Shown piece by piece: positions 1-64,000 of a DNA stretch of 64,000 nucleotides (its first letter is position 1; every line of letters starts with the position of its first letter). The translations under genes and the position numbers were made by a program. The notes under the pieces are model-generated. The model made no database searches. It saw only the letters and a program-made list of their open reading frames with translations, and was not told the DNA's origin. This DNA comes from Paracoccaceae bacterium (GTDB lineage: Bacteria; Pseudomonadota; Alphaproteobacteria; Rhodobacterales; Rhodobacteraceae): assembly GCA_024742405.1 (NCBI GenBank), contig JANSYP010000002.1, forward strand, positions 1 through 64,000. The letters are read 5' to 3'.

Positions 1-79
1 ACAACCCGCTCGTCTCGGTGCGCTCCACAGCCTGCCGCTTGAACTCGTCCGGAAAATGTCTGCGCTTCTTCTTCTCCAT
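1..79 (-). CDS. Transposase OrfA, IS3-like, N-terminal fragment at window edge
   Basis: This is the first 26 codons of a probable IS3-type OrfA, the DNA-binding half of a two-frame transposase. The start codon at 79 has AGGAG a few bases upstream. The N-terminus is strongly basic and carries the DEFK sequence common to the family. The rest lies outside the window, so intactness cannot be judged. Confidence 0.5.
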   Translation of the reverse strand, partial: MEKKKRRHFPDEFKRQAVERTETSGL

Positions 80-147
80 CAGACACTCCTTCCGTTGGCC
101 CGAAAGCCTATCATGGGTGTCCACCAAGTCGGGGCAGGATCTTTTCC
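1..147 (-). mobile_element. End of an IS3-like insertion sequence (partial)
   Basis: The minus strand has a start codon at 79 preceded by an AGGAG ribosome site. The peptide begins MEKKKRRHFPDEFKRQ and runs off the left window edge. A basic, Lys/Arg-rich start followed by DEFK is typical of the helix-turn-helix OrfA of IS3-family transposases. The sequence at about 114-147 (GTGTCCACCAAGTCGGGGCA on the plus strand) resembles the terminal inverted repeat of this family, so the element edge is probably near 142-147. Only 26 codons are visible, so the family call rests on the start of OrfA and the candidate terminus. No target duplication can be checked. Confidence 0.55.
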
Positions 148-318
148 ACTCCCCAGTGACAGCCGACTTCGAAGGCGATGCAGCACAGTTTTGGAGCGCT
201 TGTCTTACTCATGTGAGGACAGCCCAAAGCCGTCCTTGAGCACACTCTTAAAGTGCTGCGGCCGCAGCCCGTTGTCCGGACATTCGCCACAAGCCTGAAG
301 TGGCAGATGCGACTCAGT

Positions 319-1260
319 TCATCGTTTGGGCAACTGCGCCGCGTGGCTCCATTGCCGGGGTGACTGGCCGTACATCCACTTGAACTCACGACTGAATTGA
401 GAGGAGCTTTGATAGCCCACGTCCCAAGCCGCCTCCGACACGGTCTTCCCTTCGGCGATCTTCATCGCGGCGTTATTCAGCCGCATCGACTTTACAAACT
501 GTATCGGCGACATGGTCGTAGCTTCCTTGAACCGCCGATGGAACACTGCGCGGCTCATACCCACATGGTCTGCCATGTCGTCGATGGTGACCTGTGCGTT
601 GAGGTGGTTCGAGAGATAGTCGATGGTGCGCGCGATTTCGTTGCCGACGCCAAAGGCACGTCTTGCGGCAGCCCCGGCCTCCCCCATGAGCACCGCGTAA
701 CACAACTCGCGCAGCCTCCCTGTTCCCAGCACCTCAAGATCAACCGGATTGTCGAGCAGATCGAGGAGCCGCAGCAAAGCCTGGGTGAACCCAGTATCCC
801 AAGACGCCAATGCAAAAGCCGACGGCGCCTCGCCCCGAGACTGTCTGTTGCCACCGGCTGTGGCTTCGATCTCCATGGTAAGTTCACGCATCATTCGTGG
901 ATCCAGTGTGATCACCGCGCCGAGCAGAGCATCCGCTTCGGACGCCTGTGGCGTGCCCGCCTAAACCGGCAGGGTCATTGGGCACAGCAAGTATTGATCG
1001 CTGCCATAGACATGGTGCTCACTGTCCAGCACTGCTTCCTTGGTGCCACTGAGAATAGCCACCACCGTGGGCTCATAGACGGCAGGCACGCAGGGCATGG
1101 CCTCGGTCACTCGGAAAAGCTGGACGCCCTTCAGCGCGGTATCGACAAGGCCTGGTTCGGGCAGACGGCGCTCTATAAGGTCTTTGATCCGTTCTTTGCT
1201 CATGCACTCTAGCTGGCAGAGGACTTTCATCTTTGCAATTTTGTTGAGACGATTAGGCAA
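319..1260 (-). pseudogene. AraC-family regulator interrupted by one in-frame amber codon
   Basis: Two adjacent reading frames on the minus strand are in the same frame and are separated only by TAG at 961-963. The upstream part (1260-964) looks like the N-terminal half of YqhC-type AraC regulators (DLIERRLPEPG, then VAILSGTKE and YLLCPMTLPV). The downstream part contains the two C-terminal helix-turn-helix motifs (ITIDDMADHVGMSRAVFHRR-like and SEAAWDVGYQSSSQFSREFK) and ends PRQWSHAAQLPKR. Read through, the product would be about 313 residues, the usual family length. The codon at the stop is probably a changed Glu or Gln. The gene is divergent from the truncated dehydrogenase at 1365, a common regulator-oxidoreductase pairing. 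A separate start for the second half cannot be excluded. Confidence 0.75.
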
Positions 1261-1364
1261 GCAATTGAGAGAATTACGCCTATTTTCGTGCCCAGTCAGG
1301 TTCTATCTGTGCCTTCAAGCAACAACACCCCTAAGCGCCAGTTTGAGCTGGCAAGAGACAGAAA

Positions 1365-1739
1365 ATGGCAGATACAACATTTGGACCCAAAGGCTGGACA
1401 CCCGAGCGCCTCGGCGACCAATCAGGCAAGACCTACCTCATCACCGGCGCCAACGCGGGCGCTGGCTTTCAAGCCGCGCGCATTCTTCTGAAGAAGAACG
1501 CCAAGGTGGTGATGCTGAACCGCTCGGCAGAGAAATCCGAGGCGGCAATCGCGGAACTGAAACAGGAGTTCGGCGCGAAAGCCGACGTGAGCTTCATCCG
1601 CATGGACCTGTCCGTACTAAACAACGTGCGCGAGGCCGCCGACAAGGTCCTGAAGACCGTGCCCCGCATCGACGCGTTGATCAACAATGCGGCCATTGCC
1701 CAACGCATCTCGTCATCAACATCTAAGCAAAGGGATTGA
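1365..1739 (+). pseudogene. Short-chain dehydrogenase/reductase, truncated at its 3' end
   Basis: The product starts MADTTFGPKGWTPERLG and has the Rossmann glycine motif TGANAGAG near residue 26, followed by the NNA(A) motif near residue 110. This is a typical SDR N-terminus, but the frame stops after 124 residues, before the catalytic Ser, Tyr and Lys. From about 1705 the similarity switches to the antisense of the integrase remnant, and the last residues (RISSSTSKQRD) are read from that DNA. The break is therefore a recombination junction rather than a point mutation. It cannot encode a working SDR. Divergence from the AraC pseudogene suggests they were once a regulated pair. Confidence 0.75.
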
Positions 1740-2549
1740 ATTACTCGCAGCTCATCCTCCGTAAAAGGCTGTCGTTTTTGGCTATCCTCGCCAAAATTGG
1801 GTATCTGAACTATGGCGAGTATGTTGCTTCTGGTTAGTTTTTCCTCTGCCAGCATAAGCGAGAAGATCGCAGAGATAGAATTCAGCTGCCTTCTTACTGT
1901 TGTAGTTTTGCTTCCGCTTTCAATCAGGCTTTGGACATACCTGTTCGCATCATCTCGGGTGTATTACTCAATAGGGCGGTCACCGCTCAAAGAGATAAAG
2001 CCAGAAACCGCCCTCGTACGATCCTTGAACACTCTGGAATTTTCAATCTCACCCCTGAGTGTTTGAAACTCTTTTAGCGCTTCGGATAAAAAGAACGGCG
2101 GCTTCGCCCCGTAGAGTAGCTCTACAGCAAGCTTGTACTCTGAAGGTAGGTCATTCCTTATCTGGTATTTGTTGTCTTCGAGACTACCATTCGGGTCTAA
2201 GTCAGCTTGGTAATCCAGCTCTCTCAGGAACTCGTCAGGATCGATCCCCATTTCATCTCTGAGGGGACCTTCGCCCGGTTTGAGGTCCAAACGTTGAAGT
2301 ATACCCATGGCTGTTTGAAACCAACTGAGGACTATTGGCGACTTCTCGTGTCCTTATTGACGTCCACAGGGCATCCTGAGCCAGAACGTTCCGATGGGCT
2401 ATACGTGCCGCTTTCTTCTCGTCTCTTGTCTTCAGAGAGAAACGGATCGAACCGTTCTTGCCGGGATAATGCCTGGCAAGGTCATCAGGTATCCGTCTAC
2501 GGAAGTACCAAACGGGCGACTGCTTCTACTGGTAAATGTACTTCGCCAA
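1707..2549 (-). pseudogene. Tyrosine-type site-specific integrase, heavily decayed
   Basis: Reading the minus strand from a likely start near 2549 gives an N-terminal DUF6538-like region (KYIY, then SPVWYFRRRIPDDLARHYPG). It is broken by TAG at 2526-2528, shifts frame somewhere between about 2310 and 2345, and continues through a SAM-like core-binding region. A second stop, TAA at 1964-1966, falls just after LSGDRPIE, where family members continue IDEYTR. The frame then resumes (YTRDDANRYVQS) into FTEDELRVIQSL and DDEMRW, and is cut off by the dehydrogenase fragment at about 1705. The catalytic Arg-His-Arg-Tyr part is missing. The gene sits next to the 3' end of tRNA-Leu, the classic attachment position for such integrases. 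Confidence 0.75.
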
Positions 2550-2669
2550 AAGAACGAAGGCCCCTGTCTGAATGATCACGATAGACATGGATGTAACACC
2601 TTTTGCGTCACCCCCAAGGGCCAAATACCACCATAAGCTTTTGATAAGTTTGGAGGTTTTACGGTATTT

Positions 2670-2756
2670 TGGTGCCCAGGAGAGGACTCGAACCTCCACG
2701 TCCATACAGACACTAGCACCTGAAGCTAGCGCGTCTACCAATTCCGCCACCTGGGC
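2670..2756 (-). tRNA. tRNA-Leu, anticodon CAG
   Basis: The minus strand begins GCCCAGGTGGCGGAATTGGT and ends CTCCTGGGCACCA, giving a 7-bp acceptor stem and an encoded CCA. The anticodon arm pairs CTAGC with GCTAG around the loop TTCAGGT, so the anticodon is CAG. The long variable arm (GTGTCTGTATGGACG region) and the T-loop GGTTCGAGTCC are as expected for a class II tRNA-Leu. Its 3' end faces the integrase pseudogene, so it probably served as the attachment site for the decayed island to its left. Confidence 0.95.
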
Positions 2757-2770
2757 CGTCGCGTGGCGGG

Positions 2771-2799
2771 CTGATATCCGGGGTATGGGGGGGTGTCAA
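2771..2799 (-). promoter_or_regulatory. Sigma-70 promoter of tRNA-Leu
   Basis: Read on the minus strand, TTGACA (2799-2794) is followed by a 17-base spacer and TATCAG (2776-2771). The predicted start is about 8-10 bases upstream of the tRNA 5' end at 2756. A perfect -35 and correct spacing in front of a tRNA make this credible. Confidence 0.65.
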
Positions 2800-3129
2800 C
2801 ACTGGTTCGAGCGCTTGAAACGATGCACAGCGGGGGCCCTGTCGCGAATTGGATTGCGGTGGCCATTTCGTCGCTCGTGGTTCCCGATAGAAGTGAGTTC
2901 GGCGTAGGTCCCGCTTCCTACAGGAATGGAGGTGAGCAAGCACCCTCTGGCTGTGGGTATGGTACAAGAGGTCCGGCTACGCGATGCTTCGAAATCACGT
3001 CCAGCAGTAGATGGAGGGTGCCCCCCCACGCGGAGCCTTCGCACCAGGAGCACGGCAATGCGCGCCCTCAAGATGCTCGGCGCTATAGTCGGTACCGTGG
3101 CCGAAAGCTGCGAACGCTTCTCAAAAGCA
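2800..3129. other. Intergenic DNA without a recognised gene
   Basis: Short open frames occur on both strands, but none has a ribosome site, family resemblance or coherent composition. I see nothing specific between the tRNA promoter and the sitA promoter. Confidence 0.5.
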
Positions 3130-3159
3130 TTGACTATTGCAAATGGTTCGCAATATAAA
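3130..3159 (+). promoter_or_regulatory. sitA promoter with embedded Mur/Fur-family operator
   Basis: TTGACT (3130-3135) and TATAAA (3154-3159) are separated by 18 bases, a good sigma-70 arrangement. Within it lies the inverted repeat TATTGCAAA-TGG-TTCGCAATA (3135-3155), 9-3-9 with one mismatch. The position would block RNA polymerase. In alphaproteobacteria the Fur-family Mn regulator Mur binds AT-rich TGCAAAT-type palindromes upstream of sit and mntH genes. Assignment to Mur rather than Zur or Irr is inferred from the transporter downstream. Confidence 0.65.
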
Positions 3160-3201
3160 CTGCTCTGACACTGACCCAAGACAATCAACCGGAGCGCGTT
3201 C

Positions 3202-4155
3202 ATGCCGACAAAGAGAATTGTCCTTGCCGCTATTGCGGCCTTCAGCATGGCACTGCCTGCTGGTTTTGCCACGGCCCAGGACAAGCTCGACGTGGTCGCC
3301 ACCACGGGAATGATCGGTGACGCGGCCCGTCAGGTCGGCGGAGACTTGGTCGAGGTCAGGACGCTGATGGGACCGGGCGTCGACCCACATGCCTACCGCC
3401 AGACCCGCTCCGACATCGTCGCGATGGCCCAGGCGGATGCCGTGCTGTGGCATGGGCTCTACCTCGAAGCACAGATGGAAGACTTTCTGCGCGAGCTTGA
3501 GCAGGACGGCAACGTGACCGCCGTGGCCGAAGGCTTGCCACGCAACATGCTGATCGGCCACGATGATTACGACGACAAGTACGACCCCCATGTCTGGATG
3601 AACCCAAATTTGTGGACCCAGGTCGTCCTGAATGTCCGGGACGCCTTGATCGCAGCGCAACCCGAGAACGAAGAGATCTTTCGCGCCAATACCGACGCGC
3701 ACACGGGCGAGTTACGGGAGTTGGCGAACTACACTACCGGAGTTCTGTCGTCTGTTCCGCCCGAAGCCCGCGTTCTGCTGACGGCCCATGACGCGTTCAA
3801 CTATTTCGGGTCTGCCTACGGGTTCGAAGTGATGGGAATCCAGGGGATCTCGACCGAGAGCGAGGCCGGTCTGAACCGCATCTCGGAACTCGTCGACATG
3901 CTGGTGGAGCGTGACATCGGAGCCGTGTTCGTCGAAAGCTCCGTCTCCGACCGCAATGTCCGTGCGCTGATCGAAGGGGCCGCGGCCGCGGGCCAAGAGG
4001 TCGTTATCGGTGGCGAGCTTTTTTCCGACGCCATGGGCGCGGACGGCACCTATGAGGGCACCTATCTGGGCATGATCGACCACAATGCCACCGTGATTGC
4101 CGGGGCGCTCGGCGGCGACGTGCCCGATCAGGGTATGCAGGGGCTGCTGAACTGA
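3202..4155 (+). CDS. sitA: Metal (Mn-type) ABC transporter substrate-binding protein
   Basis: This is the periplasmic solute-binding protein of a cluster A-I metal transporter. A signal peptide is clear ([20 protein letters not shown]...ATAQ). Metal-ligand motifs are visible: DPHAY (His), DPHVWM (His), the STESEAG glutamate and the GELFSDAMG aspartate. The acidic loop before DPHVWM (HDDYDDKYD) is short and lacks the long His tract of ZnuA, favouring Mn or Fe over Zn. Its 317 residues fit the family. The start ATG follows a good promoter with a Mur-like operator. It is the first gene of a four-gene operon and overlaps sitB by one base. Confidence 0.88.
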
Positions 4156-4982
4156 TGGCACTCCGGTCGGCACAGGTCACGGTTGCGGCGCAGGACGGCC
4201 AGGCCCTGCGCGCGCCTGATCCGGTGGCCAGTGCGCCGCTCGCCGTGCGCGGCGTCACCGTCTCCTATGGTGAGAAACCGGCGGTGTTCTCGGTCGACGC
4301 GACCTTTCCGGCAGGAGCGATGACCGCAATCATCGGCCCCAACGGCGCGGGTAAATCCACCCTGCTGAAAGCAGCTCTTGGAGTGATCCCGCGCCTTTCA
4401 GGCGAGGTGAGCGTTTTTGGCCAACCGATCGAAACGGCGCGCGCGCGCATCGCTTACGTGCCGCAGCGCGCCAGCGTCGATTGGGACTTTCCGGCCAGCG
4501 TGATCGACGTGGTTTTGATGGGGCTCTACCGTCGGATCGGGCTTCTGGGCCGGCTGACGGGTGCGCAACGCGCCAAGGCCAACGCCTGCCTCGCTCGCGT
4601 TGGCATGTCGGACTTCGCCGACCGGCAGATCGGACAGCTTTCGGGCGGCCAGCAGCAGCGTGTGTTCCTGGCCAGGGCGCTGGCGCAGGACGCGGATCTG
4701 TATCTGCTCGATGAGCCCTTTGCCGGTGTCGACGCGGCCACCGAACGCGCGATCATCGACGTTCTGAAGTCGCTCAAGGCTGATGGCAAGGCAGTCGTCT
4801 GTGTACACCACGACCTGGCAACCGTGGCGACCTATTTCGACCATGTTTTTCTGATCAATGTCCGCAAGATCGCCGAAGGTCCGGTTGCGACGACCTTCAC
4901 GGGCGCAAACCTGAACGCCACCTATGGCGGACGGCTCGCGGCCACCCATATCGACCAGCTCGCACTGGCGGACCCTGCGTGA
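4155..4982 (+). CDS. sitB: Metal ABC transporter ATP-binding protein
   Basis: This is the cytoplasmic ATPase subunit powering manganese or related metal uptake. Walker A (GPNGAGKST), the ABC signature (LSGGQQQR), Walker B (LYLLDEPF) and the switch His (CVHHDL) are all present. The length, 275 residues, is normal. The start ATG overlaps the sitA stop (TGATG), and the stop overlaps the GTG start of sitC, so the operon is translationally coupled. Residues before about 30 are extra compared with the ABC core. Confidence 0.9.
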
Positions 4983-6208
4983 ACCCATTTCTCGACGCGC
5001 TGGCGCTCAATGCGGGTTACAACGCGGCACTGGTAGGGATCGGCGCGGCGATGCTCGGCTTTGCGGCCGGCGCGGCGGGCACGTTCCTTTTCCTGCGCAA
5101 GCGGGCGCTCGTGTCGGACGCGGTGGCCCACGCCACCCTGCCCGGCGTCGGGTTGGCCTTTATCCTCATGGTCGCCCTTGGCGGAGATGGACGCAACCTG
5201 ATCGGGCTGCTTCTGGGATCTGCTGCCACTGCCGGGATCGGCCTGCTCCTGGTCGAATGGATAGCCCGGCGCACGCGTCTGAGCGAAGATGCCGCCATCG
5301 GTGCGGTTCTATCTGTGTTCTTCGGCTTCGGCATCGTTTTGCTGACTGTGGTCCAGACCATGAGCGCGGGTCGCCAGGCGGGGTTGGAGGGGTTCCTGCT
5401 GGGCTCCACGGCAGGCATGCTGTTTCAGGACGCGGTCGTCATTGCCGTGGGCGGGGCGCTGGCCGTCTTTGCGACCTGGCTGCTGCGCCGCCCGATGACG
5501 CTGGTGGCATTCGACCCCGACTATGCCGCAGCGCTCGGCTACAATGTGCGCCGGATCGATCTGGCCATGATGGGGCTGGTGATGGCCGTTACGGTGATCG
5601 GTCTGAAACTCGTCGGCCTGATCCTGATCGTCGCCATGTTGATCATACCGCCGGTCACGGCGCGGTTCTGGACCGAAAGCAGCGCCTATGTGATCTGGTA
5701 TGCCGGGCTGATCGGGGGGGTGTCAGGCTATGTCGGTGCCGCGCTGTCGACGACCGCGCCCGCCATGCCAACGGGGCCGATCATCGTGCTGGTCGCGGCA
5801 TCGCTCTTTCTGATGTCGCTTTTCGTTGCTCCGGCGCGCGGCGTCGCGGCAGCCGTAATCCGCCACCGGCGGTTTCAGCGCCGTGTGCACCGGCGCCAGG
5901 GATTGCTGGCGCTATCGCGGGCCGAGCCGATCCATGACGATTTCACCCTGCGCGTGCTGCGCGGCGAGGGCCTGATCCGCCCCGACGGCGTGGCCACCGC
6001 GAACGGCCGCGCCCTGGCCGCCAAGACCGCGCGCGACGAACACCGCTGGGACATTGCCCGCGAGATCCACCAGGATGCCGGGCTGACGGGGCGCTATGAC
6101 GGGCTCACCCCGATCGAGCAGGTGTTCACCCCTGACGAAATCGCCGAGTTCGACCGCCGCATCGGCGGCCCGCGTGCCCTGGGCAGCTCACTGGGGGGGA
6201 CCGCCTGA
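4979..6208 (+). CDS. sitC: Metal ABC transporter permease with C-terminal extension
   Basis: This is an integral membrane permease of the ABC-3 (ZnuB/MntB) family. The first ~290 residues show the typical series of hydrophobic helices and the [19 protein letters not shown] motif that contacts the ATPase. The protein then continues for more than 100 residues (from about [12 protein letters not shown]) with a soluble, basic and acidic tail containing [20 protein letters not shown], which looks like a winged-helix fold. Such tails are known on SitC/MntC permeases. The start is GTG overlapping the sitB stop; the stop overlaps the sitD start. Confidence 0.87.
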
Positions 6209-7143
6209 TGGGGTCGGAGTTCGTCCAGTTTTCTCTTACGCCGATGCTGATCGGCATCCTGGCATCGATAGCCTGCGCCCTGCCGGGCAACTTCCTCATC
6301 CTGCGCAAACAGGCGCTGATCGGCGATGCGATCAGCCATGTCGTGTTGCCGGGGATCGTCGTCGCGTTTCTGCTGACCGGGGTCGTGTCCGCGCTCCCGA
6401 TGCTGTTGGGTGCCGCCGGGGCCGCTGTGGTCGCCGTGATCCTGATCGAGGCGATCAAGCGTCTGGGCAAGATCGAACCGGGTGCAGCCATGGGCGTGAC
6501 CTTTACCACGCTCTTCGCGGCCGGCGTGCTGCTGCTGGAGCAGACCGATACGTCCAGCGTCCACCTTGATGTCGAGCATGCTCTGATGGGCAATCTGGAG
6601 AGCCTGATCTGGTTTCAAGCACGTGATGGCTGGGCTTCGCTGATCGATCCAGTGGCTCTCGCCGCCCTGCCGCCCGAACTCGGGCGGATCGCGCTGGTCT
6701 GCGCGCTGGTGGTCGCCCTCACGCTGGTGTTCTGGCGCTGGCTGAAGATCTCCACATTCGACGAGGGCTTTGCCGACGCCCTCGGCCTTCCGACCGGCGC
6801 GATCGGTTTCGGGCTCGTGATAACGGCAGCGATCGCCGCGGTCGCGGCCTTCGACGCCGTGGGCTCGATCATCGTGATCGCCATGTTCATATGCCCGCCG
6901 GCCGCCGCCCGGCTGATGACCAACAGTCTGGAACGTCAGATCTGGTGGTCAGTGGCGTTTGCGGTGCTGTCGGCCGTTCTGGGCTATGTTTTCGCCGGCT
7001 ACGGGCCGCTCTGGATCGGGGCGCAACACGCCGTCAGCGCCGCGGGCATGATCGCGACGGTATCCGGCCTGATCCTGGGACTGACCTGTCTTTTCGGCCC
7101 GCACCGGAGCCGCATCGGAGTCGGCAAGGAAACGGCGACTTAG
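6208..7143 (+). CDS. sitD: Metal ABC transporter permease
   Basis: This is the second ABC-3 family permease of the operon, 311 residues and almost wholly membrane-spanning. It has the same LRKQALIGDAISHVVLPGIV coupling motif as SitC but lacks the soluble tail. A SitC/SitD heterodimer is usual for this transporter class. The ATG overlaps the last base of the sitC stop. No clear terminator follows, and the next gene is convergent. Confidence 0.9.
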   Translation: MGSEFVQFSLTPMLIGILASIACALPGNFLILRKQALIGDAISHVVLPGIVVAFLLTGVVSALPMLLGAAGAAVVAVILIEAIKRLGKIEPGAAMGVTFTTLFAAGVLLLEQTDTSSVHLDVEHALMGNLESLIWFQARDGWASLIDPVALAALPPELGRIALVCALVVALTLVFWRWLKISTFDEGFADALGLPTGAIGFGLVITAAIAAVAAFDAVGSIIVIAMFICPPAAARLMTNSLERQIWWSVAFAVLSAVLGYVFAGYGPLWIGAQHAVSAAGMIATVSGLILGLTCLFGPHRSRIGVGKETAT

Positions 7144-7156
7144 GACGGCGCCGGAG

Positions 7157-7474
7157 TCACTCGGGCGGATCAAAGAACGGCGTCATCTGGGCCACGATCA
7201 CGGCGTTTTCGGCCAGCGCCCGGTCCATCAGCGCACGCTCCTCATCGCCGATCTCATGGCCCTCGGCGAGCCGTTCGTCGAACGTGCCATACCCGGTGAC
7301 GTCGAGCGGGGCGAGATCGGCCTGCTTGAGGATCGCCACCGTTTCGCGCACCGCTTCGGGTTCATCCACACCGGTGGCATAGACCATCAGCGCCGCGCCG
7401 GTCGCCCCCTTGGGCAAGCCGTCGCCGTCCTTGCGTCCGACCTGAACGAGCAGTGTGTAGACCTGTTGCGCCAT
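7157..7474 (-). CDS. Conserved-looking hypothetical protein, 105 aa
   Basis: The product begins MAQQVYTLLVQVGRKDGDGL and ends VIVAQMTPFFDPPE. It is small, acidic and soluble, with no signal peptide or cysteine pair. The sequence VGRKDGDGLPKGATGAALMV...GVDEPEAVRETVAIL looks like a compact alpha/beta fold, but I do not recognise the family. The ATG at 7474 is chosen because upstream codons read through non-coding-like sequence. It lies behind a tiny hydrophobic reading frame (7507-7593) on the same strand and is convergent with sitD. Confidence 0.65.
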   Translation of the reverse strand: MAQQVYTLLVQVGRKDGDGLPKGATGAALMVYATGVDEPEAVRETVAILKQADLAPLDVTGYGTFDERLAEGHEIGDEERALMDRALAENAVIVAQMTPFFDPPE

Positions 7475-7506
7475 GGCGCGCGGCGTACCCGCCGCGCGTT
7501 GTCGGG

Positions 7507-7593
7507 TCAATGGAGCGCGAAACTCCCGATCCAACCAGTTTCCAGCGCCCAGACGCAGCCGATGGCCAAAACCAGAACAACCTGTTTGAGCAT
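7507..7593 (-). CDS. Possible 28-aa hydrophobic peptide
   Basis: ATG at 7593 is preceded on the minus strand by AAGGAG at good spacing and followed by MLKQVVLVLAIGCVWALETG and a further eight residues to TGA. One basic residue followed by about 14 hydrophobic residues fits a single membrane helix or a very short secreted peptide. It ends 32 bases before the 105-aa gene and could be co-transcribed with it. Only the ribosome site and composition support it. Confidence 0.35.
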   Translation of the reverse strand: MLKQVVLVLAIGCVWALETGWIGSFALH

Positions 7594-7725
7594 TGCGACG
7601 CTCCTTGGGTAACTTCACAGTCTGATACGGATGGCGGACAGGTTTCCGTCGCTGCGGACGGCTCTGTTTGCGTCCGGCGCGGTCAAGCGGTACGCCCGGG
7701 GCACGCACAGCCAGAGGTACGCCAG

Positions 7726-8118
7726 TTGAAATCCGTCAAATCCATGGTCCAAGAGGCCAACGCGCAGGTCGATCACGCACCGGCCAGCGACCTGCTGACG
7801 CTTCAAGATGTCGACACCGTCACCTTCGTCGATCTGCGCGATCCGCGCGAGCTGGAGCGCGACGGCATGATCCCCGGCGCGTTTCACTGCCCGCGTGGCA
7901 TGCTCGAGTTTTGGATCGACCCCGACAGCCCCTATGCCAAACCGCAATTCGCCAGTGGCAACCGGTTCGTGTTCTATTGCGCCTCTGGCTGGCGTTCCGC
8001 CCTCGCCGCCCGGACCGCCCACGAGATGGGCCTGCCGAATGTGAGCCACATCGAGGACGGGTTCTCCGGCTGGAAAGCTGCCGGCGGCCCGGTCGCGCAG
8101 CGCCCGGGCAAGGACTGA
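7726..8118 (+). CDS. Rhodanese-like domain protein
   Basis: This is a single-domain sulfurtransferase-like protein of about 130 residues. It has the rhodanese CH2A-type segment VDLRDPRELERDGMIPGA and the active-site loop FYCASGWRSA, in which Cys is the sulfur-accepting residue. HIEDGFSGWKAAGGP closes the fold. TTG at 7726 is preferred because AGAGG lies just upstream; ATG at 7744 has no ribosome site. The substrate is unknown. It is convergent with dapD, 7 bases away. Confidence 0.8.
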   Translation: MKSVKSMVQEANAQVDHAPASDLLTLQDVDTVTFVDLRDPRELERDGMIPGAFHCPRGMLEFWIDPDSPYAKPQFASGNRFVFYCASGWRSALAARTAHEMGLPNVSHIEDGFSGWKAAGGPVAQRPGKD

Positions 8119-8125
8119 ACCCGGT

Positions 8126-8953
<828 letters not shown>

Positions 8954-9099
8954 GGCTTTTCCCTGTATCGAACTTGGCATTTTGGTTGGCGCTCCCCTAC
9001 CGGCTGGCGGGCGCAGGGGCAATGCGCGAAACCCTCTGGCTCGGACGCGGTCGCGCTGCCATGGTGCACGAAACCGATATGAACCCGGAGACGCCCGAC

Positions 9100-9546
9100 A
9101 TGCCGTCCGACGCCGAGATGCTGGAGATCGCCCTCGAGGAAGCCCGCGCCGGCGCGGACGAAGGCGGGATTCCCATTGGTGCCGCACTCTTTGTCGACGG
9201 TACCTGCGTCGCGCGCGGCCGTAACCAGCGCGTCCAGCAGGGTAGCCAGATCCTCCATGGCGAGATGTCCTGCCTGGCCAATGCCGGACGGCGCGGCGAT
9301 TTTCACCGCGCGGTACTGGCGACGACGCTGTCGCCCTGCATGATGTGTTCCGGCACGATCCTGCAATTTGCCATTCCGCGCGTGATCATAGGCGAGGCAG
9401 AGACCTTTGGCGGCAACGAGGTATTCCTGCGCGACCGCGGCGTGGCGTTGTCGATATTGAACGACGCCCGGTGCATCGCGCTGATGCGCGGCTTCATCGA
9501 CGCGCACCCGGCGCTCTGGAACGAGGACATTGGCGTGCATGACTGA
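9100..9546 (+). CDS. Cytosine/nucleoside deaminase-like protein (FCY1 type)
   Basis: This is a small zinc-dependent cytidine/deoxycytidylate deaminase superfamily enzyme. The HGEMSCL motif (HxE) and the SPCMMC motif (PCxxC) supply the zinc ligands and the proton-shuttling Glu. The sequence [20 protein letters not shown] and the length near 150 residues match the yeast cytosine deaminase type better than TadA. The start at 9100 has GGAG nine bases upstream; ATGs at 9061 and 9079 are alternatives. Exact substrate is not shown by the sequence. Confidence 0.82.
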
Positions 9547-9661
9547 ATGATCCCGGTGCCTGAGACATGACGCCCCCGATCCGCTCTTGGCACTGGCCTC
9601 GGCGCGTTCCACCCTGTAGGCGAAGGGCTTGGGAAAGACGAGTAAGGCGAGCAGCGTGCGT

Positions 9662-10462
9662 ATGAAAGACCACAAGGCCCATCCCCTGCCCGACGCCCGA
9701 GAGGATGTCGCTCGGGCAAGACATATTCCCGACACACCCCAGACCCGCTCGCCGACCCACCGCTTGGCCTTTGCCGATGACGAGTTTCTGACACGTGAGG
9801 CACTGCGCCCGGTTCGGCTGCAGCTTGAGCTTCTCAAGACGCAGTTGGCGCTGGAGGAACGCGGCATCGTCTCGACCGTGGTGATGTTCGGCGGCGCCCG
9901 CATTCCCGCGCCCGACCAGCGCCAATCCGCGCGCACCCCCGAACTGGCCGAGCTGTCGCGGTTCTACAACGAGGCGCGCCAGTTCGCCCGCATGGTCACC
10001 GAGCGTAGCGTCGCAAGCGGAAACACCGAGGACGTCATTGTTACGGGAGGAGGTCCCGGTGTGATGGAGGCCGGCAATCTCGGAGCGGCCGAGGCTGGCG
10101 GCGTGTCCATCGGTCTCAATATCGTACTGCCCCATGAACAGGCGCCTAACCTGCATGTGACGCCGGATCTGTCCTTCAACTTCCACTATTTCGCCGTGCG
10201 CAAGATGCATTTCCTGATGCGCGCGCGCGCGATCACGGTCTTTCCCGGCGGATTCGGAACGTTGGACGAGCTTTTCGAGGCTCTGACGCTGATCCAGACC
10301 AAACGCATGGACCCGGTGCCGATCCTGCTCTTCGGCGAAGCGTTCTGGCGGCGAATCGTCAACTGGGATGCCCTGGCGGAAGCCGGCACAATCTCTGCCG
10401 ACGACCTGGAGCTTTTCACTTTTGTCGAAACTGCTGAAGAAGCCGTCAAGTTTATCAGGTAA
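9662..10462 (+). CDS. LOG-family protein (TIGR00730-like)
   Basis: This is a Rossmann-like protein of the LOG (lonely guy) family, often misannotated as lysine decarboxylase. The diagnostic PGGFGTLDE motif is present, together with the phosphate-binding GGGPGVMEAGN and an Arg/Lys-containing VRKMHFLMRAR. Family members hydrolyse nucleoside 5'-monophosphates at the N-glycosidic bond. At 266 residues it belongs to the longer type with an N-terminal extension (residues 1-60). Start ATG 9662 is the first plausible one. No operon partner is evident. Confidence 0.85.
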   Translation: MKDHKAHPLPDAREDVARARHIPDTPQTRSPTHRLAFADDEFLTREALRPVRLQLELLKTQLALEERGIVSTVVMFGGARIPAPDQRQSARTPELAELSRFYNEARQFARMVTERSVASGNTEDVIVTGGGPGVMEAGNLGAAEAGGVSIGLNIVLPHEQAPNLHVTPDLSFNFHYFAVRKMHFLMRARAITVFPGGFGTLDELFEALTLIQTKRMDPVPILLFGEAFWRRIVNWDALAEAGTISADDLELFTFVETAEEAVKFIR

Positions 10463-10608
10463 TCGTCATTTTACTGTTACTTTTTAATCGGCTAGTTGAC
10501 TTAACCCAGCGTGAAGGCCACGTGTGTGCGGTGCAAGTGTTAAGGTCTTGGTAGCTTTAAGGCCTCGGTAAGACTCTTCTGTAATATTATTTCAAAAGAC
10601 AGCAGGGA

Positions 10609-11028
10609 ATGCGCATGCACAGGGTGATCTACCGCAGCAACGCATTGATCGGGGAATACACCCCCGGCGCGCTCGATATCCTTGCGACCTCCGAGCGCCG
10701 GAACCTCGAGGACGGGATCACGGGGTTCCTTCACCGCGAGGCCGACAATTTCGTTCAAGTGATCGAAGGCGACGGCCCCGCCGTGGCAGCGCTGGTGACG
10801 CGGTTGCGCGCCGATCGACGCCACGCCGGCATGACGATCCTGTCGGAACAGACGATCAGCATCCGCGCCTTTGAAAGCTGGGATATGGCCTATGCCAGCA
10901 ATCATCAGCTCAGCCTGTCTCAACGGGTTCCCGAGATCTGGGGGCGTTCATCCCTGTCCCACAGTGCCACGGACAGGCTGATCGCGTTCCTGCTGGATCT
11001 GGCCGCGCGCAAGACCCGCGCAGCCTGA
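10609..11028 (+). CDS. Short BLUF-domain blue-light sensor
   Basis: This is a 139-residue protein that is almost only a BLUF domain, an FAD-binding blue-light photoreceptor. The key residues are all visible: Tyr8 (VIYRS), Asn32 (RNLEDGITG), Gln50 (NFVQVIEG) and Trp91/Met93 (SWDMAY), corresponding to Tyr21, Asn45, Gln63, Trp104 and Met106 of AppA. No output domain follows beyond about 40 residues of helix. AGGGA precedes the ATG; a second ATG lies two codons in. It lies beside the photosynthesis segment, so a light-regulation role is possible but inferred. Confidence 0.9.
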   Translation: MRMHRVIYRSNALIGEYTPGALDILATSERRNLEDGITGFLHREADNFVQVIEGDGPAVAALVTRLRADRRHAGMTILSEQTISIRAFESWDMAYASNHQLSLSQRVPEIWGRSSLSHSATDRLIAFLLDLAARKTRAA

Positions 11029-11220
11029 GCCGGGCGGCCCAAAGAACAAGCCTTTTCCACTTCGCGCCGGCGCCGTGGCCCGAAACCGGGCTTGATGTTC
11101 CGCGCAGCGCTCAGACTGGGTGGACCTCGAACTTCATCGCAGACCGCTTCGCACCGATCCGAGCAATGGCTGGGAAGGATCAACAGCCCAAAGTGCGTAC
11201 CAACTGGCCTGCGCCTGACG

Positions 11221-11238
11221 TGCCGCCGAGCGGCGGCA
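11221..11238 (-). terminator. Hairpin downstream of dxs (possible terminator)
   Basis: TGCCGCC-GAGC-GGCGGCA forms a perfect 7-bp stem about 55 bases beyond the dxs stop. No U-run follows on the minus strand, so it may act only as a 3' stabilising hairpin. Confidence 0.35.
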
Positions 11239-11291
11239 ATGCAGTTACGTGCTCAGGAGACCACTCCGTCCGTCGCGTCTGCGGCCGAGGC

Positions 11292-13220
11292 TCAGGCCCG
11301 CAGCGCCGTGACCTTGCCTCCGCCGACGGCGGCAAAGGCCGCCTCGGCAATTCCGTTCGCGTCGAGCCCCGCGGCGCGATACATCGCGTCCGGGCTCGCG
11401 TGGTCGATGAACCGGTCGGGCAGCGTGAGCGTGCGAACCGCGAGTCCGCGATCGAGCCTGCCGGACGCAGCCAGATGGTGTAGCACCAGCGCACCGAACC
11501 CGCCCGTTGCCCCCTGTTCTACCGTGATCAGCGCACCGTGTTCCGCCACCAACCGGTCGATGAGGTCGGTGTCCAGCGGTTTCGCAAAGCGGGCGTCCGC
11601 CACAGTCGCGGTGATCCCCGCGGCCTCCAGCCGGTCGGCTGCGATCAGCACTTGGTCGAGATGCGCGCCGAAGGACAGCAGCGCCACTCCCGTGCCTTCG
11701 CGCAGAATACGGCCCTTACCGATCTCCAGCGTTTCACCGCGTTCGGGCAGTGCGACACCGGTACCGGACCCGCGCGGATAGCGGAACGCGATCGGTCCCT
11801 CGTCGAACAGCGCCGCGGTCGCCACCATATGCTTCAGCTCGGCTTCGTCGGCCGCAGCCATGACCGTGAACCCGGGCAGATTAGCCAGATAGCCAATATC
11901 GAAACTGCCGGCATGGGTTGGCCCGTCCGCACCCACGAGGCCGGCGCGGTCGATGGCAAAACGCACCGGCAACCGCTGGATCGCCACGTCGTGGACGACC
12001 TGATCATAAGCCCGCTGCAGGAAGGTCGAATAAATCGCGCAGAACGGCCTCAGCCCGCTGGCAGCCATTCCCGCGGCAAAGGTCACGGCATGCTGCTCGG
12101 CCATGCCGACGTCGAAGACGCGGGCCGGAAAGCGCTTCTGCATCCGGTCGACCCCGGTGCCCGACGGCATTGCCGCCGTCACGGCCACGACCCGCGGGTC
12201 GGCGGCCGCAGCCTCGGTCAGAGCATCGCCGAAGACTGCCGTGTAGGACGGAGCGGCGGGCTTGCTCTTCTTCTGGGCGCCTGAAGCTACGTCGAACTTC
12301 GCAACGCCGTGGTACTTGTCGGCGGAGTTCTCGGCCGGAGCATAACCCTTGCCCTTGACCGTGCAGCAATGGATCAGCACGGGGCCGGAAGCGCGGGAGC
12401 GCGCGGCCCGGAAGACCTTGAGCAGCTGGCCCATGTCGTGCCCGTCGATCGGGCCCATGTAGGAAAAGCCGAGCTCTTCGAAGAGCGTCCCGCCGCCGGG
12501 CATGCCGGTCACAAGCTGTCGCGCCCGCCGGGCGCCGTCACGCAGCGGCCCGGGCAGCGTGGACTCCCAGCTCTCGGCCATGTCTTTCAAGGGCCCGAGC
12601 GGCGTGTTGCCATAAAGCCCCGAGAGATAGGCCGACATCGCGCCGGTCGGCGGCGCGATCGACATCTCGTTGTCATTGAGGATCACAAACAGACGCCGGC
12701 CCTCGTGGCCTGCATTGTTCATCGCTTCGTAGGCCATGCCCGCGCTGATCGCGCCGTCGCCGATGACGGCAATGGCATCGCCGGTCGCCTGGCCCATATC
12801 GTGCCCCACCGCAAATCCGAGCGCGGATGAGATCGAGGTCGAGGAATGCGCCGCGCCGAAAGGATCAAACTCGCTCTCGGCCCGCTTGGTGAAGCCCGAC
12901 AGCCCGCCTTCCTGACGGATGGTGCGGATCCGGTCGCGCCGGCCGGTGAGGATCTTGTGCGGATAGCACTGGTGACCGACATCCCAGATCAGCTTGTCGC
13001 GGGGCGTGTCGAACACCGCGTGGATCGCGACGGTCATCTCCACGACACCGAGCGAGGATCCCAGATGCCCGCCGGTCTGGCTGACCGCGTCAATCAGTTC
13101 AGCCCGCAGTTCGTCGGACAATCGACCAAGCTCGGCATCGCTCAGACGGCGCAGATCGGCCGGACCGGCGACGCGGTCGAGCGTCGGAGTGTGCAGCGAA
13201 GGGGTTGCGAGCGTGTCCAT
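11292..13220 (-). CDS. dxs: 1-deoxy-D-xylulose-5-phosphate synthase
   Basis: Dxs condenses pyruvate and glyceraldehyde 3-phosphate using thiamine diphosphate, the first step of the MEP isoprenoid route. The [10 protein letters not shown] segment, the ThDP/Mg motif [18 protein letters not shown], and the transketolase pyrimidine and C-terminal domains ([12 protein letters not shown], then YPRGSG) are present in 642 residues. The start at 13220 has GGGAGG upstream. It lies directly behind pufX on the same strand, as in other phototrophic Rhodobacteraceae, so precursor supply for carotenoids and phytyl tails may be co-expressed with the puf genes. Confidence 0.96.
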
Positions 13221-13257
13221 GATGTCCTCCCGAGACAGTCGAATGGTGGTTCTCGCT

Positions 13258-13326
13258 CCTGCTGGCTTTGGGAACAGGCGCCGCGGGGATTGCGCCCCGC
13301 GGCGCCGGTCTCCTGTAGCCAGCAGG
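13258..13326 (-). terminator. Nested palindrome between pufX and dxs
   Basis: An outer 10-bp inverted repeat (CCTGCTGGCT at 13258-13267, AGCCAGCAGG at 13317-13326) encloses a perfect 12-bp inverted repeat (GGCGCCGCGGGG at 13277-13288, CCCCGCGGCGCC at 13295-13306) with a 6-base loop. The RNA would fold into one long, very GC-rich hairpin. No U-run follows, so it may attenuate or protect the puf mRNA 3' end and separate it from dxs rather than terminate fully. Confidence 0.7.
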
Positions 13327-13420
13327 AAGGGAACCGGGGCACATGGCCCCGATGCCAGACCGCCCGGGGGACGGTCCGACCAGGGTGCAGCGGGGGCGGC
13401 GGCTTGGACCGCCCGCGCGC

Positions 13421-13663
13421 TCAGGCGTGGGTCGCGGCGTCCTCGGCCGGGATCACATAGGACCACGGCGTCGGATCGGCGGCTTCTTTGCTGTCGGGCG
13501 GCAGAACCGACCCGAGCAGGATCAGAAGCCAGATGAAAACTCCGACCCCGACGAAGATGGCAGCGCCCATGGCCGCCCCCTTCCCCATGAGCCAGGCGAC
13601 TTCCAGCTGGCGTCTGTTGAACTCCGGGATCTGGAGGTCGTACTTTTTCGAGTCGTCAGACAT
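13421..13663 (-). CDS. pufX: PufX, reaction centre-LH1 core component
   Basis: PufX is the small single-helix protein that opens the LH1 ring and allows quinone exchange in Rhodobacter-type core complexes. This 80-residue product has a soluble N-terminus, a single Gly/Ala-rich helix ([18 protein letters not shown]) and the LLGSVLPP junction that matches Rhodobacter PufX in pattern (KGA, then ML/VLP). It lies 17 bases after pufM, the pufX position; pufC is absent. PufX is very divergent, so the call rests on position plus these motifs. Confidence 0.85.
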
Positions 13664-13680
13664 AGCGTGCCTTTCTCAGA

Positions 13681-14631
13681 TCAGCGGTCCAGCGGAGCGT
13701 AGTTGTGATCCTGCGCCCAGGTGTACCAGTCGTCGACAACGGTGCCGGTGATCAGGATCCCGATGCCGCCGGTCAGCGTGCAGAGCACGGCGAACCACCA
13801 GGCCCAGCGGTGGATCCCCTCCATCGTGGCGTTGAAGCCCATGGTCCAGCGCCAGAACAGCGCCGCCCGTTCCGAGGCCGTCCCGCGATCCGCGATCTGC
13901 TCAATCTCCCGGTCGCCACCGAAGCGCGACACCGCGAGGATCGTCGCCCCATGCATGGCAAAGAGTAGTGCAGAACCATAGAGGAACACGATCGAGAGCG
14001 CGTGGAACGGGTTGTAGAACAGGTTCCCGTAGGTGAGCGAGAACAGGTTCGTCCAGTCCAGATGGGTGAAGATGCCATAGGGCACCGCCTCGGACCAGGA
14101 CCCCATCAAGATCGGACGGATCAGGCCAAGCACGAGAAAGAGCCAGATTGCCGAACCGAAGGCCCAGAAAATGTGTTTGCCCATCTTCATCTGGTCAGCC
14201 AGCACCCAGCAACGCGCCCACCAGGTCAGCACCGAAATCAGCAGGAAGAAGGAGGCGATCAGCCAGCCCAAGCCCTCGCCGAGGGGCGGAATGCCGAGGC
14301 CGTACTCGGGCCCGGGCGGCTCCAGCGAGAAGTAGAACAGATCGCGCAGGAACACCGCCGGGTTGTAGCCCGCCTGGTCCCAGTAGCTGATGCCCACGAT
14401 GAAGAACCAGAGTAGCCCCGTGGCGAGCGACACCACGCCCAGACCGCCCAGATAGATCGGGCCGAGCTGCGCGTTGCCGAACCACCCGATCCAGGTCGAG
14501 TAGCCGGGCTGGCCCACGCGCTCGTCGAGATCGGCATCCTCGGCCATACCCATTTCGGGCACGCCCTGGACCTGGACCTGGGTGACGAGGTTCTGGTTCT
14601 CGGCGGTGAAGATGCTTTCATACTTAGCCAT
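13681..14631 (-). CDS. pufM: Photosynthetic reaction centre M subunit
   Basis: PufM is the membrane-embedded M chain of the type II reaction centre, binding bacteriochlorophyll, bacteriopheophytin, quinone and non-heme iron with PufL. The 316 residues contain five transmembrane helices and hallmark stretches such as [20 protein letters not shown] (His ligand to special-pair bacteriochlorophyll), [20 protein letters not shown] (iron ligand His) and [12 protein letters not shown]. The start overlaps the pufL stop by 8 bases, as in other puf operons. Confidence 0.97.
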
Positions 14632-15472
14632 TGACGCCTCCCTCGATATTTGCCCACCAAGGCAGGTTGATGTACCAGTCCCACCAGACGACCCACTGAT
14701 CGAACCAGATGGTTCCCGAAATCACGATGCAGATCGCCGACCAGAACCCGGCATTCAGCGCCAGCAACAGGCCGATCCGGTGGATGCCCAGCGTACCGAC
14801 CGAGTAGCCGATATAGTCGCGGAAATAGGTGTCCTCGTGATCGGGGGTCTTCATCTCGGTGCCCTTCTTGGGGTTCACCGCCGACAGGATGAGGCCGCCA
14901 TGGAGGGCGAGCGCCAGCGTCGTGGTGAAGAAGAAGGTGATCGCGATCATATGCGCCGGATTGTAATGGAAGTTCCCGTAGGCGTAGCCGACGTTGCTGA
15001 CCCAATCGAGGTGGCTCCAGATCCCGTAGGGGAACCCATGACCCCAGGCGCCCATCAGAACGGGCCGGATCACGACCAGCGTGGTGTAGGCAAAGATCGC
15101 GACGCTGAAGGCGAAGGGCACGTGATAGCCCATGCCGAGCTTGCGGCAGATCTCGACCTCACGCAGGGCCCAGCTGATGAAGGCACCGTGGGCGCAGATC
15201 GTGATGATCTGCCACAGCCCGCCCTCGCGGAGCGGCGCCATGCCCAGCCCGTATTCCAGCGGCGGCGGATCGATCGAGATGAGCCAGGGGTTCCATTCGC
15301 CCTGCATCGAAGCGCCCCAGAAGATGAGGATCGTGCCAAGTGCGGCGAAGAACAGCGTCGTGACGCCGAAGAATCCGACAAAGAACGGCCCGACCCAGAA
15401 ATCGAACAAGTCGCCGCCGATGAGCGTGCCCCCCGGCACGCGGTATTTTCGTTCGAAGCTGAGCAGTGCCAT
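14624..15472 (-). CDS. pufL: Photosynthetic reaction centre L subunit
   Basis: PufL is the L chain, partner of PufM, in the inner membrane. It begins [20 protein letters not shown], the highly conserved L N-terminus, and has [40 protein letters not shown] (special-pair His) and [14 protein letters not shown] (iron ligand His). Length 282 is exact for the family. It follows pufA after about 110 bases containing a stem-loop, the arrangement that makes the pufBA segment outlast pufLM in known operons. Confidence 0.97.
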
Positions 15473-15544
15473 ACTTCAACCCTCGCTATGGCCCCTCGTG
15501 CCGGCGTGCATGCGGCGCAAAGGATCGGTGAAATAAGAGGATCG

Positions 15545-15572
15545 CCTCGGGCGACTGGGTTGCCGCCCGGGG
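15545..15572 (-). promoter_or_regulatory. pufA-pufL intercistronic hairpin
   Basis: CCTCGGGCG (15545-15553) and CGCCCGGGG (15564-15572) form a GC-rich stem with a single bulge and a 10-base loop, starting about 14 bases after the pufA stop. In Rhodobacter such hairpins block 3' exonucleases and raise antenna over reaction-centre mRNA levels. Confidence 0.65.
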
Positions 15573-15585
15573 CTGTTGGTGTGGA

Positions 15586-15765
15586 TTACTCTTCCACGAT
15601 CACTTCTGTGCCGTACTTGGCCTCCGCCACGTCGAACCAGTTGTAGCGCTCGGTGCTGAGCAGAACGAGGTGGATCATCGCTGCCAGCAGGAAGAGAAAA
15701 ACCCCCTGGGCCACGAAAACGCGGCGGGGATCGAAGACGAGCCAGACCTTGTAGAATTTTTGCAT
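15586..15765 (-). CDS. pufA: Light-harvesting 1 alpha polypeptide
   Basis: This 59-residue antenna polypeptide begins [20 protein letters not shown], the standard LH1 alpha start. A single helix follows with the bacteriochlorophyll-ligand histidine in [21 protein letters not shown] ribosome site overlaps the end of the pufB coding region, and the gene ends at TAA. It is co-transcribed with pufB, and its product pairs with PufB around the reaction centre. Confidence 0.95.
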
Positions 15766-15779
15766 CTGTCAGATCTCCT

Positions 15780-15929
15780 TCAGAACCACGGGCGCCAGAT
15801 CAGCACCGCCAGGTGGGCAACAAGCGCCACGGCGACGAAGAGCCAGAGACCGCTCATATAGACGGCATGCAGTTCTTGCGCCTGCTCGTCGGTAAGGCCT
15901 GTGAAGGACAGACCAGTGTTTTCAGCCAT
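15780..15929 (-). CDS. pufB: Light-harvesting 1 beta polypeptide
   Basis: This 49-residue product has an N-terminal soluble stretch ([20 protein letters not shown]), a single helix and the [12 protein letters not shown] ending in which His binds bacteriochlorophyll. A strong GGAGG site precedes the ATG at 15929. It lies 14 bases before pufA. A hairpin-rich gap separates it from pufQ. Confidence 0.95.
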
Positions 15930-16013
15930 TTAACTTTCCTCCGGAAACATGGACTGACGCCGCGGGACCCCCGCGACAGGGCAGACCGGCCGGGCGCGAG
16001 CCCCGCCGGGTAT

Positions 16014-16033
16014 CCGTCCCCTCCGGGGGACGG
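16014..16033 (-). promoter_or_regulatory. pufQ-pufB intercistronic hairpin
   Basis: CCGTCCCC (16014-16021) and GGGGACGG (16026-16033) form a perfect 8-bp stem with a 4-base loop. A second, 6-bp stem (CGCGGG/CCCGCG) lies at 15961-15975, nearer to pufB. The pair sits where the puf transcript is processed upstream of pufB in relatives, so a 5' stabilising role is likely. Confidence 0.5.
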
Positions 16034-16064
16034 GACGGATTTCGGTCGACCGGCGTCACCGCGC

Positions 16065-16310
16065 TCAGGCCGTAAAGATCATCGGCGTGATGATCCGTGC
16101 CTGGGACCAGGCTTTGCTGATCGGGTCTTTTTCGGGCAAGCGCATCTGACGTGCGGCGGACAGGGTCCAGGTCACGAAAGCCAAGGGCAGCGTCGCCACG
16201 AAGATGATGGCGAAGTACGCATAGAACTCCCGCCGCGGCGGCTTGTGGCTTCGCATCGAAGAGGCCGCACGAATGTCGTTGAGCATCTCGTCTGAAGTAT
16301 GATCGGTCAT
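16065..16310 (-). CDS. pufQ: PufQ, bacteriochlorophyll-associated regulatory protein
   Basis: PufQ is a small membrane protein at the start of puf operons, needed for normal bacteriochlorophyll production. The 81-residue product has one hydrophobic helix (YAYFAIIFVATLPLAFVTW) and the conserved tail KDPISKAWSQARIITPMIF, matching the FARAWREAGEITPEIF pattern of Rhodobacter PufQ. The ATG at 16310 overlaps the stop of the 89-aa gene upstream (TGATG), so the two are translationally coupled. Confidence 0.85.
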   Translation of the reverse strand: MTDHTSDEMLNDIRAASSMRSHKPPRREFYAYFAIIFVATLPLAFVTWTLSAARQMRLPEKDPISKAWSQARIITPMIFTA

Positions 16311-16579
16311 CAGCGGGTCTCTCCTTCGGTGGTGATCCTTGCGAGCTCGGCGATCTGAGCGCGCAAAACGGTTTCGGTAACGGTTGGATATTGCTGGTTC
16401 CGGGCGGCGGTTTCGGCGCGGCGGCGCAACCGGCGGGCTTGAACGCCCATCTCGTCTGCCGACAGGCCGGTGAGATAGATGGCCATGAGGGCCCGCGCGC
16501 CGTCGGACCAGGCGAGGGGCGCAGCTTTCGTCAGACCGCACGCGGCCCCGTTCGCATCGCGGAGGAACGGATCCTTCAT
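16310..16579 (-). CDS. Unknown 89-aa protein between bchZ and pufQ
   Basis: The product begins MKDPFLRDANGAACGLTKAA and ends AELARITTEGETR. It is soluble, Arg/Ala-rich and probably mostly helical (LSADEMGVQARRLRRRAETA), with a single Cys and no membrane segment. I do not recognise the family. It begins about 100 bases after bchZ and its stop overlaps the pufQ start by one base, so it is very likely translated as part of the superoperon. A role in pigment-protein assembly or regulation is only suggested by position. Confidence 0.65.
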   Translation of the reverse strand: MKDPFLRDANGAACGLTKAAPLAWSDGARALMAIYLTGLSADEMGVQARRLRRRAETAARNQQYPTVTETVLRAQIAELARITTEGETR

Positions 16580-16676
16580 GCTGCCGACCCTCCGGTGATT
16601 GCAGTCGGTCCGGGCGTTTGCCTGGCGCCGGTTGGAACCGGGGGCAACCCACGGCGGTATGCGGCCACGACCCGCA

Positions 16677-18143
16677 TCAGGCCTCCACCTCGAAACCTGC
16701 GGGCGCGAGCCTGCGCACGGTGTCGATCTGGACCCGCTCCGCGCCGGCCTCCAGCGCACGTTTTTCCGCCTCGTCGCGTAGCGTTTTCGCCGCCGAGATG
16801 CGGGTCAGCACCGGGTGCTCGGCCACGATCCGGTCGAGCAGGCGTTGCGCATCATCATCCCAGGGGAAGTCGCGGCGGAGCGTCGTCGGTGTCGCCTCGG
16901 CACTGTCCATCTCGGAGCCCAGCGGCAGGATGTGGAAGAGCGCGTCGAAGAGCCCGTTGCACACCTCCTGCAAGAGGTAGGTGGCCCCCGCGTAGCCCAT
17001 GAAGGGCGTGCCCGTGGCTCGGCGGATCGCGGCGCCGGGAAAGGAGGCGGGGATGAATGCGGGCTTCGGTCCATGCCCTGCCGCCATCTCCGCGAGATAC
17101 ATCTTTTCGTTGATCGACCCCATGACGATGAGCGGCCGCTTGGCGTGGATCTCGGCGCGGACGGTGTCGTTGTCGGTCTTGCGCCCGGCGACCCTTGCGG
17201 TGGCCAGTGCGCAAGGCAGCCCCAGATCGCTCTCGAGGAAATGCCGGATGCCGCGGGCATAGGTCTCGTTGGCGACCACGGCAAAGCTCGCGGTGGCAAA
17301 GAAATCCTGGGTGACGGAGCGCCAGAGATCCCAGACCGGTTTGATGGTCGAGTGCTTCTCGGTGGCGATGAAAGGCTCGGGATCGAGTCCGGTCAGCTCG
17401 CCCAGTTTACGCAGGAACTTCGTCGTGCTGTCGATGCCGATGGGGGCCTGAAGATAAGGCTTTCCAAGGACTTCCGCGAGGCCGCGGCCGAATTCGCGGT
17501 ACATGCAGATGTTCACATCGGCATTCACGAGGTTGCGCATCTCGGCCAGATGGGCACCCAGCGGCATGACCATGTTGACCTCGGCGCCGATGCCTTCGAC
17601 GAGACGGCGGATCTCGGCCAGATCGGAGGGCATGTTGAAGGTGCCGTACATCGGACCGAGGACATTGACCCGCGGTTTGGCCCCCTCGGGACGCTTTTTC
17701 TCGGGGGGCATCCTACCCTTGGTCTGGCCGAACTCGGTGAAGAGCCATGTCATCGCCCGGTCGGCGGCTTCCCACTGGTCCTCGTCAATGGTGCGCGGCA
17801 AAAAGCGTTGGATATTCGTACCTTGCGGGGTCACCCCGCCGCCGATCATCTCGGCGATGGAGCCGGTGACGACGACCGCGGGCAGCGCCGGATCCAGCGT
17901 CTTCCAGGCGCGTTTCATGGCGCCTTCGGTACCGTCGCGGCCAAGCTCTTCTTCGCCCAGCCCCGTGGTCACGATGGGCAGCTCATGGGGCGGCAGCGCG
18001 TCGGTATAGTGCAGGACGCTCGTCACCGGCAGGTTCTCGCAGCCCACCGGACCGTCGATGACAACCTGCAGACCCTTGACCGCTGTGAAGGCGTAAACCG
18101 CCCCCCAATAGCCCCCGGCCCGGTCATGATCCTGGATCAGCAT
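16677..18143 (-). CDS. bchZ: Chlorophyllide a reductase subunit Z
   Basis: BchZ and BchY form the catalytic component of the nitrogenase-like chlorophyllide a oxidoreductase, which reduces ring B to give the bacteriochlorin. The start at 18143 gives [20 protein letters not shown], the conserved BchZ N-terminus, with GGGAGG upstream; a longer start at 18179 is unlikely. Cluster-binding Cys occurs in [11 protein letters not shown], and the protein is 488 residues long as expected. It follows bchY after 112 bases. Confidence 0.96.
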
Positions 18144-18255
18144 CGGGCGCCTCCCTGATCGGAAATGCGGTGTCCGCAAGACGACGGTATTGCGTCGGTA
18201 AAACGTCGGTGGAGTGCACAGATGCCGACGCGGGAGCGGAGAGGATGCGTACCCA

Positions 18256-19857
18256 TCAGATCATCTCCTGCGCCTTGGCGGCGCGGGCCTGCTTGTCGAG
18301 CTTCTTCTGGTGCGCCTCACGGAACTTCGGCTGGAGGTTCGGGTCGCCCTCCCAGACGCCGGCGGTGTCGCCATGGCCCACGCCCTCGAAGAATTCGCGC
18401 ATGGTCTCCATCCGCTCGGCATTGCCCATCGCGGCCGTGACAACCTCGGCGAGGCTGCCGGCGCCCGCGGGGCCCATAAGCGGGCGGGCGGAGATCAAGT
18501 TGGTGTAGTAGAGTCCCGGAATTGCCAGCTCTTTGGCCTTCTGGACGACCGGCGTTGTACCGATGGCGAGATCCGGGCGGACCGCTTCCATCGCGGCGCA
18601 ATCGTCTTCGAGGCTCGCGCGGTACTGTACCTTCACGCCCTTGGCCTCCAGCCACGCCGCATCCGGCGCAGACCAAGGTGTTTTGGGACAGGCCGTGCCG
18701 ACGTAAGGCACGTTCGCGCCGCTCTCGATCAGCAGCCGGGCGACCAGAAGCTCGGAGCCCTCATAACCCGAGAGTGTGATCGTGCCGTCGATCCGGGCGC
18801 CGGAAAGCGCCCCCTTGATCGCGGGAAGGAAGGCGTTCTGTGCTGCGGCAACCTGTGCGGCGGGAACACCCGTTGCCTCGCCGATGGCAGCAAGCCAGGC
18901 GGCGGTGCCGTCATGGCCCACGGGCGCGGAGCCGACGATCGGCCGGCCTGCGGCCTCGAACTCACGCACGGCGGCGGTGTAGAACGGATGGATCGCGGCG
19001 CAGACGCTGCTGTCGAGCGCGGCGTAGAGCTCGCGCCACTCGCGGCAGGGCACGACGGGTCCGGCGGCCAGTCCCATGGGCGCCAGCATCGCACCGATCA
19101 TCATCGGATCGGCGGGAAACATCTCGCCCAGCATCGCCACGGTGGGACGGTCGGATTTGCCCGACGCGGGGGCCTGGACCGGACCGGCCTCGATCTCGGC
19201 GCGGGCATAGTTGAGCATCGCGCCGGCCAGGATGTCCTTGGCCTCGGCATGGGTCGGCACGCCAAAGCCCGGCACGTCGATACCGACGATGCGCACGCCA
19301 TTGATCTCATTGGGCAGCAGCCGCAGCGGCACGCCGGAGGCGGTGGGCACGCAGAGGTTGGTCACCACGATCGCGTCATAGCGTTCGGGATCGGCCATCT
19401 CGTGGACCGCGTCGCGGATATCCTCAAAGAGCTTGCCGGTGACGAGGCTCTCGGAATTGAAGGGCACGTAACCGACCGAGCGGCGGGCGCCGTAGAAATG
19501 CGACACGAAGGTCAGCCCGTAAACGCAGCAGGCCGAGCCCGAGAGCATCGTGGCCACCCGGCGCATCCGCAGCCCGACGCGCAACGACCCGAAGGCGGGA
19601 CACATGCTTTGCGGTTTGTCATGGGGTCCCTGCGGGTAGTCGGCCGCGTATTGATCGAGGATCTCGGACATGCCGGACGCCCGCGCCTGGGCCTCCATCT
19701 GCTCGGAGGGCGCATGGCAGCCGACGCCGTCGGGCGTCACCGTACCTTCCGGCGGCGGTGACCCGGCCGGGTCTCGCGCCGCGCCCATATCGACTTCGGT
19801 CAGATCGGCCTCGTCATAGCGGGTTTCCCCGATCTGGCGGGTGAGATCGTCGGTCAT
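18256..19857 (-). CDS. bchY: Chlorophyllide a reductase subunit Y
   Basis: BchY is the second subunit of the BchYZ heterotetramer carrying the [4Fe-4S] NB cluster. Conserved stretches include [37 protein letters not shown] and [16 protein letters not shown], with the cluster cysteines. At 533 residues it is somewhat longer than the roughly 500 of relatives, due to an N-terminal extension (residues 1-45) rich in Asp, Glu and Pro. Its ATG overlaps the stop of the 46-aa CxxC gene. Confidence 0.95.
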
Positions 19858-19994
19858 GCCGCGCTCTCCTCCACGCCGCCGTCACCGCCGATCCGGCGGA
19901 TGTCGCGCAGCAGGCGCATGATCTGGTCGGGCCGGGCGTTGGCCACAACGGTGCGCACGGTTTCGGGGCGGGCGTATTTGCACTGCTCACACAT
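19854..19994 (-). CDS. Unknown 46-aa CxxC protein between bchX and bchY
   Basis: ATG at 19994 lies inside the last codons of bchX (8-base overlap) and the TGA overlaps the bchY start (ATGA). The product begins [20 protein letters not shown], continues through DQIMRLLRDIRRIGG and ends with acidic residues. It has a CxxC at the extreme N-terminus, a possible metal or redox motif, followed by a basic helix. Tight coupling on both sides argues for real translation. I do not recognise the family; it might instead be an ancestral part of bchY. Confidence 0.6.
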   Translation of the reverse strand: MCEQCKYARPETVRTVVANARPDQIMRLLRDIRRIGGDGGVEESAA

Positions 19995-20994
19995 CGTCAT
20001 AGACCACTTCGAGGCTGACTTTGGGTTTGGCGTTCTTGCCGCGCATGTCGGCATCGGTGGCGGGTTCCAGCACAAAGCCCGCACCGGTGGTTTCGGCGCT
20101 GAAGAGATCGAGCAGACCGTCCTGGCTGAGCGGTTCGGGATGGCCCGGAGGTGCCATGCCGACCGCTTCCGCCAGCCCGGCGAACATCTCGCCCCACTGG
20201 GATTTCGAGGTGCCCACGATCTGGTAGTTTGCCGATTTCTTGCGCAGATCATCGTCGGCAGGGATGGAGGCCAGAACCGGGATGTTGACCGCTTCGGCAA
20301 AGGCCGCAGCCTCGCCGGTGCCGTCATCCTTGTTGATCACCAGGCCCGCGACGCCGACATTGCCGCCCATCTTGCGGAAATACTGAACCGCAGAGCAGAC
20401 ATTGTTGGCCACATAGAGCGACTGCAGATCGTTGGAGCCGACCAGGATCACCTTTTGCGCCATGTCGCGCGCGATCGGCAGGCCGAAGCCGCCGCAGACC
20501 ACGTCGCCCAGAAAGTCGAGCAGGACATAGTCGAAATCCCAGTCGTGGAACCCGAGCTTTTCCAGGAGTTCGAAGCCGTGGATGATCCCGCGCCCGCCGC
20601 AGCCGCGGCCGACCTCGGGCCCGCCAAGCTCCATCGCGAAGACGCCCCCGCGCTTGAAGCAGACATCGCCGATCTTGACCTCTTCTCCGGCGAGTTTCTT
20701 CTTGGTCGAGGTCTCGATGATCGTCGGGCAGGCCTTGCCGCCGAAAAGCAGGCTGGTCGTGTCCGATTTCGGGTCACACCCGATCAGCAGCACGCGCTTG
20801 CCCTGCTCGGCCATCATGTGGCTGAGATTGGCCAGCGTGAAGCTTTTGCCGATACCGCCCTTGCCGTAGATCGCGATGATCTGGGTGTGCTTGGTCGGCT
20901 CCCCCTGGGGGACCTCCAGCGTGGGTTCCTGCGCGGCCTCGTCTTTCAGACGGGCGTCGAAATCCTTCAGGTTCGGGACCTCATCAAGGCTCAT
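19987..20994 (-). CDS. bchX: Chlorophyllide a reductase iron protein subunit X
   Basis: BchX is the NifH-like ATP-dependent reductase that donates electrons to BchYZ. It has the P-loop YGKGGIGKS, the switch regions GCDPKSDTT and [14 protein letters not shown], and two conserved Cys (VGRGCGGRG and DVVCGG) that bridge a [4Fe-4S] cluster in the dimer. The start at 20994 ([16 protein letters not shown]) has GGAG nine bases upstream and overlaps the bchC stop by four bases. At 335 residues the length is typical. Confidence 0.97.
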
Positions 20995-21956
20995 GCCGTG
21001 GCGCTCCAATCAATGATCATTTTCAGGCAGGCCGGATCGTCGAAGGCGGTCTGGTAAGCCTTCGGCGCGTCGGTCGCTGCGCTGGTGTGGGTGATGAGTC
21101 CCTCGAGCGAGAGCGCGCCGCTTTCCACCAGCTGGCGGGTGGCGTGCAGGTCCTCGCGGGCCCACTCCGCGGCAATGCGCAGGCGAGCTTCTTTCATGAA
21201 TGCGGGCGGAAAGGCGAATTGCAGCGGTTGGGTGTAGAACCCCGCCAGCACGATCTCGCCGCCTCGCGCGATGCGGGTGATGAGCTGATCGAGCAGCCCG
21301 GCATTGCCCGAGGCATCATAGATGGCCGTATAGTCGCGGCGCGGATCGGAATCGGGGGTCAGCACCTCGTAACCCTCAGCCCCGCCCTGGCGGATCGGAT
21401 CGATCTCCCACACGGTCGGCGCGGCGCCGCCCGCGGCGATGGTCAGCCGCGCGAGCAGCCGTCCGAGCACGCCGTGGCCTACGATCAGATCGGGCAGCGC
21501 ACGGTCGAGCCCGGCCAGCGCGTGGCGGGCCGTCGCGGCGAGCGCGAGCAGAGAACCCTCGGCCTTTAGCCCGGCATCGATCCGGGTGACCCGGTCGGCA
21601 TCGGTGACCAGGCGGCGCGCCGCCCCGCCAAAGAGCCCCTTGACCTCGCCATAGCAATTCGCGCCGGGCACAAAGACCCGCTCGCCGGGGCTGAAGCCGG
21701 TCGCGGGACCGGCCTCCACCACCTCGCCCGCGGCCTCATAGCCAGGGATCAGCGGATAGCCCATGCCCGGAAAGGGCGGCATCTGGCCGGACCAGAACAG
21801 TTTTTCAGTACCCGTCGAGATCCCGGAATGGCTGATTTCGACCACGAGATCCTTGGGGCCCGGCGCAGCGATCGCAACCGTATCAAGGCAAAGATCGCGG
21901 GCGCCGCGGAGGATTACGGCCTGGCTTTCTAACCCTGAGGTCATCGAGGCGGGCAT
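20991..21956 (-). CDS. bchC: Bacteriochlorophyllide dehydrogenase BchC
   Basis: BchC oxidises the 3-hydroxyethyl group of the ring A side chain to the 3-acetyl group of bacteriochlorophyllide a. It is an MDR-superfamily enzyme of 321 residues with [29 protein letters not shown] and [13 protein letters not shown] (nucleotide-binding). The start at 21956 has GGGAGAG upstream; MTSGLES at 21944 is possible. A promoter with three PpsR boxes lies just upstream, so the bchCXYZ-puf transcript can start here. Confidence 0.94.
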
Positions 21957-22031
21957 GGCGCGTACTCTCCCTGTTTTGTCGGAAGTCCCGCCGGGTCAGG
22001 AGGGACTCACCTGCATCATTTCGTGCGTTAG

Positions 22032-22100
22032 TGTAATTCTAACCTGACACTTTCTGCTGTCAAACTTTTTAGACAGTAATTTTGTCAGGCCACTGTGACA
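22032..22100 (-). promoter_or_regulatory. bchC promoter with three tandem PpsR/CrtJ boxes
   Basis: Three perfect TGT-N12-ACA sites occur at 22032-22049, 22058-22075 and 22083-22100, separated by 8 and 7 bases. On the minus strand TTGACA (22063-22058) and TAGAAT (22041-22036), 16 bases apart, form a sigma-70 promoter. The first two boxes cover the -10 and -35 elements. In Rhodobacter, oxidised PpsR/CrtJ binds paired boxes with this spacing at bchC to repress it under oxygen. Confidence 0.88.
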
Positions 22101-22101
22101 G

Positions 22102-23262
22102 TCACGGCGCAATGGCCGTGACGACCGATGTCAGGAAGCGGCGGCGCGTGCGCGGCGTGCGGATCCGGACAAAGCCTGCGCGCGCGCAGGCGGCGGCGAT
22201 CTCGGCCGGGCTGCGCGCCCGCCCGGTGCGCATCGCCATGCAATAAAAGGCAAAATAGACATCGCCTGCCCGGTGCGGTCGGTCGCCGCCGGCCATGGGC
22301 TCGGTGACGATCAGCCGGCCACCCGGGGGCAATGCCGCGCGCGCGACCGCCAAAAGCGCGTCGACCGTGTCGTCGGCATGATCATAGAGCACGCGCACCA
22401 GACTGATCGCATCGGCCCCGTCGGGCAGTGGATCGTCGCGAAAACTGCCGGGATGCAGCAAAACCCGGTCCGCCATCCCAGCTTCGGCCAGGCGCGTCTC
22501 CGCCCCCGGCAGCACTGCGGGCAAGTCGAAGAGCGTCGCGGTGAGGTCGGGATGGCGCTGCAGGACCGCGGTCAGGAACGCGCCGGTGCCCCCACCGACA
22601 TCCAGCAGATGACGGATGCCGCGGAAGGACACTGTGGCGAGCGTTTCCTCCGCCACGAGCGCCTGACTGTCGGCCATCAGCTGGCTGTAAACGGCGGCCC
22701 GCGCCGGGTCTTCCGCCGCGCCGGCGCCGAAGACATAGGGCCAGACCTGGGCGAGTTCCGTCTCTGCCTCGCCGCGCAGCAGGGCAACGGGATCGGCCAT
22801 ATCGCGGTAGAACGCACCGTGGTGCCGGATCATCGGCACGACGCCCGGTACGCTCAGCAGCGCCGCGCCGCGCGGGGCCAGATCGTAGCTTTCCCCATTC
22901 CGTGCCCGGGTCAGCAGCCCGAGCGCGGTGCCGGCCTGCAGAAGCGCGCCCATCCGCTGGGCCGGAACATCCGATTGCAGTGCCAGCACGTCCAAGGCCT
23001 GCGGGCCGTCGCGCAGGGCCTCCAGCACGTCGAGTTCTACCAGCGCCAGCAGCACCTGGGCATTCACGAACCCGGCCAGCAGGTCCATCATCGCCTCCCC
23101 CTCGGACCGTGCAATGCCGCGCAATCCGGGAATGCGTGCTGCCAGGCTCTGGAACCGCGGCGAGCCCGCACAGCGTAGCGCCAGCCGCGCGATAGGGCCT
23201 CGCTCCCGCGGGACGGGCAGCGCCAGTGCGGATTCCAAAGGCTCCACGGCCAGATCCTTCAT
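22102..23262 (-). CDS. crtF: Hydroxyneurosporene O-methyltransferase
   Basis: CrtF methylates the tertiary hydroxyl of 1-hydroxycarotenoids using S-adenosylmethionine to give methoxy groups of the spheroidene pathway. The C-terminal domain carries motif [22 protein letters not shown] and [11 protein letters not shown]. The N-terminal helical dimerisation domain ([19 protein letters not shown]) is typical of class I plant-type O-methyltransferases. Start 23262 follows a G-rich site; 23298 adds 12 residues. The gene precedes bchC on the same strand, so read-through into the bch operon is likely. Confidence 0.92.
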
Positions 23263-23536
23263 CTCTGCCCCCCGCCAAAGCGGATCAAGGATTGGCACCG
23301 CCGACCCGGACAGCGGCGTGTCCCTGACGCGCGACCCAGACCCGGAATCGAAGACGCACCGTGCAGGACAGTTCTGCCCCCCAAGCGACCATCAGCATAG
23401 GCTTTCCCACGCAGGCCAAAGGCGGGCGTCCGGAACATGGGCGCGCCGCGCACTGCACCGCAGGGCAGCGCGGCGCGCGGCCCAACGCCGTGCGGCGGCG
23501 CCATGCCGCAAACGGGGGCGGGAGCGCCCCCTGCCA

Positions 23537-24445
23537 TTACTGGTCTGCCCGCACCACCGGCGTGACCGGGGTCAGCCGCTCGGCCTGCTTGCGCACCATC
23601 CGCGCCAGCGCCGCCTCGCCGGGGCAGGACGGAATCGACGAAATCGCTCCGCCGAGAATATCCTTGAGTCGCGCGATCGCGCCCTCGACCCCGAATTCCG
23701 CCACCGCGTTCGGGCGGTTGTGAATCGCGTCCTGCCCCGCCGGCTTGCCGAGAGTCTCGGCATCCATGAGCGCATCGCGCAGATCGTCGGCGACCTGGAA
23801 TGCCTCGCCGATGCGCGCGCCGAGCTCTTCCCAGGGCTCCGGATCCTGGCCCGCCGCCTGGGCGCCCATCTGGGTCGCGGCAATGAAGAGCGCGCCTGTC
23901 TTGGCACGGTGATAGGCGGACAGATCGACGCTCGCCTCGCTCTCCCAGCCCTGCCCTGCGCAGATCCCGAAGGGCATGCCCGACCGGCGGGTGAGGATCG
24001 AGATCAGGCCTGCCGCACGCAGCGGATCCACCGCGGCCTGCCGGGCCAGAATGTCGAAGGCCAGAATGATCAGGCTGTCGCCGGTCAGAACCGCGAGCGG
24101 TTCCGAATAGGCCTTGTGCACCGAGGGTTTGCCGCGGCGCGTATCGGCATCGTCGAAACAGGGCAGATCGTCATGCACCAGGCTCGCACAATGCATCAGC
24201 TCCAGCGCCGCGGCGGCCGCATCGGCCATCTCCGGACGGTCGTCGCCGCAAGCCATCGCCACCGACAGCAGGATCGTCGGACGGATTCGCGCGCCTCCCG
24301 GCGTGACCGCATAGTCGAGCGCGCTGGCAAGCTTGCCAGGCACCGCAACAGGGTCGCCGCGCCCCTGCCCGCGCGCGATGGCGGCGCCCATGGCGTTTTC
24401 GATACGGCTCGGCAGCATCAGGGTCTCGGGGAGAGTATCGGGCAT
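23537..24445 (-). CDS. crtE: Geranylgeranyl diphosphate synthase
   Basis: CrtE makes C20 geranylgeranyl diphosphate, the precursor for carotenoids and for the bacteriochlorophyll tail. The first Asp-rich motif is DDLPCFDD and the second region is VADDLRD; GGARIRP and GDSLI are also typical. The 302 residues match the family. It is divergent from crtD with a shared, PpsR-boxed control region. About 275 bases without a supported gene separate it from crtF. Confidence 0.93.
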   Translation of the reverse strand: MPDTLPETLMLPSRIENAMGAAIARGQGRGDPVAVPGKLASALDYAVTPGGARIRPTILLSVAMACGDDRPEMADAAAAALELMHCASLVHDDLPCFDDADTRRGKPSVHKAYSEPLAVLTGDSLIILAFDILARQAAVDPLRAAGLISILTRRSGMPFGICAGQGWESEASVDLSAYHRAKTGALFIAATQMGAQAAGQDPEPWEELGARIGEAFQVADDLRDALMDAETLGKPAGQDAIHNRPNAVAEFGVEGAIARLKDILGGAISSIPSCPGEAALARMVRKQAERLTPVTPVVRADQ

Positions 24446-24488
24446 CGGACGAACTCCTGCAGCGTGGATCGGCGTCGGGCGCGCAGGC

Positions 24489-24531
24489 CGTCAACTTATC
24501 CAGACATAGTATTTGTAAATCAAACTGGACA
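24489..24531. promoter_or_regulatory. Tandem PpsR/CrtJ boxes between crtE and crtD
   Basis: A perfect TGT-N12-ACA box lies at 24514-24531. A near-perfect one (CGT-N12-ACA) lies at 24489-24506, 7 bases away, the spacing used for cooperative PpsR binding. The position between the divergent starts would let one repressor complex control both crtEF and crtDC. Confidence 0.78.
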
Positions 24532-24578
24532 GTCTAAGGTCAGGTGTCAACGATTCAGATCAGGAGACGCGTCAGGTC

Positions 24579-26225
24579 GTGACCGCCCCGGGCCCTGCAC
24601 CTCCAGCACGCAAAGCTGCACCGTCCGGTGACAAGACGGCCGCGGGCGGGCCTGTGGACGGGCCTGTGATCGTCATCGGGGCCGGGGTCGGCGGGCTGGC
24701 CTGTGCGGTGCGGCTCGCCGCCGGCGGCGCCCGGGTCACGGTGCTGGAGGCCCACGGCGCAGTGGGCGGCAAGATGCGCACGCTGCCCTCGCCGGCGGGG
24801 CCCGTGGATGCCGGTCCGACCGTGATGACGATGAAGGCGGTGTTCGAGGAGCTGTTCGCCGCCGCCGGCACCCGTCTGGCCGATCATGTGACCCTGGTGC
24901 CTGAGAATGTACTCGCGCGGCACTGGTGGCCCGACGGCTCCCGGCTCGATCTCGATGCCGACCCGGCGGTCAGCGCCGCGGCGGTGCGGGCTTTTGCGGG
25001 CCCGAAGGCCGAGGCACAGTTCCGCCGGTTCTCCGCCCATGCAGCCAAGCTTTTCAACGCGTTCGACGCGCCGATGATGCAGGCGCCCAGCCCTGCGGTG
25101 CCGGCCCTGGCGCGCGCCGCGCTTTTGCAACCCGCCAGCCTGCCCGCGCTGCTGCCGGGCCGCACGCTCGCCGGCGCGTTGAGGGCGGCGTTCGACGACC
25201 CGCGCCTGCGGCAGCTTTTCGGGCGCTACGCCACCTATGTCGGGGGCAGCCCGCTCGAGAGCCCCGCCCTGCTGGCCCTGATCTGGCAGGCCGAAGCCGC
25301 GGGCGTCTGGCGGGTCGAGGGCGGGATGCATCGGCTGGCGAGCGCGCTGGCTGACCTGATCCGGGGGCGTGGCGGCGAGATCCGGCTGAACGCACCGGTG
25401 GCCGGGATCGATCTGCGGGACGGGGCCGTGCGCGGCGTGACCCTGTCCGACGGCACGGCAATCGCGGCGGAGCGCGTGGTCTATGCCGGCGATCCGCGGG
25501 CGCTGGCACAGGGCAGACTGGGGCCCGCTCTCACCGGGCTGCTGCCGAAAAAGGCGACGGAGCCACGCAGCCTGTCCGCCCATGTGCTGGCCTTCGCCGC
25601 CGAGCCGAAAGGTCCGCGCGCGGCGGAGCTGGTGCATCACAATCTGATCTTCGGGCGCGATCCCGCATCGGAGTTTCGCGATCTGGCGGCAGGGCGCCCC
25701 CCGGCCGATCCGACATTATACATATGCGCCCAGGACCGCGGCGGCGGGGCGGCCCCTGCCCCGGGTGCGCTGGAGCGCTTCGAGATCATCATGAACGGGC
25801 CGCCCACGGACCGCAGTGCAACCGACCCCGATGAGGAGGGCGACGCATGTCTGAGACGGATATTGGCAGTGCTGGAGGCCGCTGGTTTGACCTTCGATCC
25901 GGCACCGTCGCGCGCGACACTGACGACACCGGCGGGGTTCGACCGCCTCTTCCCCGGATCGGCCGGCTCCCTTTATGGGCGAAGCCCGCATGGGATGATG
26001 GCGGCTCTGGCCCGCCCGCGGGCGACGACGGCGGTGAGGGGTCTTTTCCTGGCGGGCGGCGGGTGCCATCCGGGGGCGGGGATCCCGATGGCGGCGCTCT
26101 CCGGAAAGCACGCGGCCGAGGCGATCGCGATGGGCCGAACTTCGACCTCGCCGTCCCGCCCGATGGCTATGCGTGGTGGTATGTCGACGGGATCAGCGAG
26201 GACGGCAGCCGCGCCGTCTCGGTGA
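24579..26225 (+). CDS. crtD: Hydroxyneurosporene/methoxyneurosporene desaturase
   Basis: CrtD introduces the 3,4 double bond in 1-hydroxy or 1-methoxy carotenoids. The FAD-binding GAGVGGLACAVRLAAGG lies after a Pro/Ala-rich leader of about 28 residues, and the C-terminal phytoene-desaturase signature FLAGGGCHPGAGIPMAALSG is clear. The annotated start is GTG at 24579, 12 bases after AGGAG; a later start is possible because the leader is not conserved. The last ~50 residues overlap crtC in another frame and have atypical Ser/Thr/Met-rich composition. Confidence 0.9.
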   Translation: MTAPGPAPPARKAAPSGDKTAAGGPVDGPVIVIGAGVGGLACAVRLAAGGARVTVLEAHGAVGGKMRTLPSPAGPVDAGPTVMTMKAVFEELFAAAGTRLADHVTLVPENVLARHWWPDGSRLDLDADPAVSAAAVRAFAGPKAEAQFRRFSAHAAKLFNAFDAPMMQAPSPAVPALARAALLQPASLPALLPGRTLAGALRAAFDDPRLRQLFGRYATYVGGSPLESPALLALIWQAEAAGVWRVEGGMHRLASALADLIRGRGGEIRLNAPVAGIDLRDGAVRGVTLSDGTAIAAERVVYAGDPRALAQGRLGPALTGLLPKKATEPRSLSAHVLAFAAEPKGPRAAELVHHNLIFGRDPASEFRDLAAGRPPADPTLYICAQDRGGGAAPAPGALERFEIIMNGPPTDRSATDPDEEGDACLRRILAVLEAAGLTFDPAPSRATLTTPAGFDRLFPGSAGSLYGRSPHGMMAALARPRATTAVRGLFLAGGGCHPGAGIPMAALSGKHAAEAIAMGRTSTSPSRPMAMRGGMSTGSARTAAAPSR

Positions 26226-27067
26226 TCGGGTTCATCGGCTCGGTCTTTTCGCCCTGGTACCGCTGGTCGGGGCGGAGGAACCCGGCCAACCATTGCTGCA
26301 TCAATGTCGCCACCTACGGGCCCGGCGGTCGGTTCACGATGACGGACCGCGGCGAGGAGGCGCTGCGGCTGTCGCCCGACAGGTTCGAGGTGGGCCCGTC
26401 GCAAATGCACTGGACCGGTCGCGAACTGGTGATCGATGTCGACGAGATCTCCGGCCCGCCCATGATCAGTCGCGTGCGCGGGCGGATCACCGTGACGCCC
26501 ACGGGTCTGTCGGATGTCGAGCTGCCCCTGACCGCGGATGGCGCGCATATCTGGCGGCCCTTCGCGCCCACGTCAGACATCACGGTCGAACTGGAGGCGA
26601 AGGGCTGGCAATGGTCCGGCCACGGCTATTTCGACGCCAATTTCGGCACCCGCGCACTGGAAACCGATTTCCGCTTCTGGACCTGGGGCCGTTATCCCAC
26701 CGCGGACGGGTCGATCTGTTTCTACGACGCGGTGCGCCGGGACGGGTCGGAGCTGGCCACCAGCGTCCGCTTCGACGCCGACGGGGCCGCGCGCGCAGTC
26801 AGACCGCCGCCGAAAACCGCGCTGAAACGCTCCCTCTGGCAGGTGCGCCGTGAAACCCGGGCCGATGCCGGCACCACCGCGCGGCAGGTCAAACCGATGC
26901 TGGACGCGCCGTTTTATTCCCGCTCGGCGGTGGAGATCCAGTTCGCCGGGCAGCGCACGGTCGGCGTGCATGAAGCGCTGGACCTCGACCGGTTCCGCTC
27001 GCCACTCCTGAAGCCCATGCTCGCAGTCCGTGTGCCCCGCCGTCGGCGCTGGAGCTTTGCCGACTAG
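26063..27067 (+). CDS. crtC: Hydroxyneurosporene synthase (carotenoid 1,2-hydratase)
   Basis: CrtC adds water across the 1,2 double bond of neurosporene and related carotenoids. The recognisable protein begins FDLAVPPDGYAWWYVDGISE and continues FIGSVFSPWYRWSGRR, NHCCINVATYG and GHGYFDANFGTRALE, all typical. There is no ATG near the conserved start; GTG at 26063 is the nearest usable codon in frame, about 25 residues before it, giving 334 residues and a 163-base overlap with crtD. An ATG at 25847 would overlap far more of crtD. Start assignment is uncertain; the product call is firm. Confidence 0.88.
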   Translation: MPSGGGDPDGGALRKARGRGDRDGPNFDLAVPPDGYAWWYVDGISEDGSRAVSVIGFIGSVFSPWYRWSGRRNPANHCCINVATYGPGGRFTMTDRGEEALRLSPDRFEVGPSQMHWTGRELVIDVDEISGPPMISRVRGRITVTPTGLSDVELPLTADGAHIWRPFAPTSDITVELEAKGWQWSGHGYFDANFGTRALETDFRFWTWGRYPTADGSICFYDAVRRDGSELATSVRFDADGAARAVRPPPKTALKRSLWQVRRETRADAGTTARQVKPMLDAPFYSRSAVEIQFAGQRTVGVHEALDLDRFRSPLLKPMLAVRVPRRRRWSFAD

Positions 27068-27245
27068 GGGCGCTCCCGCCCGGCTCTCGGCTCCTGGCGG
27101 AGCCTCACCCCGTTGGGCCGGGCGCCGGGGCGCCGGTCCGGCACCCCAGCGCTCCGCTCAATCCGCAGGCAACCGCTCGCGGCATCGCCCGTTTTGCCGG
27201 TGCCCCCCCTTGCCCCTCTCGGCCCGGCATGGTCAGGCTCCCGCA

Positions 27246-28073
27246 ATGACACGCTCGATCCTGATCACCGGCTGCAGCTCCGGCATCGGCTATGATGCCG
27301 CGCACGCGCTCCGCGCCCGCGGCTGGCGCGTGCTGGCGACCTGCCGCAATCCCGGCGACTGTGCGCGGCTGGAGGGCGAAGGGCTGGAGAGCTTTCCGCT
27401 CGACTATGCCGATCCGCAATCGGTGCGCGACGCGGTGGCCGAGACGCTTGAACGCACCGGCGGCACGCTCGATGCGCTTTTCAACAACGGGGCGTGGGCC
27501 CTGCCCGGAGCGGTCGAGGATGTTCCGCGCGAGGGGCTGCGGGCGATTTTCGAGGCCAATCTCTTTGGCTGGCACGACCTGACGGCGCAGATCATCCCGG
27601 TCATGCGCGAGCAGGGGCACGGGCGGATCATCCAGAACTCGTCCGTGGTGGGGTTCGTCGCGCTCAAGTGGCGCGGCGCCTACGTGGCCACGAAATTCGC
27701 GCTCGAAGGGCTGACGGACACGCTGCGCGTCGAGATGAGGGACACCCCGATCCATATCGTGCTGATCCAGCCCGGCCCGATTACCAGCCGCATGCGCGCG
27801 AATTCCATCGCGCATTTCGAGCGCTGGATCGACTGGGAGGCCTCGGCCCGGGTGGAGCAGTATCGCGACAGTCTGCTCAACCGGCTCTATGGAGAGCGCG
27901 CGGCGGACCGGTTCGAGCTGCCGGCCTCGGCGGTCAGCCGGGTGCTGATCCGGGCGCTCGAGGCCGAACGTCCGCGCGCGCGCTACCGGGTGACGACGCC
28001 GACCAAGCTCATGGCCGGGGCGCGGCGTGTGTTGCCCACCCGCTGGCTCGACCGCGTGCTGGCGCTGTCATGA
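27246..28073 (+). CDS. Short-chain dehydrogenase/reductase
   Basis: This is a classical SDR of 275 residues with the cofactor motif TGCSSGIG, NNGAWALPGAV, the catalytic NSSVVGF serine and YVATK (YxxxK). The Arg in CRNPGD after the second strand suggests a preference for NADP(H). The substrate is unknown. It follows crtC by about 180 bases in the same direction, in the place where crtB/crtI or tspO would lie in Rhodobacter. Its stop overlaps the next gene (ATGA). Confidence 0.88.
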   Translation: MTRSILITGCSSGIGYDAAHALRARGWRVLATCRNPGDCARLEGEGLESFPLDYADPQSVRDAVAETLERTGGTLDALFNNGAWALPGAVEDVPREGLRAIFEANLFGWHDLTAQIIPVMREQGHGRIIQNSSVVGFVALKWRGAYVATKFALEGLTDTLRVEMRDTPIHIVLIQPGPITSRMRANSIAHFERWIDWEASARVEQYRDSLLNRLYGERAADRFELPASAVSRVLIRALEAERPRARYRVTTPTKLMAGARRVLPTRWLDRVLALS

Positions 28074-28729
28074 GCCGGGTCGACGGACATAGGCGGACGC
28101 AAGGACCGCTGCGGCTGGCGGCCATTGCGCTGCTGTTTGTTGCTGGCGCCTGTGCCGCGCCGCCGCCGCCCCCGACACAGACCACTGGTCAGGGTTCGGG
28201 TCCGGTCGCAGGTCCGGCGGCGGTCGACGCACAGAGCGAAGTCGCCGCGCTCAGTGCCGAGATCCAGGCGCTCGGCCCCGGTGTTTCGGCGCCCGAGGCC
28301 ACGCGGGCCGCGCAGGTCGCGCTCTCCACCAGCCGGCAGCTTGCCGTTGAATACGGCGTGACCGACCCGCCGCTCATCCACAATACCAAGGTCAATATGG
28401 GCCTGCGTCCGCGCGGCCTGTGCTATCACTGGGCCGACGATCTGGAGGCCCGGCTGCGGCAGGAGGGGTTCGAGACGCTCCAGCTGCACCGCGCGATCGC
28501 CAATTCCGACAACCCGTTCCGGATCGAGCACAGCACGGTGATCCTCAGCCGCAAGGGCGATCCGATGGCCCGCGGCGTCGTGCTCGATCCCTGGCGCGCG
28601 GGGGGCGATCTGTTCTGGGCGCCGATGGTGGAGGACACGTCCTATGCCTGGATCCCGCGGAGCGAGGTGTTCGCCGCAAAACGCGCCAAGCGCGAAGCTG
28701 TGACGCAGGATCGGCGCGGGCAGCCATGA
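28070..28729 (+). CDS. Predicted lipoprotein, 219 aa
   Basis: The N-terminus has basic residues, a hydrophobic stretch and a lipobox-like LFVAGAC followed by a Pro-rich linker (APPPPP). The mature domain contains HNTKVNMGLRPRGLCYHWAD and IEHSTVILSRKGDPMARGVV, ending with DPWRAGGDLFWAPM and YAWIPRSEVF. These look like one compact globular domain with a conserved Cys-Tyr-His region. I do not know its function. The start overlaps the SDR stop, so the two are coupled and may share a role at the envelope. Confidence 0.7.
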   Translation: MSRVDGHRRTQGPLRLAAIALLFVAGACAAPPPPPTQTTGQGSGPVAGPAAVDAQSEVAALSAEIQALGPGVSAPEATRAAQVALSTSRQLAVEYGVTDPPLIHNTKVNMGLRPRGLCYHWADDLEARLRQEGFETLQLHRAIANSDNPFRIEHSTVILSRKGDPMARGVVLDPWRAGGDLFWAPMVEDTSYAWIPRSEVFAAKRAKREAVTQDRRGQP

Positions 28730-28852
28730 CAAAACCGTCAGTCGATGCCGTTACGGTCCGTCCTGCGCCTGAGGCCTGTTGAGAGCGCCGTATGGCGTGG
28801 CCATATCGGGGTGTAGAGAGTTTCATTTTTACGCGTAAGGAGCGTCTGGAGC

Positions 28853-30058
28853 GTGACACCGCAGTCGGGCGAGCTTGCGCAGATCGAGTATTTCTATGAT
28901 GTCGCGCTTCCAAACAGCTACGCGGCAACCCTGCAGATTCTCAAAACCGGCGCGGCTGTGGCCGAGCTTGGGGTCGGCTTTCGTCTGAATTGCGGGCCGA
29001 TAGCGGGTGATTTCGGGGCATTGGCCACCAGGCTGGCCATTCGCCACTCCCCTGGCCTGACGGTGCGCCCGGTCTTTGGCCATGCCGCCGTTTTGGGAAA
29101 ACCCATTCCGCAGGGCCTGCGCACCGCGCGGGTGGCGCGCCAATGCAAGCAACTGCTCCGGGCCGAGGCGCCCGCCTGCGTGATCAGCCGGGGCGAAACC
29201 GGCATCGCGGCAGCGCTGGTACCGCGCCCTGCCGGAACGAAACTGATCCTGGAAACCCACAAGCTGCTATGTCTGGACCGGTTGGAAAAGGCCGCGAAAG
29301 GCTTGCTGCCGCTCGAGCGCGCCCGCCACGCCCGTGGATTCGCGCGCGAGCGGGCGGCGTTTCATGCCGCCGACGGTCACCTTTATATCTCCCACGGCGT
29401 ACGCGCGGCTGCCGAGGCACTGTTCGGGGTTCCCGACAGCCCGGCGATGGTGCTGCCGAGCGGCGTGGACCCGCCCGCCGCCTCGCGGGCGAATGCGCCG
29501 GACACCGATTTCGTCTTTGCCGGCAAGATCGAGACCCGCAAGGGTCTGTGGCTGATGCTGGAGACCCTTGCGCGCCTGCCGGACGCGAGTCTGCGCCTGA
29601 CCGGCACGGGTCCGGAACTGGCCCGCGCCCGCGCCTTCGTCGCCGGGATCGGAGCGCAGGACCGGATCGAGCTGACCGGCGCGCGCGATCATGCCGAGCT
29701 TGCGGCGGAGCTGTCGCGCGGCCGGGTCGGCCTGTGCCTGCTGCCCGGCGATATCGACCATGTCGCCCACAGCTTTTCGAGCCCGATGAAGCTTCTGGAG
29801 TTCATGGCGCTCGGCCTGCCCGCGGTGGCGACGGACATGCCGTCGGTGCGCGAGATCAGCGGGCAAGGGAGCACGGCCGCGGCGGTGCTCTGCCCGCCGG
29901 AACCTGACGAGATCGCGGCCGCCTGTGCCGCCCTGCTGGCGGACCCCGACCGGCAGGCGCGTCTCGGCCATGCCGGACGCACGCGTGCCGAAGCCTTTGC
30001 CTGGCCCGCCCGCGGGCGCCGCCTGGTCGCGTTCTGCCGCGAGGTTCTGGCCGCCTGA
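28853..30058 (+). CDS. Glycosyltransferase, family 4-like
   Basis: This is a GT-B fold transferase of about 401 residues. The C-terminal Rossmann domain shows DTDFVFAGKIETRKGLWLML, the donor-binding SSPMKLLEFMALGLPAVATD (equivalent of the E-x7-E motif) and PPEPDEIAAACAALL. The GTG start follows AAGGAG. It is the first gene of the polysaccharide locus and convergent with the flippase. Donor and acceptor sugars cannot be told. Confidence 0.83.
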   Translation: MTPQSGELAQIEYFYDVALPNSYAATLQILKTGAAVAELGVGFRLNCGPIAGDFGALATRLAIRHSPGLTVRPVFGHAAVLGKPIPQGLRTARVARQCKQLLRAEAPACVISRGETGIAAALVPRPAGTKLILETHKLLCLDRLEKAAKGLLPLERARHARGFARERAAFHAADGHLYISHGVRAAAEALFGVPDSPAMVLPSGVDPPAASRANAPDTDFVFAGKIETRKGLWLMLETLARLPDASLRLTGTGPELARARAFVAGIGAQDRIELTGARDHAELAAELSRGRVGLCLLPGDIDHVAHSFSSPMKLLEFMALGLPAVATDMPSVREISGQGSTAAAVLCPPEPDEIAAACAALLADPDRQARLGHAGRTRAEAFAWPARGRRLVAFCREVLAA

Positions 30059-30079
30059 GCCGTCGCGGCGCCCGGCCTG

Positions 30080-31504
30080 CTACTTCGCCAGAACCTTGCG
30101 CGCGATCACCAGGACGCGGGGCTCCAGCGCGACGAGCAGGACCAGATGCAGGACCAGACCCGCCGAGACCAACCAGCCCGGCAGGACCCCGAATCCGCCC
30201 GCCAGCAAGAGCGCCACCGACGCGGTGAGCCCCGCACCCCCGGACAGGCGCAGCCCGCAAAACCCGGTCACGCGCCAGAGTACGGCCAGGGACGCGATAC
30301 CCACGAGCGTCCGGGCGACGAAGATCGCGACGGCGCAGCCCACAGCACCGTAGGTCGGGGCGAGCAGGAGAATCAGTACTGACGCGATAACCAGCGCCGC
30401 CACCCGCAACGCGGCGCTCAGAAAGACCTCGCCGCTCATCGCAAGGTAGCTGGCCGGCATGCCGCAGCCCGTCAGCGCAACATAGCCCGCACTGATGATC
30501 AGAAGCGTGGCGTAGGCGCCGGAATAGTCTCCGAAGGCGGTCAGGATCGGCAGGCCGAGCAGGGCGAAACCGGCGGCGGCCCCGAGCGCGATCATGGTGG
30601 CGGCCAGCTGCGCATCCCTGAATTCGCGCTGCGCGCTGTCATCGTCGCCGCGGGCAAGGTGCCGCCGCGCGCGGGGTACGAAGGTGGGCTTGAAGGCGAC
30701 GCGGCCGAACTCCGTCAGTTCACCCAGCCGGGACGCGACGGCGTATACGGCGACCTCGGCCCCGGTGCTGGCAAACCCCAGAAGGATCAGGTCGAGCCTG
30801 CGGATGCCTTCGTTCGCGATCCGCTGGGTGAGAAAGAGCGATCCTTTCGACAGATCCTCGAGCATCATGCGCCGCGGCGCGCGGCGGCGTTTGAGCCGGA
30901 GCGCCGTGACCACGAGGATGACCGCGGGCACGATCGCCGCCGCGACCACCGCGCCGGCCACCGACGCCTGCCCGCCACCGAACAGATAGACCAGGCCGAG
31001 CAGCCCCGCGCGAGCGGCATCCGAGATTGCCGGGACGATGATGCCGATGGCGACGCGATGATTGGCCTGCATCCAGCTCGCCAGAATGCGGGTGAGCGCG
31101 AGAGGCACGACGGCCGCGGCCAGCGCCGCGAGCCAGAACGCCGCCCCCAGGGGCGCGCCCGCGGCCTCGATCTGCGGCGCGAACGCCCAGAGCAGGATCG
31201 CCACGACGCCGGCAAAGCCGACACCCGCCGCGGTCACGCGCAAGACCAGCCCGGTGCCCTTGAGCACGCCGGGGGCCGGCGCCGTGGCCGCAACCCGGTA
31301 GAGCAGCGCCCGGTCGAGCCCGAGGACCGCCAGCAGCCCCAGCAGCAGCACCACGTTCATGGCAAAACTGTAGGCGCCGAACGTCGCCTGCGACAGGATC
31401 CGCGTCAGCAACAGAAGGCTGGCGAACCCGGACGCAAAGCTTGCCATGCGCGCGGCCCAGACCACCGCCGCGCCCGACAGATAGGACCTGCGGGCGTCGC
31501 GCAC
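30080..31504 (-). CDS. Wzx-like polysaccharide flippase
   Basis: This is a polytopic inner-membrane protein of 474 residues from the MATE/PST superfamily, with about 12-14 hydrophobic helices. The N-terminal LLLLTRILSQATFGAYSFAM matches the RxLxPxxFGxYs pattern of oligosaccharide flippases. It should move lipid-linked oligosaccharide repeat units to the periplasm. It starts one base after the stop of the GMC oxidoreductase upstream, so the two are likely coupled. No wzy or wzz gene is obvious in the window. Confidence 0.8.
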   Translation of the reverse strand: MRDARRSYLSGAAVVWAARMASFASGFASLLLLTRILSQATFGAYSFAMNVVLLLGLLAVLGLDRALLYRVAATAPAPGVLKGTGLVLRVTAAGVGFAGVVAILLWAFAPQIEAAGAPLGAAFWLAALAAAVVPLALTRILASWMQANHRVAIGIIVPAISDAARAGLLGLVYLFGGGQASVAGAVVAAAIVPAVILVVTALRLKRRRAPRRMMLEDLSKGSLFLTQRIANEGIRRLDLILLGFASTGAEVAVYAVASRLGELTEFGRVAFKPTFVPRARRHLARGDDDSAQREFRDAQLAATMIALGAAAGFALLGLPILTAFGDYSGAYATLLIISAGYVALTGCGMPASYLAMSGEVFLSAALRVAALVIASVLILLLAPTYGAVGCAVAIFVARTLVGIASLAVLWRVTGFCGLRLSGGAGLTASVALLLAGGFGVLPGWLVSAGLVLHLVLLVALEPRVLVIARKVLAK

Positions 31505-33037
31505 CTAGCTTGCAGCCATGGAGCCCGACGTCGGGACGACTGCCAGGCGCCGCGCGATGTGCCCGGCCAGACGCCGCGACAGCGCCACAATGGTCATCGT
31601 CGGCGAATAAGAGATCCCCGTCGGGAACACGGCGGAGCTTGCGATGTGCAGGTTGGGCACTTCGAAGAGCGTGCAGTTCACGTCGACCACACCCTCGCGC
31701 GGATGCGCGCCCATGCGGGTCGTTCCGATGTGATGGGCCGCGTCCATGCTCTCGCCCAGCTCCGTGGTTTCGCCATGGCCATAGTCGATCACGCCGATCC
31801 CGGTTTCGCGGAATCGCCGCGCCAGCAGTTCGGCCGACTGGGTGAAACTGCGCCGGTCCAGATCGGTGAAACGCCAGTCGACCACCATGCGCGGCACGCC
31901 CAGGGCGTCCGGCGTGGTGGACAGGGTGATCCGGCTGTCGGGGTTCGGCGCCTGTTCGCTGGCATAGGTGACGTTGAATCGCGTCCAGCATTTACGTCCG
32001 TCGATCATGATCGGCTCGCCCTTGAGCCGGTTGGCCAGCACATCGCGGACGCTCTGGTATTTGGCCTTGATGAACACTGCGGTGTCGAGAAGCTCATGCT
32101 TGCGCCGATCCGCCTCACCGGGGGCAAGGCAGAGACAGCGCCGCGGGGCCCGGAGAAGCTGGACCGCCCGGTTGTGCCGGCGCAGCAGCGGGCCGGGCGT
32201 CAGTTCGGCGTTCTGGATCTTGGGATGGTCCTGCAGGAACCGGCCGACAAGATCATGGCCGTTGCCGAGCCCCGTGGGTCGCTGGTGGTGGTTGCTGAGC
32301 AGGATGCGCGGCGTCTCCAGCCCGCCGGTGGCGAGCACCGCGTGCTGGCAGCGTACGCTCAGCTCGTCCCCGCTGCGCCCCTTGCACGTCACCTCCGCCA
32401 GGTGTGTACCAGCCTCGTCCAGCGTCAGCCGCACGGCTGTGGCATCCAGGAGGATCGACAGGGTCGCGCCCTCGGCCGCCAGCAAGGCATCCTTGCTGCG
32501 ATAGGTTTTGCCCTGATTGAAGTATTCGACCACCCCGAAGCCGGCATCGGCGAAGGCCCGCGCCCCGCGCGTCAGCGCCGCGTCGCGGGGATGATCGGCG
32601 CCGAGCTGCAAGCCGTAGGCCGCGATCACCTCGCGATAGGCCGCGTCGAGATCCCCGTAATCGATGGGCCAGCCGCTATGGGGCACCCAGGCGCGCGGAG
32701 CGACGTCCGCGGCCGAGAATGACCGCCATTTCCCGGTCCAGGTATTACCGGTCCCGCCGAATTCGCGGACCCGGTTCAGCCCCTGATAGTTCGCGGGAAG
32801 GTACTGTTGAAACTGCTCGGGCGTGTCGGCGTTGCGGTGCCGCCGGCCGACATACTCCGCCTCGTTCAGGGCGTTGGCGAACGGATCGAACATGTCGAGA
32901 CCGCTTTCCAGAACCGTGACCCGGATGCCGCGCCGGGCCAGCTGGATCGCGACTTCGGCGCCGCCGGGTCCCGACCCGATCACCGCCACCTGGGTTTCGA
33001 TGGTTCGTGCCGTCACATCCTGAGATCGCACTGGCAT
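31505..33037 (-). CDS. GMC-family FAD oxidoreductase
   Basis: This is a glucose-methanol-choline oxidoreductase. The N-terminal FAD site is VIGSGPGGAEVAIQLARRGI with VTVLES following. The FGGTGNTWTGKWR and LATGGLETPRILLSN segments and the C-terminal HHIGTTRMG with FPTGISYSPTMTIVALSRR are family hallmarks. Length is 510 residues from ATG 33037, which has GAGG upstream. Members oxidise alcohol groups of sugars or polyols. Its place among glycosyltransferases suggests oxidation of a sugar or carrier intermediate, which is inferred. Confidence 0.85.
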   Translation of the reverse strand: MPVRSQDVTARTIETQVAVIGSGPGGAEVAIQLARRGIRVTVLESGLDMFDPFANALNEAEYVGRRHRNADTPEQFQQYLPANYQGLNRVREFGGTGNTWTGKWRSFSAADVAPRAWVPHSGWPIDYGDLDAAYREVIAAYGLQLGADHPRDAALTRGARAFADAGFGVVEYFNQGKTYRSKDALLAAEGATLSILLDATAVRLTLDEAGTHLAEVTCKGRSGDELSVRCQHAVLATGGLETPRILLSNHHQRPTGLGNGHDLVGRFLQDHPKIQNAELTPGPLLRRHNRAVQLLRAPRRCLCLAPGEADRRKHELLDTAVFIKAKYQSVRDVLANRLKGEPIMIDGRKCWTRFNVTYASEQAPNPDSRITLSTTPDALGVPRMVVDWRFTDLDRRSFTQSAELLARRFRETGIGVIDYGHGETTELGESMDAAHHIGTTRMGAHPREGVVDVNCTLFEVPNLHIASSAVFPTGISYSPTMTIVALSRRLAGHIARRLAVVPTSGSMAAS

Positions 33038-33050
33038 CTCGTGGTCCTCG

Positions 33051-33746
33051 TTACACTTTTCGCGCCACAACTATCAGCGCTGCCGGCATGACTCCCACAG
33101 CCGGGTCAACGGGTTCAAGCTTAGCCATGTTGTCATATTGGCGCGATACCGCACGGTCCAACAGCGGCAACGTGACCGTCAGCAGGTCAAGGAACGGTCG
33201 CACGGGCGGAAAGACGTCGCATTGAAGCGCGATCCGCTGGGCGAGCACGCCGAGCGTTTCGAACGGACCGGTCGAACCGCGCATCTCGACCAGATCCAGA
33301 TCGTCGCCCAACACCGACTCCAGTCCGGCCGGCGTGAAGTGATAATAATTGTCCCGTCCGCCGTGAAAGGAAAAGACCGCGCTGGCGGACAGGATCAGAC
33401 GGCCGCCGGGACGCAGGATGCGGGCCATTTCAGCGACGCTGGCGTGGGGGTCGGGGAGATGTTCCAACAACCCGGTACAAACGATGAGGTCCTCGCTCCG
33501 GGCCGGCAGCTCGGCCAGAATGGTGTAGTGTGGGTCGGCCGGTTCGTCGGTGGGCTCCGGCTTGCTCGAAATGCGTTTGGCGTTCGGGAAATGCCGTCTG
33601 TAGTCGATGTCGCGGGAATGTATCACCAGCGCGCGCGCCTCGGTCGCCTGGGTCGCCATGAACGCGTCGAGCCGCCGCCGGGTCAGACGCCCACGCACAA
33701 AGCTATGGCGCTTTGCGCGGTGCCACAGACCGTTGAGGGGGCGCAT
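33051..33746 (-). CDS. Methyltransferase-like protein (type 11)
   Basis: The product (231 aa from ATG 33746, AAGGTGAG upstream) has CTGLLEHLPDPHASVAEMAR and ILRPGGRLILSASAVFSFHG, which match motifs III-IV of SAM-dependent type 11 methyltransferases. The usual glycine-rich motif I (VLDVGCGxG) is not visible; ALVIHSRDIDYRRHFPNAKR stands in its place. It may be a divergent or inactive member. The gene lies just upstream of the GMC oxidoreductase on the same strand. Confidence 0.7.
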   Translation of the reverse strand: MRPLNGLWHRAKRHSFVRGRLTRRRLDAFMATQATEARALVIHSRDIDYRRHFPNAKRISSKPEPTDEPADPHYTILAELPARSEDLIVCTGLLEHLPDPHASVAEMARILRPGGRLILSASAVFSFHGGRDNYYHFTPAGLESVLGDDLDLVEMRGSTGPFETLGVLAQRIALQCDVFPPVRPFLDLLTVTLPLLDRAVSRQYDNMAKLEPVDPAVGVMPAALIVVARKV

Positions 33747-34187
33747 GAACTCACCTTGGGGTTGACCGTTCGCTGCACCGAAGTGTGGGGGTTTTACCCC
33801 GAACGATCCAGACCCATGGGCCCGCGCGCCCTTTGGTGGGTGCTCCGTTGTCCCCGTACGGCGCGGCAAACGCCATTTCGGGAAGAGTTTCGGCGCCTTT
33901 CCGCGCATGTTGTGGCTGGCCGGCCCGTAGCGCCCACGCCGCGCGGCGCCGTGTGCGCGCGCCCCATCCCGGCTTGGACGTTCAGGGCCGGGGCGCCGTG
34001 CCAAAGGCCCCGCCGGACGGACACGCGGCGGGTCGGTTGGCGGCATCGGCCGGGTGACCGAGACCCCGGGGGCGGGCTCATGCCGCACCTGCGAAAAGAC
34101 CCGGGCAGCGCGGTATCAAACCGGCCGCAGACCTGATAATATCCGGCTGCGCCCGCCGGGCGAACCGAACAGCTGGAGTGTGTGCTT
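33747..34187. other. Divergent intergenic region of the polysaccharide locus
   Basis: This 441-base stretch separates the methyltransferase and UDP-xylose synthase genes, transcribed in opposite directions. No supported gene, RNA or clear palindrome is visible beyond a short GGGG-TTTT-ACCCC element at about 33787-33802. Promoters for both arms must lie here. Confidence 0.5.
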
Positions 34188-35164
<977 letters not shown>

Positions 35165-35168
<4 letters not shown>

Positions 35169-36649
35169 ACACCGCGCCATTGCGGATCGGTCTTCTGACA
35201 ACTCTCGCAGCCGCGGCGATGCTGTCGGTCTGGCTGATCAATGGCGCGCCGCTGACCTATGTCGATTCGGGCGCCTATCTGAAAAAGGGCCATCTGGCGC
35301 TCGCGGAACTGGGGTTGAGCGCACCGTTGCAATCGGTCACGGCGGACTTGCCGCCGGACGCTCCGGGCGACGAAACACCGGACGACGTCGATGCCAGCCG
35401 GTCCATCGTCTACAGTCTGGCGCTCACCATCGTGGCCATGCTGGGCCATGTGTCCTGGACGATCCTGCTCCAGAGCGCGGTGATCGTGGCGACCGTCGGT
35501 CTGGTGGCGCGGGTTCTGGCGCGGGTCTACGGGCTGCGGGGCGTCCGGCTGGCGCTGCTGGCGCTGCTGGCGGGATCGGCCGGTGCACTGCCCTTCTACA
35601 CCGCGTTTTTGATGCCGGACTTCGCCACCGCGCCGCTGGTGTTGTCCCTGGCGCTGCTTGCGGTCTTTGCCGGTGCGGGTCTGCACAGGTCCGAAGCCGC
35701 GCTCGCCGTGCTGATCTGCGTCGGCGCCGCGTCGCTGCATCTGTCGCATCTGGCCATTGTCGCAATCATGCTGCCCCTGGTGGCCTGCGTGGCGCTGATG
35801 ATCTCGCACCGGGCGCGCTGGATCCCCGTGCTCCTGGTCGGGCTCATTGTCGTCGGAGGTGTGGTGGAGCGGCAGGCCTTTGCCCTGTCGGTCACCAGCA
35901 CGTCGGATCGCGCGGTCAGCTACCTGCCCTTTCTGACCACGCGGCTGATCGATGACGGCCCGGGGCTGCGCTATCTGGCAGCGAACTGCCCGGACCCGGC
36001 GATCGCGAGCTGCGCGCTTTATGCAGAGCTGCAGCGGGACCCGGACCCGCAGCGTCTGCGAAGCTACAACATCCTCTTCGCGCCGGACGAACGCGGGTCC
36101 TTCAAGCACCTGACCGCAGCGCAAAGAGCTGCGATTTCCGCCGATCAGCAGGCTTTTGCCCTGTCGGTGCTGCGAACCGACCCACTGGGCGTCGCAGCGG
36201 CCTTTGCCGGTAACGTCCTGGAGCAAATGAGGCTTTTCAGCGTCTCACAGGCCGTGGGCAGTCCCAAGGACGTGGCCCAGGCCAACGAGATCCAGGAGCT
36301 CACGCCGGATCTGTTCAAAGTCGGGCGGCTGGTGGCGGACCGCTCCTGGCTGACCGCGGTGGAGCGGATACACGGCACCGTCTACGCCGCCAGCACGCTT
36401 GTGCTGCTGCTGGCGCTGGTCTGGCCCGGCGCGCTTGACGCGCGAATGCGCGGCTTCGTGGTGCTGGTGCTTGCCGGTATTCTGGTCAATGCCGTGGTGT
36501 GCGGCGGGCTTTCGACGCCGGCGGACCGCTATGGCGCGCGTGTGATGTGGCTGTTGCCGCTCACCGCGGTGATGGCGTCGATGGTCTGGCGGGCACGTGC
36601 TGCCGGCGCCTCCGCCCTCCCTGCCCGCCCGGGGTCGCGCTATGTATGA
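35165..36649 (+). CDS. Polytopic membrane protein, unknown
   Basis: The product has 494 residues with about ten hydrophobic helices and a large soluble loop ([16 protein letters not shown] to [13 protein letters not shown]). The early luminal-type sequence [17 protein letters not shown] carries an Asp that recalls GT-C glycosyltransferases, but no family match is certain. The ATG overlaps the UXS stop, and the next gene overlaps its 3' end. In context it may be a polyisoprenyl-phosphate-dependent transferase or a polymerase. Confidence 0.65.
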
Positions 36650-37898
36650 CCCCGGCCCCGCCGCGCTTCGCACCAGCCGCGATGCCCGGCCGGCGGCCCC
36701 GCTGCGTGTCCTGATGCTCAACGATTACGGGCGGCCCAGCGGTGGCGCGGAACTGCAGATGCTGGCGTTGCGTGACGGGCTGCGCGCCCGCGGCCATCAG
36801 GTACGCCTGCTGACCAGCGACGCGACCCTGAGCGCGGGCTTTCCTCTGCTCGCGGACACCGCCTGTGCAGGACGCACCGACCGGCTGCAGGCGCTGAGCC
36901 AGGCAATCAACCCCTCCGCATACCGCGCGCTGCGGACCGAACTGGCCGAAAACCCTCCGGACGTCGTCCATATCCGGATGTTCCTGTGGCAGCTGTCGCC
37001 GCTGGTCCTGCCGCTCCTGCGCGAGGTGCCGACACTGTTTCAGGCCGCGGTCTACAAGGCGATCTGTCCGAACGGGCTCAAACTGCTGCCCGACGGCAGC
37101 GCCTGTACCCAGCCGGCGGGCACCGTCTGCCGGCGGTCGGGCTGTGTGTCACCGATGACCTGGGCCGCCACGATGATGCAGCTGCGCCTGGTCCGGCGCT
37201 GGCGGCGCAACATCGACACGGTCTCCACGCTGAGCCGGCGCATGGCCGACCGGTTTACCGCCGAAGGGTGGGACGATATCCTGGTGATGGGCAATGGCGT
37301 CGACGCGCGCCCCGCTCGACCGCCGCTGACCGGGCCGCCGCTGGTGGCCTTTGCCGGCCGGCTGGCGCGGGAAAAGGGCATCGCCACGGCACTGGACGCC
37401 TTTGCCCAGATCGCAGGCCAAATCCCGGAGGCGCACTTCGTCATCGCCGGCGACGGACCCGAAGAGGCCGCCCTGCGCATCCGGGCGGCCCCGCTCGGGG
37501 ACCGGGTGCGGTTTCTGGGCCATCTGCCGCGGCCCGAGATGGAAGCCCGGTTCGACGCGGCATGGGTGCAGCTCGTCCCATCGCTCTGGGAAGAGCCGTT
37601 CGGGAATGTGTCGACCGAGGCGATGATGCGCGGCACGGCGGTGATCGCGTCGGATGTGGGCGGACAGTCCGATATCGTTCGCGACGGCAAAACCGGCTAT
37701 CTGGTGCCGCCGGGCGATGCCAAGGCGCTGGCCTCGCGGCTCACCCGGATCCTGGCAGACCGCGAACATGCCGAGCATCTGGGGGCCGAAGCGCGCCGCG
37801 TCGCGCTCACCGACTATTCCCGGGATGCCGTGCTCGACCGGTTGATTTCGGCCTACCGCGACACGATTGCGCGCTCGGCATCCGGAGGCCACCAATGA
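36642..37898 (+). CDS. Glycosyltransferase, family 4
   Basis: This is a GT-B retaining-type transferase of 418 residues. It has MLNDYGRPSGGAELQMLAL at the N-terminal acceptor domain, FAGRLAREKGIATALDAFA and the donor motif SLWEEPFGNVSTEAMMRGTA with GGQSDIVRDGKTGYLVPPG. Three or four Cys (KAICPNGLK, GSACTQPAGTVCRRSGC) form an unusual cluster around residues 145-170. ATG 36642 overlaps the membrane-protein stop. Confidence 0.88.
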   Translation: MYDPGPAALRTSRDARPAAPLRVLMLNDYGRPSGGAELQMLALRDGLRARGHQVRLLTSDATLSAGFPLLADTACAGRTDRLQALSQAINPSAYRALRTELAENPPDVVHIRMFLWQLSPLVLPLLREVPTLFQAAVYKAICPNGLKLLPDGSACTQPAGTVCRRSGCVSPMTWAATMMQLRLVRRWRRNIDTVSTLSRRMADRFTAEGWDDILVMGNGVDARPARPPLTGPPLVAFAGRLAREKGIATALDAFAQIAGQIPEAHFVIAGDGPEEAALRIRAAPLGDRVRFLGHLPRPEMEARFDAAWVQLVPSLWEEPFGNVSTEAMMRGTAVIASDVGGQSDIVRDGKTGYLVPPGDAKALASRLTRILADREHAEHLGAEARRVALTDYSRDAVLDRLISAYRDTIARSASGGHQ

Positions 37899-38800
37899 CC
37901 GAGCAGACCCCACCGCCGATTCCCGTGACGATTGTCGTGCCGAGCTACAACCGCCCCGACAAGCTCGCCGCCTGCCTCGAGGCGCTCGACCGGCAGGACT
38001 ATTCCGACGTTCAGGTCGTCGTGGTCGATGACGGCAGCGATACCTCGCTGGAGCCCATCTGCGCGCCCTACCCGCAGATGCGCTGCCTGCATCAGAAGAA
38101 CCAGGGCCCGGCCGCGGCGCGCAATGCCGGGGTCGCGGCCGCGCGCGACGGTTTCGTGGCCTTCACCGACGACGATTGCCGGCCCCGGCCCGACTGGGTC
38201 ACGCGGCTGGTCGCAGCCCATGGCGGTGATCCCGCCGTGCTGGTCGGCGGTCGGGTGGAGAACGCCCTGACCGACAATGTCTTTTCGGCGGCCAGCCAGA
38301 CGCTCTGCGACTATCTCTATGACTATTTCGACGCGGCCGAGGGCGAGGCGCCGTTTTTCACCTCCAACAATATGGGCTGCCTGAAGTCACATTTCCTGGA
38401 ACTTGGCGGGTTCGACCGGACCTTTCCGCTCGCCGCCGCCGAAGACCGCGATTTCGGCCTGCGCTGGCGGGCGCGGTTCGGCCGGCTGGTCTATGCGCCC
38501 GACGCCATCGTCGATCACTTCCACGATCTGTCACTGCAAAAATTCTGGCGGCAGCATTCGAATTACGGGCGCGGTGCGCGGCATCTCCACCGGGTGATGG
38601 ACGCGCGGGCCGAACAAACGCCCAAGCTGGAGCGGCTGGCCTTCTATTTCAATCTGCTGCGCTATCCCGTTGCGCAGCGCGAGCGCAAAGCGCTGCGTCA
38701 GTCGGCGCTGATGCTGCTGTCGCAGGTCGCGATGGTCTATGGCTATGCGCGCTCGGCATCTGCGAAACCTGCGGGACATCCGTCCCCGAAGCGTGTGTGA
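37895..38800 (+). CDS. Glycosyltransferase, family 2
   Basis: This is a GT-A inverting-type transferase of 301 residues. The nucleotide-binding N-terminus reads VPSYNRPDKLAACLEAL and VVVDDGSD. The metal-binding DxD-type motif is FTDDDCRPRPDW, and GGFDRTFPLAAAEDRDFGLR supplies the catalytic ED region. The ATG overlaps the previous stop by four bases. It probably adds one sugar of the repeat unit in the cytoplasm. Confidence 0.87.
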   Translation: MTEQTPPPIPVTIVVPSYNRPDKLAACLEALDRQDYSDVQVVVVDDGSDTSLEPICAPYPQMRCLHQKNQGPAAARNAGVAAARDGFVAFTDDDCRPRPDWVTRLVAAHGGDPAVLVGGRVENALTDNVFSAASQTLCDYLYDYFDAAEGEAPFFTSNNMGCLKSHFLELGGFDRTFPLAAAEDRDFGLRWRARFGRLVYAPDAIVDHFHDLSLQKFWRQHSNYGRGARHLHRVMDARAEQTPKLERLAFYFNLLRYPVAQRERKALRQSALMLLSQVAMVYGYARSASAKPAGHPSPKRV

Positions 38801-38806
38801 GGGGTC

Positions 38807-39844
38807 ATGAGTGTTCGTGTTGTCCTGGTCGGGTGCGGCCGCATTGCGGGGTATTTCCACGGCCCCATCCTCGGCAATATGCCCGGGGCCGAGCTGGTCG
38901 CGGCGGTCGATGCCGACCCGGACGCGCGGGCGCGGGCCACGGCCCGGACGCCCGGCGTCACCCGGTTCGCCGACTGGGCCCCTGCCCTTGCCACCATGCC
39001 GCTCGATGCGGCGGTGATCTGTCTGCCCCCGGCGCTGCATGCGCCCGCCGCGCGCGATGCGCTGGCCGCGGGCTTGCATGTCTATATCGAAAAGCCCCTG
39101 GCGACGACGCTGGCCGACGGCCAGGCGATCTGCAGCGCTGCCGAGGCGGCCGGGCGCGTCGCCGCGGCGGGTTTCAATTTCCGGTTTCATCCGCTGATCG
39201 AGGATGCGCGGACACGGATCGCCCGCGGCGAGCTGGGCGAGATCATCGCCGTGCGGAGCCTCTTCACCGCGGCGCGGCGCGCCCTGCCCGGCTGGAAGCG
39301 CGAACGCGGGCTCGGCGGCGGGGTGCTCGCCGATCTGGGCTCGCACCATTTCGACGTGATCCCGTTCCTGACCGGGGCGCCCTTCGTCGAGGGCAGCCTC
39401 ACGGCCTCGCTCTCAACGGCTGAGGATGGGGAGGCCGCCAGCGTTCTGGGGCGGCTCGAGAGCGGCACGCAAGTGTCGATGACCGTCAGCCAACTGACCG
39501 GGCATGGAACCAACAGGCTCGAGATCCTGGGCGAAAAGGGTCATCTGACCGTCGATCTTTCGGCGGCCCGTCCCGCCGCGCTTGAGCGCCCACCGGGACG
39601 CTTGGCGCGGGTGCACCGGCTGACCGCGCGCCTCGGTGCCCTCACCCCGGCGGAGCTGTTGCACAACCCTGGCGCGGAGCCCTCCTTTGGCCGCGCGCTG
39701 GCGGCCTTCGTCGCCGCGGCGACCGGTGCGCAGACCGATCTGGCCACGGCCCGAGACGGCCTCGCGGTGATGCGACTGGTGGAGGAGGCCGAACGCGCGG
39801 CCGAGACGCCGGCGGCGCCGCTCGAACTGGAGAAAGCCGGATGA
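38807..39844 (+). CDS. Gfo/Idh/MocA-family oxidoreductase
   Basis: This is an NAD(P)-dependent sugar dehydrogenase of 345 residues. The N-terminal Rossmann motif is LVGCGRIAGYFHGPIL, the catalytic-lysine EKP motif is YIEKPLATTL, and the C-terminal beta-sheet domain has GGGVLADLGSHHFDVIPFL. Such enzymes set up modified sugars (keto, amino or inositol derivatives) for surface glycans. It overlaps the next gene by four bases. Confidence 0.87.
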   Translation: MSVRVVLVGCGRIAGYFHGPILGNMPGAELVAAVDADPDARARATARTPGVTRFADWAPALATMPLDAAVICLPPALHAPAARDALAAGLHVYIEKPLATTLADGQAICSAAEAAGRVAAAGFNFRFHPLIEDARTRIARGELGEIIAVRSLFTAARRALPGWKRERGLGGGVLADLGSHHFDVIPFLTGAPFVEGSLTASLSTAEDGEAASVLGRLESGTQVSMTVSQLTGHGTNRLEILGEKGHLTVDLSAARPAALERPPGRLARVHRLTARLGALTPAELLHNPGAEPSFGRALAAFVAAATGAQTDLATARDGLAVMRLVEEAERAAETPAAPLELEKAG

Positions 39845-40821
39845 GCGACACCACACCCGATCTGACCGTCGTGCTGACCACCGCGGCGAGTTTCGACAAT
39901 CTCTGGCGCACCCTCGCGGCGGTAGCATCCCAGACCATCGCCGAACGCATCGAAGTGCTGATCCTCGTGCCGCAGGACGATGTCAGCGAGCGCGGCGCGC
40001 CGCTACTCGCGCGGTTCCAATCCTGGCGTGTTGTGGAATGCGGACCCATAGACAATGTCGATCACAGCGCCGCGAAAGGGCTGCTGATGGCCGCAGCCCC
40101 GGTCTGCGCGTCGATCGAGGACCACGCCTTTCCCGACCCCGAATGGGGGGCGCGTATCCTGGAGGCGTTCGAGCATGACTGCGTCGCCGCGGGATCCTGC
40201 ATGGAAAACGCCAACCCCAAGGCCGGGCTGAGCTGGAGCAACATGCTGATCGCCTACGGGCAATGGTCGCCCACTACGCCCGCGGGGCCAACCGACTGGG
40301 TCGCGCTCCATAACGGCACCTACCGCCGTGCGGCGCTGGAACCTTACGGCGAGGAGCTCTGGCAACTCTTCAACCGCGAAAGCGAGATCCTTGTGAAACT
40401 GCGCGACGGCGGCGGTGCGTTCCGCTTCGTGCCCGACGCGCGGATCCGGCATTTGAACCCGTCGAGCCTGGCCTCGACCGCCAAGCTGCGCTTCGACGCC
40501 GGCCGTCTCTATGCCGCAAACCGCGCGCGGGACGAAGGCTGGTCGCTAATCAAGCGGATCGCCTATGTCGGGCTGGGCCCGGTGATCCCGCTGCTACGCT
40601 ATGTCCGGATGCGCAAGGAGCTGCTGGGCGGCGACACCGGCCGCTCGGAGGCGAAACTGGGCCCCTTCCTGCTGCTCGGGCTCATCTTCGACGCCGCCGG
40701 ACAGATGGCGGGCTTTGCCGCCGGACCCGGCGGGGCCCGGGGGCGGCTCGCCGTGTTCGAGATGGACCGGATTGACCATCTGAACGCAAGCGACCGCGGC
40801 ATCTTTGCGTCCGTGCCATGA
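39841..40821 (+). CDS. Glycosyltransferase-like protein (GT2-like)
   Basis: The 326-residue product begins with a GT-A-like fold (DLTVVLTTAASFDNLWRTLA), but the usual VVDDGS motif is replaced by VLILVPQDDVSERG. EDHAFPDPEWGARILEAFEH can serve as the metal/acidic motif. The C-terminus has a hydrophobic stretch (LGPFLLLGLIFDAAGQMAGF). It sits between a sugar dehydrogenase and a standard GT2. It is probably a divergent transferase; catalytic competence is uncertain. Confidence 0.7.
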   Translation: MSDTTPDLTVVLTTAASFDNLWRTLAAVASQTIAERIEVLILVPQDDVSERGAPLLARFQSWRVVECGPIDNVDHSAAKGLLMAAAPVCASIEDHAFPDPEWGARILEAFEHDCVAAGSCMENANPKAGLSWSNMLIAYGQWSPTTPAGPTDWVALHNGTYRRAALEPYGEELWQLFNRESEILVKLRDGGGAFRFVPDARIRHLNPSSLASTAKLRFDAGRLYAANRARDEGWSLIKRIAYVGLGPVIPLLRYVRMRKELLGGDTGRSEAKLGPFLLLGLIFDAAGQMAGFAAGPGGARGRLAVFEMDRIDHLNASDRGIFASVP

Positions 40822-40885
40822 CGGCCCACACCGATCGCGCCAACGCCCCCCGAACGATGCCTGACCGCAAACGACCGGTACTGCC

Positions 40886-41866
40886 ATGAGCCTCACCGTC
40901 GTCATGCCGGCCTACAAGGCCGCACATCAGTTGCCGCGCTCTATCCCGGCTCTGCTGGAGGCGGGCTTCGCGCCGGGCGAGATCCTGGTCGTCGATGACG
41001 CCTCGGGCGACGGCACCGCCGAGGCGGCCGAAGCGTTCGGCGTCGAGGTGCTGCGGCTGACCGAGAATTCAGGCGCCGCGGGCGCGCGCAACGCGGGTGC
41101 TGCTGCGGCGGCGGGCGAGGTCCTGGTTTTTGTCGATGCCGATGTGGTCGTCCATCCCGGCACCAAAGCGCGGATCACGAAATTCTTTGCCACGCGGCCC
41201 GATTATGACGCGCTTTTCGGCACCTATGACACTGATCCGCCCGAGGGCGGTGTGGTCAGCCGGTTCCGCAACCTGCTCCACCGGTATGTCCATGTGACCA
41301 ATGCCGGCGAGGCCGTGACCTTCTGGACCGGGTGCGGGGCGGTGCGGGCCGAGGCGTTCGCACGCGCCGGCGGGTTCGATCCGGCCCAGCGGTGGGTGAT
41401 GATCGAGGATGTCGTCTTTGGCGTGGCGCTGCACAAGACCGGCGGGCGGATCTGGCTCGATCCGGAGCTGGAATGCGCCCATCTCAAGGCCTGGACGCTG
41501 AAATCCATGGTGCGCACGGATATCTTCCACCGGGCCATGCCCTGGACACGGCTGCTGATGCAGGAAAAGCAGAGCGCGTTTGACGGCCAGCTCAACGCCA
41601 ACAAGACCGGGCGGCTGTCCGTGCTGTCCGTCGCCGCGAGCCTGCTGGCGCTGCCCCTGATGCTGCTGGCCCCGACGGTCGGCCTGGGTCTGCTTGCACT
41701 CGCCTTGGGCTGGCTGATCTGGCTCAATCGCGGGTTTCTGGCGATGATGCGGCGCGTGCGCGGCGCGCGCGAGGCCGCGCAGTCTATCCCGCTTCTCTGG
41801 ATTCACTATCTGAGCGGTGGGCTGGGCTATGCGTGGGTAAGGCTCGGCCTGTCCCGAGTGGCGTGA
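40886..41866 (+). CDS. Glycosyltransferase, family 2, membrane-anchored
   Basis: This is a GT-A transferase of 326 residues with MPAYKAAHQLPRSIPALLEA, VVDDASGDGT, the metal motif VFVDADVVVHPG and an ED acceptor motif (VMIEDVVFGVAL). Two hydrophobic helices near residues 245-280 anchor it in the membrane. The last 83 bases overlap the end of the convergent flavoprotein gene. Confidence 0.87.
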   Translation: MSLTVVMPAYKAAHQLPRSIPALLEAGFAPGEILVVDDASGDGTAEAAEAFGVEVLRLTENSGAAGARNAGAAAAAGEVLVFVDADVVVHPGTKARITKFFATRPDYDALFGTYDTDPPEGGVVSRFRNLLHRYVHVTNAGEAVTFWTGCGAVRAEAFARAGGFDPAQRWVMIEDVVFGVALHKTGGRIWLDPELECAHLKAWTLKSMVRTDIFHRAMPWTRLLMQEKQSAFDGQLNANKTGRLSVLSVAASLLALPLMLLAPTVGLGLLALALGWLIWLNRGFLAMMRRVRGAREAAQSIPLLWIHYLSGGLGYAWVRLGLSRVA

Positions 41867-43334
41867 CGGTTGTGTTCGCAGGCTTGGCCGCCGAGCGCGT
41901 GTTCTCTTCCTCGGTCGTGAAATCCTCGTGGTAGGAACGTTCCACGTTGACGTCCCAGACGTCGTGGTTGGCCCCGAGGATATTACGCGCGGCATACATC
42001 GCCGACAGCATCGAATGGTCCTGGTTGTTATAGCGGTGCAGGCCGTTGCGCCCGACCGTCTGGAACCCTTCGATCTGCTTGAGCCAGGCTGAGATGACCT
42101 CCAGAGCGCCTTGATACTCCCCGTCATAGACCGGGTAGGCCTTGGGCTGACGGATGATGGCCGCATCGATGACGTCGTCTTCCTTGGCGAGACCCAGCTG
42201 GGCCAGCTCCTGCGAAGCGAGCGCGCGCAGATCCTCGTCCGACATCGTCCAGAGCCCGTCGCCCGCCTGACAAAAATACTCCATCCCGATCGAGGACGTC
42301 TCGGGGTTCGGGATCATATCCGCCGACCAGGCGCGGAAATTCTGGATCCGGCCGACCTTCACCTCTGGCGCATGGACGTAGATCCAGTTGTCCGGGAAGG
42401 GATCGGCCGATTTCAGCACCAGCGTCACGATCAGAAAATCGCGGTAGCGCAGCCGCGAGGCGGCTTCCACGATCTCCGGCGGCGGCGGCGGATCGAAGGC
42501 TTCGATCAGCTCGTCGATGGCCATGGAGTTGATCACGTAATCGGCGGGAACGTGGGACAGGGTGCCGTCGGGCTGTTCGATGTCGACCCCGGTCACCTTC
42601 ATCCCGTCGCGGCTGACCCGGGTCACCTTGGTCTCCATCGTGACCTCGCCGCCTCGTTCACGGATCAGATCGCGGCATTTCTCCCACATCTGGCCGGGGC
42701 CGAGTCGCGGATACTGGAATTCTTCGATCAGGCTGGACGTGTCGTTTGCGCCCGAGATCGCGTTCCAGACCGCCTTGATCAGCGACAGGTTCTTGATCCG
42801 CTGCGCGGCCCAGTCGGCGCGGATACTGGTCGGCGGGATACCCCAGACCTTTTCGGTGTAGCTGCGGAAGAAGTGCATATATAGCCGCCCGCCGAAGCGG
42901 TTGATCACCCACTGTTCGAAATTGTCTTCGACGGGGTGGGGCCGCACCTGCCATTTGAGGTAGCTCGCCATGATCCGCGCGGATTCGTAAACGCCGATAT
43001 TCGACAGCGCATTCAAGAGCTTGAGAGGGTAGCTGAAGAACCGGCCGCGATAATAGATCCGGCTCTGGCGCGGGACGGTGATGAAATCATCGCCCATCAC
43101 CTCCTGCCACATGGCCTCGACCTCGGTCACCTTGGTGAAGAACCGGTGCCCGCCGATATCGAAGCGATATCCATTATGGCTCTCGGTGCGGGCGATGCCG
43201 CCGACCAGATTGCCGCCTTCGAAGACCGTGACAGAATGGTGGTCCGACAATTTCAAAAGTTCGTAGGCCGCCGTCAATCCGGCAGGACCGCCACCAATTA
43301 CCACCACGCTTGCGTCGCTATTCGATGTCACCAA
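41784..43334 (-). CDS. FAD/NAD-binding oxidoreductase, UDP-galactopyranose-mutase-like
   Basis: This 516-residue flavoprotein starts with VIGGGPAGLTAAYELLK and has RFDIGGHRFFTKV and SYTEKVWGIPPTSIRADWAA, which resemble UDP-galactopyranose mutase and protoporphyrinogen-oxidase-like amine oxidases. GLHRYNNQDHSMLSAMYAAR closes the FAD site. The ~30 C-terminal residues are low-complexity (TRSAAKPANTTVTP...). It probably modifies a nucleotide sugar or lipid carrier. It is convergent with, and overlaps, the GT2 gene. Confidence 0.8.
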   Translation of the reverse strand: MVTSNSDASVVVIGGGPAGLTAAYELLKLSDHHSVTVFEGGNLVGGIARTESHNGYRFDIGGHRFFTKVTEVEAMWQEVMGDDFITVPRQSRIYYRGRFFSYPLKLLNALSNIGVYESARIMASYLKWQVRPHPVEDNFEQWVINRFGGRLYMHFFRSYTEKVWGIPPTSIRADWAAQRIKNLSLIKAVWNAISGANDTSSLIEEFQYPRLGPGQMWEKCRDLIRERGGEVTMETKVTRVSRDGMKVTGVDIEQPDGTLSHVPADYVINSMAIDELIEAFDPPPPPEIVEAASRLRYRDFLIVTLVLKSADPFPDNWIYVHAPEVKVGRIQNFRAWSADMIPNPETSSIGMEYFCQAGDGLWTMSDEDLRALASQELAQLGLAKEDDVIDAAIIRQPKAYPVYDGEYQGALEVISAWLKQIEGFQTVGRNGLHRYNNQDHSMLSAMYAARNILGANHDVWDVNVERSYHEDFTTEEENTRSAAKPANTTVTPLGTGRALPTHSPAHRSDSESREAG

Positions 43335-43710
43335 CGTAACCCCTGAACCAAAAAAATACCTCTGCGAGACGTTAACAGTTTTCCTTTAGGTAAAATAGTT
43401 GCTTCCGGAGCCGTTTCAGCCCGGCGGCACGCATTTTTCCGATATCGGCAATTCTCTGCCGGCGCGGTCGCTACGGCCGCTCAGCGCGGCGATTTTCGCG
43501 CGCGTCCGGACGTCCTCGGCGCGGCGACGGCCCCGAAGAGACGCCTTGCCTTACCGCTATTTAGAGGTGACTCTGCCCTGCGCTGCATGCCAATACCGCC
43601 GCCAGTGGCGTGAGGAGCCAGCGTGCCGGAGAAGACCCGCACATGCATCCGGCGCAGCAATGACCGATGGATACGGGTCTTTCGGTATTTTTCGGGTAGC
43701 GATTGAACCT
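43335..43710. other. Divergent intergenic region before the antiporter
   Basis: This is 376 bases between two outward-facing genes. The left part near 43350-43400 is AT-rich for this genome (run of A, GTTAACAG, AGGTAAAATAG) and probably holds the flavoprotein promoter. An alternative antiporter start (ATG 43660) lies at the right. Nothing else is recognised. Confidence 0.5.
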
Positions 43711-46269
43711 ATGGATATTGTCGTTCTCACCACGATTGTTGCCGCGCTCTTTGTGGTTGTCGGCGCGGCGGAGCCTGTGGCGGCGCGGTTGCGCCTGCCT
43801 TACAGCGTGATCCTGGCCGTGGTCGGCACCATGATCGGCGGCGGGGCGATCTTTTTCCTGCAGACCGAGTTGACTGACGCCCTGAACCCCGTGGCAGAGG
43901 CGATCCTCGCCTTGCCGATCAGGTCGGATGTTTTCCTTTATGTCTTTCTGCCGACGCTGATCTTTCAGGCGACGCTGGGTTTCGATCTGCGACGCATGCT
44001 CGACGACTGGGTGCCGATTCTGGTGCTCGCGGTTGTCGCGGTCGTGGTGGCCACGGTCACGGTGGGCTACGCGCTGTCCTGGACGAGCACCCTGCCGCTG
44101 ATGGCGTGTTTCCTGATCGGCGCCATCGTGTCGACGACCGATCCTTCGGCCGTTGTCAGCATCTTCCGATCGATTTCGGCGCCGCAACGGCTCGCGCGGA
44201 TCATCGAGGGCGAAAGCCTGCTCAACGATGCCGCCGCGATCGCGCTCTTCGGGCTCTTCATGGGCTTTGTCATGCTGGGCGTGCCGAACCCGACGCTCGG
44301 CGACGCTTTCGGCAGTTTTCCGATGCTGATCGCGGGCGGTGCCGCGACCGGATGGATCATGGCGCGGATCGCGGTCTGGCTCATGGCGCTCTTCCGGCGC
44401 TACGAACTGGCCCAGATCTCGGTGTGCGTCGCGCTCCCCTACCTGGCTTACATCGTGGCGGAACAGAGCGTCGGCGCTTCTGGCGTGATCGCCGTGGTCG
44501 CGGCGGGGCTGACCCTGAACATCACCGGCCCGGGCCGCCTGCCGCCTGCGGCCTGGGTCAATCTGCGCGAGGTCTGGGACCTGCTGGCGCACTGGGCCGG
44601 GGCGCTGATCTTCATCCTGGCGGCCTTGCTGATCCCCCGGCTTCTGGAAGGGGTGCGCGCGGAGGATTTCGTGCTGGTCGGCGTGGTGATTGCCGCGGCC
44701 ATCGTGGCGCGGATCCTGATCCTATTTCTTCTGCTGCCGCTGCTGACCAAGATGAAGCTGTCGCCGAACGTGGAGCGACCCTACCGCGTTGCGATTCTCT
44801 GGGGCGGGTTGCGCGGGGCCGTGACGCTCGCGCTGGCACTGGCAGTTACCGAGAGCTTTCGCGTGCCCGTCGAGATCAAGCATGTGGTCGGCATTCTCGC
44901 GACCGGCTTCACGCTGTTCACGCTTCTGGTACAGGGCACCACCTTGCGGCTGGTGATCGGCTGGCTCGGTCTCGACCGTCTGTCGCCCATGGATCAGGCG
45001 CTCGCAAACCAGGTGGTCGCGGTCTCGCTGCAGACCGTGCGTGAGGATGTCGCCAAGACCACCGAGAACTATGAGCTTAACCGGGACATTGCCCGGACCG
45101 AGGCCAAGCGCTTTGCCGAACGGCTGGACGGCGCGGTGAAGGCCGCCGAAGACGATGCCGAGATTCTCGACCGCGACCGGGTGACGCTGGGCCTGATCGC
45201 GCTCGCCGGGGCTGAACGTGACACGATCCTGGAGCTGATCCGCGAGGGGACGGTACCTCCGCCGCTCGCGGGGATCCTGATGTCGGACGCCGACCGGCTG
45301 ATCGAGGCCACGCGGGGGCGCGGACGGATCGGATATGGGCGCGCATCGCGCCAGAGTGTCGGCTACGGACCCTTGTTCCGCTTCGGCGTGTTTCTCAACA
45401 ACCGGCTGAAGTTTACGCGCCCGCTCGCCCGATTGACGGCAAACCGGTTCGAGCTGTTGCTGTCCCAACGCTTGATCCTTCGCGATCTGCACGGGTTCAT
45501 CAACGGGCGGATTCGGCGGATTCACGGGCGCCGGGTGGCCGATCTGCTGCACGAAATGCTGGAGCGCCGGGTCGAGACCGTGACAACCGCGCTCGAAGGG
45601 CTCCGGCTGCAGTATCCCGGCTATGCCGAAGAACTGGAGCGGCGCTTCATCCGGCGCACGGCCCTGCGGCTGGAGCAACGGGAATACGACATCATGCGCG
45701 GCGACGGGTTGATCGGCGCGGAACTGCACACCGTGCTGGTCCAGGAAATCGCCCGGCGCCGCCAGATCGCCGAAAAGCGCCCGCCCCTCGATGTGGCGCT
45801 GCAAAAAACCGAACTGATCCGGCAGATCCCGCTCTTCGAGGATCTCGAGACCGGCCCGTTGCGGCGGCTGACCCGTGCGCTCCAGACCCGCTATGTCAAT
45901 GCCGGCGACGTGATCATGCGCAAGGACGTCGCGCTGAAAAACGTGTTCTTCGTCGCCTCCGGAGCCGTCGAGCTCGAGTCTGCTGGACAGACCCTACGGC
46001 TGGGCCGGGGAGAGATGTTCGGCCAGATCGCCCTGCTCACCGCCCGCCGCCGTCGGGCCGTCGTGCGCGCCATCACACCGACGATCCTGCTGGTGCTCGA
46101 CGAGGCGCGGTTCCGGCGCTTGCTCACACGCAGCGCCCTGCTGCGCGAAGCCGTGCACGAAAGCGCGCGCGAAAGAGGGATCAGCGAGGATCTGCTGGAG
46201 ATGCCGGATCCGACCGAGACCACGCCTGCACTGCCGCGCGTGGAGGCGTCGGACCAAGGGAAGGTTTGA
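43711..46269 (+). CDS. CPA1 Na+/H+ antiporter with C-terminal cyclic-nucleotide-type domain
   Basis: The N-terminal ~410 residues form a CPA1 exchanger with about 12 helices, including STTDPSAVVSIFRSI and the EGESLLNDAAAIALFG motif whose acidic residues carry the ions. A long cytoplasmic region follows, rich in charged helices (residues 430-720). The C-terminus, from about IPLFEDLETGPLRRLTRALQ to LGRGEMFGQIALLTARRRRA, is a cyclic-nucleotide-binding-like domain of the CAP_ED fold. The 852-residue layout resembles sperm-type NHE proteins. Nucleotide gating is plausible but not shown. Confidence 0.88.
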   Translation: MDIVVLTTIVAALFVVVGAAEPVAARLRLPYSVILAVVGTMIGGGAIFFLQTELTDALNPVAEAILALPIRSDVFLYVFLPTLIFQATLGFDLRRMLDDWVPILVLAVVAVVVATVTVGYALSWTSTLPLMACFLIGAIVSTTDPSAVVSIFRSISAPQRLARIIEGESLLNDAAAIALFGLFMGFVMLGVPNPTLGDAFGSFPMLIAGGAATGWIMARIAVWLMALFRRYELAQISVCVALPYLAYIVAEQSVGASGVIAVVAAGLTLNITGPGRLPPAAWVNLREVWDLLAHWAGALIFILAALLIPRLLEGVRAEDFVLVGVVIAAAIVARILILFLLLPLLTKMKLSPNVERPYRVAILWGGLRGAVTLALALAVTESFRVPVEIKHVVGILATGFTLFTLLVQGTTLRLVIGWLGLDRLSPMDQALANQVVAVSLQTVREDVAKTTENYELNRDIARTEAKRFAERLDGAVKAAEDDAEILDRDRVTLGLIALAGAERDTILELIREGTVPPPLAGILMSDADRLIEATRGRGRIGYGRASRQSVGYGPLFRFGVFLNNRLKFTRPLARLTANRFELLLSQRLILRDLHGFINGRIRRIHGRRVADLLHEMLERRVETVTTALEGLRLQYPGYAEELERRFIRRTALRLEQREYDIMRGDGLIGAELHTVLVQEIARRRQIAEKRPPLDVALQKTELIRQIPLFEDLETGPLRRLTRALQTRYVNAGDVIMRKDVALKNVFFVASGAVELESAGQTLRLGRGEMFGQIALLTARRRRAVVRAITPTILLVLDEARFRRLLTRSALLREAVHESARERGISEDLLEMPDPTETTPALPRVEASDQGKV

Positions 46270-46460
46270 GCTCCCAGAGACCTCGGGCCCAGCCATAAGG
46301 GCATTGGTTCGACCGCCGTTTCCGCAGCGCACCGGACCTTGGCAACGGGACGTCGGCGACAGCTGGGCTCGCGCCCGGCAACCACGCGCGTGGCACCTGC
46401 CGGTTTGGGCCCTCAAGCGCCCCGTCCGATTGCCCCGGTCCATGACGGTTCTGCACGGCG

Positions 46461-47384
46461 CTAGGCCGCCGGCACCAGCAGATCGGCCCGGTCGGCCAGG
46501 TCCGCCGCCAGATGTTCGATGAAGCGCGTGAGCTTCACCGGCGCGTATCGCTTGCTGGGGTAGACCGCATAGATCCCGCGCGATCGGATCATGCTCCGGG
46601 GCAGCAGATGCAAGGCTCTGCCCCCATGGATCAGGGGCATCGCCAGATTGCTGCCAAGTTGCGCAACCCCTGCCCCGCCGGCCACAGCCTCGGCCAGCGC
46701 CGCAGGGTCGTTGACGATGATCGATGGCGCGATCTCCATCCGTTGAAGACCCGCGTCTCCGGGATCCGCGAACTCCCACGCGAACACCCGCTGCGATGGG
46801 TTCGACCGCATTCCGATCAGACGGTGACAGGCCAGATCGTCCAGAGTTTGAGGGGTGCCGTGCCGGTCCAGATAGGCCGGCGCCGCGCAAACCATCGGCG
46901 TTACCGGCAGCAACAGCCGGGCGATGTGATCACTGTCGGGCAAGACGCCGGCGCGGATCGCGAGATCGAATTCCTCCGTCACCAGATCAACGAACCCATC
47001 GGTCAGCGACAGCTCCACCGTCAGATCGGGATGGTGCGCCTGGAACGCGCAGAGCGCCGGTAGAACATGGGCACGCCCGAAGGCGGTGGTGGAGGTGATC
47101 CGCAGCGTGCCGCGAAACGCCGCGTGGTCCTCCTGCAGTGCCGTCGCCGCATCGGCGAGCGCCTCGACTGCCGGTGCGCAGCGCTGCAGGAACCGGGTAC
47201 CTTCCGGGGTCAACCGGACCTGCCGCGTCGTGCGGGTGAAAAGCCGGGTCGCCAGCCGGTCTTCGAGCGCCTTGATGTTCTGGCTGACCGCGCCCGGAGA
47301 GACGCCGAGCGCCTTGGCTGCCCCACTGAAGCTTTCGCGCCGGGCGGCCTGAATGAAGGTCTCGATGAGGCGCAGGTCGATCAT
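46461..47384 (-). CDS. LysR-family transcriptional regulator
   Basis: The product has 307 residues. The N-terminal winged helix is MIDLRLIETFIQAARRESFS, GAAKALGVSPGAVSQNIKAL and RLFTRTTRQVRLTPEG. The effector domain follows (LRITSTTAFGRAHVLPALCA, FDLAIRAGVLPDSDHIARLL). It resembles the DNA-binding and effector pattern of the CrgA/AaeR subgroup. It is divergent from an aldo/keto reductase only 111 bases away, its likely target. Confidence 0.9.
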   Translation of the reverse strand: MIDLRLIETFIQAARRESFSGAAKALGVSPGAVSQNIKALEDRLATRLFTRTTRQVRLTPEGTRFLQRCAPAVEALADAATALQEDHAAFRGTLRITSTTAFGRAHVLPALCAFQAHHPDLTVELSLTDGFVDLVTEEFDLAIRAGVLPDSDHIARLLLPVTPMVCAAPAYLDRHGTPQTLDDLACHRLIGMRSNPSQRVFAWEFADPGDAGLQRMEIAPSIIVNDPAALAEAVAGGAGVAQLGSNLAMPLIHGGRALHLLPRSMIRSRGIYAVYPSKRYAPVKLTRFIEHLAADLADRADLLVPAA

Positions 47385-47495
47385 GCCCCATAGTTTAGTT
47401 TGACTGACAGGTCTTATCAATCTGCGGCATATTCTAAACCAACTTGGCGCCCTGCAAGTTCCGGCTATCGACACCCTAGGACCCAGGAGCCCCCC

Positions 47496-48278
47496 ATGAC
47501 CGCATACAACGATACCCCCCGCAGCTTCGCCATCGGCGGCGATATGGACGTGAACCGCATCGGCTATGGTGCCATGCGTCTGACCGGTCAGCCCGGCAAT
47601 TTCGGTCCCTATCCCGATTGGGAAGGCGGCGTGGCTCTGCTCCGCCGCGCCTACGAGCTCGGCGTGCGGTTCTTTGACAGTGCATACGCCTATGGCCCCG
47701 GATGGGCCGACAGGATCTTGGGCGAGGCCCTGGGCGACAGCGATGCCGTGCTCGCCACCAAAGGCGGCGTCGACAAGCCCGCCGCCGGCCAGATCACCGT
47801 GGACGGATCGCCCGAAACGCTGCGTCGGCAGGTCGGCGAGGCGATGGAAAACCTGCGCCGCGACCGGATCGACCTTTTTCAGCTCCACCGCGTCGACCCG
47901 CAGATCCCCATCGAGACCTCCGTCGCGGCGCTGGCCGAGATGCAGGCCGAAGGTCTGATCCGGCATATCGGGCTCTCCAACATCGATCAGGCGCAGTTGG
48001 AGCGCGCCCTGTCCGTGGCACCGATCGCGTCGGTGCAGAACAGGTTCAACGCCGCCGAACGGGGCGCCGAGGCGATGGTCGATTTTACGGCGGCGCGCGG
48101 CATCGCCTTTATCCCCTACGGACCGCTCGGGGCGCATCCGATGCAGGCCGGCGCCAAGCTGAACCCGCAGGTCGCACTCGCCTGGCTGCTGAAGCGGGCG
48201 CCCAACATCGTGGTGATCCCCGGCACGACCAACCCTGCGCATCTTGACGCCAATGTCGCGACCTGGGCCGCGCTTTGA
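47496..48278 (+). CDS. Aldo/keto reductase
   Basis: This is an NADPH-dependent carbonyl reductase with a TIM-barrel fold, 260 residues. The catalytic tetrad is visible as Asp and Tyr in FFDSAYAYG, Lys in ATKGGV and His in FQLHRVD. VIPGTTNPAHLDANV binds the cofactor phosphate. It is slightly shorter than usual (about 280), ending soon after the cofactor motif. AGGAG lies at correct spacing before ATG 47496. Substrate unknown. Confidence 0.88.
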   Translation: MTAYNDTPRSFAIGGDMDVNRIGYGAMRLTGQPGNFGPYPDWEGGVALLRRAYELGVRFFDSAYAYGPGWADRILGEALGDSDAVLATKGGVDKPAAGQITVDGSPETLRRQVGEAMENLRRDRIDLFQLHRVDPQIPIETSVAALAEMQAEGLIRHIGLSNIDQAQLERALSVAPIASVQNRFNAAERGAEAMVDFTAARGIAFIPYGPLGAHPMQAGAKLNPQVALAWLLKRAPNIVVIPGTTNPAHLDANVATWAAL

Positions 48279-48683
48279 CATGCACGACCCATGTGCGGCG
48301 CCGCACACGGTCGGCGTCGCGCAACCGGCGACAGCCCCTGCAAACCCGCGGCCGGGTGGCATTGCGCGCCATCGGATTGGCGAGGTCCCCAACACTCGAC
48401 GGGTCCATACCGCCCGGAAATCGCGCAGCATTTCTCCCTCATGTCCCATCGAGCGGGCTATCGCTCAGAGATACCCACGCCTGCCCCCGGATTCGGGCGC
48501 GCACCCGCGCCACGACCAGCCCTGGAAAACCGAAATCGGTTCAATGCGGCTTCTTGAAACTTGCAGGCCGCGTCTAGATACTTGCGAGCTTACGCAGCGG
48601 CAGGACGCCGCGATCGCCCGCCCCCAACGGCCTCCGCCGGAGCGACCGGCATTCACCCGTTGGGGCAACACGGAGTTGTGCCA
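48279..48683. other. Intergenic region upstream of the RND pump
   Basis: This is 405 bases between the aldo/keto reductase and the efflux adaptor. No supported gene or RNA is visible. The pump promoter probably lies towards the right end, but no strong -35/-10 pair stands out. Confidence 0.45.
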
Positions 48684-49832
48684 ATGCCTCGCATCCGCTC
48701 GTTCCTGACCATCGCGCTCGTACTTGGCCTGTCGACAATGGCGGCCACATTCGAGGCCAGAGCGCAGCAGGGTCCGCCCCCGGTGATCACGGCCACGCCG
48801 CTGGTCGATACGGTCGTCGATTGGGATGAGTATACCGGACGGTTCGTGGCCCAGGCGCGTGTGGATATCCGGGCCCGCGTATCCGGCTACCTCGATGGTA
48901 TCCATTTCGAGGAAGGCCAGATCGTCGAAGCGGGGCAGCTGCTCTACACCATCGATCACCGCCCGTTCGATCTGGCGGTTCGGCAGGCGCGCGCCCGGCT
49001 TGATGCGGCAGCCGCCCTGCGCGATTTGTCGATCCTGGAATTCGAGCGCGCCGAAGAGCTGGAATCTCGCAATGTCGGCTCCACGCGCAACGTCCAACAG
49101 GCCCGCGCCGTGTTTCAGGAGGCCGTGGCCAACATCGCCCTGGCCCAAGCGCAGCTGGAAGAGGCCGAACTCAACCTCGAATACACACGGATCACTGCGC
49201 CCATCAATGGCAGGATCTCGACCACGGCGCTGGATGAGGGCGATCTGGTTGTCGGCGGCCCGACCGGCGCGGATGTCCTCACCGATATCGTGCGGGTCGA
49301 CCCGATCGAGTTCGTGTTCACCGGTTCGGAGGCTGATTTCCTGCGATATGCGCGTCTTAACGAGGGCGGCATCGCCGCCGGGGACCGCGACGCGCGCAAC
49401 CCGGTGCAGGTTCAACTGCTGGACGAGGATGACTGGCCGTGGGTCGGTTATGTCGATTTCGTCGACAGCGTGCTCGACCCCAACTCCGGCACGATCACGG
49501 CCCGCGGCGTTTTCGAGAATGACGAGGGGTTCCTGCAGCCCGGGCTCTTCGGAAGGGCCCGTCTGCCCGGATCGGGCGAGTATGAGGCGGTGCTGATCCC
49601 CGCCGAGGCGATCGTGGCGGACCAATCCCGCTCCATCGTCTATGTCGTGGGTGACGACGATGTTGTCGAGGCACGCCTCGTGACGCCCGGTGCGCTCTGG
49701 AAAGGTCTGCGGATCGTCCGCGACGGGCTGACGCCGGAGGATCGCGTGGTGATTTCGGGCCTCCAGCGTGTCCGTCCCGGCAGTCCGGTCACACCGGTCG
49801 ACGAGCCGCTGACCCTCGCCGCGGGCAACTGA
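48684..49832 (+). CDS. RND efflux periplasmic adaptor subunit
   Basis: This is a membrane-fusion protein of 382 residues. A signal peptide (MPRIRSFLTIALVLGLSTMA) is followed by the split lipoyl and barrel-sandwich domains (YTGRFVAQARVDIRARVSGY and LDGIHFEEGQIVEAGQLLYT). A helical hairpin covers about 95-150, then LEYTRITAPINGRIS and the beta-barrel follow. No lipobox Cys is present. It couples the inner-membrane pump encoded four bases downstream to an outer-membrane channel, which is not encoded here. Confidence 0.92.
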   Translation: MPRIRSFLTIALVLGLSTMAATFEARAQQGPPPVITATPLVDTVVDWDEYTGRFVAQARVDIRARVSGYLDGIHFEEGQIVEAGQLLYTIDHRPFDLAVRQARARLDAAAALRDLSILEFERAEELESRNVGSTRNVQQARAVFQEAVANIALAQAQLEEAELNLEYTRITAPINGRISTTALDEGDLVVGGPTGADVLTDIVRVDPIEFVFTGSEADFLRYARLNEGGIAAGDRDARNPVQVQLLDEDDWPWVGYVDFVDSVLDPNSGTITARGVFENDEGFLQPGLFGRARLPGSGEYEAVLIPAEAIVADQSRSIVYVVGDDDVVEARLVTPGALWKGLRIVRDGLTPEDRVVISGLQRVRPGSPVTPVDEPLTLAAGN

Positions 49833-49835
49833 TCC

Positions 49836-52800
49836 ATGGGCAATCCGAAGTTCTTCGTTGACCGCCCGATCTTTGCGACTGTGATCTCGATCCTGATCGC
49901 CATCGTGGGAATCGTCTCCTTCACCCGCCTGCCCGTGGATGCCTATCCGGAGGTCGTCCCGCCGACGATCCAGGTTACCGCGACCTATCCCGGCGCGTCC
50001 GCCGAAGTTGTCGCGGACACCGTGGCGACGCCGTTGGAACAGGAAATCAACGGCATTGAGAACATGCTCTACATGCTCAGCCAGTCCACCGGCGACGGAC
50101 GTATGACGCTGACCATCACATTCGATCTGGGCACGGACGTCGATCAGGCCCAGGTTCTGGTACAGAACCGGGTTGCGATCGCCGAACCGCGCTTGCCCGA
50201 AGAGGTGCGCCGCCTCGGTGTGCAGACCCAGCAGAACTCTCCAAACCTGATGATGGTCGTACATCTGCTGTCGCCCGACGGCAGCCGCGACCAGCTCTAC
50301 ATCTCGAACTATGCGCGCACCCAGATCGTCGACCGGCTCCTGCGCATCGACGGGGTCGGTCAGGCGACGGTGTTCGGCGAGCGGGCCTATTCGATGCGGA
50401 TCTGGCTCGATCCCGACCTGATCGCCGCCCGCGGCCTGACCGCGGGAGAGGTCGTCTCGGCCCTGCGCGCCAACAACATCCAGGTGGCCTCCGGTGTGAT
50501 CAACCAGCTTCCGGTCGCAAACCAAGGTGCGTTCCAACTCAATGTCTCGACCCTTGGCCGGCTGGTGACGACGGAGCAGTTCGAAGACATCGTGGTCGCG
50601 ACCGATGACAGCGGTGGCAAGATCCGCGTCCGCGACGTCGCAAGGGTGGAGCTCGGCGCGCTCGACTACAGCCTGAACGGCTATCTCGACGATGTCACGG
50701 CGCTGCCCATCGGTATTTTCCAGCGCCCGGGCTCCAACGGGTTGGAGACCGCCGAGCAGGTCATCGCTCTGATCGAGGAGCTGTCGGAGGATTTTCCTCC
50801 CGGCATGGAATTCGACATCGTCTACAACCCCACGGAATATATCGAGGAATCGGTGGCCGAGGTCTATGTGACCATCGAAGAGGCCGTGCTGCTGGTGATC
50901 CTCGTGGTGGTCGTCTTCCTGCAGTCGTTGCGCGCGTCGATCATCCCCATTCTGGCGATCCCGGTGTCGCTGGTCGGTACGTTCTTCGTCATGCAGCTCT
51001 TGGGCTTTTCGCTCAACAACCTGACCCTTTTCGGACTGGTTCTGGCCATCGGGATCGTGGTCGATGACGCCATCGTCGTGGTGGAGAATGTCGAACGCTA
51101 TATCGAAGAGGGATTCTCGCCGCGCGAGGCGGCTTACAAGACCATGGCCGAGGTCAGCGGCGCGCTGATCTCCATCGGTCTGGTGCTGCTGGCGGTGTTT
51201 GTGCCCACGGCCTTCATCGAGGGCATCACCGGCCAGTTCATGCAGCAGTTCGCCATCACCATCGCGACGGCGACGGCGATCTCGGTGACGGTTTCGCTGA
51301 CGCTGTCGCCCGCCCTCTCCCGGCTGCTTCTGAAATCCAAGGAAGAGCAGAACGCCCCGCCCACCAGCCTTCTGGGGCGGGCCTGGCACGCGATCAGCTG
51401 GCCCTTCCGCAAGTTCGCCGACGGCTTCAACTGGGGCTTCGACCGGATGGCCAAGGGCTATGTCTGGCTGGTGCGGCGCATGATCAGGGTCTCCCTGCTG
51501 GCGATGGTCGTCTACGCCGGATTGATGGTGCTGGCGGCCTATCAGTTCCAGCGCGCGCCCGCCGGCTTCATCCCCGAACAGGATCAGGGCTATCTGATCG
51601 CGGTGGTTCAATTGCCGCCCGGCGCCTCGCTCAGCCGCACCGACACGGTGGTGCGCGAGGCCAGTACCATCCTGCGCGGCATGGACGGCGTGGCCTACAC
51701 CGTCGGCTTTGCCGGGCTCGATGGTGCAACCTTCACCAACGCCTCCAACGCCGGGGTGATCTTTGTCGTCACCGACCCTTTCGAGGAACGCGTGCCGGCG
51801 GGGCTCAACAACCAGGCGCTGATCGGCGAGGCGTTCGGGCGGCTGTCCGCGCTTACTGACGCCTTCATCTTTCTGCTCTCGCCGCCACCGATCCAGGGTC
51901 TGGGCAATTCCGGCGGCTGGGAGCTCTATATCCAGGACCAGCGGGGCCGCGGGCTCGATGCGCTGGAGGTCGCCACGACCGAGGTCACCGGGGCGGCAAA
52001 CCAGGTCGAGGGCCTGGCCCAGGTCTTCACGCTTTTCAACACTCGAACGCCCCGGATCTTCGCCGAGATCGACCGCGTCCGCGCCGAAGAACTTGGCGTG
52101 TCCCCGAGCCGGCTCTTCGAGACGCTGGAGGTCTATATCGGCTCGGCCTTCGTCAATGATTTCAACTTTCTGGGGCGCACCTTTCGCGTGACTGCGCAAG
52201 CTGAGGGCGACTTCCGCGACAACCCGAACGACGTGCTCGACCTGCGCACGAGATCCGACAACGGCGAGATGGTCCCGCTGGGATCGGTGGCACAGCTCGA
52301 GCAGCAGACCGGCCCCTACCGCGTGGCACGCTACAACCTGTTCCCCGCCGCGTCCGTCCAGGGCGCGACCTTGCCAGGCACCTCGACGGGCGAGGCGATC
52401 ACGCGGATGGAGACATTGCTGGGCGACACGCTGCCCGACGGGTTCGGCTATGAATGGACCGGCCTCGCGCTGCAGGAAAAGCTCGCCGGCAACACCGCGA
52501 TCTTTGCCTTCCTGCTGGCCGTTGTCTTTGTCTACCTGCTGCTCGCCGCGCTCTACGAGAGCTTGTTCCTGCCGCTCGCCGTGATCTTCATCGTGCCGAT
52601 GTGTCTGCTTGCAGGGATCACAGGCGTGCTCTGGCGAGGGCTCGACAACGACATCCTGGTGCAAATCGGGTTCGTGGTACTCGTGGGGCTCGCCTCGAAG
52701 AACGCGATCCTGATTGTGGAATTCGCGCGTCAGGCGGAGGCGTCGGGCATGAACCGCGTGGAGGCGGCAATTGACGCGGCCCGTTTGCGCCTGCGTCCGA

Positions 52801-53024
52801 TCCTGATGACGTCCTTTGCCTTCATCCTCGGTGTGGTGCCGCTGGTACTGGCGAGCGGGGCAGGCTCGGAGATGCGTCAGGCGCTTGGCACAGCTGTCTT
52901 TTCCGGCATGCTCGGGGTGACCTTCTTCGGTCTGCTCTTCACTCCGGTCTTCTACACGGTCTTCCGCTGGCTCGAGGACCTCGTCATGCCCAAACGCGTC
53001 GAGGATCCAGCGCCGGCGGAGTGA
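49836..53024 (+). CDS. RND multidrug efflux permease (HAE1/AcrB-like)
   Basis: This is an inner-membrane proton-driven pump of 1062 residues. The first helix region (FFVDRPIFATVISILIAIVG) is typical. The proton-relay aspartates are in GIVVDDAIVVVENVER and the matching lysine in GLASKNAILIVEFARQ. Two large periplasmic loops and a C-terminal block of helices complete the AcrB fold. Substrates cannot be read from the sequence. The gene is co-transcribed with the adaptor; no local regulator is adjacent. Confidence 0.95.
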   Translation: MGNPKFFVDRPIFATVISILIAIVGIVSFTRLPVDAYPEVVPPTIQVTATYPGASAEVVADTVATPLEQEINGIENMLYMLSQSTGDGRMTLTITFDLGTDVDQAQVLVQNRVAIAEPRLPEEVRRLGVQTQQNSPNLMMVVHLLSPDGSRDQLYISNYARTQIVDRLLRIDGVGQATVFGERAYSMRIWLDPDLIAARGLTAGEVVSALRANNIQVASGVINQLPVANQGAFQLNVSTLGRLVTTEQFEDIVVATDDSGGKIRVRDVARVELGALDYSLNGYLDDVTALPIGIFQRPGSNGLETAEQVIALIEELSEDFPPGMEFDIVYNPTEYIEESVAEVYVTIEEAVLLVILVVVVFLQSLRASIIPILAIPVSLVGTFFVMQLLGFSLNNLTLFGLVLAIGIVVDDAIVVVENVERYIEEGFSPREAAYKTMAEVSGALISIGLVLLAVFVPTAFIEGITGQFMQQFAITIATATAISVTVSLTLSPALSRLLLKSKEEQNAPPTSLLGRAWHAISWPFRKFADGFNWGFDRMAKGYVWLVRRMIRVSLLAMVVYAGLMVLAAYQFQRAPAGFIPEQDQGYLIAVVQLPPGASLSRTDTVVREASTILRGMDGVAYTVGFAGLDGATFTNASNAGVIFVVTDPFEERVPAGLNNQALIGEAFGRLSALTDAFIFLLSPPPIQGLGNSGGWELYIQDQRGRGLDALEVATTEVTGAANQVEGLAQVFTLFNTRTPRIFAEIDRVRAEELGVSPSRLFETLEVYIGSAFVNDFNFLGRTFRVTAQAEGDFRDNPNDVLDLRTRSDNGEMVPLGSVAQLEQQTGPYRVARYNLFPAASVQGATLPGTSTGEAITRMETLLGDTLPDGFGYEWTGLALQEKLAGNTAIFAFLLAVVFVYLLLAALYESLFLPLAVIFIVPMCLLAGITGVLWRGLDNDILVQIGFVVLVGLASKNAILIVEFARQAEASGMNRVEAAIDAARLRLRPILMTSFAFILGVVPLVLASGAGSEMRQALGTAVFSGMLGVTFFGLLFTPVFYTVFRWLEDLVMPKRVEDPAPAE

Positions 53025-53197
53025 CGGCGCCGCGCGAAGCCTGTCGCGTCTCGGGCCGGTCGTCCGGGATGCCATCGATGCCGGCGCCGGCCTCCCTAGG
53101 ATGCATTCGATCCGCCACTGAATCCGGGCCTTTGGGACGGTCAGGGTGCAGAAACGCGCTGTCGGGGATTTGGCCAAAGGTATAGGAGTGAACTGGC

Positions 53198-54319
53198 ATG
53201 GTCAGGTTCATTCACTCTTCCGACCTTCATTTGGGCAAACCTTTCGGCCGGTTCCCCGAGGATGTGCGCGGACGTCTCAGACAGGCCCGCGCCGATGCAC
53301 TGCCACGGCTGGCCTCGCTGGCACGCGCACATGCGGCCAGCCACATCCTGCTCGCGGGCGACACGTTCGATCAGACGACGCCAGCGCCATCGGTCATCCG
53401 GCAGGCGCTCAACGCGATGGGCGCCGCCGATCAGGTGACCTGGCTGCTGATGCCGGGCAACCATGACCACGCCAACGCAACGGAGCTCTGGCGTCAGGTG
53501 ACGCAGGACGCGCCACCGAATGTCGCCCCACTCCTGACACCCGAACCTTACCCGCTCACCGCCCATGCAACGCTCTTGCCTGCCCCTCCGAGCGAACGGC
53601 ACCCGGGCCGGGATCTGACCGCCTGGTTCGACGGTGCCGTGACGGGCGAGACCGCGCGCATCGGTCTGGCACACGGATCGATCACCGATTTCGACAGCAG
53701 CGAAGAGGGCGGGTCGTCAGTGATCGCCGCCGACCGCGCTCAGCGCGCAGGGCTTGCCTATCTGGGCTTGGGCGACTGGCACGGGCAACTGCAGATCGGA
53801 CCTACGAGCTGGTATTCGGGGGCGCCCGAAGCGGACGGGTTCAAGCATGCACAGGCTCCCGCAGCACTGCTGGTCGAGATCGCCGGCGACGGCGCGCCGC
53901 CAACGGTGACATCGCTGCCCACCGGCACCATCACCTGGACCCGCGCGCCGCTGGATCTTGTCGGTGACGAGGACAGCACAGGCGCGTTCGAAGCCCTCCT
54001 GCCGCCGCTGTCCGAAAGGGCACTGACCCTTTTCGATCTGGTGGTCACAGGCCGCGCCCGCCCGCTGGAACGTGTCGCGCTCGAGCAGGCCATCGCCAGC
54101 GCCGCGCCGGATTTCCTGTGGCACCGGACGGATCTGAGCGGATTGGGCGCGGTGCACGACACGGCTGATCTCGACGCGATCGACCGGCATGGCGCCTTGC
54201 GGGCCGCAGCCGAGGTGCTGGCCCGCGAAGCAGCCGACGAGACCCTAACTGCGCAGGAACGCGCAACCGCCCAGACCGCGCTTTCGCATCTCTTCAGCTT
54301 TGCACTGGAGACGGAATGA
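53198..54319 (+). CDS. Metallophosphoesterase, Mre11/SbcD/YhaO-like
   Basis: This is a calcineurin-like DNA-repair-type phosphoesterase of 373 residues. Metal motifs appear in order: SSDLHLG, LAGDTFD, MPGNHDH, LAHGS. The last motif reads LGLGDWHG, with Asp where Mre11/SbcD have His in GHxH. The C-terminal third (TWTRAPLDLVGDEDSTGAFE onwards) would be the capping domain. It is followed by, and overlaps by four bases, an SMC-like ATPase, so the two probably form one nuclease complex. Confidence 0.83.
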   Translation: MVRFIHSSDLHLGKPFGRFPEDVRGRLRQARADALPRLASLARAHAASHILLAGDTFDQTTPAPSVIRQALNAMGAADQVTWLLMPGNHDHANATELWRQVTQDAPPNVAPLLTPEPYPLTAHATLLPAPPSERHPGRDLTAWFDGAVTGETARIGLAHGSITDFDSSEEGGSSVIAADRAQRAGLAYLGLGDWHGQLQIGPTSWYSGAPEADGFKHAQAPAALLVEIAGDGAPPTVTSLPTGTITWTRAPLDLVGDEDSTGAFEALLPPLSERALTLFDLVVTGRARPLERVALEQAIASAAPDFLWHRTDLSGLGAVHDTADLDAIDRHGALRAAAEVLAREAADETLTAQERATAQTALSHLFSFALETE

Positions 54320-56934
54320 AACTGCGCGCGCTTCATCTCACGAATGTCCGCAAATTCACCGGAAAACGCGCCTCGATCACCGGCATCGGCGACGGTATCA
54401 CCGTGGTTTCAGAGGCGAACGAATTCGGGAAATCGACCTTTTTCGACGCGATCCATGCGCTTTTTTTCGAGAAGTACAGCGCCACAGGCCGGGCGGTGAA
54501 ATCGCTCCAGCCCTACGCCGGAGGCGCGGTCGAGATCGCGGCCGAGGTGGAAACTGACGCGGGCCATTTTCGCATCGAAAAACGGTTCCTGTCGCGCAAG
54601 GCGGCACGGATCGCGCGGTTGCCAGAGGGCACCACCCTCGCGCAGGACGACGAAGCCGAACGCTGGATCGCGGCGCTTCTTGGCACCGGGCGGGAGGGTC
54701 CGGCCGGGTTGCTCTGGGTGCGTCAGGGACTGGTCGGGCTGGAGCCAGACAGCCCCAAGGAAAAGTCGCAGTTGATGGAAACCCGCCGCGATCTGCTTTC
54801 GTCCGTCGCGGGCGAAATCGACGCCATGACCGGCGGGCGCCGCATGGATCGCGTGATGCGGCGCGTAACCGACCGCCTTGCACCGATCCTGACGAAAACA
54901 GGCCGCAAGACCGGCCCTTGGAAGGCCGCTCTGGACGAGATCGAAACGCTTGAGTGCACGCTGGCCGGCCTGAACGCGCAGGTCGCAACGTTGGATCAGG
55001 CGCTGGTCGACCGCAAGCAGGCTGAAGCATCGCTGAAACGCCTCGATGACGTGGATGCCAAAGCGCGGCGTGACGCGTCACTGGCCGCGGCGAAGGCGGC
55101 GCTCGAAAAGGCACGTGCCCATGCCGGGGCCGTCACCGCCGCGCGTCAGGCGCGAGACCTGGCAGCCTTGACGGCCAAAGGCGCCCAGTCCGATCTCGAC
55201 AGCTTCTTGTCAGCGCTCGAAGCGCTCCAGACCGCGGAAAAGCGGGAAGCGCAGAGCACAGCCGCACTCGCCGATGCCGCGGACGAAGCGACCCGCCAGA
55301 AGTCCGCCCTGGATCGCGCGCAGAGGCATCTCAAAACGACGATCGACACCGCCACCGGGGCCCGCAGAGCGCTTGACGCGGCGCGCCGCCAGTCCGCCGC
55401 ACGCGCGGCGCAGACCGAGGCGGCACGCCTGGACACGCAGATCGCCGATGCCGAAGCGGCGCTCGGCAACCGCGATGCCGCGCGGGCGGTCATGCGAGCC
55501 TCCCCCGCAACGGCAGAGTGGCTGCGCCGCGCGGAACAAGCCCAGGACGCAGTCGCCAAGCTCGAAGCCGCCGCGCAGACCCGGGCCACGACCCTGAGCA
55601 TGGCTTATGCGGGTGCAACCCGCATCACCCGAAACGGTACGGACCTGCCCGCAGATCGTCCCGTGACTCTGGACGGCGAAACCCGCCTCGAGCTTCCCGG
55701 AATCGGCACGATGACCATTCGGCCCCAGAACATGGATGAAGCGGGAAAGGCGCAGCTGGCAAAGGCAAAGGCCGCGCGCGATGCTCTGTTTTCTGAGGCG
55801 GGCGCGGCAACCCTTCAGGACAGTCGCGCACTTGCCGCCACGCGATCGGAAGCCACTGCTGCGACGGATCTGGCGCAGGCCATACTCGATACGCTCGCGC
55901 CGGACGGCATCGAAGTGCTGCGCGCCGCCAAGGCGGACGCGGATCTGGCCGCGGCCGGCGCCCACGGCGATGCGCTGCCCCCCATCGCCGAACTGGAGGC
56001 CCGCGTGAGCGAGGCCGAACAGGCTCAAGAAGCGGCCCAGCGCCTGCTGGACGGGGCCGATACCGACCATGCCAGGGCCCGCGATGCTCTCATGAAGGCC
56101 CAGGCAACCGCGGAAGCCGCGCAGCACGCGCTGGACCGGGCCAGGACCGATGCGGGCCCGCCAGAGATCCGCGAGAGCCGCCGCGCGGAGCTCCTGCGCA
56201 GTCAGGCGATGGCGGACGAGGCGCTGACCACGGCCGACGCCGCGTTGGAAACGCTCATAGCCGCTGCGCCAGACATGCAAACCGCCGCCGCAGAGCTGCA
56301 GCGCGCCGAAGACGCCGTAACCGCGGTGCGCAGCGAACGCGCGCAGGTCGCCGAGCGTCTGGCAGCGCTCCTGTCGGAAATCCGGACGCATGCCGGAAAC
56401 GGCATCGAAGAGCGCCGTGACGAAGCCGCGGGGCAACTCGACGCCGCCCGCGCAATCGAAGCCGGCTTCGCCCGCCAGGCCGCCGCCCTGACGCGCTTGA
56501 AAGCAGCGCTGGAGGCGGAGCGCGACGCTGCGCGCGAAACCTATTTCGGACCGGTCCAGGAGGAGCTCAAACCGCTCCTCTCCATCCTGCACGGCGACGC
56601 AGCGCTCCGGTTCGATGGCGAAAACCTGTTGCCCGCCGGCCTGACGCGCGACCACGCCGAAGAGGCTCTGGAAGATCTCTCGGGCGGCACCAAGGAGCAG
56701 ATCGCAATCCTCACGCGCCTAGCCTTTGCGCGCCTTTTCGCGCGGCAGGACCGGCACATCCCGATCATTCTGGACGATGCGTTGGTCTATTCGGACGACA
56801 GCCGTATCATCCGGATGTTCACCGCGCTGACCCGGGTGGCCCAGGACCAGCAGATCCTGGTGTTTTCCTGCCGTCAGCTGGCCTTTCAGGACCTTGGCGG
56901 AGCACGACCGGCCGTGGAGGTCGCCGACGTCTGA
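54316..56934 (+). CDS. SMC/Rad50-like ATPase, YhaN type
   Basis: The 872-residue protein has an N-terminal ATPase half with Walker A EANEFGKST and a C-terminal half with the signature DLSGGTKEQ and Walker B IPIILDDALVYSDD. Between them run long Ala/Glu/Arg-rich coiled coils interrupted near residues 430-475 by a beta-type insert (ATRITRNGTDLPADRPVTLD). No CxxC zinc hook is present, unlike Rad50 or SbcC. The Asp-Asp Walker B and signature match YhaN-like ATPases. It is translationally coupled to the phosphoesterase gene. Confidence 0.82.
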   Translation: MKLRALHLTNVRKFTGKRASITGIGDGITVVSEANEFGKSTFFDAIHALFFEKYSATGRAVKSLQPYAGGAVEIAAEVETDAGHFRIEKRFLSRKAARIARLPEGTTLAQDDEAERWIAALLGTGREGPAGLLWVRQGLVGLEPDSPKEKSQLMETRRDLLSSVAGEIDAMTGGRRMDRVMRRVTDRLAPILTKTGRKTGPWKAALDEIETLECTLAGLNAQVATLDQALVDRKQAEASLKRLDDVDAKARRDASLAAAKAALEKARAHAGAVTAARQARDLAALTAKGAQSDLDSFLSALEALQTAEKREAQSTAALADAADEATRQKSALDRAQRHLKTTIDTATGARRALDAARRQSAARAAQTEAARLDTQIADAEAALGNRDAARAVMRASPATAEWLRRAEQAQDAVAKLEAAAQTRATTLSMAYAGATRITRNGTDLPADRPVTLDGETRLELPGIGTMTIRPQNMDEAGKAQLAKAKAARDALFSEAGAATLQDSRALAATRSEATAATDLAQAILDTLAPDGIEVLRAAKADADLAAAGAHGDALPPIAELEARVSEAEQAQEAAQRLLDGADTDHARARDALMKAQATAEAAQHALDRARTDAGPPEIRESRRAELLRSQAMADEALTTADAALETLIAAAPDMQTAAAELQRAEDAVTAVRSERAQVAERLAALLSEIRTHAGNGIEERRDEAAGQLDAARAIEAGFARQAAALTRLKAALEAERDAARETYFGPVQEELKPLLSILHGDAALRFDGENLLPAGLTRDHAEEALEDLSGGTKEQIAILTRLAFARLFARQDRHIPIILDDALVYSDDSRIIRMFTALTRVAQDQQILVFSCRQLAFQDLGGARPAVEVADV

Positions 56935-57438
56935 GGCAAAAAGGCGAGCCTGGGAAACCTCTACAACCTATGCGGGCCGGGACGTGTCCAGCGAAATGGG
57001 CATAGGACATCCCCACAGTGCAGGTTCGCGTTTTATCAACGACTAGGGCGAGCGCGGCTCGCCTTTGGGACGACCTGCCAAAACCGAAGCAGAACGGTCC
57101 CGCAGAAAGCCGATCTCCTTGAAAGGATTATCTTGTGGAGTCCGGATCGTCCAATGGCCCGCTCCGCTGCGGTCCGACCCACGAAGAGTGCGGTAGACGC
57201 GCGTCCGCGCCCGTGCTTCAACCCTGACATGTTTAGTGCTCACGATACCGCAAAGCACCGTTCTGCCCTGGGTTGTGCGGCCGAGCTGGCCGTCGGCAAG
57301 GCGACCACGCGCGGTCTCCTCCGAGCCAACTTGTCTCGACGGAACGCCCGCCTCGGAGCCAACAGAGCCATGTAACCGCGGACCCAAGTGCCCCTTCCCC
57401 ACTTCGAACACCACACGCCTCAGCACGGAGACCCCGTT
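56935..57438. other. Intergenic region after the nuclease pair
   Basis: This is about 500 bases without a supported gene. It contains a possible terminator (57046-57066) for the upstream operon and, at the right end, the ribosome site GGAG before the 57439 start. No repeat or RNA is recognised. Confidence 0.5.
57046..57066 (+). terminator. Possible terminator of the phosphoesterase-ATPase operon
   Basis: GGCGAG (57047-57052) and CTCGCC (57058-57063) flank a 5-base GC loop, followed by only TTT. The stem is short and the T-run weak. Confidence 0.35.
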
Positions 57439-57891
57439 ATGACGTCCATCAAGCGCTTCACTCCCCTGCTCTTCGGCCTTGCCACTCTGGCCGGCCCTGC
57501 CCTGGCACAGCCGGCAGGCTTCACGCCGCCGGAGGATGTGTTTGTCGAAGCAAGCCTGACCGAGGGCGGTATTGCACTGTCGACGCAGGCCGTGACCCTG
57601 ACGCGTGGCGATTACTACCGTCTGAACCTCGCCTGCGTTGCGAGCGAGGCCGGCGAGCCGGAGTTCAACTTCGACGCCGGGCGGCTGGCCCGCGACTCGC
57701 ACCTGCGCGTGCTCACCGTGGACACGATCGAAGTCTACCTGCAGGGCCTGTCGTTCCGCGCGCTGCAATGTGAAGGCGTCGGCACCGTCAAGTTCAGCTT
57801 CTACCCGATGCGGGCGGGCGAGTATGTCATCGAGGTCACCGACGAAGCTGACGAAGATGTCACCGCCTCCTTCACTGTGACGGTGGAGTAG
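57439..57891 (+). CDS. Small secreted protein, possibly cupredoxin-like fold
   Basis: The 150-residue product has a clear signal peptide (MTSIKRFTPLLFGLATLAGP, cleavage after ALA). The mature part is beta-rich and acidic: LACVASEAGEPEFNFDAGRL, LQCEGVGTVKFSFYPMRAGE and EVTDEADEDVTASFTVTVE. Two Cys could form a disulfide. The ending resembles immunoglobulin or cupredoxin-like sandwiches, but no metal-ligand set is evident. GGAG precedes ATG 57439. Function unknown; it stands alone. Confidence 0.75.
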   Translation: MTSIKRFTPLLFGLATLAGPALAQPAGFTPPEDVFVEASLTEGGIALSTQAVTLTRGDYYRLNLACVASEAGEPEFNFDAGRLARDSHLRVLTVDTIEVYLQGLSFRALQCEGVGTVKFSFYPMRAGEYVIEVTDEADEDVTASFTVTVE

Positions 57892-58376
57892 CTCGCCACG
57901 GCGGTCGCGGTGCGCGGGCGAACCGCGCGTTGCCGCGGCCCGCTGGGCGCCGCGGCAATATCCCCTCGCCTCCCGACTGTGCGATGGTGCATGAGACACC
58001 GGCCACCCGCGCCGGAAACAGCCGTCCGTATGGATGACCGGCCGGTCTGCACAGCCACTCAGGACAGACCGGTCGACAGGCGGTCCGCGCGTCTTTGGGA
58101 AACAGCCGCAGAAACAAGCCGACCGCTTAAACCAGAGCCTCTGGCTGGCGAACGCTGCCCTCAGACACCAGGTCTCCCCCAGACGGTTATTTCAGCGGAA
58201 CGCTAGCGGGGGGCATTCCGGTCTTGAGCGGCCGAAGACTGCCACGCATTGAAGACCGCCGCCGTGTCCGCGGTCGACGGGGCGCGACCTCCCGCGTTTG
58301 ACGATCAGCGTCGCGACGGTCGCCCGAAGGCGTTTAGTTCGACGCTCGACCGTCGCAACGCTCAACTCATCAAGCT
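57892..58376. other. Intergenic region between two convergent genes
   Basis: This is 485 bases between the small secreted protein and mqo, which converge. Open frames here lack starts with ribosome sites and resemble nothing known. I see no strong terminator hairpin with a T-run. Confidence 0.45.
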
Positions 58377-59873
58377 TCAGAACTCTTCAATCTCCAAGAC
58401 CGATGCCGTTTCAGCGCGGATGGCGCGACAGGCGTCTGCATCGATTGTCAGATCAATCCCGTAGGTCGGGATGATACGCTTCAATGCCGGAAGCCATGCG
58501 TCGGCGGTCAGCTTGCTGCCAAAGATGGTTTCGAGAATTTGCGTCGCAATGAAGGCGGCTGTGGACGCACCTGGCGAGGCGCCGAGCAGGACGGCCAGAG
58601 ACTTGTCTTCGGCAGACACGAGCTCGGTGCCGAATTCCAGGACACCATGTCTGTGCTCGGCCGGTTTGATGATCTGGACCCGCTGACCTGCCACTGCCTC
58701 TTTCCAATCCGCCTTGCGGGCCGTTGGGAAGATTTCCTTGAGTGTTTGGAACTGATGCCTGCCTGTTTGCAGAACCTGCCCGACGAGGTAATCGACCAAC
58801 GCGATGTTGTCCTTCCCGACATCGAGCAGCGGGACGATATTGCTCGGCGTGATCGACGCGAACAGGTCTGTTGGCGAGCCATGCTTCAAGAACTTGGACG
58901 AAAACCCGGCATAGGGGCCAAACAAAAGCGACGTTTTCCCGTCCACGACACGGGTATCCAGGTGCGGCACGGACATCGGCGGCGAACCTGCGGCGGCCTT
59001 GCCGTAGACCTTCGCGTGGTGGCGCCGCGCGACGTCGTCAGCGTCGCAGCGCAACCAAATACCGCTGACCGGAAAACCGCCATAGCCGCGCCCTTCCGGG
59101 ATGCCGGACTTCTGCATAAGCTCGACGGCGGCGCCGCCGGCCCCCACGAAAACGAACTTTGCCGAAACGGATTGGTGAGTTCCGTCGTAGGTGTCTTCGA
59201 TCGTGACACGCCAGCGGCCACTTTCTTCGCGTTCCAGGTTGGTGACCTTCCGGTTGTAATGGACGGCAAAGCCACTCTGTTTCGACAGCGCTGCGACGAG
59301 CCGGTGCGTGAGCGCGCCGAAGTCGACATCCGTCCCCGTCACCATCCGTGTTGCCGCAACCGGTTCATCCGGATCGCGTCCTTCGATGATCAACGGCGCC
59401 CACTCCGCGATGGCCGCGCGATCCTCGCTATACGCCATGCCACTGTAACAATGGTGGGCCGACATCGCCTCGTGGCGCGCCCGAAGGAAGTTCACGTTGT
59501 CATCGCCCGTGACAAAGCTCATGTGCGGACAGGGTCGGATGAATTCCCGCGGACTCGGGATCACGCCCTTGCGCACAAGGTATGCCCAGAACTGGCGCGA
59601 GACGTCGAACTCGGTGTTCACTTTCAGCGCTCGTGAGATATCGACCGAGCCGTCGGGGTGCTGCGGCGTATAGTTGAGCTCGCAGTTGGCCGCATGTCCC
59701 GTCCCGGCGTTGTTCCAGGATTGCGAGCTCTCCTGCGCACAATCGTGCAGCGTCTCATACATGCTGACGGTCAGGGATGGCTCGAGGTCCTTAAGGAAGG
59801 TCCCGAGCGTCGCGCTCATAATACCAGCCCCGATGAGAACGACGTCTGGGGTATCACTTGGATCAATTGCCAT
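58377..59873 (-). CDS. mqo: Malate:quinone oxidoreductase
   Basis: Mqo is a peripheral-membrane FAD enzyme oxidising malate to oxaloacetate and passing electrons to the quinone pool, an alternative to NAD-malate dehydrogenase. The N-terminal FAD motif is LIGAGIMSATLGTFLKDLEP; SQSWNNAGTGHAANCELNYT, KFVFVGAGGAAVELMQKSGI, GYGGFPVSGIWLRC and LLGASPGASTAAFIATQILE are typical of the family. At 498 residues from ATG 59873 the length is standard. Confidence 0.95.
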   Translation of the reverse strand: MAIDPSDTPDVVLIGAGIMSATLGTFLKDLEPSLTVSMYETLHDCAQESSQSWNNAGTGHAANCELNYTPQHPDGSVDISRALKVNTEFDVSRQFWAYLVRKGVIPSPREFIRPCPHMSFVTGDDNVNFLRARHEAMSAHHCYSGMAYSEDRAAIAEWAPLIIEGRDPDEPVAATRMVTGTDVDFGALTHRLVAALSKQSGFAVHYNRKVTNLEREESGRWRVTIEDTYDGTHQSVSAKFVFVGAGGAAVELMQKSGIPEGRGYGGFPVSGIWLRCDADDVARRHHAKVYGKAAAGSPPMSVPHLDTRVVDGKTSLLFGPYAGFSSKFLKHGSPTDLFASITPSNIVPLLDVGKDNIALVDYLVGQVLQTGRHQFQTLKEIFPTARKADWKEAVAGQRVQIIKPAEHRHGVLEFGTELVSAEDKSLAVLLGASPGASTAAFIATQILETIFGSKLTADAWLPALKRIIPTYGIDLTIDADACRAIRAETASVLEIEEF

Positions 59874-60761
59874 GGGTGCGCGCTTTAAGTTTGCTTCGAA
59901 GGAGGAATGGACAGAGTATCCCCGCCCGGATCCTTGACGATATCCCGGTGGCAAGACAGCGATTTGTCAATCGACTACCAGAGTTACTCGATACCGGAGC
60001 CAGTTCGCGGGGACGGGGGCCCCCTGGCCGACGTGGCGGCGCAGGCAACGCTTCCTGGCTCCGCCTGAACCTTAATGACCGGTCTTCCCCAAAAGGCGGC
60101 GTCCTTTCTGGTCCGGTCCGTCGCCCGAGACATCGGATCATGGTCACATCCCGTTCATGCGAAAGAGCCTACTGCGCCGTATGCAGATCGTGAAGCGACC
60201 GTGGGCGGACGCGCTCTAACCAACCTTGGGACCGCGTAACGATCTGCTTCGAGGCCGGCGAGCAGTGGCTCGGTGCATTGTGCGATCGCTTCGTGGTGCC
60301 GTGCCGCCGCAATTTCCCGAGCAGTATCTTCGCCTCGCGAGCACTGCTGGAGACTTCGAATTTCGCGCCACCCGTTCGCGCCACCCGTCCGAGCGACACG
60401 GGAGCTTCAGATTGGTGGTTCGTCCCGGAACCGGGCGTGCAAGCCATTGTAGCCTCGCCTCTCTCAGCTATTTGAAAGACCGGAAAAAGATTCTACGGTT
60501 CGTTGGCCCGGCAAGCAGCAAGATCGGGTCTTTCTAAGCGCCAAGCGTCGCGATCCAATCCGAACCGCCTCCGAAAAGAACTCGAGGCCAGTGTTCGACC
60601 AAGTTTCGGCAGAGTCGCTCACCGCGCGAACGCGTCGCGAAACGCACCAAACAGCGTCGCCCACCTGGACCGAGATCTGCCATCCCCCAATCGTGCATAC
60701 CGACAGGCGGGACCTAGAAGGTTTCCCGGCAGAAAGGCGTCTCACACTCCGGGACCGTGAC
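59874..60761. other. Long intergenic region, no supported gene
   Basis: This is 888 bases between mqo and the YihY-family gene. Several open frames up to about 100 codons exist on both strands (for example 60226-60537 plus, 60464-60907 minus), but none has a convincing start or known motif. Composition is less GC-rich than flanking genes in places. It could hold gene remnants. Confidence 0.5.
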
Positions 60762-61751
60762 TCAGGCCTGGTGGCCGGCGACCTCCGGCGGGTCGGGAAC
60801 GTCGCGCTCCAGCGTTGGCGCCGGACGGGCCGCCGCCATGGCCGCTTCAGGTGCGGTGCTGACAACTGCCGCGGCTTCGGGCAGTTGTTCCGCGACGAGT
60901 TCGGCATTCAGCGTCGCCCCCAGCAGAACCGATGAGATCGACAGGTAAAGAAACATCAGCAGCGCAATGATCGCCCCGATCGAGCCATAGACCCCGCTAT
61001 AGGCGTCGGCATGGGCGAGATAATGCGAAAACCCCCAGGACGCCGGCACCCAGACCCCGATGGCCAGCAGCGCGCCGGGCGAAAAGAGCCGCACCCGCGC
61101 CACGGGGCCGTTGGGTGCAAAGCGGTAGAGCAACCAGATCCCTCCGAATACCACGCCACCCGCGATCAACCAGCGCAGCGCCGTCAGCAGACCGCCGGTC
61201 GCGAAATCCACCACATCTGCCGGAATGATCTCGGCGAACACATCCAGCGACAGCACGCGCACCACGACCGGAATCGCGACAAGGGCAAGCGCCGAGACCG
61301 CCACCACAAGGATCAGCGCCAGGGTGAGCCCCAGCGCCATCAGGTTGGCCAGAACACCGCCTCGCTGCGGCACCCCGTAGATCGCGTTCATCGCCCGGAT
61401 CAACGCATCGGTCCCCCGCCGGGCCGACCAGAGTGCCGCCAGCGTCGTCAGAATGGTGGTCCAGCCCAACGTCTCAGGGTTGGCCGACACCAGACGCGTG
61501 ATCTGCTGCTGCAAGATGGCAAAGGCCTCACCCGGCACGAACTCCTTCAGCATCTCCAGCTGGGTCTGAATGAGCGTCGGATCGGTAAACAGTCCGACCA
61601 GCGCGATCAGCGCGGCCAGTGCAGGAAACAACGACAGCATCGCAAAAAACGCGCCGCCTGCTGCCACCAGCGACAGGTTCGCGACATCGCTGCGGGCCAT
61701 GATGCCCTTCAGTATGGTCCATATCCTCTTGGCGGTGGCAATCAGCCGCAT
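60762..61751 (-). CDS. YihY/BrkB-family inner-membrane protein
   Basis: This is a polytopic membrane protein of 329 residues with about six hydrophobic helices. LSLVAAGGAFFAMLSLFPAL, the LWSARRGTDALIRAMNAIYG motif, GGIWLLYRFAPNGP and SIGAIIALLMFLYLSISSVL are hallmarks of the YihY/BrkB family, once misnamed ribonuclease BN. The ~35-residue C-terminal tail is Ala/Pro-rich. Function in the family is not established. The gene is divergent from bciB. Confidence 0.9.
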   Translation of the reverse strand: MRLIATAKRIWTILKGIMARSDVANLSLVAAGGAFFAMLSLFPALAALIALVGLFTDPTLIQTQLEMLKEFVPGEAFAILQQQITRLVSANPETLGWTTILTTLAALWSARRGTDALIRAMNAIYGVPQRGGVLANLMALGLTLALILVVAVSALALVAIPVVVRVLSLDVFAEIIPADVVDFATGGLLTALRWLIAGGVVFGGIWLLYRFAPNGPVARVRLFSPGALLAIGVWVPASWGFSHYLAHADAYSGVYGSIGAIIALLMFLYLSISSVLLGATLNAELVAEQLPEAAAVVSTAPEAAMAAARPAPTLERDVPDPPEVAGHQA

Positions 61752-61920
61752 GGGGCCTCTCCGATTCTCTTCGGGCCCTGCATAGCTTGGTCCGGCACCT
61801 CAGGCGCGCGCAAAAGCCTTGTATCTTTCCTGACAGCCAAATTGTAAACTACACTAGACGTTTTTGTGATCCGCACCCACTTCATCTGTATGTGCCCCTG
61901 ACGCAAAAGGAAACTCAGCC

Positions 61921-63159
61921 ATGCTGGACGGCCCTCGGACCGCGCCCGGCCTGACCGCACCGACGCCAGCGCCGGCTCTGCCCCGCCGATTGTGCACCGA
62001 TTGCGGCCTGTCACGCACCGGGATGGCACAGGCCTGCGGAACGGCCTGCCAGTTTCTCAAACCGGATTATGCAGGTCTGGAAACCCAGGTCCATGGACGG
62101 GTCCGCGACCGGCGCGGCGACGAGCAGTTCTTCGGCCTCGTTCGCGCGATGTATCGCGCCTCTCTGCGGCCTGCGCGTACTGGCGCGCAATGGACCGGCC
62201 TGACCACCCGGATCGCCGAACGACTGCTTGAGACGGGCGCAATCGACGCCGTTCTCACCGTCGGTCCCGACCCCGACGATCGTTGGCGCCCGCGCCCGGT
62301 GATTGTCACCGACCCCGCCAAGATGGCCCATGTCCGGGGGATGCGTATGGGGTACGCGCCGCTGCTGGCGCTGCTGGAACCGGCGGCAGCCGCAGGCCAC
62401 CGCCGAGTCGCCGTGATCGGCATTCCCTGCCAGATCCATGCCCTGCGCGCGATCGAGCGCACCCTGGGATTCGAGCGGATCTATGTCATCGGCACGCCCT
62501 GCTCGGACAATACCACAACCGAGAATTTCCATACGTTCCTCGATCTTCTGACCGACCGGCCCGAGGATGTGACCTACCTGGAGTTTCGCGCCGACTACCA
62601 CGTCGAAATGCGTTTTGCCGATGGGGCCAAGCGGCTGATACCGTTTCTGAAATTGCCTATCTCGGATCTGCCCAACGATTTCTTTCCTCTCACCTGCCGC
62701 ACCTGTGTCGACTACACAAACGCCTTGGCTGACATCACTGTGGGCTACATGGCCGGGGAAGGCGAACAATGGCTTCTGGTGCGCAATCTGCGTGGCCAGG
62801 AGATGCTGGATCTGCTGGGAGACGAGGTCACGCTCGCGGCGCCCCGGTCTGCCGGCAACCGGGCCAATGCGGTTAAGGGCTTCGTCGAAAACACCCGCCG
62901 GGCAGCCGGCGGACTGCCGCTGCGCCGTATGCCCAACTGGGCGCGCACGATCGTGGGTTGGCTCATGCCGCGCATCGGCCCGCGCGGGCTGGAATTCGCC
63001 CGGGCCCGGGTCGAGATGAAGGCCGCCGAAACCGTTCTGCATCTGCGCCACAGCCACCCGCGCGGGCTGCGCTCGATGGTACCTGACCATGTCTGGCGTA
63101 TGGTCGCGCCATACGGCTTATCGCCCGAGGATAACGAGCTGCCGCGCCGCTCCGACTGA
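61921..63159 (+). CDS. bciB: Ferredoxin-dependent 8-vinyl reductase, BciB-like
   Basis: This protein belongs to the FrhB/BciB family, which reduces the 8-vinyl group of divinyl (proto)chlorophyllide during bacteriochlorophyll synthesis, using [4Fe-4S] clusters and FAD. Cys25, Cys28, Cys39 and Cys43 (LCTDCGL, ACGTAC) start the protein, and Cys170 (GIPCQIHALR), Cys194 (GTPCSDN) and Cys259/262 (TCRTCVDY) follow. At 412 residues it fits. It lies about 35 kb from the photosynthesis segment. The substrate is inferred from the phototrophic context; other FrhB-type roles are possible. Confidence 0.8.
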   Translation: MLDGPRTAPGLTAPTPAPALPRRLCTDCGLSRTGMAQACGTACQFLKPDYAGLETQVHGRVRDRRGDEQFFGLVRAMYRASLRPARTGAQWTGLTTRIAERLLETGAIDAVLTVGPDPDDRWRPRPVIVTDPAKMAHVRGMRMGYAPLLALLEPAAAAGHRRVAVIGIPCQIHALRAIERTLGFERIYVIGTPCSDNTTTENFHTFLDLLTDRPEDVTYLEFRADYHVEMRFADGAKRLIPFLKLPISDLPNDFFPLTCRTCVDYTNALADITVGYMAGEGEQWLLVRNLRGQEMLDLLGDEVTLAAPRSAGNRANAVKGFVENTRRAAGGLPLRRMPNWARTIVGWLMPRIGPRGLEFARARVEMKAAETVLHLRHSHPRGLRSMVPDHVWRMVAPYGLSPEDNELPRRSD

Positions 63160-63224
63160 CGCACTATGCGATGCCAGCTTGCCGGTTGGCGCGGCCTGCA
63201 AGGACGCGCCCCTAACAAACAAGT

Positions 63225-63258
63225 AACGCCCCCGGCGCGGAACCGGGGGCGTTGTTTT
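63225..63258. terminator. Strong hairpin terminator between convergent bciB and phoX-like genes
   Basis: AACGCCCCCGG (63225-63235) and CCGGGGGCGTT (63243-63253) form a perfect 11-bp stem with a 7-base loop, followed by GTTTT on the plus strand. On the minus strand the stem is followed by ACTTGTTTGTT, so it can end both transcripts. Confidence 0.88.
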
Positions 63259-63277
63259 GCGTCGGACGCGGTGGCAA

Positions 63278-64000
63278 TCAGCCCAGGGGCGCGCCGTCGT
63301 CCCGCTTGACGGCGATCACCGCGGAGCGTTCGGGCGAACCGCCGTCCGGCCAGCCGCTGCCCGGATGCTGGATGCCCACGAACATGGTGCTCCGGTCGTC
63401 GGACCAGGCCAGGCCGGTGACTTCGCAGCCCGTCGGGCCGGTCAGGAACCGTGCGATTTCGCCGGTCTCCGGGTCGCCGGCCAGCATCTGGTTGTTGCCC
63501 ATACCGGCAAAGTCGCCTTCGTTGCTGTCGTCGCCATCGGTCTGGATCCAGACCAGACCTGTGTTGTCGAACGCCATGCCGTCGGGCGAGTTGAACATGT
63601 TGCCGGGCGTAACGTTGGGCGAGCCGGCATAGGCATCCGAATGTACATTCGGGTTGCCCGCCATCACGTAGAGATCCCAATCGAACGTATCCGACGCGTG
63701 GTCGCTGTCATGGGGACGCCACCGCACGATCTGGCCATACTTGTTGGCCTCGCGCGGGTTCGGACCACCGACCGGCGTTTCGTCGCCGCCCGCGTTGGGG
63801 CGCAGACCCCGGCGCGAATTGTTGGTCAAGCAGCAATAGCCTTCGACGGCGTTGGGGTTCGCCGAAATCCACTCCGGCCGGTCCATCGTGGTGGCGCCGA
63901 CCGCCGAGCCTGCTGTCCGGGCAAAGATCAGGATCTCGGCCGCATCCATGCCGGTCGTCTCCGGCGTGAGCGGCAGCCACTCGCCGGTCATGTCGTCGTT
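63278..64000 (-). CDS. PhoX-like phosphatase (DUF839), C-terminal part
   Basis: This is the last 240 codons of a PhoX-family protein; the 5' part lies beyond the right edge. PhoX enzymes are secreted, Ca/Fe-dependent alkaline phosphatases with a beta-propeller. Segments GYCCLTNNSRRG, GQIVRWRPHDSDHASDTFDW, NMFNSPDGMAFDNTGLVWIQ and SDDRSTMFVGIQHPGSGWPD match the DUF839 pattern, including metal-binding Glu/Asp-rich turns. The stop at 63278 is just before the terminator. Confidence 0.85.
   Translation of the reverse strand, partial: NDDMTGEWLPLTPETTGMDAAEILIFARTAGSAVGATTMDRPEWISANPNAVEGYCCLTNNSRRGLRPNAGGDETPVGGPNPREANKYGQIVRWRPHDSDHASDTFDWDLYVMAGNPNVHSDAYAGSPNVTPGNMFNSPDGMAFDNTGLVWIQTDGDDSNEGDFAGMGNNQMLAGDPETGEIARFLTGPTGCEVTGLAWSDDRSTMFVGIQHPGSGWPDGGSPERSAVIAVKRDDGAPLG

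Follow-up and report, generated by a model that had tools for sequence, protein, structure and literature searches.

The long hairpin between pufX and dxs in the window (the whole 64,000-nt stretch of DNA analysed) is probably the 3'-end element of the puf mRNA, a counterpart of the PcrX locus of R. sphaeroides, in a lineage-specific closed form that would mainly provide a stable or processed end. This assignment draws on the anatomy of the hairpin, on the conserved element that it contains, on the occurrence of this element without pufX and without dxs, on the covariation of paired bases and on a tree of the flanking genes in which closure has a second origin. Roles as a 3' boundary, in termination, in processing or as an sRNA are those that we infer from these features.

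Gene context and fold of the hairpin

On the minus strand of the window, pufL, pufM and pufX are followed by a 200-nt gap with one long hairpin and then by dxs. On the strand of the puf genes, the hairpin directly follows the last of them. The palindrome that the sequence-only reading had placed between pufX and dxs is real: both of its repeats are present, and the gene order is given by matches to PF11511 and PF13292. The features of the region are:

11292 to 13220, minus strand: dxs (1-deoxy-D-xylulose-5-phosphate synthase), PF13292 with E 4.1e-109; ATG at 13220
13226 to 13231, minus strand: GGGAGG, lying outside the hairpin and probably the ribosome-binding site of dxs (read off the sequence)
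13248 to 13335, minus strand: the whole closed hairpin, folding at -66.3 kcal/mol for 90 nt
13248 to 13267, minus strand: 3' arm that closes the rod, AGCCAGCAGGAGCGAGAACC; it copies the conserved core imperfectly and in inverted orientation (repeats, fold)
13270 to 13276, minus strand: TGTTCCC, at the U-tract position; T-score 1.8, with a median of 4.1 in 96 relatives
13277 to 13306, minus strand: inner stem-loop GGCGCCGCGGGG-CGCAAT-CCCCGCGGCGCC, the counterpart of the terminator stem of relatives (repeats, fold)
13312 to 13326, minus strand: CCTGCTGGCTACAGG, the conserved 15-nt core (within the match to model R1 at 13269-13336, E 2.0e-15)
13327 to 13335, minus strand: GGTTCCCTT, the upstream part of the conserved core, of the open type (alignment A2)
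13421 to 13663, minus strand: pufX, here the last gene of the puf operon, after pufL and pufM; PF11511 with E 2.8e-8

The RNA fold of the minus strand is one rod of 35 pairs (13248-13335), in which a GGUUCC helix is followed by a 12-pair outer helix, two short helices and a 12-pair inner helix. The hairpin had been described as a nested perfect palindrome with a 10-bp outer repeat from 13258 and a 12-bp inner one. The inner repeat is exactly that, a perfect match of 12 bp around a 6-nt loop (13277-13288 and 13295-13306). The outer repeat, which falls in the 12-pair outer helix, does exist, but it starts at 13257 and is complementary at 11 of 11 positions (13257-13267 and 13317-13327). 'Perfect' holds for each arm and not for the whole rod, which is interrupted by small internal loops and bulges. 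The outermost helix, GGUUCC / G-GAACC, had gone unmentioned; it stretches the rod to 13248-13335.

Calculated folding energies confirmed the unusual stability that had been proposed. The plus strand folds at -73.4 kcal/mol against -46.2 +/- 3.8 for shuffled sequences (z -7.2, 0 of 200 shuffles as low), and the minus strand with its flanks gives z -6.5, again with 0 of 200 shuffles. In a scan of the plus strand across the 64 kb (100-nt windows, step 10), the hairpin has the lowest energy of 6391 windows (-74.5; mean -36.4, sd 7.7). By our own hairpin measure, no other single hairpin among 121 distinct pufX-dxs junctions is as stable. The first 63 nt of the closed rod alone fold open, at -39.1 kcal/mol.

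The hairpin DNA is found at a single place in the 5.02-Mb genome, and a dispersed palindromic repeat of the REP type was rejected on this ground. The exact core pattern CCTGYTGGCNACAGG likewise occurs once in the genome; with up to two mismatches it occurs at 103 places, versus 82 for the reversed pattern. At the gathering score, Rfam models gave no match to the hairpin, and their sole match in the window is a tRNA gene elsewhere, at 2673-2756 on the minus strand.

The rod ends 27 nt before the dxs ATG, which leaves little room for a separate promoter; read-through control of dxs is thus possible in this genome. A scan of positions 9000-17000 for sigma-70-like promoters, the one type covered, found 0 sites where 1.2 were expected. 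The genome has a second dxs (G000:C3:276512-278389), 69% identical to the puf-linked one.

A conserved element at the 3' end of puf

Loci of relatives were collected by PufX matches (94 genomes, with the matches in G016, G175 and G409 left out of the fetched loci) and by PufM matches, for which the best 80 of 585 relatives served as a sample. Many genomes appear twice among the resulting 177 oriented loci. In 140 of the 177, duplicates included, dxs lies downstream of puf with pufX, which yielded 121 distinct junctions including that of the window.

In the element, a near-invariant GGTTCCCTTCCTGTTGGC[T/G]ACAGG is followed by a GC stem and, in most cases, by a U-tract. The core CCTGTTGGCTACAGG or a near form of it is present in 109 of the 121 junctions (46 exact, 49 with one, 12 with two and 2 with three substitutions), mostly with GGTTCCCTT before it and a GC stem and T-run after it. 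The end of the stem lies a median of 25 nt upstream of dxs in the 96 open-type junctions. Twelve junctions lack the 15-nt core at up to four substitutions; by eye, eight of these retain TCCCT(T)CCTG and a small stem, and four do not (L058, L105, L154 and L164).

Of the 96 open-type junctions that bear the core, 68 were selected for diversity and make up alignment A2; the window is not one of its rows. The core is near-invariant in A2, in part because the rows of alignments A1 to A3 were picked by it. Twelve of the 16 consensus pairs, which make up the whole terminator stem, have in some sequences changed on both sides yet stayed paired; the four pairs of the small hairpin never vary. The covariance model R1, which was built without the window, matches the window hairpin at 72.1 bits (E 2.0e-15), and the hairpin therefore belongs to this puf 3'-end element. 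The plus strand at 13247-13314 also matches R1, with E 3.9e-4.

By eye, several loci have neither a good T-run nor a closing arm. These are the open-type junctions L087, L127, L117 and L139; a good T-run is also missing from the pufC loci L244, L246, L253, L254, L255, L257, L258, L264 and L267. A U-tract can thus be lost without closure having to follow, and such loss is not rare.

Distribution with pufX, with pufC and without dxs

R1 matched 123 of 394 genomes of the family; this and the other multi-genome model searches were run with stricter filters. By R1 or R2, the model of the closed form, the element was detected in 123 of the 166 Rhodobacteraceae genomes with reaction-centre genes versus 6 of the 228 without them, and those six matches are weak (E 2.5e-4 or worse). 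It is present in 80 of 93 PufX genomes and in 43 of 73 PufX-less reaction-centre genomes. R1 and R2 gave no match in 43 of the 166 reaction-centre genomes (13 of 93 with PufX and 30 of 73 without). Across 318 genomes of the class, R1 matched two, both inside the family.

We read the gene context of 44 loci, from 41 of the 43 PufX-less matched genomes and from three of the 80 matched PufX genomes, G320, G372 and G409. G320 and G409 match at a pufC locus, and the match of G372 is on a contig that starts after puf. The pair pufM-pufC is found at 43 of the 44 loci, 42 of them with dxs downstream. L263 has pufM-pufC and no dxs in the stretch covered; L266 begins after the puf genes, and dxs is present. 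The core was found by pattern at 41 of the 44 loci, L260 to L262 being those where it was not. Annotated genomes show the same arrangements, with the order pufC-element-dxs in Roseobacter litoralis, Thalassococcus sp. S3, R. ponti and Tateyamaria omphalii, and pufX-element-dxs in Roseinatronobacter sp. S2. Two genomes, G320 (L247, L289) and G218 (L161, L288), have a pufX-type locus and a pufM-pufC-dxs locus on another contig, possibly through contamination of the assemblies. G083 and G190 likewise have four reaction-centre matches.

At 20 of the collected loci, there was no dxs hit. L060 was set aside from this group; it has a strong element match and a weak dxs match at the end of its contig, which suggests that its dxs may begin there. 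Strong R1 matches (E 7e-15 or better) were obtained at five of the 20 loci (L104, L141, L144, L148 and L171), all of which have pufX and no Dxs found by tblastn in the 2-4 kb stretch. L115 has a weaker match (6.8e-6) and L094 a poor one (0.011). R1 did not match the other 13, among which L052 and L064 end soon after pufM. The element is thus kept less often at such loci, since a strong match is lacking at 15 of the 20.

Either pufX or pufC can precede the element, and at five loci it is present with no dxs found; it therefore belongs to the puf message and not to dxs. For the same reason, setting the ratio of puf to dxs mRNA, the role suggested in the sequence-only reading, cannot be its general function. 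Genomes that lack pufX keep the core as well, so this gene is probably not the sole reason for its conservation.

Closed form and its origin

In the window, TGTTCCC takes the place of the T-run, and an inverted copy of the core then closes the element, the closing arm being an imperfect inverted copy of GGTTCCCTTCCTGCTGGCT. The same closed plan was found in twelve other junctions, all from one roseobacter clade, and on three annotated Sulfitobacter plasmids. A typical sequence of the closed clade is CCTGTTGGCTACGGG ... TTCCCGAGCCAACAGG. As in that clade, the distal arm of the window hairpin is complementary to the core.

Over the 16 closed sequences, window included, 94.6% of the cells are paired, versus 40-51% in slid controls. 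A comparison of the paired bases among relatives had been proposed as a check of the hairpin, and in it the pairs do covary: 10 of the 23 pairs of the closed form have changed on both sides. The outer helix alone is 95.8% paired versus 22-51% in slid controls, with modest statistics (two double-sided pairs; 33 of 500 shuffles reach its covariation score and 45 of 500 its share of paired cells).

R2 matched 8 of the 394 family genomes, namely the window, five known closed forms and two weak matches. With the held-out model R3, built without the window, the window scores 45.3 bits and the best of 40 other loci (39 of the 96 open-type junctions and L187) 18.1 bits. The threshold for the distal arm is also passed by four open-type loci (L013, L024, L059 and L167), and the high arm score of L175 is due to G-U pairs.

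Trees of Dxs and PufM, from which the Sulfitobacter plasmids were left out, place the twelve closed junctions in one clade together with L105, and the window elsewhere, beside the open L062 and L107. In a 65-row tree, the window group has support values of 96/94 and the closed clade of 99/90, and the closed forms are united in 0 of 200 bootstrap trees. L105, inside the closed clade, has a plain terminator and no core. The closed form is found in one genome only of the window's lineage, so that the covariation applies to the 16 closed sequences together and not to that lineage by itself. The 5' half of the window hairpin keeps the open-type GGTTCCCTT, which is missing from the closed clade. Two independent origins of closure are the simplest reading, because the flanking-gene trees separate the window from the closed clade; recombination of the gap alone is the alternative.

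In the closed clade, the core is at most junctions preceded by CYGACA-like letters, where the others have GGTTCCC. In L188 to L190, these letters pair by eye with an upstream GTCAG or GTCGG, possibly forming an extra hairpin. In the sister group of the closed clade, L087 and L127 have lost the T-run and have no closing arm, perhaps an intermediate state, and the third locus, L031, has kept its T-run.

Termination, processing and alternative explanations

In most relatives, the element has the core with its small hairpin, followed by a stem resembling an intrinsic terminator and by a U-tract. In the window, the U-tract would have decayed, and the downstream inverted copy would zip the core, the small hairpin and the terminator stem into one rod. 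Most probably, this rod continues to set and shield the puf mRNA 3' end, and it would serve less as a clean intrinsic terminator than as a block to 3'-5' exonucleases or a site of processing. Termination would be weakened or replaced: the puf boundary would act in part as a terminator and chiefly as a processing rod or a very stable end. Closure would also lock or hide the core, which would be exposed in a PcrX-like RNA. The position of the hairpin at the end of the puf message, as claimed at the outset, is likely, given that the terminator-like stem of relatives lies at the same place, that the R. sphaeroides counterpart yields PcrX and that paired bases covary; sequence alone is no proof of it.

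Terminators were scored by a formula of the d'Aubenton-Carafa type. The score is positive in 74 of the 96 open junctions versus 0 of the 12 closed-clade junctions. The window hairpin, a GC-rich stem-loop at the puf end, scores +9.6 because its stem is so stable, and may therefore terminate transcription; it was not listed in a terminator scan of the window. In both closed lineages, closure accompanies a poor U-tract.

It is conceivable that the hairpin is a plain intrinsic terminator of puf, in which the stable inner stem and UGUU would suffice and the closing arm would be incidental. The inner stem and its position agree with the terminators of relatives, the score is positive, and TGTT has three T in four. 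Nevertheless, the T-score is below the median of the relatives, a terminator needs no 20-nt closing arm, and a like arm recurs in another clade in which all 12 stems tested score negative; we hold this explanation to be tenable but somewhat doubtful. A little less credible is an RNase III site in a puf-dxs co-transcript, where cleavage of the rod would protect the 3' end of puf and free the 5' end of dxs; these two are the leading rivals. A single rod of 35 pairs, its closeness to the dxs ATG and the empty promoter scan would suit such a site, but internal loops break up the rod, the scan dealt with one promoter type for which few chance hits are expected, and the genome carries another dxs.

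That hairpin strength would act as a read-through valve, setting the share of puf transcription that reaches dxs, was the idea of the sequence-only reading. The short distance from the stem to dxs in the 96 open-type junctions and the presence of dxs behind most puf loci speak for it. We consider it unlikely, since at five loci the element follows pufX with no dxs found, the junctions differ widely in hairpin strength, and the window's own genome has its second dxs. To the same degree, we doubt that the closing arm is a functionless mutational by-product, in which a template switch at an existing hairpin would have reverse-copied the core: the 3' arm copies the core almost exactly in inverted form and occurs in one genome of its lineage, but a like closure with compensating changes exists in another clade (15 sequences), and the poor U-tract goes with closure in both lineages. 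A DNA-level operator, with the dyad CCTGT-N5-ACAGG bound by a regulator of dxs, is highly improbable. Among the 68 rows of A2, themselves selected by the dyad, it is near-invariant, but the invariance also takes in asymmetric parts (GTTCCC, TGGC), the stems behind the dyad covary as RNA pairs, and the element is kept at loci where no dxs was found.

Relation to PcrX and other known systems

The preferred reading, a puf 3'-end element in closed form, can be set against three known systems. An intrinsic (Rho-independent) terminator resembles the window hairpin in being a GC-rich stem-loop where an operon ends; the window differs by its degenerate U-tract, the conserved sequence upstream of the stem and the extra closing arm. 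In R. capsulatus, the intercistronic hairpin between pufA and pufL affects the decay of mRNA segments. It is also a puf hairpin, likened here by description only, and its position differs from that in the window.

The PcrX sRNA of the R. sphaeroides puf operon was reportedly described by Eisenhardt et al. in 2018. According to three papers, the puf 3'UTR of this species yields PcrX (PMC9438474, PMC8625941, PMC8307010), and one of them states that PcrX is released by RNase E, depends on Hfq and acts on the puf mRNA (PMC9438474). PMC6238624 places an R. sphaeroides RNase E site at 1,982,393, in the 5' portion of pufL. In G076, pufX lies at 1980431-1980631 and the element at 1980236-1980301, coordinates that, set against this site, fit G076 being R. 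sphaeroides 2.4.1. PcrX would then span the conserved core. The PcrX locus and the window have in common a 3'UTR behind pufX. The R. sphaeroides element is nevertheless open and of the terminator type, with TTTT behind the stem (L011), whereas that of the window is closed by the inverted copy and has no clear T-run; PcrX is an sRNA in R. sphaeroides, whereas the window element is known here from sequence alone.

The literature passages searched, from a coverage outside which most subscription papers fall, make no mention of PcrX conservation in other genera. On the puf-dxs junction, no paper with both puf and dxs was found in the same coverage. Both results are weak evidence of absence. In the literature covered, PcrX is described from R. 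sphaeroides only, and the core is now found at puf ends across the family. It occurs with pufC as well as with pufX, and at some loci without dxs, which makes it improbable that the RNA targets pufX alone. The binding partner of the RNA thus becomes a testable question in many strains, including aerobic phototrophs, in which, according to a review (PMC12654162), sRNAs and regulators of a similar kind known from purple non-sulfur bacteria are likely involved and current work is limited. The same source proposes that pufX may have replaced pufC (PMC12654162), in which case the element would predate the replacement. The closed variants are natural experiments, with the same element, a paired core and a poor U-tract. 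A bolder and rather unlikely extension would be that an undescribed family-wide puf 3'-end RNA, a PcrX family, outlived the replacement of pufC by pufX, and that two lineages independently locked it onto itself by a reverse copy of the core, trading the U-tract for the arm and switching off the trans-acting core.

Lastly, pairing between the core and pufX was tested. A peak near pufX +60 to +80 is present in 24 of the 96 open-type loci, among which the window does not figure, and 5 of 40 shuffled motifs perform as well.
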